From a virus: DNA of 22,398 nucleotides. The notes beneath the pieces were generated by a model. It was not told where the DNA came from. It searched no databases and worked only from the letters and a program-made list of their open reading frames with translations. Positions 1 through 22,398 of this stretch are shown piece by piece. The position numbers were made by a program, and so were the translations under genes. The stretch lies in the IMG/VR virus record IMGVR_UViG_3300042402_000268, positions 1 to 22,398 of that record, one strand, 5' to 3'. How positions within the stretch are numbered: position 1 is the stretch's first letter; every line of letters starts with the position of its first letter.

Positions 1-143
1 CGATGCATACGTTCGCTGCCCTTGCTGAAACAATAGGCAGCAAATACCACAAATATACTATACGGAATGCCTGGAGTAATAACTCCAATGTAGGCCATGC
101 CTAGGCTGAGAAATCCTAAAATGTTCCAGAATAATTTTTTCAT
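1..143 (-). CDS. YbaN/DUF454-family inner-membrane protein (C-terminus beyond window)
   Basis: The first 47 codons are present and the rest lies outside the window. The protein begins MKKLFWNILGFLSLGMAYIG and continues with a TPGIP turn and a second hydrophobic stretch ending CFSKGSERMH. This matches the layout of the bacterial YbaN/DUF454 family: two short hydrophobic helices around a P-x-x-P-type turn, then a C-F/A-R/K-x-S-x-R-x-H segment. The family is an integral membrane protein of unknown function. Its ATG overlaps the TGA of the PAAR-M15 gene (ATGA), so it is probably translated by coupling at the end of that structural transcript. A host-like membrane protein next to a spike-tip gene is odd. 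It may alter the membrane, but that is a guess. Confidence 0.6.
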   Translation of the reverse strand, partial: MKKLFWNILGFLSLGMAYIGVITPGIPYSIFVVFAAYCFSKGSERMH

Positions 144-1114
144 ACTAGTTGTACCAGTCCTTGACCATAGGTCTTATCATTTAGCAAAGTCAACACCTGT
201 TTTCTTTGTTGATCTTTAGCAAAGCTGACGTGTATCCAGGGCAATCCCGAGCCAGTTGTTTTGTATTCTAATAGCAATTGATCGTAACTGACATTGTCTC
301 TAATCCACAAAGCTATATCATAGTAATCACTTTTTGCAACACCTCTAAATTGAATATCTGCTGCCTGTCCTTTTGGATGTTGACTTTTTGGATTACTGCC
401 AGGAGGACGCCAAGTGTTAGTAACAAATGCACCAGAATATTTGGCTCGAATAGGTTCTATACAGTTGACCGCCAACAATTTTAAATTACAACAAATTTCT
501 TCAACACTAAGACCACCAGCGGGCGCTCTAAGAGAGTTGTCAAATACCACATGAGGTTTTCTAGTTAATTTTCCCACAGTGTAAGTTGCAGTTAACTGTA
601 TGCCGTCAATGGCATCTCCGGTGGGGAAGGGAGTTATGCTGGCAATGTCCGAGCAGTCTTTTGACAAAGCTGCTGGCGACTTAGGCGGCGCTGTATCTTC
701 AGCTTTTTTATCAACCTTGGCTTCTAATTCAGTTTTGTCTATACTAGGCTTGCTGGCAACAAAAGCAGCACCCGAGCCAGGAACATCAGCATCGTCATCG
801 TCGCCTTCGTTCATATCTCTGTTTGCGGGAGTATCAGTATCAACTTCGTCACCTGCAAATACGTCACCGCTACCTGTGGCAAAATGCCCGCAGGTTGCAG
901 AATCCCCAGCCCTTACTGTAGGTATATTGTTTGTAAATACAGATTGACTGCCTTCGGCCATAGTTGGCCCGCGATGGGCACCACGGCCGTGTCCAGCAAC
1001 AGCATCTCCTAATCTTACCGTAGGGTCATTATTGGTAAAGACATCGCCGGAGCCTTGTATCAGTGCTCCGCCGGCAATGTCTGTTCCTGCATCTCTTGAT
1101 ACCCCAGCAGTCAT
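140..1114 (-). CDS. PAAR-repeat spike-tip protein fused to an M15-type peptidase
   Basis: 324 residues. The N-terminal ~90 residues carry PAAR-like repeats: two VFTNN-x-PTVR-x-GD units (near residues 25-37 and 59-71) and a third GSGDVFAGD (81-89). PAAR domains cap the tail spike of contractile machines. An acidic, Ala/Pro-rich linker follows (about 90-155). The C-terminal part has the M15 D-Ala-D-Ala carboxypeptidase/endopeptidase signature: SQHPKGQAAD with His246 and Asp253, Glu283, and WIH with His295, the expected zinc and catalytic set. Inference: the tip pierces the outer membrane and the peptidase cuts peptidoglycan cross-bridges, doing the job T4 gives to gp5 lysozyme. It starts 1 nt after the stop of the 107-aa gene, in the same late transcript. 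Whether it cleaves peptide or only binds cannot be told from sequence. Confidence 0.85.
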   Translation of the reverse strand: MTAGVSRDAGTDIAGGALIQGSGDVFTNNDPTVRLGDAVAGHGRGAHRGPTMAEGSQSVFTNNIPTVRAGDSATCGHFATGSGDVFAGDEVDTDTPANRDMNEGDDDDADVPGSGAAFVASKPSIDKTELEAKVDKKAEDTAPPKSPAALSKDCSDIASITPFPTGDAIDGIQLTATYTVGKLTRKPHVVFDNSLRAPAGGLSVEEICCNLKLLAVNCIEPIRAKYSGAFVTNTWRPPGSNPKSQHPKGQAADIQFRGVAKSDYYDIALWIRDNVSYDQLLLEYKTTGSGLPWIHVSFAKDQQRKQVLTLLNDKTYGQGLVQLV

Positions 1115-1115
1115 A

Positions 1116-1439
1116 TTAGAATTCTTTAGGCAATGTGCCTACCTGAGCTTTTAACGATGCAAAGTCTGTTATGCCCTGTGCTAGTAATGATTTATAAATT
1201 GAATACACACTGATCCATTCGTATGGACTGATAACATGGATTCCGGGGCCTTCCCCTAGTTCTTTCAGTTTTTTCTGATGGCTTTCGATTTCTCCCAACT
1301 TGGTAGCCAATATGGTTGTTTGTGCAGCCAATGTAGCTAGGGAAGTTTTAATGTCTGTTGAATTTGAAGCAATAGTACCTAATGCAGTAGCAATGCTAGA
1401 ATAATACTCGCTATAATCAATTGGATCGCCGGCGGCCAT
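1116..1439 (-). CDS. Small coiled-coil phage protein, probably virion-associated
   Basis: 107 residues, not matched to a named family. The first two thirds are Ser/Thr/Ala-rich with heptad-like hydrophobic spacing (IATALGTIASNSTDIK, then TILATKLGEIESHQKKLKEL), which predicts a coiled coil or helical hairpin. The C-terminal third (ISPYEWISVYSIYKSLLAQG) looks globular. A late-type promoter (1458-1465) and an AAGGAA Shine-Dalgarno site lie directly upstream. The next gene is the PAAR-M15 tip, 1 nt away. First position in a late transcript with a spike-tip protein suggests a structural or assembly role such as a tip chaperone. This rests only on context. Confidence 0.7.
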   Translation of the reverse strand: MAAGDPIDYSEYYSSIATALGTIASNSTDIKTSLATLAAQTTILATKLGEIESHQKKLKELGEGPGIHVISPYEWISVYSIYKSLLAQGITDFASLKAQVGTLPKEF

Positions 1440-1457
1440 AATAGTTCCTTAAACTAG

Positions 1458-1465
1458 TATTTAAG
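1458..1465 (-). promoter_or_regulatory. T4-type late promoter CTTAAATA
   Basis: Minus-strand CTTAAATA. With the T4 rule (last A at -6), transcription would start at 1452 and give a 13-nt leader TTAAGGAACTATT that carries the Shine-Dalgarno site of the 107-aa gene. The TAA at 1461-1463 is also the stop codon of the LSm-like gene. Confidence 0.7.
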
Positions 1466-1751
1466 CCAGCGCAATGCCGGTGGTTGATTCAAGGAACTGT
1501 TTGGCAAATGCTTCATCAGTTGCTTCTGCTACTGTAACTGTAGTCTTAGACAATTTGATATCTGCATTTGGACTAACTGTAAACAAGTAGGGCATTAGGC
1601 CTGGTCCTTTTGCACCCATACCAATAACCATTGGCTTTGATAACTTGTAATAGTCGTTTGTTTCTTCTGCTAGTTTGGCCACAATTTCTTCACCGCTTGT
1701 AAGTTTAAGTGTGATAACTTCGCCTGCGCTTACGCCTTTATTAATTAACAT
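1461..1751 (-). CDS. LSm-like small beta-barrel phage protein
   Basis: 96 residues. The segment from about residue 11 (EVITLKLTSGEEIVAKLAEE, then YYKLSKPMVI) has the rhythm of an LSm/SH3-like beta barrel: strand, SGEE turn, strand with alternating hydrophobics, then a strand ending in P-hydrophobic. Proteins of this type recur in marine T4-like phages with unknown function. An AAGGAAAC Shine-Dalgarno site precedes the ATG. The gene lies between glutaredoxin and the late promoter for the 107-aa/PAAR unit, and its stop codon is part of that promoter. RNA binding would be expected of a true LSm protein, but no RNA-contact residues can be identified with confidence. Confidence 0.65.
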   Translation of the reverse strand: MLINKGVSAGEVITLKLTSGEEIVAKLAEETNDYYKLSKPMVIGMGAKGPGLMPYLFTVSPNADIKLSKTTVTVAEATDEAFAKQFLESTTGIALA

Positions 1752-1765
1752 TTTTAGTTTCCTTT

Positions 1766-2017
1766 TTAGTATCCGGTGCCGTTAAACCCGGTTTCGTCAA
1801 TGTATTTTTTTAATTCTGTAAAGCCACCAATCGCATTGCCATTGATGATAATTTGTGGAACTGTTCGAGCATTTGGTACTGCTTCTAACAATTCTTCTTT
1901 AGTGTATCCGTCACCAATTTTATGTTCTTTAAACGGAATTCTACGATCTTTTAACAGGGCCTTGGCCTGATCACAATAGGGGCAGTTGTACTTGCTCCAT
2001 ATAATAACTGGGTTCAT
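1766..2017 (-). CDS. Glutaredoxin
   Basis: 83 residues, the usual length of a single-domain dithiol glutaredoxin. The active site is CPYC at residues 12-15 after a first beta strand (PVIIWSKYN). The cis-Pro motif TVPQI and the glutathione-binding GG (IGGFTEL) follow in the right order. It would use glutathione to reduce the C-terminal CxxC of NrdA after each catalytic cycle, the job nrdC does in T4. It lies in the nrd transcript behind nrdB and a 55-aa gene, with an AAGGAAAC ribosome site. Family assignment is secure; electron transfer to NrdA is inferred from the operon. Confidence 0.93.
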   Translation of the reverse strand: MNPVIIWSKYNCPYCDQAKALLKDRRIPFKEHKIGDGYTKEELLEAVPNARTVPQIIINGNAIGGFTELKKYIDETGFNGTGY

Positions 2018-2027
2018 TTTGTTTCCT

Positions 2028-2195
2028 TTAATTTGAATATACTATTGATCCTTTCGAGTCAGTGACTCTGACTAGAATTGATCCTTTATTTTTCTTAAAA
2101 AGAGCTGCCTGGATAGCAGCAGCTTCGGTACCATATGTTCCTAGGGTAGACCAGGATTCGTATGGACTTTTATTTTTAAATTGTACTTTAAACAT
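2028..2195 (-). CDS. 55-aa conserved-looking small protein in the nrd operon
   Basis: A 55-codon gene whose ATG overlaps the nrdB TAA by one base (TAATG), with CCGGAG upstream as Shine-Dalgarno. The protein runs MFKVQFKNKSPYESW through GTYGTEAAAIQAAL to KGSILVRVTDSKGSIVYSN. The pattern is beta strand, aromatic turn, short amphipathic helix (TEAAAIQAAL), then two strands, a plausible alpha+beta mini-domain in which the helix indexes paired residues. No family could be named. Tight coupling to nrdB and glutaredoxin on both sides suggests a role with the reductase or simple genome compaction. It is supported by reading frame, coupling and ribosome site rather than homology. Confidence 0.75.
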   Translation of the reverse strand: MFKVQFKNKSPYESWSTLGTYGTEAAAIQAALFKKNKGSILVRVTDSKGSIVYSN

Positions 2196-3298
2196 TATAA
2201 CTCCGGAAGGTCCGCATAGTCAATGCCTTCGCCCATAACTCCAATGACATAATTGGTTGATTCGTTTTCTTGTAAGGCAGTTTGTTTCTTGCTGGTATCG
2301 GTATGCTTGTTGAACCAAGGAATTGGTGTTGACTTAGGAGCACTTGCTTGATACTTAATGCCAATTTGCTTTAGTGCATCTAGTGCAGTGTAGTCCACAA
2401 AGTCACGCAGAATGTTTGCATTGAGTCCGATAACTGGACCCAGTTTAAACAAATAGGTAGCCCACTCTTTTTCTTCACGAATAACATCCATATACATTTG
2501 ATAGACTTCTGCCTGGCAGGTGTCTCGAGCTTCAACAAATCTTGGATCCTCTTTAACCACTTGATTGATCAAGAAAGCAGTCCAACCCTTGTGTAACAAT
2601 TCGTCTTGTAGGATCAAGCTGATGATGTTGCCATTGCCAATAAAGATCTTGTTCTCAACCATTGCAAGACTAGTAGCAAATGACACCATAAAGCGGAAGG
2701 CTTCTAGTGCGTAGCTGGCATTAAGGGCTAACCAAATTGCTCTTATATGATCTTTTTCTTGAACTGAATCAGGATTGATTTCTTTCTGACAGTTTACTTG
2801 ATGTAATAGATCGTAATACTTGCCTACACTACTAGCCATGCCTACAATCTCAGCGGTGTCGTGTATGGTATTAAAAACTTCTTTAGGTACGTTATATATA
2901 TTTCGAATGATATGACTGTAAGATTTACTATGAATATTTGTTTCATAAAAAGTCCAGTTATAAACTAATGCTTCTAGTTCTGGCAGACTGATCACTGGTG
3001 TAAAAATCTGACTTGGTCCACGGCCTTGCAAACTGTCCAATGCTGTTTGACGTAGCAGGTTTGATGTAAAGATATGCTTGACCGCATCGCTGGCGTCTTT
3101 AAAGTCGTTGGCATCTTTTGAAAGGCTGATCTCTTCTGGTTGCCAAAAGAAACCACGTGCAGTTGCTTCAAAGTCTGCAATCTTTTTATATTTTACTTCT
3201 TCAAAGCGTTGGATAGTAACTGGGCCTGCTGGATCTAAAAACATCTTACGATTTAGATAGTCTGTCTTGGTGTGTAAGTTGTATTGTTGTTTTGACAT
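2195..3298 (-). CDS. nrdB: Ribonucleoside-diphosphate reductase class Ia, beta (radical) subunit
   Basis: 367 residues from the ATG at 3298. The open frame reaches a TTG at 3319, but the ATG is 1 nt after the aldolase stop and has AGGAAAA spaced upstream, so it was chosen. NrdB holds the di-iron tyrosyl radical and forms dNDPs with NrdA. The expected ligands are visible: Asp88 (LDSLQGR), Glu119 and His123, Glu199 (ALEAFRF), Glu233 and His236 (QDELLH). The radical Tyr127 sits in HSKSYSH, and a C-terminal Tyr in ESTNYVIG is the likely radical-transfer residue. One oddity: the first helix reads E-T-N-I-H, three residues between Glu and His, where E. coli NrdB has E-T-I-H. The Tyr keeps its spacing from the His. 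Confidence 0.95.
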   Translation of the reverse strand: MSKQQYNLHTKTDYLNRKMFLDPAGPVTIQRFEEVKYKKIADFEATARGFFWQPEEISLSKDANDFKDASDAVKHIFTSNLLRQTALDSLQGRGPSQIFTPVISLPELEALVYNWTFYETNIHSKSYSHIIRNIYNVPKEVFNTIHDTAEIVGMASSVGKYYDLLHQVNCQKEINPDSVQEKDHIRAIWLALNASYALEAFRFMVSFATSLAMVENKIFIGNGNIISLILQDELLHKGWTAFLINQVVKEDPRFVEARDTCQAEVYQMYMDVIREEKEWATYLFKLGPVIGLNANILRDFVDYTALDALKQIGIKYQASAPKSTPIPWFNKHTDTSKKQTALQENESTNYVIGVMGEGIDYADLPEL

Positions 3299-3299
3299 T

Positions 3300-3956
3300 T
3301 TAATATTTTCCTGATGCAAGTACTATCTTGCAAATGTGTTCTAATCTTTCTATGTGCTCATAGGCACGCCACGGACTAGTATCGATTGCTACAACACCAT
3401 GTCCTTTGATGCCCAAAATGTCGTAGGCAATGTTACCATAATCATCTAACTGTAAATTCTTGTGGCACTGGTCAGCAAGTTCTTGACTGATTGGCGGCAC
3501 ATCGCCCACATTAGGTGCTACCTTGGTATAGCGATTCAATTCTGGAAATGCTGCACTTACGGTACTCAAATCAATACCGGCATGCATTGCCGCAATACAG
3601 TAGGTAGGATGAACGTGTACTACTACACGAACTTCACCTGCGTGTTGTCCCATCTCACGTTGTAATCCGAAATGTAAAGGAAGTTCGCCACTAGGCTTTA
3701 GATTAGCACTAATGTCAGTGTAAGGCAAATCGCGCCAATTGTAAGCATAGATGCCTGTGCCGTGTCCACTGTTTATAGTTCTATCAATACTAATCTTCTT
3801 AAACTGATCAGGTTGCAGTGTTTGTTTACGCACACCACTAGGTGTAATGTAAAAGTGATCACGGTCGTGATGACGAATTGAAACATTGCCATCACGACTG
3901 GTAATCCAGTTACGCTTGTAAGCGTCGGTCATTATATCACATATGGTTTCTAACAT
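3300..3956 (-). CDS. Class II aldolase/adducin-family protein
   Basis: 218 residues, typical of fuculose-phosphate aldolase, ribulose-phosphate epimerase and methylthioribulose-phosphate dehydratase relatives. Family motifs in order: GNVSIR (24-29), ITPSGV (37-42), PSGELPLH with Glu91, HVHPT with His114 and His116, and KGHGVVAI with His185. These are the catalytic Glu and three-His zinc site. The substrate cannot be read from the sequence; a small phosphorylated sugar is likely. The start ATG overlaps the nrdA stop (TAATG) and nrdB follows 1 nt after its stop, so it is translated as part of the reductase operon. That position is unusual and points to a role in nucleotide or pentose metabolism during infection. 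Confidence 0.85.
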   Translation of the reverse strand: MLETICDIMTDAYKRNWITSRDGNVSIRHHDRDHFYITPSGVRKQTLQPDQFKKISIDRTINSGHGTGIYAYNWRDLPYTDISANLKPSGELPLHFGLQREMGQHAGEVRVVVHVHPTYCIAAMHAGIDLSTVSAAFPELNRYTKVAPNVGDVPPISQELADQCHKNLQLDDYGNIAYDILGIKGHGVVAIDTSPWRAYEHIERLEHICKIVLASGKY

Positions 3957-6295
3957 TATAATTTACAGCTTTCGCAATCTTCTTCAATACTTGTTTCGAC
4001 TTCACGTTCATTGTGAAACCCATTGTAGTGTACTTCTGGTGTTGGCTCTGCCGAGGCCTTGCTGCCTGCTTTGTTAATTAGACTGTAGTAGAATGTCTTC
4101 AATCCCCACAAGTGAGCCTGCATTAAATTCTTAGCAATTAGTGTTGTAGGCACTCTGCGATCAGCCCAGTGTGCTGGGTTGTAGAACGTGTTAGTTGAGA
4201 TGCTTTGATCAACATAAACTGCTAGTACAGCCGCAGTTTTTAAGTAGCCGTCACAGTCTTTTTGTTCCCACATCAACTGATACTTGTTCTTCAATCTGTT
4301 GTACTCTGGAACTACCTGCGTAAAACTACCTGCCTTACTTTCCTTAGTGCTAATCAGGCTCATAGGCATTTCAATACCGTTGGTTGAATTAATTACAACA
4401 CTTGAGCTTTCTACTGGAGCAATGGCCATTAGTGTGGCATTGCGAACACCATACTGTTTCATATTGGATCGCAGTGTTTCCCAATCTAGTTCTGGAGCAA
4501 AGTCTGCTAGTTCATTCACACCTTTGGCTCGAAGCTCCCATGGGAAAGTACCTTGACCGTAGCGTGTTTTGTCTGAATGCACACAAGCACCACGTTCTTT
4601 GGCCAACTCCACTGTGGCTTCTGTCAAGTAGTAGGCTTGGTGCTCCATCCAACTCTTGACTTCCTGTAAGGCATCCTTCTCGCCGTACTTCAGGCTGCGT
4701 TTGGCATGCCAGTAGGCCAAATTAGTAACACCAATGCCTAGTGGCTGTATCTCGTCGTTACTCAGCTTGCTCTGTATCGACAAGAAGTCTTGATAGTCAA
4801 GAATGTTACACAGGCTACGCTGTAGAATCCTACAGGCTCTACGCATATCCTCTGGATTACGGAACGATCCCCAGTTAATAGATCCCAGTGTACATAACGC
4901 TATGCGGCCATCAGCGTCATCTAATCTTTTAAATGAACGTGTGGGTAATAGGATCTCACAGCACAAGTTACTTTGATAAATCGTATGATACTCGGGATCA
5001 AAAGGTCCTTGGTTCATTACATTATCAATGAACACGAGATATATTCGACCCGTGTCTGTGCGTTCTTTTAGTATACCACTCTTGAACACTTCTTCAGCAC
5101 TCATGGTTTTTTTTCTTAAACCCTGTTGCTTTTCATATTTTATGTAAAGCTCTTCGAACAGTTCTGTGTTCTTATAGAAAGCTTCGTATAGGTCTGGCAC
5201 TTCGTTGGGATCAAAGAATGTTATTTGTTCTTTGTTTTTGAATCGTCTCCAGAAGAAAGCACTAAGCACAACCCCATAATCCATATGACGGACTCGGGTT
5301 TCTTCTGTTCCTTGATTGTTTTTAAGAACAATAAGATCATCAAACTGAAGATGCCAAATAGGATAGAATACAGTAGCACTTGCATTACGAATACCTCCCT
5401 GCGAACATGATCGCAAATCGCCGAACCATTTTTTCAGGAAAGGTATCATACCTGTGTGCATAATCTCACCACCTCTGATGGGACTACCCAATGGACGTAG
5501 ACGTCCTATCTCCAAACCAATGCCAGCACGTTTGCTAGCATACTTGGCCATCATTTCGCCACTAGCAAAAATGGAGTCAAGATCATCATCACTGCGAATG
5601 AGCACACAACTAGAGAACTGCTTAGTGGGTGTGCCAAGCCCAGCAAGAACAGGAGTAGCGAGAGTAAATAGACCGTCTGAAGCCGCATTGTAATATTCCT
5701 TAATGTAACGCATACGAGCCGCATTGGGCTCTTCTTTGTGGAACACAGTGGCCGCGGCCACCATGTATCTAATCTGAGGGGTTTCGTAAGTTTGTTTAGT
5801 CGCTCTATTCTTGACCAGATACTTTTCGATCAGTTGTTCAATGGCAGCATAGGAATAACCTTCGTCCTTGGTATGATCGATCATATCTTGCATCTTGTTC
5901 CAATCATCTTCCGAGTACCACGTTAATAGATCGGGTGTATATAGACCAGTTGCTACATTCTTTTTAACAATTTCGTAAAGGTGGGGAGGATCATAACTAC
6001 CATACACATCCTTCCTAAGCATGCTCAAACGCTGTTTGCCTGCTACATATTGATAATTGATATTGCCCACATCAGGGTTTGATTCAACATCAATAAGATC
6101 CACGATTGCTCGTAGAGTAATACCGTCTACTTCTCTAGTGGTAATGCCGTCATAAAAATGAGGCTGTGCCTTGATCTCAATCATTGATTGACTGACATCG
6201 GCGATTCCTGAACAAATCTTAGCGACCTGTGCCTGCCATTTTTCTATGGTTAGTGACTCTTTGTTTCCGTTTCTTTTTATTACTGTAATGGTCAT
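3956..6295 (-). CDS. nrdA: Ribonucleoside-diphosphate reductase class Ia, alpha (catalytic) subunit
   Basis: 779 residues, full length for NrdA. An ATP-cone occupies the N-terminus (VIKRNGNKE at about 5-13 to roughly residue 100), so dATP feedback is possible. The catalytic core has Cys230 (FSSCVLI), Asn443-Cys445-Glu447 (SNLCCEI) with Cys445 as the thiyl radical site, and Cys468 (ALCTLGS), the redox partner of Cys230. Tyr736-Tyr737 (TFYYSL) are the radical-transfer pair. The tail ends CESCKL with Cys774 and Cys777, reloaded by glutaredoxin. A CAGGA Shine-Dalgarno site sits in the 15-nt leader predicted from a late-type promoter at 6316-6323. In T4 this gene is early, so a late-type signal here is noteworthy. 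Confidence 0.97.
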   Translation of the reverse strand: MTITVIKRNGNKESLTIEKWQAQVAKICSGIADVSQSMIEIKAQPHFYDGITTREVDGITLRAIVDLIDVESNPDVGNINYQYVAGKQRLSMLRKDVYGSYDPPHLYEIVKKNVATGLYTPDLLTWYSEDDWNKMQDMIDHTKDEGYSYAAIEQLIEKYLVKNRATKQTYETPQIRYMVAAATVFHKEEPNAARMRYIKEYYNAASDGLFTLATPVLAGLGTPTKQFSSCVLIRSDDDLDSIFASGEMMAKYASKRAGIGLEIGRLRPLGSPIRGGEIMHTGMIPFLKKWFGDLRSCSQGGIRNASATVFYPIWHLQFDDLIVLKNNQGTEETRVRHMDYGVVLSAFFWRRFKNKEQITFFDPNEVPDLYEAFYKNTELFEELYIKYEKQQGLRKKTMSAEEVFKSGILKERTDTGRIYLVFIDNVMNQGPFDPEYHTIYQSNLCCEILLPTRSFKRLDDADGRIALCTLGSINWGSFRNPEDMRRACRILQRSLCNILDYQDFLSIQSKLSNDEIQPLGIGVTNLAYWHAKRSLKYGEKDALQEVKSWMEHQAYYLTEATVELAKERGACVHSDKTRYGQGTFPWELRAKGVNELADFAPELDWETLRSNMKQYGVRNATLMAIAPVESSSVVINSTNGIEMPMSLISTKESKAGSFTQVVPEYNRLKNKYQLMWEQKDCDGYLKTAAVLAVYVDQSISTNTFYNPAHWADRRVPTTLIAKNLMQAHLWGLKTFYYSLINKAGSKASAEPTPEVHYNGFHNEREVETSIEEDCESCKL

Positions 6296-6315
6296 TCTAT
6301 GATTTTCCTGTATGA

Positions 6316-6323
6316 TATTTATT
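6316..6323 (-). promoter_or_regulatory. Late-type promoter AATAAATA ahead of nrdA
   Basis: Minus-strand AATAAATA; predicted start at 6310, giving leader CAGGAAAATCATAGA with a Shine-Dalgarno site for nrdA. The TAA at 6319-6321 is also the stop of the preceding gene. A weak sigma70 alternative (TATCAT at 6313-6318) overlaps it without a convincing -35. Confidence 0.55.
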
Positions 6324-6744
6324 GCAGAGTTTTTACAGAAAACAATATGTTGGTTTGAACATTTTTAAAGTCTTCAATTGAGGCCACTGCGCCATAATAA
6401 AAATTTAGTACATACGTATTATCGATTACAAGATAATAATCGTGATCTTTTTCTTTTTGGGACATAGACATATGTATCTCGCAAACTGCATCCATAAACC
6501 GCTGTGTTAATTTAATAGTATACAGCATTCCTAGAACTATTGCAAGACTGTCTAATTTTTGATCAAGAATAAGGTGCCAAGGATCTGGCCAAGTCTGAGG
6601 AGTTTTGGGATTGAGATAGTCACTGACAAACGGAGCACGACTCCAAAACTCAGCCACATCTTCTAAAGGTGTTGGGCTGTGTTCTAGCTGTTGTCTAAAT
6701 TCTTTCCATTTGGCCAGTCTATCTATACCATATGCATCAAACAC
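6319..6744 (-). CDS. Conserved T4-like phage protein of unknown function
   Basis: 141 residues from a GTG start at 6744 (first residues M-F-D-A-Y-G). GTG is preferred because it keeps the conserved-looking N-terminus and has TAGG five bases upstream. It overlaps the end of the tail-spike gene by 8 bases. The protein is rich in aromatics and has a WPDPWHLIL segment near residue 53 and a hydrophobic helix (LAIVLGMLYTIKL). The combination FWSRAPFV, WPDPWHLI and MLYT is one I associate from memory with T4-like aquatic phage proteins near tail-fibre genes. No enzymatic motif is visible. A tail-fibre assembly or attachment role is an inference from position. Confidence 0.75.
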   Translation of the reverse strand: MFDAYGIDRLAKWKEFRQQLEHSPTPLEDVAEFWSRAPFVSDYLNPKTPQTWPDPWHLILDQKLDSLAIVLGMLYTIKLTQRFMDAVCEIHMSMSQKEKDHDYYLVIDNTYVLNFYYGAVASIEDFKNVQTNILFSVKTLQ

Positions 6745-8299
6745 CGTAGCCTACAAAGAAACTGATGTCACCGGCAGCATCATTGACCGTGAGGTTTTTG
6801 TAAGAAATCATTACTGTTTCTTGTGTTGAATCACCTCTATTGTTTTTTAGTGTAGCATTAAATTCAAAATCAGTCATAATTGCTCCTCCCGATGAGTATT
6901 GAAAACTGTCTGTTAGGGCCACAGTACTTTGATCAGTGTCTATGGTAAAACTTAATAGGCCGCGTCTACTATGGCCGTTCAAATTTAATAGGTAAGATAT
7001 CTCAGTAAATTTATTTGCAGAAGAAAAAACAGCCAAGTCAAAAAAGCTATCAGATTTACCAATAGGAAAAGTTACTCCATTGAGAAAGTTGCAGAAATTG
7101 GCATTTTCAACTTCGGAGAATGCGGCAGTAGTGGATACCAATGTTAGGCCAGTGGCCTGTTGACGGTCAGACACGCAGTCAATTACCACATTGTTTTTTG
7201 CCTGAACAAAAGTGATAAAAGAGCTAGTTGGTGCTGTAGCATTATTGGTGCTTGTGCCGCAATTGACAAATTCACAGTCACGAACAACTGTGCCAGTACC
7301 TTGATTAGAATACAGAACACTGGCCGATATTTCTTCAAATTTGGACTGTGATATGGTCCATTTGTTAATTTGATTTTCTACTCCGGTTATTAAAATACTA
7401 GTGTGATTTTCTAAAAATTCACACTGACGTATCTTGATCTGTGTTTGTAACACTTCACTTGGAGCAGTCTGTCTACAATGTAAACCTAATCTATGATTGA
7501 TGAATTTACATTTTTCAAAAACAATATTGTTTACCTTGGTGTTTTCTAAAGTGTTTTCCCAGTAGACCGCAGATTCAACATCTTCTACAACAGCTACAGG
7601 ATCACCGAGTTGATAGCCTGCAACAAAAGTAACTTGATCAAATACACTGTCTTTTAATCCTGTGATAACAAATTGGCCTACAGTAGCCGCAATTGTTAGA
7701 TTAGAAATGTATATGTCTGTTGGTCTGTCAACATCCGTAAAAGGTCCAGTGACTTCTGTACCTAACTCGGTAATCAAAGATATATCGTTAGCATAAAAAT
7801 CTAAAATCACTCCCGACTGAGTCTCGCCTTGCATTCTAGTGTTCGATGGTATTTTGATAGACCTGTTAAAGAGATAGGTGCCGTTGGGCAGTATCAAGGT
7901 CTTTTTATATTTGTTGTCAGCATTTCTAAACAATTGGCTAAATGCAGTTTCGAAGGCATCAGAGCAATCAGTACTACCATCTGGTACTGCGCCAAAGTCT
8001 AATATGCTGACTTGTTCATCAAGTTTGCTTGACAGGGATCTTGGCACACTGAGTGTGATTGTGGGATCAGTTGATGCAAAACGATAACTAGAAGCCAACT
8101 CTATTATATTATCGTGTTCTGTGAGAATTTTAGTATTCCCTACGTAAGGAGCTCCTTCGCTGACACTGCCATTACCAATATACAGTTCTTGCGTATCCAC
8201 TGCCCAGGCAAGTTCTGCTGCACTAAGCTGTGGAATACCCACATTGTTGTTTTTTAATCCTCTTCGATGTTGGATTTTTGAGATTTGAATGACAGCCAT
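6737..8299 (-). CDS. Tail spike/fibre with pectate-lyase-type beta helix
   Basis: 520 residues. The N-terminus (IQHRRG at 9-14, then AAELAWAVDTQELYIGNG) is the short attachment domain common on phage tail fibres. From about residue 98 the ILDFGAVPDGSTDCSDAF segment is the start signature of the pectate-lyase-superfamily right-handed beta helix. The following ~300 residues are repeats of short strands with Asn/Gly turns (IYISNLTI, VFDQVTF, NNIVFEKCKF, QIKIRQCEF, KWTISQSKF, GTVVRDCEF). The last ~100 residues form a separate beta-rich tip. Such spikes bind, and often cut, surface polysaccharide; no catalytic residue can be assigned. A late promoter at 8321-8328 sits in an inverted repeat upstream, giving a 16-nt leader. 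Confidence 0.88.
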   Translation of the reverse strand: MAVIQISKIQHRRGLKNNNVGIPQLSAAELAWAVDTQELYIGNGSVSEGAPYVGNTKILTEHDNIIELASSYRFASTDPTITLSVPRSLSSKLDEQVSILDFGAVPDGSTDCSDAFETAFSQLFRNADNKYKKTLILPNGTYLFNRSIKIPSNTRMQGETQSGVILDFYANDISLITELGTEVTGPFTDVDRPTDIYISNLTIAATVGQFVITGLKDSVFDQVTFVAGYQLGDPVAVVEDVESAVYWENTLENTKVNNIVFEKCKFINHRLGLHCRQTAPSEVLQTQIKIRQCEFLENHTSILITGVENQINKWTISQSKFEEISASVLYSNQGTGTVVRDCEFVNCGTSTNNATAPTSSFITFVQAKNNVVIDCVSDRQQATGLTLVSTTAAFSEVENANFCNFLNGVTFPIGKSDSFFDLAVFSSANKFTEISYLLNLNGHSRRGLLSFTIDTDQSTVALTDSFQYSSGGAIMTDFEFNATLKNNRGDSTQETVMISYKNLTVNDAAGDISFFVGYGV

Positions 8300-8300
8300 A

Positions 8301-8328
8301 GATAAATTCCCGTTATAGGGTATTTATC
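8301..8328 (-). repeat. Imperfect inverted repeat around the tail-spike late promoter
   Basis: Left arm GATAAATTCCC (8301-8311) and right arm GGGTATTTATC (8318-8328) are reverse complements with one mismatch, around a 6-base spacer. The right arm contains the late promoter (GATAAATA on the minus strand, 8321-8328). Predicted start at 8315. Confidence 0.6.
8321..8328 (-). promoter_or_regulatory. T4-type late promoter GATAAATA for the tail spike
   Basis: Minus-strand GATAAATA. The predicted start at 8315 gives a 16-nt leader TAACGGGAATTTATCT before the spike ATG, with only a weak GGGA as ribosome site. Confidence 0.7.
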
Positions 8329-8343
8329 TTATTGGGTAAGCAG

Positions 8344-9039
8344 TTACCGGCCTGTTGTATAGTATTCTTCAACCTTGTTCAGCCACATATCCTGATATTT
8401 GTTGAAATTATCAGGCGTTAGATCAAACTGTTGATATTGTAGATCTCTACTGCACATAAAGATCACACCACGTTTCATATCAGTGCCGTAGACTTCATTA
8501 TGTGCTAATATATAGGCCATCAGTTGTAGGTAGTAATCTTCCACCCATTCTGCTTTCTTGGGCTTGTTGGTCTGTTTGTGATCGCAGATTGCAGGCTGTC
8601 CTTGATAGACTCCAACTAGATCAGTAGTTCCACTATATAAGCCGGGATAGTACAGGCTTTGTTCCATAGCCCATACTTCGTCTAATTTATTCAATCCGTT
8701 TTCAATGATAACATCGGCCATTTTGTTTGCCTGAACGTGTACTGGATTATTGCCAGGTTGGCGTTGTTCACCAATTAAAAAACGTTCTAGGTTGGCATGC
8801 ATGGCTGTGCCTACTCCAGCAGCTTCTGTGGTGATTTGTTGGGCTTTGGCGTGTCCAATTCTATCCCGCCATTCGTTCAAATGTGTCATATCCTTGGTAG
8901 CTGACAGTATGGTTGTCACACTAGGAAGGCTTTCACCGTCGGGTGTTAGATACACTCGCTTGCGTGTAACAGGATCGTTGATCTGTTTACAGTTTTTGTA
9001 TTGGATGCGTTCAATGAACGGAGGAGGTAATATATTCAT
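8344..9039 (-). CDS. PD-(D/E)XK (RecB-like) exonuclease-fold protein
   Basis: 231 residues. Motifs of the RecB/Cas4-like nuclease family are in order: SVTTILS (40-46), GTAMH with His81, GTTD with Asp140, DHK with Asp153 and Lys155, and QLMAY (Gln172 to Tyr176). His81, Asp140, Asp153 and Lys155 would form the metal-dependent active site. It probably processes DNA ends in replication, recombination or host-DNA breakdown. It has a near-consensus sigma70 promoter (TTGACA, 17 bases, TAATAT) inside the end of the upstream gene, so it is likely early. The predicted start lies 1 nt before the ATG and there is no Shine-Dalgarno site, so the mRNA would be leaderless. Confidence 0.85.
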   Translation of the reverse strand: MNILPPPFIERIQYKNCKQINDPVTRKRVYLTPDGESLPSVTTILSATKDMTHLNEWRDRIGHAKAQQITTEAAGVGTAMHANLERFLIGEQRQPGNNPVHVQANKMADVIIENGLNKLDEVWAMEQSLYYPGLYSGTTDLVGVYQGQPAICDHKQTNKPKKAEWVEDYYLQLMAYILAHNEVYGTDMKRGVIFMCSRDLQYQQFDLTPDNFNKYQDMWLNKVEEYYTTGR

Positions 9040-9046
9040 ACTGTAT

Positions 9047-9075
9047 ATATTACAGGAAAAGAGTCAGCTTGTCAA
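9047..9075 (-). promoter_or_regulatory. Sigma70-type promoter TTGACA-N17-TAATAT
   Basis: Minus strand: -35 TTGACA (9070-9075, exact consensus), 17-base spacer, -10 TAATAT (9047-9052) preceded by TG. Predicted start near 9040, one base before the nuclease ATG at 9039. The -35 overlaps the stop region of the 128-aa gene. Confidence 0.8.
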
Positions 9076-9458
9076 GCCTGAGGAGTTGCTTGTGATGCTG
9101 CTAGTTGGCCAGCCGCTGCTGACGCTGCTGTTTGGTCCACTGCTGCCTGGCTGTCTGCAGGAGTCTGGGTACCGTCGCCTTTTGGCTCTTCATCTGGCGC
9201 ACCTGGTACATTTAGTTCGATACCGTCGTCATTGAAATTTTTAACCATTTTTTGCAATGCTGGACTGCCGTCGTACATAGCTTTAAATGTTTCGTAATCT
9301 GCCGATACTTCAAATCCGCTACTGGTTAAAATATTATTCAGCCCGTTCCAGTTTAGTTTTGCTGGAGTTTTTTTAGAAGCGGCTCTGCCTATGTAATTAC
9401 GCAAGACCACAATCAATCTGTCGCCTTCTTCGTCGCCTGAAAATTCAAAAAATCTCAT
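9072..9458 (-). CDS. Small phage protein with MRFFEF N-terminus and Ala/Gln-rich tail
   Basis: 128 residues. The N-terminal ~80 residues look globular (LIVVLRNYIGRAA, NWNGLNNILTSSGF, YETFKAMYDGSPALQKMVKNF). The remainder is a low-complexity Pro/Ala/Gln/Asp tail, probably disordered. The start MRFFEF resembles the N-termini of other proteins here (MRAFEF, MRAHEF), which may target proteins to the prohead. Translation is coupled to the upstream gene through ATGA. It ends the transcript that begins at the 454-aa protein, so a structural or scaffold-associated role is plausible. No named family recognised. Confidence 0.72.
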   Translation of the reverse strand: MRFFEFSGDEEGDRLIVVLRNYIGRAASKKTPAKLNWNGLNNILTSSGFEVSADYETFKAMYDGSPALQKMVKNFNDDGIELNVPGAPDEEPKGDGTQTPADSQAAVDQTAASAAAGQLAASQATPQA

Positions 9459-9787
9459 CCTAGTTCTGCCAGTTGTTTTTGTAAATCTGCCAATTGAGCC
9501 TGTGTCTGTTTGATCTGATCTTGTACTTGTTTTTTCTGGTCTTGTCGATCTTTGGCAGCGGCAGCAGCCTGTGCAGGATCCATTGCTCCTCCTGCTAGTC
9601 CGGCCTGTGCAGCCTGTCCAACCGCTTGAGCACCTTTGGCCAACGTGCTGCCAACTGCCTGTACTCCAGTTTTAACTGCGCCGCCAACCGCTTGAGCACC
9701 TTTGGCTAGTGCTCCGCCAATGGCGCCGATTGCTGGTAGCAACTCGTCCAGCTGTTGGTCGTGCTCTTTTAGATCACTAAGTCTCAT
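9455..9787 (-). CDS. Gly/Ala-rich repeat protein with C-terminal coiled coil
   Basis: 110 residues. After a charged N-terminus (MRLSDLKEHDQQLDELL) come ~50 residues of Gly/Ala/Val repeats, in which LAKGAQAVG occurs twice 22 residues apart. The DNA repeats too: 23 identical bases at 9618-9640 and 9684-9706. The C-terminal 35 residues (QDQKKQVQDQIKQTQAQLAD and on) are a clear Gln/Lys-rich coiled coil. The repeat part could be a membrane-active glycine-zipper segment. It is coupled on both sides (TAATG upstream, ATGA downstream). Function unknown; a virion-internal or membrane-interacting protein would fit, but this is inference. Confidence 0.72.
   Translation of the reverse strand: MRLSDLKEHDQQLDELLPAIGAIGGALAKGAQAVGGAVKTGVQAVGSTLAKGAQAVGQAAQAGLAGGAMDPAQAAAAAKDRQDQKKQVQDQIKQTQAQLADLQKQLAELG
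9618..9706. repeat. Two 23-bp direct repeats, 66-bp period, inside the Gly/Ala-rich gene
   Basis: CCAACCGCTTGAGCACCTTTGGC is at 9618-9640 and 9684-9706. The offset is 66 bases, a 22-codon unit, so copy number could change without a frameshift. Confidence 0.9.
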
Positions 9788-11151
9788 TAACCTGCTAGCA
9801 CTCTTAATAGATTGCTACTGCGTTGAATGCTTTCTCGTTGTTCACGACCAGCAGCTTCACTGCCGCCAACTGCAGGTTCAGCCGCAGCAAATTCGTCAGC
9901 TGGTTCTGCTGGGTTCATCATATCAGGCTCAGCTGGTCCCATCTCTGCACCCATCTCTGCACCTGGTTCTGCACCTAGCATATCTGTAGGCTGCTCACCA
10001 CTGGCTAAACTGCGTACACCACTAGACAATGTGTCTCTTGTGGTTTTTAAAGTTTCTAGGGCCTGTTGAATAGCTGGTGCCACTGCTTCAATGAATGCTT
10101 TGGCCTGCTCTTGACTCATTTCATCACGGATGGAATCGCCTAACTGCAATAGAGTATCATTCTCCATGCCGGAAAGTTCTTCAATCCAACGACCTACTCT
10201 GTCTACCATTGTCTTTGCTGTGACGATCGCAGAAGCTTGCTGGATCTCACCTTCTCTTAGATTACGCATATCTTCTCCTGTGTTTATGCTTTCATTATTT
10301 TGTTCAATACTTTCAGTTGGGTTTTCACCTGTGATAGATACTTCCCATTTCTTGCCAGTGTCTGCTGATTTCTTAGCAGCCCAATCTTTCAGTTGTTGGT
10401 AATGAGCCTGCTCACGCTGGTCATCTGCATATTGTCCGCGACCTTTAAATACCTTCCACTTTTTACCGTTAATATAGACAGCAAAGTTGTTTGGCGGCTC
10501 GGTGTTGCCTTCGTCCCAATCTTCTGGATCTCTCACACGTTCCATTTCAACGCTTTCATAATCTTCATCTGAACCAAAGCCTGCTGAAGCCAGTGCATAA
10601 CTGTCATCAGTTTCACCGCCTTCGTTGTCTGACCCACGATCACCATAGTCAGCTTCAATGTTGTCTAACATACGATCGTAAATTTGTTCAAAGTCATCGT
10701 CGCCGTGATAGCCAGTATCGATGGTGATATCGTCATACATATCTTGTATAGCTCGTTCGATCTCTTTGCCAAACTTTCCCATTTGTGCATCGTAAAGCAT
10801 GTCATATCCAGCGTCTGGATCATTGGCAACTTTTGTCAAAAATTCTTCAACTTCTGGACTGCGACCTTCTAGTTGTGTGTTGTCAACAATGGGCTCGTCA
10901 CGTTCTGCAAGTTCTGCAACAATGGCATCGTGCATGAACTGTGCCTTTGATAGAGCATCGTTTTCTACAGTTTCGTTGAAGCTGGAACTGTTGCGAGCTG
11001 TATAGATCTGTGTACGTAGTTTGTTACGTGCATCTTCCAGCTGTTCGATCGTGAATGTTTCTAGGTTTAGTTTACGCCCAAAAGTTTTAGCCAACGATTC
11101 GTTGAGTCTTTTTGCTGATCTATTAAATGTAAAAAGGTCTGTTGTTCTCAT
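9787..11151 (-). CDS. Large acidic T4-like structural/assembly protein
   Basis: 454 residues, strongly acidic. The start (MRTTDLFTFNRSAKRLNESL, then LNLETFTIEQLEDARNKLRT) is a form I associate with structural-type proteins of T4-like cyanophages. The middle is Asp/Glu/Gly-rich. A compact domain with VYINGKKWKVFKGRGQY and KKWEVSITGE follows near residues 225-280. After an amphipathic stretch the tail is Pro/Ala/Glu/Met-rich with repeated GAEM units. The composition suits a scaffold, head-internal or chaperone-like protein. A perfect late promoter TATAAATA (11178-11185) gives a 21-nt leader without an obvious Shine-Dalgarno site. The exact virion location is not known to me. Confidence 0.75.
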   Translation of the reverse strand: MRTTDLFTFNRSAKRLNESLAKTFGRKLNLETFTIEQLEDARNKLRTQIYTARNSSSFNETVENDALSKAQFMHDAIVAELAERDEPIVDNTQLEGRSPEVEEFLTKVANDPDAGYDMLYDAQMGKFGKEIERAIQDMYDDITIDTGYHGDDDFEQIYDRMLDNIEADYGDRGSDNEGGETDDSYALASAGFGSDEDYESVEMERVRDPEDWDEGNTEPPNNFAVYINGKKWKVFKGRGQYADDQREQAHYQQLKDWAAKKSADTGKKWEVSITGENPTESIEQNNESINTGEDMRNLREGEIQQASAIVTAKTMVDRVGRWIEELSGMENDTLLQLGDSIRDEMSQEQAKAFIEAVAPAIQQALETLKTTRDTLSSGVRSLASGEQPTDMLGAEPGAEMGAEMGPAEPDMMNPAEPADEFAAAEPAVGGSEAAGREQRESIQRSSNLLRVLAG

Positions 11152-11177
11152 AATTGTAAAGGTCCAGATTGATAGTA

Positions 11178-11185
11178 TATTTATA
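11178..11185 (-). promoter_or_regulatory. T4-type late promoter TATAAATA (perfect consensus)
   Basis: Minus strand, predicted start 11172, 21-nt leader to the 454-aa gene. The stop codon TAA of the upstream 142-aa gene (11181-11183) lies inside the element. Confidence 0.85.
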
Positions 11186-11609
11186 CGAAGTAAGTTAAAC
11201 TCACAGCGGCAGATTTGGCTGTATTAGTTCGTTCCCTGCTTTCGTAGTATTTGGCCCATAACGTATCGGCTCTTTCGTAGTCTTTGTTTTTAATTGCAGA
11301 ATGGTACTTGGACAACAGATTTCGGCTGTCTACAAACCATTTTCCATATTCCTGATCAGCTCTATATAGTTTATCTACTTGCAGAGAGCTTTGATTCTTG
11401 GCAAGAGCGTTGGCCATTTTTATTGCTACAGCATTAAGACTTATGTTGCTGTATAAACACACTTCATTTTTATAAAGATGTTTAACTGATCCTTCACTAA
11501 CTATCAATATTGAGCCTACAAGGATTCCCTTATCTGTTTTTAAAGGAATTATGTTACGTGCAAGTTCTTTGCTGACGACTCGATCAAGCCGTCGCTGAAT
11601 ATCTGTCAT
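11181..11609 (-). CDS. 142-aa T4-like phage protein of unknown function
   Basis: 142 residues. The N-terminal half is mixed alpha/beta (RLDRVVSKELARNIIP, GILVGSILIVSEGSVKHLYK). The C-terminal half is helical and charged (NLLSKYHSAIKNKDYERADTLWAKYYESRERTN) and resembles a TPR-like or helix-hairpin segment. No catalytic motif is visible. The ATG directly follows eight U residues of a terminator and has no good Shine-Dalgarno site. A late promoter nested in that terminator could make an 18-nt-leader transcript that escapes termination. It is followed at once by the late promoter of the 454-aa gene. Confidence 0.7.
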   Translation of the reverse strand: MTDIQRRLDRVVSKELARNIIPLKTDKGILVGSILIVSEGSVKHLYKNEVCLYSNISLNAVAIKMANALAKNQSSLQVDKLYRADQEYGKWFVDSRNLLSKYHSAIKNKDYERADTLWAKYYESRERTNTAKSAAVSLTYFV

Positions 11610-11633
11610 AAAAAAAAGGACCTATGGTCCTTT
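11610..11633 (-). terminator. Rho-independent terminator after the coiled-coil/TM gene
   Basis: Minus strand: arm AAAGGACC (11633-11626), loop ATA, arm GGTCCTTT (11622-11615), running into an eight-T tract ending at 11610. It lies 17 bases after the stop of the 115-aa gene and touches the ATG of the 142-aa gene. Confidence 0.8.
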
Positions 11634-11640
11634 ATTTAAG
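11633..11640 (-). promoter_or_regulatory. Late-type promoter CTTAAATA nested in a terminator
   Basis: Minus-strand CTTAAATA; its last base is the first base of the terminator's left arm. The predicted start at 11627 would remove six of the eight left-arm bases from the RNA, so the new transcript could not fold the terminator. Confidence 0.5.
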
Positions 11641-11650
11641 TGTTCTCGTT

Positions 11651-11998
11651 TTACAGACCAAAGAACTTGAGTAAGTGTGGAAGATTTACTGAGTTTAACC
11701 AACCAGTACCTGCAGCAAATGCTAGGCCTAACATCGCATACATTGTCCACTTGCTTTTGACTTTTTCTAACTCAGTAATTTTAGCATACAGGTCTGCATG
11801 TTGATTGTTAGAAGCATCTGCCATTTCGCACAGTTTTTTATCTAGCAAATCACGAGTATTATCTAGACAGTCGTGCATATCTTTGACATCTAATTTGAGA
11901 TCGTCAATTTTTTCTTCAATGTTGATAACTTTGATTTCAACTACAGCTACCCGCTCAGGTAATGCAGCCAATTGTGCTACAGCTTCTTTTGTGGCCAT
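11651..11998 (-). CDS. Coiled-coil protein with C-terminal membrane anchor (XhlA-like)
   Basis: 115 residues. Residues ~12-80 form a long coiled coil (VAVVEIKVINIEEKIDDLKL, MHDCLDNTRDLLDKKL, ADLYAKITELEKVKSK). One hydrophobic segment follows (TMYAMLGLAFAAGTGWLNSV, near 85-104) with a short tail. This N-out coiled coil plus single TM layout resembles XhlA-type phage proteins that work with holins, and also membrane-bound spanin-like or tail-associated proteins. No lipobox or Rz signature is seen, and no partner endolysin lies next to it. GGAG precedes the ATG. A late promoter (12099-12106) lies ~95 nt upstream and a terminator directly follows, so it may be its own late unit. A lysis role is a reasonable guess only. 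Confidence 0.75.
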   Translation of the reverse strand: MATKEAVAQLAALPERVAVVEIKVINIEEKIDDLKLDVKDMHDCLDNTRDLLDKKLCEMADASNNQHADLYAKITELEKVKSKWTMYAMLGLAFAAGTGWLNSVNLPHLLKFFGL

Positions 11999-12029
11999 TT
12001 ATGGCTATCTCCAATGTTGTAAGTCAAGT

Positions 12030-12042
12030 GCTCGCTCCGAGC
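12030..12042 (-). other. Short perfect hairpin in the leader of the coiled-coil/TM gene
   Basis: GCTCG, 3-base loop, CGAGC. It lies about 50 nt into the predicted 95-nt late leader and ~30 nt before the ATG. No U tract follows, so it is not a terminator. Confidence 0.5.
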
Positions 12043-12049
12043 CATGTGC

Positions 12050-12124
12050 CTAGTCTATAATTGAATGCCTAATGGTTACTACTGTGCCTTTGATAATGTA
12101 TTTATCACGAATGCTTAAAAACAT
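12050..12124 (-). CDS. Possible 24-aa micro-protein (weak support)
   Basis: An ATG frame of 24 codons starting 8 bases after the stop of the 130-aa gene, reading MFLSIRDKYIIKGTVVTIRH and ending SIID. The alternating DKYIIKGTVVTI stretch could form a beta hairpin. There is no Shine-Dalgarno site and the late promoter at 12099-12106 lies inside it. It is listed because it fills part of an otherwise unassigned 133-base gap. It may not be translated. Confidence 0.25.
   Translation of the reverse strand: MFLSIRDKYIIKGTVVTIRHSIID
12099..12106 (-). promoter_or_regulatory. T4-type late promoter GATAAATA
   Basis: Minus strand; predicted start 12093, giving an unusually long 95-nt leader with a perfect hairpin before the GGAG and ATG of the 115-aa gene. 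Confidence 0.6.
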
Positions 12125-12131
12125 TCTTTGT

Positions 12132-12524
12132 CTAAATCATTGTTACCCAAGTATTTATGTTTGCACCTTGAGTTTGAAAGGCCGCAGGCTCAATGTCTGC
12201 ACTGTTGGTTAAATTGGTTACCACTGGAACACGATTGAGATCTTGTACCAACAGAAATACAGGATCATTGTTGTGTAAAAACACTTCGTCTCTTTCACAT
12301 TCAAATTCCCAAATCCAATGCGTGGCTTTTCCACCTAGACTGTCTGGTAGTGCGCCAGTGTGTTTTGTTGGATTTTTTAACCATTCTACGTTAGATCTTA
12401 GACCTATGGCCTGGAGTAGGCTGTTAAAATTAGCCTGCTGTCCCAATAGGATTCTATCAGTTTCTTCTCGTGTAGGATGACTGCGTGTAATGTCAATCAG
12501 TGTGATGATTTTGTATCGTGCCAT
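12132..12524 (-). CDS. 130-aa conserved-looking T4-like phage protein
   Basis: 130 residues, unknown function. It begins MARYKIITLIDITRSHPTRE and contains LGQQANFNSLLQAIGLRSNV, a W-x-W-E-F segment near residue 71, and a C-terminal NINTWVTMI. This arrangement looks familiar from marine T4-like phages, where it is uncharacterised. The late promoter GTTAAATA (12533-12540) sits so close that the predicted leader is 3 nt, and no Shine-Dalgarno site exists. The terminator at 12561-12583 should block read-through from upstream. There is no alternative internal start, so leaderless translation seems needed. Confidence 0.75.
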   Translation of the reverse strand: MARYKIITLIDITRSHPTREETDRILLGQQANFNSLLQAIGLRSNVEWLKNPTKHTGALPDSLGGKATHWIWEFECERDEVFLHNNDPVFLLVQDLNRVPVVTNLTNSADIEPAAFQTQGANINTWVTMI

Positions 12525-12532
12525 AATATATG

Positions 12533-12540
12533 TATTTAAC
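12533..12540 (-). promoter_or_regulatory. Late-type promoter GTTAAATA, near-leaderless
   Basis: Minus strand. Last A at 12533, predicted start 12527, ATG at 12524: a 3-nt leader with no room for a ribosome site. Confidence 0.6.
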
Positions 12541-12560
12541 TTGTAGAAATCACAGCCAAC

Positions 12561-12583
12561 AAAAAAGCACCCGAAGGTGCTTT
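12561..12583 (-). terminator. Rho-independent terminator with UUCG loop
   Basis: Minus strand: arm AAAGCACC (12583-12576), tetraloop TTCG, arm GGTGCTTT, then more T. It ends the single-gene transcript of the 145-aa protein. The same hairpin is used on the plus strand at 16739-16760. Confidence 0.92.
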
Positions 12584-12608
12584 AGTGCTTCCCATCCCTG
12601 AGAATAAA

Positions 12609-12624
12609 CTTAATTTAAATTAAG
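12609..12624. repeat. Perfect 16-bp AT palindrome at the 3' end of the 145-aa gene
   Basis: CTTAATTTAAATTAAG is its own reverse complement and includes the gene's TAA stop. It lies 25 bases ahead of the UUCG terminator stem. Confidence 0.7.
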
Positions 12625-13057
12625 CGAATGTAATACCTGTTGGAACTACTGTGGTTACAGTGTGTGTACCACCAAGTGCTGCTACAAGCTCAGCTTCTAA
12701 CTTACCATAAGATGCGTCAGATACTGATGGGCTTGCTGCTGAACCATCGTTGAGTGTGTCGTCGTAGTAACCAACGATCAAACCAGTTGCTGAAGGTGTA
12801 CCAACTACGCAAATTTCGCCGTAGTTTTGAGCACAACGAACTGCTCTTGATAGGTTACTGTCAGTGTTTGCTTTGTTAGTTGTGAAATCACCACTTGTCA
12901 AGTCACCACCGTTAACCAACTTAACAAAACGGATTGAACGTGTACCAAAACGGCTAAATGGATCAACGAATTTGTATGCGTTTGCACCTACGCGAGCTGC
13001 TGTGATTTCTGCACCAGCATTGTTATAAGTTTGTGCTACTGTTGTAATGTCTGCCAT
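12620..13057 (-). CDS. 145-aa probable abundant virion protein
   Basis: 145 residues, Ala/Thr/Ser/Gly/Val-rich and beta-prone, with no catalytic motif (AEITAARVGANAYKFVDPF, RSIRFVKLVNGGDL, GEICVVGTPSATGLIVGYYD). It forms its own transcript: perfect late promoter TATAAATA, 40-nt leader with a 5' hairpin, AAGGAG ribosome site, and a UUCG terminator. That punctuation is what one expects of a highly made late protein. Size and composition suit a head decoration, tail or fibre-accessory protein. No named family recognised. Confidence 0.75.
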   Translation of the reverse strand: MADITTVAQTYNNAGAEITAARVGANAYKFVDPFSRFGTRSIRFVKLVNGGDLTSGDFTTNKANTDSNLSRAVRCAQNYGEICVVGTPSATGLIVGYYDDTLNDGSAASPSVSDASYGKLEAELVAALGGTHTVTTVVPTGITFA

Positions 13058-13078
13058 GATATTTTCTCCTTAATCAAT

Positions 13079-13095
13079 GACCTCGCTCAGAGGCC
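13079..13095 (-). other. 5' leader hairpin of the 145-aa gene
   Basis: CCTC and GAGG arms around a 5-base loop, flanked by one more G-C pair after a mismatch, begin within 2 nt of the predicted start at 13097. Such 5' hairpins often slow mRNA decay. Confidence 0.45.
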
Positions 13096-13102
13096 GGCAT
13101 AG

Positions 13103-13110
13103 TATTTATA
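13103..13110 (-). promoter_or_regulatory. T4-type late promoter TATAAATA (perfect consensus)
   Basis: Minus-strand TATAAATACTAT; predicted start 13097, 40-nt leader to the 145-aa gene with an AAGGAG site. Confidence 0.88.
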
Positions 13111-13141
13111 TTGGAGAGGAAAAAACCAGGGTTTTGAGCTG

Positions 13142-14239
13142 TTAATCGGCTCTAAATGGGGTCCAACGATCACGTGGTACCAGTTTTGAACCGCCTGCAA
13201 CATAGCCTTCGCCGCCAGGTTTGCCACCAGTGCTTTGTTCTATGTCGCCGCTTGCTGCATCTAACTCACGAATCACTTCGTCTTTAGCCGCCATAATTTC
13301 AAGCACCAGCTCAAACATCTTGTCCATTACTCCTGGATGCTGTTCACTGTGTGCCTGTATCTTGGCTGCTTTTGCAGGAGTCTTTTGCACAAAAGTCATA
13401 AAGGCTTCTGTGTTGATGTTGTCTAATTGTTTAGCTTTTGACTGATTATTAACAAAGGTGTAAATTTCTGTTTGTAAATAGCCCATTCCGGGAACTGGTG
13501 CTAACATTTTTTCAATTGCTGATTGATATTTGGCTAGAGTTTCTATTTTTGCAAGATTGTCTGCCCCCACAGCAGGCCTATAGCTAACACTGGTCAAGCC
13601 AAATACTGCTAATTCCGGGTTGGCTGAGAATTGCTCAGGATTGTCAAAGTCCTCTCCACTTTTGTCTCCAAAGTAACCAAACACCTTGTGTGCCGCTACA
13701 GCTACTTTAGCCTTGATCAATTTCTGATAGTAGGGGCTTTTGACCTTAACACCGTAGGTGGTTTGATTAGGAGTAAATGTAATTTTGCCATCTGCACCTT
13801 CGTAGGGCCTACCTGGATGGAATAAGATGTCGCCGTAGACATAGCCGCGAAAGTCTGCAGGCGTTGCCTTTTCAAATATGGGCCACAGAGCTGCCATATC
13901 CCCAGCAAACTTAGGACGCCAGTCTTCGCCTTTGCCGCGACTCATAATAAACTTTTCTAGTTCTTCTGGACTGTTGCTTTTGCCTTCTTCACGACCCCAG
14001 TTGTTTTTGCCCACCATACGGAAGGTGCCATCATCTTCACGACCCCAGTATACTGTAGGGTTGCCGTCCCACTTGATGGTAATCTTAGTTTCAGGACTGG
14101 CTAGATCTTTTAGAATCTTAATTGCTTTATTAGCACCGTTGGCTTCTGCAAACACTAGATCTTCTAGGTGATTAAATTCACGGCCCACCTTCTTGGGGGC
14201 TGGAGCTTCAGCTTCGGTTAGGAATTCAAATGCTCTCAT
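13142..14239 (-). CDS. DUF6267-like protein with nucleotidyltransferase/ligase-type KxDG motif
   Basis: 365 residues. The segment ITIKWDGNPTVYWGR has K56-x-D58-G59, like motif I of ATP-dependent DNA/RNA ligases, where the Lys takes AMP. GYVYGDILF (132-140, Asp137) resembles motif III/IIIa, and TYGVKVKS (161-168) resembles motif V with paired lysines. This order, plus ITFTPNQTTYGV, matches phage proteins grouped as DUF6267 as far as I recall. Ligation or adenylylation is not shown. The start MRAFEFLTEA fits a T4-like capsid-targeting peptide with an L-T-E cleavage site. It is coupled by ATGA to a Pol-beta-type nucleotidyltransferase. Confidence 0.75.
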   Translation of the reverse strand: MRAFEFLTEAEAPAPKKVGREFNHLEDLVFAEANGANKAIKILKDLASPETKITIKWDGNPTVYWGREDDGTFRMVGKNNWGREEGKSNSPEELEKFIMSRGKGEDWRPKFAGDMAALWPIFEKATPADFRGYVYGDILFHPGRPYEGADGKITFTPNQTTYGVKVKSPYYQKLIKAKVAVAAHKVFGYFGDKSGEDFDNPEQFSANPELAVFGLTSVSYRPAVGADNLAKIETLAKYQSAIEKMLAPVPGMGYLQTEIYTFVNNQSKAKQLDNINTEAFMTFVQKTPAKAAKIQAHSEQHPGVMDKMFELVLEIMAAKDEVIRELDAASGDIEQSTGGKPGGEGYVAGGSKLVPRDRWTPFRAD

Positions 14240-15054
14240 TTAATCTTTTCCATCATTTTACGGAACCAGGCAGGTGTTCCTGTCATGGCACTTTCAAACG
14301 AAATTATGTTTTCTGGTAGAGTAATGCCTTGCTTGCCCAATGTTTCTCTAGCGCCTGCAACTAGTTCTTCATAGTTAGGCAACTTCTTGATGTAGTTAAG
14401 AATTGCATCAACTGATTTAATATCTTTAACTGTGGCAGTTTGCCCTAGCAGAACTTTGGCAATTTGATTCCAGTCGTTGCCATTTGGCAGTAGCTCATCT
14501 GTAGTAGCATTTAGTATTCCGTGTTTGGGACTGTATTTGATACCGCGGGCACGAGCAATTGAACTTAGCACAATGTGGCGATGCTCGCCGCGATATTCAC
14601 CTTGTCCACCAATCATGCTGCCCTGCTGGAATTTGGGATTAGCTGAAAACATAAAGTCAGCCTGTACAAATCCATTACTTGGATCACCGTTGATAGGAGT
14701 TTTCCAATGCACATTGTCTCCGCTGAGTTTGACATTTTCTTTGCCAAACTGTGCAATCAGCTTGTCAGCAAAGGCTCGTTTGTCTACTTCATTGGCATCT
14801 ACTGAGAGATCTAGATCTCCGGAACTGTTGCGTTCAAATGTGCCATCTGGATCTTCTTTACGTCCAGTTGTACCTAACCATTTAACAGGTTTCTTGTCAT
14901 CTAGATCTTTTTCTTTGGTAAAGTCTAGGCCTGTAATTTTTTCAATATAGGCTACTGTGCCTTCAACGTCGCCGGTTGCAATGCGTTGTGTTAGTGGTTT
15001 TTTATCGGCATCTTTGAATACATTGCCGCCTTCAAATAGATTACTCATTGTCAT
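14236..15054 (-). CDS. Pol-beta-type nucleotidyltransferase-fold protein
   Basis: 272 residues. The SSGDLDLSVD segment places Asp80 and Asp82 as the first two carboxylates of a minimal nucleotidyltransferase, and FVQADFMF gives Asp133 as the third. A helix before it (WLGTTGRKEDPDG) stands where the usual GS motif sits. A C-terminal helical part (DIKSVDAILNYIKKLPNYEE) follows. The substrate is unknown. Start choice: ATG at 15054 or 15048; both overlap the 95-aa gene, and AGAAG favours the first. It is coupled to the ligase-like gene downstream, so the two probably act on the same molecule, perhaps nucleic-acid ends. Confidence 0.75.
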   Translation of the reverse strand: MTMSNLFEGGNVFKDADKKPLTQRIATGDVEGTVAYIEKITGLDFTKEKDLDDKKPVKWLGTTGRKEDPDGTFERNSSGDLDLSVDANEVDKRAFADKLIAQFGKENVKLSGDNVHWKTPINGDPSNGFVQADFMFSANPKFQQGSMIGGQGEYRGEHRHIVLSSIARARGIKYSPKHGILNATTDELLPNGNDWNQIAKVLLGQTATVKDIKSVDAILNYIKKLPNYEELVAGARETLGKQGITLPENIISFESAMTGTPAWFRKMMEKIK

Positions 15055-15328
15055 TGGATTCTTCTAGTTTTCTTTTGGCTTTACGTGATTCTGCAATTCT
15101 TCGCACACCACGGGTAAATTTGCTAGGATCTTGCCCTTTGATAGCATTGATGAGACGGCGTTCTAGCTCGTCAGCACTTTCAGCATCATAGTGCTTGTGT
15201 ATGCTTTCCAGCAGATTAATAGCGGAATTAATGATGTTAGTAGCACGGCTTTCGATCAGTGAATCCGTGTTACGTACTTCGGCAATTTCATTAAGTTCCT
15301 GCAGAATCGATCTGGTTCGAAGTTTCAT
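15041..15328 (-). CDS. 95-aa helical phage protein
   Basis: 95 residues, almost all helical and charged (MKLRTRSILQELNEIAEVRN, NIINSAINLLESIHKHY, DELERRLINAIKGQDPSKF, a basic KAKRKLEE tail). It appears to be a small conserved T4-like phage protein of unknown role. The N-terminus contains L-N-E, which could be a prohead-protease site. A late promoter (15347-15354) gives a 13-nt leader with AGGAAAT. It heads the transcript for the nucleotidyltransferase and ligase-like genes and overlaps the former by 14 bases, so it may be their accessory. Confidence 0.72.
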   Translation of the reverse strand: MKLRTRSILQELNEIAEVRNTDSLIESRATNIINSAINLLESIHKHYDAESADELERRLINAIKGQDPSKFTRGVRRIAESRKAKRKLEESNDNE

Positions 15329-15346
15329 AAATTATTTCCTATCGTG

Positions 15347-15354
15347 TATTTAAC
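15347..15354 (-). promoter_or_regulatory. Late-type promoter GTTAAATA
   Basis: Minus strand; predicted start 15341, leader TAGGAAATAATTT with the Shine-Dalgarno site of the 95-aa gene. Confidence 0.7.
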
Positions 15355-15374
15355 TCATTTTAAACAATAATAAC

Positions 15375-15403
15375 ATTGTACTGAAAAATGTGCGATCGCA
15401 CAA
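15375..15403 (-). promoter_or_regulatory. Possible sigma70 promoter overlapped by a palindrome
   Basis: Minus strand TTGTGC (15398-15403), 17 bases, TACAAT (15375-15380). The -10 differs from consensus at one base; the -35 is weak. The palindrome at 15389-15402 covers the spacer and most of the -35, as a repressor site would. Confidence 0.4.
15389..15402. promoter_or_regulatory. Perfect 14-bp palindrome TGTGCGATCGCACA, candidate operator
   Basis: It is fully self-complementary and sits in the only divergent intergenic region between the minus-strand nucleotidyltransferase operon and the plus-strand cargo block. Promoter-like elements lie on both sides. The core is the octamer GCGATCGC. Confidence 0.55.
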
Positions 15404-15409
15404 GCTCGG

Positions 15410-15417
15410 ACTAAATA
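15410..15417 (+). promoter_or_regulatory. Late-type promoter ACTAAATA for the plus-strand micro-proteins
   Basis: Predicted start 15423, leader of 39 nt ending with CACAGGAAAACACA before the ATG at 15462. Confidence 0.6.
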
Positions 15418-15461
15418 CTCAGTAGAAACCAGTAGTCTACACAAACACACAGGAAAACACA

Positions 15462-15638
15462 ATGAAATACATATCAGAAAAAATGCTAGGCATCCTAGAA
15501 CGTCTATCCGAAATGTTCCCTGGATCTAGCTATCAAAACAGTTTAGATGCATATCTAAGCACCAAAGGCATTACCGATGCCGCACAGTTGGAACACTATA
15601 TCCAAAAATTCAATTCTCAAAAGGAAAGTTATCTATGA
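15462..15638 (+). CDS. 58-aa micro-protein, DUF3563-like
   Basis: 58 residues with a clear ribosome site (CACAGGAAAACACA). The N-terminal helix (MKYISEKMLGILERLSEMFP) is followed by DAYLSTKGITDAAQLEHYIQ. That pattern resembles the small proteobacterial DUF3563 proteins (an AYL segment, then D-x-A-x-L-E-x-x-I/M), whose function is unknown. The match is from memory and partial. Its TGA overlaps the ATG of the next micro-gene (ATGA), so the two are made together. If the likeness is real, it points to exchange with a proteobacterial host. Confidence 0.7.
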   Translation: MKYISEKMLGILERLSEMFPGSSYQNSLDAYLSTKGITDAAQLEHYIQKFNSQKESYL

Positions 15639-15754
15639 AAACAATATTAAACACAATCTGGTCATTTTTAGAAGCATTTGGTCAGGCACGTTATGCTGCT
15701 AGCCTTGCTCGTCAAGGACGTACTGAAGAAGCCAAAGCTGTATACGGATCTTAA
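15635..15754 (+). CDS. 39-aa micro-protein
   Basis: 39 residues, MKTILNTIWSFLEAFGQARY then AASLARQGRTEEAKAVYGS. It has an amphipathic N-terminal helix with Trp and Phe on one face, then a second helix with the look of half a TPR unit (AxxLARxGRxEEAKxxY). It is coupled to the 58-aa gene through ATGA with AAGGAAAG upstream. The stop is a TAA TAA pair, and these bases form part of the late promoter for the hydrolase gene. Similar short two-helix proteins exist in proteobacteria; no function is known to me. Confidence 0.65.
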   Translation: MKTILNTIWSFLEAFGQARYAASLARQGRTEEAKAVYGS

Positions 15755-15760
15755 TAAATA
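15753..15760 (+). promoter_or_regulatory. Late promoter AATAAATA, leaderless
   Basis: Last A at 15760, so predicted start is 15766, exactly the A of the hydrolase ATG. The element overlaps the TAA TAA end of the 39-aa gene. Confidence 0.65.
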
Positions 15761-15765
15761 CTGGC

Positions 15766-16341
15766 ATGAACTTGGTGTATATTCACGGGGCAAATGCCAC
15801 TAGTGAGAGCTTTAACTATATCAAAAGCAAGTTAGGCGTTGGTATAGACGTTAATTACGACAGTCGAAATGGGTTTGAAAATAATTTAGCTGCTATGAAA
15901 ATTAGTTTGATGGCTACTAAAAATATTTTCTTTGTAGCGCATAGTTTAGGCGGTATATATGCATTACATCTGGCCAATGCGTTACCGGATGCTGTCAAAG
16001 GTGCTGTGACATTGAGTACGCCCTATGGTGGCGCTGAAGTAGCGGACTATGCTCAATACTTCTTGCCATTCAGTAGACTGATGCGAGATATTGGTCCTAG
16101 TTCGTGGGTTATGAAACAGTCTAGGAACATTAAGATACAGCACCCGTGGACTAACATTGTAACAGTAAAAGGTCAAAGTCCATTTATGCACGAAGCCAAC
16201 GATGGCGTAGTGACTATCGCCAGTCAAAAACATCATGAAGATATGGAACTAGTAGAAGTAGATTATAACCACTATGAGGTTGTGCTCAGTGACGTAGTGG
16301 TTAAACTTATTAAAGAACGAGTAAACAAGTTCAAGAAATAA
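15766..16341 (+). CDS. Alpha/beta hydrolase (lipase-like)
   Basis: 191 residues, a compact alpha/beta hydrolase. The first strand and oxyanion region is LVYIHGANA (3-11). The nucleophile elbow is AHSLGG with Ser60, the acid is Asp146 in ANDGVVTIAS, and the His is His169 in YNHYEV, giving a complete triad in the right order. The elbow and DGVV segment recall lipases, PGAP1-like esterases and thioesterases; substrate unknown. There is no signal peptide, so it acts in the cytoplasm or at the inner membrane. The late promoter makes a transcript starting at the ATG itself, with no Shine-Dalgarno site, although coupling to the 39-aa gene 12 nt upstream is possible. It sits in a block with a desaturase and an LpxH-like enzyme. 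Confidence 0.85.
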   Translation: MNLVYIHGANATSESFNYIKSKLGVGIDVNYDSRNGFENNLAAMKISLMATKNIFFVAHSLGGIYALHLANALPDAVKGAVTLSTPYGGAEVADYAQYFLPFSRLMRDIGPSSWVMKQSRNIKIQHPWTNIVTVKGQSPFMHEANDGVVTIASQKHHEDMELVEVDYNHYEVVLSDVVVKLIKERVNKFKK

Positions 16342-16342
16342 G

Positions 16343-16371
16343 TTGCTTTTCAATCACAGAGCATATATAAT
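16343..16371 (+). promoter_or_regulatory. Sigma70-type promoter TTGCTT-N17-TATAAT
   Basis: -35 TTGCTT (16343-16348), 17 bases, exact TATAAT (16366-16371). Predicted start near 16378, within the left arm of the hairpin at 16374-16403. Confidence 0.78.
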
Positions 16372-16373
16372 AA

Positions 16374-16403
16374 GTTAACAGCGAAAAAGAAGTAGCTGTT
16401 AAC
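16374..16403 (+). other. Perfect 9-bp inverted repeat in the leader of the 90-aa gene
   Basis: GTTAACAGC (16374-16382) and GCTGTTAAC (16395-16403) flank a 12-base purine-rich loop. It overlaps the predicted start, so it may be an operator or, if transcription starts slightly upstream, a 5' stabilising hairpin. Confidence 0.6.
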
Positions 16404-16430
16404 AACAGACATTACACACAGGAGATTATT

Positions 16431-16703
16431 ATGTCAAACGCATTTGAAACACCAAAGCTACCAGAAGTTAAATTCAACAAGAACGGATATGAAATCCGCA
16501 CAGATATTTTAGGAATGGCAAAAAGCCTAGTACAAGAAGACTTTCATGTCAAATTCCAAGGTTGGGAAATGACTGCTACTCGTGACGAGAAGACTGGTCA
16601 AATTGTTAGTAAAGTTGATATGCCAGAATATCCAGGTCTAGACAAAGTACTAGAAACCGCCGAAAAGATGTATTCATTTGTTAATAGCGGCGTGAAGAAA
16701 TAA
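16431..16703 (+). CDS. 90-aa phage protein in its own host-promoter unit
   Basis: 90 residues, MSNAFETPKLPEVKFNKNGY and on: an N-terminal strand region, a helix (TDILGMAKSLVQEDFHVKF), a two-strand part (GWEMTATRDEKTGQIVSKVD), and a C-terminal helix (GLDKVLETAEKMYSFVN). No named family, though the GYEIR-T-x-LGMA pattern looks conserved. It has a near-consensus sigma70 promoter, a 9-bp hairpin at the start site, a strong Shine-Dalgarno site (CACAGGAGATT), and a UUCG terminator after it. This is the punctuation of a strongly and separately expressed gene, probably early. Function unknown. Confidence 0.75.
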   Translation: MSNAFETPKLPEVKFNKNGYEIRTDILGMAKSLVQEDFHVKFQGWEMTATRDEKTGQIVSKVDMPEYPGLDKVLETAEKMYSFVNSGVKK

Positions 16704-16738
16704 TATACGCTCGTAGAGCAATATATAGCGGTAAAAGA

Positions 16739-16760
16739 AAAGCACCTTCGGGTGCTTTTT
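16739..16760 (+). terminator. UUCG-loop terminator between convergent genes
   Basis: AAAGCACC, TTCG, GGTGCTTT, then TT-C-TTT. On the minus strand the same stem is followed by TTTTCTTTT, so it can also end the desaturase transcript, whose stop codon is at 16763-16765. It is the same hairpin as at 12561-12583. Confidence 0.92.
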
Positions 16761-16762
16761 CT

Positions 16763-17464
16763 TTATCTAACTGTGGCTAACCTAAAGAAACGAAGTATGC
16801 AGATGTACATCCAACCTAGATCAAACTCCCACCAACGCTGACTGAACTTGGCATTGGCACCATCAGCATGATGATTGTTGTGTAGTTCTTCTCCGCCTAT
16901 CCATACAGCCCACGGAATGATGTTACGGCTGGTGTCTTTGGTATCTGTGTTGCGATATCCCCACCAGTGTGCCAGTCCGTTGACTACGCCGGCCGCAAAT
17001 AATGGAATCCATATCATTTGAATACCCCACACTAAGAATCCCCACGGTCCAAATAGCAAAAGGTCTATGACCAGCATTAAAAGAATACCCAAGCGACTGT
17101 GTGCGGAGTAAAGATTGCGTTCGATCCAATCATTAGGGCAGTCTTTGCTCAAGGAGTCAACCATGGCTGTGTCTTTGCTGGCTGAATGATAAAGCAATGC
17201 TCCGCCGAACAGCACACGCCATATGCCGTATATTTGTGGGCTGTGCGGATCACCTTCTTGATCTGAACGCTGATGATGTTTGCGATGTATTGCTACCCAT
17301 TGTTTAGTAACCATTCCTGTTGTCAGCCATAGCCAAAAACGCATAAAATGATTAACAGTAGGATGAAATTGGACAGCTCGGTGTGTTTGGCTTCTGTGCA
17401 GATATAATGTTACACAGGCTATAGTGATTTGGACCATCACTAAGGTCATTAATATAATATCCAT
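16763..17464 (-). CDS. Fatty acid desaturase (acyl-CoA/acyl-lipid delta-9 type)
   Basis: 233 residues. All three His boxes of the membrane di-iron desaturases are present: HRSQTH (23-28), HRKHH (60-64) and HNNHH (195-199). The extra family His lies in NGLAHWWGYRN (His166). Hydrophobic segments lie at about 1-20, 39-52, 125-160 and 183-190, shorter than many bacterial relatives but with the core intact. It would insert a double bond in acyl chains at the inner membrane. The late-type promoter CCTAAATA predicts a 1-nt leader and there is no Shine-Dalgarno site. It is divergent from the HAD gene. Very likely host-derived cargo. Confidence 0.93.
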   Translation of the reverse strand: MDIILMTLVMVQITIACVTLYLHRSQTHRAVQFHPTVNHFMRFWLWLTTGMVTKQWVAIHRKHHQRSDQEGDPHSPQIYGIWRVLFGGALLYHSASKDTAMVDSLSKDCPNDWIERNLYSAHSRLGILLMLVIDLLLFGPWGFLVWGIQMIWIPLFAAGVVNGLAHWWGYRNTDTKDTSRNIIPWAVWIGGEELHNNHHADGANAKFSQRWWEFDLGWMYICILRFFRLATVR

Positions 17465-17470
17465 AGTAAG

Positions 17471-17478
17471 TATTTAGG
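17471..17478 (-). promoter_or_regulatory. Late-type promoter CCTAAATA, leaderless
   Basis: Minus strand; last A at 17471, predicted start 17465, desaturase ATG at 17464. No ribosome site fits. Confidence 0.6.
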
Positions 17479-17481
17479 CCA

Positions 17482-17510
17482 TTGACAAATCTGTTAACTG
17501 AGTATATAAT
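17482..17510 (+). promoter_or_regulatory. Perfect consensus sigma70 promoter TTGACA-N17-TATAAT, leaderless
   Basis: TTGACA 17482-17487, 17 bases, TATAAT 17505-17510. Both hexamers and the spacer are exact consensus. Seven bases past the -10 is 17517, the A of the HAD gene's ATG. Confidence 0.88.
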
Positions 17511-17516
17511 ACAACT

Positions 17517-18116
17517 ATGAAAAACAAACTGATACTTACAGACGCTGACGGTGTTCTGCTGGATTGGGAATGGGCATTCTCAGTTTGGATGCAAGAACGC
17601 GGTTACACACTGACAGCGGATAACAAGAAAAGCTACTATCTACATCATCACTATAATGAGCTAGAAGAAAAAGACTCTAAAAAAGTTGTAAAGACTTTTA
17701 ACGAGTCAGCAGCCATTGGCTTCCTTCCAGCACTGCGTGATAGTGCTCACTATGTTAAAAGACTGCACGAAGAACATGGTTACGAATTCCGTGTTATTAC
17801 AAGTCTAAGCCTAGACAAGAACGCAGGTAAACTGCGTGAAATGAATTTGCGCAAGTTGTTTGGCAATGCAATTGAAACGGTCATCTGTCTAGATACAGGG
17901 GCAGATAAAGATTCTGCATTGGCTCCGTATAAAGATAGTGGTATGTGGTGGATTGAAGACAAGCCGCAGAATGCAGATGTTGGATACGCACTAGGACTGC
18001 GTTCAATCCTTATCGAACACGGACATAATATGCATCACAAATGCAACTATCCCGTAGTTAAGAACTGGAGTGAACTATATAACCTAATTCTAACTCCAGT
18101 ATCTACTGTTGTCTAA
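17517..18116 (+). CDS. HAD-superfamily phosphatase
   Basis: 199 residues. Motif I is LTDADGVLLDW with the nucleophile Asp9 and Asp11. Motif II is VITSLS (Thr95/Ser96), Lys131 is a candidate motif III residue, and WWIEDKPQNAD holds the motif IV acids (Glu147, Asp148). A helical cap lies between motifs I and II. This layout matches small HAD phosphatases of T4-like phages related to 5'-nucleotidases and polynucleotide 3'-phosphatases, so a nucleotide or nucleic-acid 3' phosphate is a plausible substrate. An exact-consensus sigma70 promoter ends right at the ATG, so expression is probably early and leaderless. Its last 27 bases overlap the end of the opposing glycosyltransferase gene. Confidence 0.83.
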   Translation: MKNKLILTDADGVLLDWEWAFSVWMQERGYTLTADNKKSYYLHHHYNELEEKDSKKVVKTFNESAAIGFLPALRDSAHYVKRLHEEHGYEFRVITSLSLDKNAGKLREMNLRKLFGNAIETVICLDTGADKDSALAPYKDSGMWWIEDKPQNADVGYALGLRSILIEHGHNMHHKCNYPVVKNWSELYNLILTPVSTVV

Positions 18117-18809
18117 CTTGTCCCAGTAGGCTTGGTTGTTGCGATTGACAAAGTTTTTAACTAGATATTTGGCCATACCCATATAGCCCATTCGTTTGAA
18201 TCTACGGCTGTCTTGACCAAAATGATGACCAATGATTCTAAACTTTTTTGGACTGTACTTGCGGCTCAAGAAGAAGTCTTCGCTGGTTGAAAACTGTTCA
18301 GGGAAGCCACCAAACTCTTCAAAACGATCTCTGCGTGTTAACATAAAGGCTCCCACTGCAAATGGGCTAACATATTTCAATACGTGATTGATTAGATTAA
18401 ATGCGGTAAATCCGATCGTTGCTCTTAGGTCTCGATCATAGCATTTGATGTTTAATCCAATGAGGTCTAGATTCTTAGACTCAAGTGTATTAACGGCATC
18501 TCGAATAACTGTGTCTTTGAAGAAACGCACATCGGCATCTATGAATAATATGTAAGGAGTAGTAACTAGTTGTGCGCCATTGTTTTTAGCAAAAGAAACA
18601 GGCCCACCGTCTATAATTTCAACATTCAGTTCACCTTTCATTATTTCTATAACTTTCCGTGTATTATCTGTAGAACAATCAGCAATGATAATTCTAGTGT
18701 CACCTATCGATTGTCGGCGTAGGTGCATTAATAAATGCGCAATGTAGTTTTCCTCATTCTTGCAGGGTACTACTATAGTAATCTTGTCACTTAGTTTTGT
18801 TTCTTGCAT
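18090..18809 (-). CDS. Family 2 glycosyltransferase (GT-A fold)
   Basis: 239 residues. The Rossmann-like N-terminus ITIVVPCKNEENYI (10-23) is the GT2 nucleotide-sugar site. ADCSTDNT (43-50) and the metal-binding D91-A-D93 follow, then FSTSEDFFLS with Glu177-Asp178 as likely catalytic-base region. One hydrophobic stretch near 140-156 may touch the membrane; there is no clear TM anchor. It would transfer a sugar from a nucleotide donor to lipid, polysaccharide or protein. Its ribosome site is AAGGTGG. It follows the LpxH-like gene on the same strand, suggesting joint action on surface glycolipid. Its end overlaps the HAD gene tail to tail. Confidence 0.9.
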   Translation of the reverse strand: MQETKLSDKITIVVPCKNEENYIAHLLMHLRRQSIGDTRIIIADCSTDNTRKVIEIMKGELNVEIIDGGPVSFAKNNGAQLVTTPYILFIDADVRFFKDTVIRDAVNTLESKNLDLIGLNIKCYDRDLRATIGFTAFNLINHVLKYVSPFAVGAFMLTRRDRFEEFGGFPEQFSTSEDFFLSRKYSPKKFRIIGHHFGQDSRRFKRMGYMGMAKYLVKNFVNRNNQAYWDKLDNSRYWS

Positions 18810-18869
18810 TCTGCTACCACCTTGAAGTTATCAAACTTTAACCAACTAGTCATTGTCAACCTTGCTCGT

Positions 18870-19715
18870 TCACATTCCGTTTGAGTAGTAAATTCCAGGG
18901 TCACTCGTCCTGGTATGTCCCTTGGATTGTTTAGATGCACTGCCAGTATTATCAACACCCACATTGTCGCTCTCCTTGGTCCAAGTTACTATTTCCCAGC
19001 GACCATCGTGATGTTCTACAAGTGCTGTACAACTTTCGACCCAGTCGCCGTCGTTCATGTATACGATACCATTTATCTCTTTGATCTCTGCATGATGTAT
19101 GTGACCGCAGATCACACCGTCAAAGCCACGCTTCTTACAATACATCACTAGATTCTTTTCAAATTGAAATATAAAGTCTACTGCCTTTTTAACTCGTTGT
19201 TTGAGGTACTTAGACAAACTCCAATAACCAAATCCCATACGGTGACGTATCCAGTTAAACTTACTGTTAAGGCCAAGAATAAAATCGTAGGCCTTATCTC
19301 CTAAGAACGCAATCCACGGTGCAAGGCGAGTAATACCATCAAACAGGTCGCCGTGTGTAACTAGATAGTGTTTGGTGTCTACGCCTATGTGCTCTATTTG
19401 ATTTACGATTTCAATGTTACCAAAACCAATGCCATAAGGCATTAAGGGTCTTAGGAACTCATCATGATTGCCTGCTACATATATTACTCGTGTACCACGT
19501 TTAGCATGTCCAAGTATGCGACGAACTACATTGGTATGACTTTGCTTCCAACGCCATTTGTTTTGTTGTATGCGCCACACATCTAATATATCTCCAACGA
19601 GATAAAGTGTTTCGCAGGTATTGTGTTTGAGAAAGTTGTTGAGCTTGTCAGCTTGACTATCTCTAGTGCCAAGGTGTACATCACTAATAAAAATAGAGCG
19701 ATAAGTTTTTAGCAT
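18870..19715 (-). CDS. LpxH-like metallophosphoesterase (UDP-diacylglucosamine pyrophosphatase family)
   Basis: 281 residues. The calcineurin-like metal motifs are complete: SDVHLG (Asp12, His14), GDILD (Asp42), GNHDE (Asn83, His84), THGD (His121) and GHIHHAE (His205, His207). The spacing and VWRIQQN after motif II match the LpxH/COG2908 group that removes UMP from UDP-2,3-diacylglucosamine in lipid A synthesis. It is longer than E. coli LpxH, with a polar C-terminal tail of ~30 residues. The substrate could also be another UDP-lipid or nucleotide. The late promoter GATAAATA gives a 1-nt leader; no Shine-Dalgarno site. The glycosyltransferase follows 60 bases downstream. Confidence 0.87.
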   Translation of the reverse strand: MLKTYRSIFISDVHLGTRDSQADKLNNFLKHNTCETLYLVGDILDVWRIQQNKWRWKQSHTNVVRRILGHAKRGTRVIYVAGNHDEFLRPLMPYGIGFGNIEIVNQIEHIGVDTKHYLVTHGDLFDGITRLAPWIAFLGDKAYDFILGLNSKFNWIRHRMGFGYWSLSKYLKQRVKKAVDFIFQFEKNLVMYCKKRGFDGVICGHIHHAEIKEINGIVYMNDGDWVESCTALVEHHDGRWEIVTWTKESDNVGVDNTGSASKQSKGHTRTSDPGIYYSNGM

Positions 19716-19721
19716 AGCTAA

Positions 19722-19729
19722 TATTTATC
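19722..19729 (-). promoter_or_regulatory. Late promoter GATAAATA, leaderless
   Basis: Minus strand; last A at 19722, predicted start 19716, ATG of the LpxH-like gene at 19715. Confidence 0.65.
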
Positions 19730-19760
19730 GCCCTAGGCTGTGTGTAATGTTACAGTTGTG

Positions 19761-19919
19761 TTAAATCTGTACCAAGGTCCATTTGCGTGTAAATGATTTG
19801 CCTTCGGCCTTGTGTTTCAGTATCTTAGCGAACTCTTTTTTACGCAGTTCGGAAACCGTTTCTGTATCATGGTCGACGCAAGCCCTGTACAGTTTAGCAA
19901 GTAGCTTACGCTGTTTCAT
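19761..19919 (-). CDS. 52-aa basic helical protein
   Basis: 52 residues, MKQRKLLAKLYRACVDHDTE and on through ELRKKEFAKILKHKAEGKSF to a final VQI. It is basic and largely helical, of the size and charge of small phage nucleic-acid-binding or host-takeover proteins; no family recognised. Support is strong for so short a gene: a perfect late promoter TATAAATA 21 bases upstream of the ATG, and the best Shine-Dalgarno site in the window (CAGGAGG, 7 bases before the ATG) in a 15-nt leader. The next gene downstream, the LpxH-like one, has its own promoter. Confidence 0.82.
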   Translation of the reverse strand: MKQRKLLAKLYRACVDHDTETVSELRKKEFAKILKHKAEGKSFTRKWTLVQI

Positions 19920-19938
19920 GGTTGTGTCCTCCTGTACT

Positions 19939-20580
19939 TTATTTATACACTAATTGGTTTACAAAGTCAAGTAAAAGTTTATGATGTGCGCCATTATGAT
20001 ACTTGCCTTTAAGCCAAGTATAACTGTTATACCAATGAGATTCGCTTTCTGGATGGCAACCTATTAGTCCAATGTTGTTTTGTATTATGGCCATGGCATC
20101 ACCATTGGCATAGGTAGCTACCGTTTGGTATTCGCCGTTACCTATCAGCGCACATCCGTCATAGAAAAACATCTTATGTGACTCGCCATTCCATGTTACG
20201 GACAATGATTTAGCGTGTGGCCTACGTGTGTCTGTACTGGGACGTGTGATATATTGAACAGCATTCACATTATCTAATATATTAAAGTAGTCGCTGCCTG
20301 CCCAGTAGGCTCCCATACAGATGCCTAGGTACTTGCCACCGCCACGCACAAACTGTTTAACAGCCTCTCCATTCTCACTGAGCAGATAATTAAAACTGTC
20401 TGCATCACCAATGCCTCCTGGAACAGCAACACAATCTACATCGTCAAAGAAATCCCGCTCAACTTCGTGGCGGGTAAAAATTTTAAAACTGTAGTGTGAA
20501 CTTAGGGCTTGCATAATGCCGTTGCCGCTTTGTACACTGCATTTAGGCTGATGCAAGAATAATGCTATCTTTTTCATCAT
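19939..20580 (-). CDS. Class I glutamine-amidotransferase-like (BPL_N-type) protein
   Basis: 213 residues. The start is MMKKIALFLHQP; ATG at 20580 or 20577. The fold signatures are VAVPGGIGDADSF (51-63), the nucleophile elbow YLGICMGAYWAG with Cys88, and GCHPESE with His176 and Glu178, a full Cys-His-Glu triad. Lack of a synthetase partner and the G-I-C-x-G-A-Y form resemble the biotin-protein-ligase N-terminal (BPL_N) group, whose reaction is unclear; a peptidase or amidase is possible. A 125-base GC-richer stretch precedes it. Its last codons (Tyr-Lys-stop, TATAAATAA) are also the late promoter of the next gene. Confidence 0.8.
   Translation of the reverse strand: MMKKIALFLHQPKCSVQSGNGIMQALSSHYSFKIFTRHEVERDFFDDVDCVAVPGGIGDADSFNYLLSENGEAVKQFVRGGGKYLGICMGAYWAGSDYFNILDNVNAVQYITRPSTDTRRPHAKSLSVTWNGESHKMFFYDGCALIGNGEYQTVATYANGDAMAIIQNNIGLIGCHPESESHWYNSYTWLKGKYHNGAHHKLLLDFVNQLVYK
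19940..19947 (-). promoter_or_regulatory. T4-type late promoter TATAAATA (perfect consensus)
   Basis: Minus strand; predicted start 19934. The bases also encode the end of the amidotransferase-like protein (TAT AAA TAA). Serves the 52-aa gene. Confidence 0.88.
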
Positions 20581-20705
20581 AGCTCTTTATGTTAATGCTC
20601 ACTTCAGGGGACCATTCCCGGGCACGACTCCGTTAATCCTCAGCCCAGCAGCCGGGCACATCTAAGTAACGCAAGCGTTCCTAAGGTAGATGTTCTGTTT
20701 TAAAA
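20581..20705 (-). ncRNA. Possible structured leader RNA ahead of the amidotransferase-like gene
   Basis: A 125-base stretch, GC-richer than its surroundings. Read on the minus strand it has stem ACATCTA/TAGATGT enclosing AACG-CTTG-CGTT, then GCCC/GGGC around a 7-base loop, then GGGA/TCCC. GTGCCCGG occurs twice, and the first CCCGG could pair with the later CCGGG, excluding the GCCC/GGGC hairpin, as in a switch. No known riboswitch consensus was recognised. A 20-codon ATG frame (minus strand, starting MCPAAGLR) crosses it without a ribosome site. Confidence 0.4.
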
Positions 20706-21152
20706 TTAATTACACCAACTCTGTTTGGCTTCACCGTAATATTCACGAGCAAAGCCATTAGCAATTAGGGCAGCACGTAGACTTTGTCCGTTAATTAAAA
20801 GGTCGCCGAGAACACGACCACCAAATTTATCCCATCCATAGAAAGTAGCTTGAAACTTTCCCCCGGCTGCTGCGGCCTGGTTAATTGCATTTTTAGTGAA
20901 TGCCGAGGCTGCTTCTCCTCGTTGAGCTTCACTAGGACATTGGGCACGATGGCCTTTTTCTGGGGTATCAACTCCAAAGACTCTGATGGCCAACTCTGGC
21001 TTAAGCGGCTTGGGAAGAAAGGGAGCGGCGATCACAACTGTGTCGCCGTCTGTCACTCTTAAAATTTGTGCATCGTAAGTCACACCCTGTGGTGTTTTTT
21101 GTGCAAATGCTAGTACTGGTAGTGCTAACAATAGTAATAGAAACTTCTTCAT
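20706..21152 (-). CDS. Secreted thermonuclease (staphylococcal-nuclease-like)
   Basis: 148 residues. MKKFLLLLLALPVLAFAQK is a clear Sec signal peptide with AFA before the cut near residue 17. The SNase core follows: VTDGDTVVI with Asp35, IRVFGVDTPEKG with Arg57, Asp62, Thr63 and Glu65, and GGRVLGDL with Arg113, matching the calcium and catalytic set. Cys72 and Cys147 could form a disulfide, fitting the periplasm. It would degrade DNA or RNA outside the cytoplasm, for instance competitor or host DNA released at lysis. A late-type promoter (21177-21184) and AAGGAT ribosome site lie upstream, so it is made late. Confidence 0.92.
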   Translation of the reverse strand: MKKFLLLLLALPVLAFAQKTPQGVTYDAQILRVTDGDTVVIAAPFLPKPLKPELAIRVFGVDTPEKGHRAQCPSEAQRGEAASAFTKNAINQAAAAGGKFQATFYGWDKFGGRVLGDLLINGQSLRAALIANGFAREYYGEAKQSWCN

Positions 21153-21175
21153 TGTATATCCTTAATGTAAGTAGT

Positions 21176-21787
21176 TTATTTATTCTCTATCCAGAAGCCC
21201 AATCGATCTCCGCCTGCACTTTCGTACCATTTGGTGTCGGGTGGTTGTGGTAAAGGGTTATCTCGCCACACAGGATATATTATGTTGCTGTTGTGATTGG
21301 TAAAATCATCGTTCCATCGTAAGTGTACTTCTATTATTTTGCCATCTACATATTCCACATTGACCCACGGCGTTAGATGCCATAATTCACCTAACACTTT
21401 GGGAAAGCTGTATTTCTCATCAATACGCTGCCAACGGCTGAATCTATCTAGTCTATCAGGATCATCGCGAAATCCTTCAACTGCCAGTGTTTGTATGCCA
21501 TAGTGAAAGTCTATACTGGTATGGCGGCCTTCGAAACATTCACTCCAAAAGTATCCGTCAGGTACTAGATCAGTGTCTTCGGGTGTTAGCCATTGTTTTG
21601 TTGCACCACGACTCATCATGCGTATGTTGGTTATAGGCCGAACAATGTAATATGCTGGCTTAGGCACTGGTATACCGGCAGGAGCAGCAACATGGCCACA
21701 TTTTGCTGCTAGTATAAGTTTATCGTAGATCCAAAGATAATCAATCGGGCAACGACACCACACATCTTTATCGTCAATATATTGCAT
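21176..21787 (-). CDS. 203-aa T4-like phage protein of unknown function
   Basis: 203 residues, rich in Trp, Tyr, Asp and Arg. It includes IDYLWIYDKLILAAKCGH near the start, then PAGIPVPKPAYYIVRPITNI (34-55) and MMSRGAT (57-63). A beta-rich C-terminal half contains WVNVEYVDGKIIEVHLRWN. The IVRP, RMMSRGA and HLRW segments give it the look of a small ATP-grasp or ligase-like fold, but no definite metal or nucleotide site can be assigned. The ATG lies 4 bases after the previous stop with no Shine-Dalgarno site, so coupling is likely. Its end (AAT AAA TAA) doubles as the late promoter of the thermonuclease. Confidence 0.7.
   Translation of the reverse strand: MQYIDDKDVWCRCPIDYLWIYDKLILAAKCGHVAAPAGIPVPKPAYYIVRPITNIRMMSRGATKQWLTPEDTDLVPDGYFWSECFEGRHTSIDFHYGIQTLAVEGFRDDPDRLDRFSRWQRIDEKYSFPKVLGELWHLTPWVNVEYVDGKIIEVHLRWNDDFTNHNSNIIYPVWRDNPLPQPPDTKWYESAGGDRLGFWIENK
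21177..21184 (-). promoter_or_regulatory. Late-type promoter AATAAATA for the thermonuclease
   Basis: Minus strand; predicted start 21171, 18-nt leader containing AAGGAT. It overlaps the Asn-Lys-stop end of the upstream gene. Confidence 0.68.
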
Positions 21788-21791
21788 TATT

Positions 21792-22046
21792 CTATTTGGT
21801 TTTAACGTTTATCGCTTTACCTGATCGATTGGCGTTGGGATCTTCGCGACGCTTGCGAGCAGCGGCTTTAGCACGACCTTTCTTACCTAGACTCTGCGCC
21901 TTGCTTTTGGGCAGGCATTTAGGCTTGCCTTCTTTTTCTGATCCCCTAGCACAGTCGCCGCGGATCTTGCCGTCGGGGCCAAAGCGTACCCATTTGTCTT
22001 TGAACCACTTACGTAGATCCTCAGTGATGAACTCGTGAGCTCTCAT
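21792..22046 (-). CDS. 84-aa basic DUF5872-like protein with capsid-targeting-type N-terminus
   Basis: 84 residues from the ATG at 22046. An in-frame ATG at 22112 would add 22 residues but overlap the upstream gene by 70 bases; the ATGA junction and the MRAHEFITED start favour 22046. The body is KWVRFGPDGKIRGDCARGSE, then KPKCLPKSKAQS and a Lys/Arg-rich part (GRAKAAARKRREDPNANRSG), matching phage proteins grouped as DUF5872 from memory. Two Cys residues (CARG, CLPK) might bind metal. Its charge suggests DNA contact. MRAHEFITE resembles the T4 internal-protein targeting sequence (EFIAE) and ends in the prohead-protease pattern I-x-E. Confidence 0.78.
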   Translation of the reverse strand: MRAHEFITEDLRKWFKDKWVRFGPDGKIRGDCARGSEKEGKPKCLPKSKAQSLGKKGRAKAAARKRREDPNANRSGKAINVKTK

Positions 22047-22255
22047 TTCTTTTTGGATTCCTTGCCTTTGCGACACTGTACCAATTGTCCTGACGCATAA
22101 GCACTTGGCCATACCTTGACACGATTCTTGACCTTGTAGTAACAGGCATCTTTCTTGCCTTCATCTAGTTCGCTGGCCAACTTGATAGGACCGCCACACT
22201 CTGGGCATCCTGTTTCTATCATGTCTAGTTGTTCTAATATATCTCTAATATTCAT
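22043..22255 (-). CDS. 70-aa Cys-containing T4-like phage protein
   Basis: 70 residues. MNIRDILEQLDMIETGCPEC is followed by ELDEGKKDACYYKV and VWPSAYASGQLVQCRKGKES. The CPEC pair plus Cys at DACYYK and VQCRK make a possible small zinc site. The WPSAYASG-x-L-V-x-CRK ending is one I recall as very common in aquatic T4-like phages, function unknown. A GAGGAATTTATAA ribosome site precedes it. It is coupled by ATGA to the DUF5872-like gene; the two also share the KDACYYKV / GDCARG type of basic Cys segment, so they may form one assembly or DNA-associated unit. Confidence 0.78.
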   Translation of the reverse strand: MNIRDILEQLDMIETGCPECGGPIKLASELDEGKKDACYYKVKNRVKVWPSAYASGQLVQCRKGKESKKK

Positions 22256-22269
22256 TTATAAATTCCTCG

Positions 22270-22398
22270 TTACTCGTATGTAACAGTGTCTGAGTCACCT
22301 AAAGACCATTTAGGATTAGTTTCAACTACCCACTTCTTGGTAGCTACCTTGAAGTCTGGGAACAGCATCTCTTTGGGATTACTAGCAGCATCTAAAAA
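22270..22398 (-). CDS. C-terminal 42 residues of an unidentified phage protein
   Basis: Only the 3' end lies in the window; the stop codon TAA is at 22270-22272. The visible residues include AASNPKEMLFPDFKVATKKW and a final GDSDTVTYE. No family can be assigned from this. It sits 14 bases upstream of the 70-aa gene on the same strand and probably shares its transcript. Confidence 0.6.
   Translation of the reverse strand, partial: FLDAASNPKEMLFPDFKVATKKWVVETNPKWSLGDSDTVTYE

Follow-up and report, generated by a model that had tools for sequence, protein, structure and literature searches.

A Pol-beta nucleotidyltransferase coupled to a DUF6267 ligase-like protein in large phages, with predicted capsid-targeting leaders and a possible end-repair role

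Phage enzymes that repair RNA or DNA are generally regarded as being made once infection begins. Both themes that would meet in the locus described here are already known from other phages, namely the teamwork of a Pol-beta nucleotidyltransferase with a ligase, as in RlaP, and the injection of head-packaged enzymes, as in T4 Alt. In phage and bacterial RNA repair sets, RlaP (PF10127) is coupled to an Rnl1 or Rnl2 RNA ligase and is predicted to put back missing nucleotides ahead of sealing (PMC7824862). In T4, internal proteins reach the head by way of N-terminal leaders, the first ten residues being enough in the case of IPIII, and the gp21 protease cleaves after L/I-x-E; the head injects both a modifying enzyme (Alt) and an inhibitor (IPI) (PMC9026906). 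Among open papers, we found none that joins capsid targeting to a nucleotidyltransferase plus ligase, or that describes their delivery by the virion.

The present locus lies in a 22.4-kb fragment of a virus record (the whole stretch of DNA analysed, hereafter the window) and brings together a nucleotidyltransferase, p272, and a ligase-like protein, p365. A first-pass annotation of this DNA had taken the pair for a possibly undescribed kind of end-processing system; this kind of system has a close precedent in the RlaP nucleotidyltransferase with RNA ligase (PMC7824862), and p365 falls in a family that Pfam already names, DUF6267.

The gene cluster and its setting

The cluster comprises the following features:

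15041 to 15328, minus strand: p95, 95 aa, small and helical, encoded first in the cluster
14236 to 15054, minus strand: p272, 272 aa, nucleotidyltransferase of predicted Pol-beta fold
13142 to 14239, minus strand: p365, 365 aa, predicted DUF6267 ligase-like covalent nucleotidyltransferase
14236 to 14239, minus strand: ATGA start/stop overlap of p272 and p365
15346 to 15353, minus strand: TTAAATAC, resembling a late promoter, some 18 nt ahead of the p95 start

The genes run in the order p95-p272-p365, all on the minus strand, with p95 and p272 overlapping by 14 nt. The three open reading frames and the ATGA overlap lie exactly where the first-pass annotation had put them, its proposal of one late promoter is plausible given the placement of TTAAATAC and the bias of this octamer to start codons, and co-transcription is supported, more firmly than it had claimed. 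Specifically, YTAAATAC has six matches in the window where 2.2 would be expected by chance, five of them just 5' of start codons, and the octamer family plausibly fits a late-promoter element. The product of p95 matches phrog_11854, “virion structural protein” (E 5e-20), and a p95 homologue sits 5' of the nucleotidyltransferase gene in most of the distant loci treated below, including those of Phosso, Atu_ph07 and PA5oct. The source is probably a large T4-like phage, since contigs as long as 353 and 280 kb carry close relatives of the pair, and probably a freshwater one, an origin that we infer.

Predicted folds, active sites and families

Searching the PDB by sequence, whether with one protein or with a profile as query, returned chance matches only, and the folds given here came from structure prediction. 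The residues and motifs on which the assignments turn are:

14809 to 14817, minus strand: p272 Asp80-x-Asp82, predicted metal-binding pair, invariant in 43 homologues
14656 to 14658, minus strand: p272 Asp133, third carboxylate, invariant in 43 homologues
14063 to 14074, minus strand: p365 motif I, Lys56-Trp-Asp-Gly, with the predicted adenylylated lysine, invariant in 36/36
13829 to 13834, minus strand: p365 Gly136-Asp137, motif III-like, D137 in 36/36 and G136 in 31/36
13199 to 13210, minus strand: p365 motif IV, Glu344-Gly-Tyr-Val, E and G in 35/36
13184 to 13186, minus strand: p365 motif V lysine, Lys352, in 35/36

The AlphaFold2 (AF2) model of p272, built on a 43-sequence alignment of diverse homologues, had a pLDDT of 87.8, with residues 1–9 the sole segment below 50. 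Its best Foldseek match in the PDB scored E 1.2e-3 (probability 1.0), the top 50 being DNA polymerases lambda, beta and mu together with one cyclic-dinucleotide synthase, and VIA-align gave Z 9.4 over 184 residues (rmsd 4.2). On this model p272 has a Pol-beta palm fold and is a member of the Pol-beta nucleotidyltransferase superfamily. The PDB holds hundreds of family-X polymerase structures, which inflate the match list. In the sequence, a G-S/T motif is followed by D-x-D and a third carboxylate, the arrangement that marks this superfamily. The family motif L-G-T/S-T-G-K/R ... S-G-D-L-D ... V-Q-x-D-x-M-F is common to the 43 sequences, a conservation that is partly circular for SGD-h-D, by which regular expression and search patterns picked the alignment members; D133, G61, G64 and Q131, on the other hand, lie outside what the regular expression required, and relatives that failed the SGD-h-D selection rule (PA5oct, L150 and L152) nevertheless keep G-D-h-D. 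The p272-type core extends to the jumbo phages Phosso, Atu_ph07 and PA5oct and to the megaphage Lak-A2, and D133 is present in these relatives too.

No Pfam or PHROG family matched p272, either singly or through its 43 diverse relatives. None of the 43 alignment members matched PF10127 at E 0.5, and the four long related records G001–G004 gave no match to it although controls scored; the identification of p272 as RlaP is ruled out by these profile searches. RlaP is a separate gene in Lak-A2 and Atu_ph07, both of which also have a p272 relative. A pattern scan for cellular relatives, of a type that can miss distant ones, gave 93 matches in 84,980 genomes, none of them related. On sequence evidence, the p272 family is a nucleotidyltransferase family other than RlaP, absent from Pfam and PHROG and with no cellular match found in that scan.

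The partner, p365, matches PF19782 (DUF6267) with E 2.7e-16 and 60.3 bits against a cut-off of 27, as do all 36 of its aligned relatives; DUF6267 was the sole hit for this set, with no match to PF09414 RNA_ligase or any other Rnl profile. Pfam assigns DUF6267 no function, and we found no mention of it in open papers. A tblastn search of cultured phages with p365 gave no match at 1e-5, and looser limits gave cyanophage DUF6267 proteins only. The AF2 model (pLDDT 87.6) found RNA or DNA ligases as its first 32 Foldseek matches, headed by a Palaeococcus RNA ligase and fungal Trl1 and with AsfvLIG among the DNA ligases (best E 4.6e-3, probability 0.77), while VIA returned ligases in 50 of 50 rows, a Naegleria RNA ligase first (Z 6.9 over 176 residues). 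Such scores are no more than modest, and a helical insert of some 100 residues between the catalytic motifs is the probable reason, but since the match list consists uniformly of ligases the fold is read as that of a ligase; on the model, p365 is a ligase-type covalent nucleotidyltransferase. Its motif V stretch, K352-L-V-x-R356, is kept in 35 of 36 sequences, and EGYV aligns, if weakly, with the EGVV of the Phosso, Atu_ph07 and PA5oct ligases. The chain ends 13 residues past K352, in one helix, and the C-terminal OB domain with motif VI, a DNA ligase trait, is absent from the model.

Most of the residues named by the first-pass annotation hold up. D80, D82 and D133 of p272 and the K-x-D-G and GD(IL) of p365 (K56 and positions 136–137) are where it had placed them and conserved as listed above, with Asp80, Asp82 and Lys56 all kept across homologues, and structure prediction returned for both proteins the folds it had supposed, Pol-beta/family-X for p272 and nucleic-acid ligase for p365. 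Its remaining ligase motif, VKVKS (164–168), is ruled out as motif V, position 165 being K in 11/36 and position 167 in 3/36; the actual motifs IV and V are E344-G345-Y-V and K352-L-V-x-R356.

Coupling, fusion and predicted maturation sites

The pair recurs on hundreds of contigs, which places the pairing far beyond chance. Of 117 close nucleotidyltransferases with enough flanking sequence, 114 have DUF6267 next to them or fused to them. A nucleotidyltransferase profile scan added 80 distant loci, 26–44% identical to the Phosso protein, and where enough downstream sequence was present (n = 58) the gene was DUF6267-adjacent in 38, fused in 10 and neither in 10. Co-occurrence, at 48/58 even among these distant loci, is thus stronger than the first-pass annotation had claimed. 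The fusions take several forms, NTase-DUF6267 (about 600 aa) and HIGH-NTase-DUF6267 (780–835 aa) as well as the orders NTase-DUF6267-HIGH (L171) and DUF6267-NTase (L181), NTase here denoting the p272-type nucleotidyltransferase. Phosso, Atu_ph07 and L152 differ in that their nucleotidyltransferase gene overlaps the gene of another, K-L/V-D-G ligase. This alternative ligase matches PF09414 RNA_ligase weakly and below cut-off (E 9.5e-4 for L152, E 2e-3 for Atu_ph07), and a profile comparison with DUF6267 is likewise weak (E 4e-4, probability 35%) and covers the motif IV–V region only. As far as sequences can tell, the nucleotidyltransferase-ligase coupling is ancient and wide.

Both proteins apparently carry T4-type capsid-targeting leaders ending in L/I/V-x-E:

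15031 to 15054, minus strand: p272 leader MTMSNLFE, predicted cut before GGNVF, within the segment (residues 1–9) of pLDDT below 50
14213 to 14239, minus strand: p365 leader MRAFEFLTE, capsid-targeting type, predicted cut before AEAP

The first-pass annotation had credited only one protein with such an N-terminus; the leader is supported, and the number was wrong. Across nucleotidyltransferase cluster representatives, [LIV]-x-E stands directly before the conserved GG in 47 of 51, the residue two before the E being L in 34, I in 9 and V in 4, against a background of 32% for L/I/V/M/F at that place before any E in the G001 proteome. In the remaining four (Phosso, Atu_ph07, L169 and L226) the start Met immediately precedes GG or SG, and the two groups may reach the same mature N-terminus, one by a protease cut and the other by methionine removal. 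Nucleotidyltransferase-linked DUF6267 proteins have an [LIVMF]-x-E site before the domain in 36 of 37 cases; cyanophage DUF6267 proteins have no such leader (0/3). Nearly all fused proteins keep the site at their inner junctions (e.g., VITE|AARIEHPED, LFE|GMRIQHAED, LINE|GGNVF and ELTE|GGNVF), with one clear exception at the DUF6267 junction of L231. As an artefact of start regions would not persist inside a polyprotein, the predicted cut sites are likely to be real processing sites.

Other genes of the 353-kb record carry similar leaders. In G001, G002 and G004, a HIGH nucleotidyltransferase (GRMNPPT-I/V-GH motif) starts with a like one (MKLLELFE|Q, MLLLELFE|A and MFLSQLFE|S), and a gp21-type protease (PF03420) is encoded in these same three of the four long related records, the window itself being a 22-kb fragment. 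The PA5oct protein EST35_0231, a p272 homologue (HMM E 2.7e-22) that is distant from p272 and lacks a leader, is annotated as a structural protein with ESI-MS/MS; the record of EST35_0228, the ligase-like protein of PA5oct, carries no annotation of detection in virions. Proteomics of MIJ3 covers four major bands only and is uninformative for a p272-type protein.

A possible head-packaged repair pair and its alternatives

We lean, by a small degree, towards reading p272 and p365 as a head-packaged, protease-matured and injected nucleic-acid end-repair pair. The repair or tagging of ends on entry that the first-pass annotation had proposed is likewise a conjecture. Made late, the two proteins would enter the prohead core through their N-terminal leaders, be freed within the head by the prohead protease and be ejected with the DNA into the next host cell. 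There p272 may add nucleotides at a damaged 3' end, restoring those lost, and p365 would accept AMP on Lys56 and seal the repaired break, the pair presumably acting in the first minutes, ahead of phage gene expression. RNA, e.g., cleaved tRNA, would be the favoured substrate over DNA, because p365 lacks the OB domain and RNA ligases top its structure lists, because the alternative partner ligases weakly match Pfam RNA_ligase, and because a role against tRNA-cleaving defences has been proposed for RlaP with RNA ligase (PMC7824862). The parts of this scheme that the data support are the folds and active-site residues, the coupling and fusion, and the leader protease sites, with further support from the protease gene in related genomes and from the one homologue annotated as virion-detected. 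Counting against an end-repair pair, no kinase or phosphatase partner of the kind that RNA repair sets usually have came to light. Nor does a simple fill-and-seal scheme account for the HIGH-type nucleotidyltransferase, which some phages have fused or linked. Stated as a virion-borne kit—a Pol-beta nucleotidyltransferase and a DUF6267 ligase, in some phages with the HIGH nucleotidyltransferase, that mends host RNA (or phage DNA)—the proposal stands at an even balance in our judgement; its members, each a precursor or all parts of one polyprotein, would be packaged, protease-cut and injected, and would mend defence-damaged RNA or DNA before any phage gene is expressed.

The same packaged enzymes might instead repair the phage's own injected DNA, p272 filling gaps as a minimal family-X DNA polymerase and p365 sealing nicks as a DNA ligase. 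The structural matches of p272 to DNA polymerases lambda, beta and mu, its GS/T..SGD-h-D signature like that of Pol beta, the DNA ligases (AsfvLIG among them) in the match list of p365 and the precedent of African swine fever virus, with its small polymerase X and ligase, are all in keeping with this, and enzymes packaged alongside the genome would more readily have DNA, in cis, as their substrate. Yet p365 stops right past motif V, lacks a C-terminal OB domain and is matched best by RNA ligases, and the alternative partners match Pfam RNA_ligase, if weakly, so we judge DNA repair unlikely, though a reading to be taken seriously.

We hold two further readings to be improbable. If the leaders were non-targeting and the enzymes remained in the producing cell, the pair would carry out ordinary late intracellular RNA repair in the manner of RlaP/Rnl, as would suit the RlaP and RNA ligase pairs common in jumbo phages (PMC7824862) and the leaderless cyanophage DUF6267 proteins; but L/I/V-x-E occurs at 47 of 51 N-termini and is retained inside fused proteins, the MRAFEFLTE-type leader is common to other proteins of the same genome, and the PA5oct homologue bears its mass-spectrometry annotation. 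Injected proteins could also serve takeover or counter-defence, p272 nucleotidylating a host protein or small molecule and p365 being a capping-type or other covalent nucleotidyltransferase. T4 does inject Alt and IPI from its head (PMC9026906), Pol-beta domains are predicted to modify proteins in injected polyvalent proteins (PMC5512222), and HIGH nucleotidyltransferases are linked to DUF6267; against such an effector role, repeated pairing with two unrelated-looking ligase families points to end joining.

Were the injected end-repair pair real, it would act before translation and could counter the fastest defences, e.g., tRNA-cleaving nucleases. For DUF6267, whose members are spread over cyanophages and further phages of marine and fresh waters, the analysis also supplies a fold, an active site and a functional context, all predicted, and it delineates a nucleotidyltransferase family that neither Pfam nor PHROGs contains.

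Among known systems, RlaP with Rnl1 or Rnl2 is alike in coupling a Pol-beta nucleotidyltransferase to an ATP-dependent ligase in large phages; however, p272 falls outside PF10127, p365 as a DUF6267 protein is neither Rnl1 nor Rnl2, and the capsid-targeting leaders set the p272/p365 pair apart. In those leaders the pair resembles the gp21-matured T4 proteins Alt, IPI, IPII and IPIII, with their short M-K/R-x-x-x-E-F-x-x-E leader cut after L/I-x-E, and Alt is a precedent for an injected enzyme. Unlike the T4 internal proteins, the cargo here would be a nucleotidyltransferase and a ligase, sometimes as a polyprotein with internal cut sites. The cyanophage DUF6267 proteins belong to the same Pfam family as p365 and its 36 aligned relatives, but they are leaderless and lie in the replication cluster; in two of the three phages the neighbour is a HIGH cytidylyltransferase-like gene, not a Pol-beta gene, and otherwise DUF6267 stands alone. 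African swine fever virus likewise combines a small family-X-like polymerase with a ligase in a large DNA virus; its pair, however, acts on DNA and comes from other sequence families, whereas p365, without an OB domain, stands nearer to the RNA ligases.

Candidate head-packaged proteins and other genes of the window

Two small basic proteins with leader-like starts may be further head-packaged proteins, and the PAAR-motif protein is probably a tail-spike tip:

21792-22112 (- strand), small basic protein, leader-like start MRAHEFITEDLRKWFKDKW (internal ATG)
22043-22255 (- strand), small basic protein, leader-like start MNIRDILEQLDMIE
140-1114 (- strand), PAAR-motif protein that continues into a long C-terminal extension
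8344-9039 (- strand), weak PD-(D/E)XK nuclease match (PF12705, E 5e-5), close to virion genes
2195-6295 and 1766-2017 (- strand), by sequence the two ribonucleotide reductase subunits, large (779 aa) and small (374 aa), together with a glutaredoxin
3300-3956, aldolase II-like protein, between the ribonucleotide reductase subunit genes
16763-17464, fatty acid desaturase, phage-borne
18090-18809, family 2 glycosyltransferase, phage-borne
18870-19715, calcineurin-like phosphoesterase, phage-borne
20706-21152, SNase-like nuclease, phage-borne

N-termini of the ligase-like and HIGH-type enzymes

In some DUF6267 (ligase-like) proteins of other phage contigs (L046, L121, L127, L172, L198), leader and enzyme are separated by a swapped basic module that contains Cys, KWSKKYKSSINCSNPKGFSQKAHCAGRKK, and mostly ends in a second [IV]-x-E site. 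In three related phages, G001/L244, L264 and L266, the HIGH-type nucleotidyltransferases (motif GRMNPPT[IV]GH) begin with a capsid-targeting-like stretch whose last residues are LFE:

G001:133582-134763 (= L244:13582-14763), HIGH-type nucleotidyltransferase

Additional nucleotidyltransferase-like genes

In L160, the DUF6267 position after the relative of p272, the window's Pol-beta-fold nucleotidyltransferase, is occupied by a third nucleotidyltransferase-like gene:

L160:6300-7265, GSLVNYNYTQYSDFDLHI; weak NTP_transf_2 match; start MRAKDLV

Downstream of p272 relatives in L187, L226, L204, L206 and L219 lies a second Pol-beta-like family (motifs G-S-T..GDIDV..VQVDF), of which two members are listed with a slash before Gly-Gly:

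L187:6702-7658, start MRAKEFILE/GGWAS
L226:3332-4285, start M/GGWAS

Between these two members, either a leader or a Met precedes Gly-Gly, the same pattern as in the p272 family.
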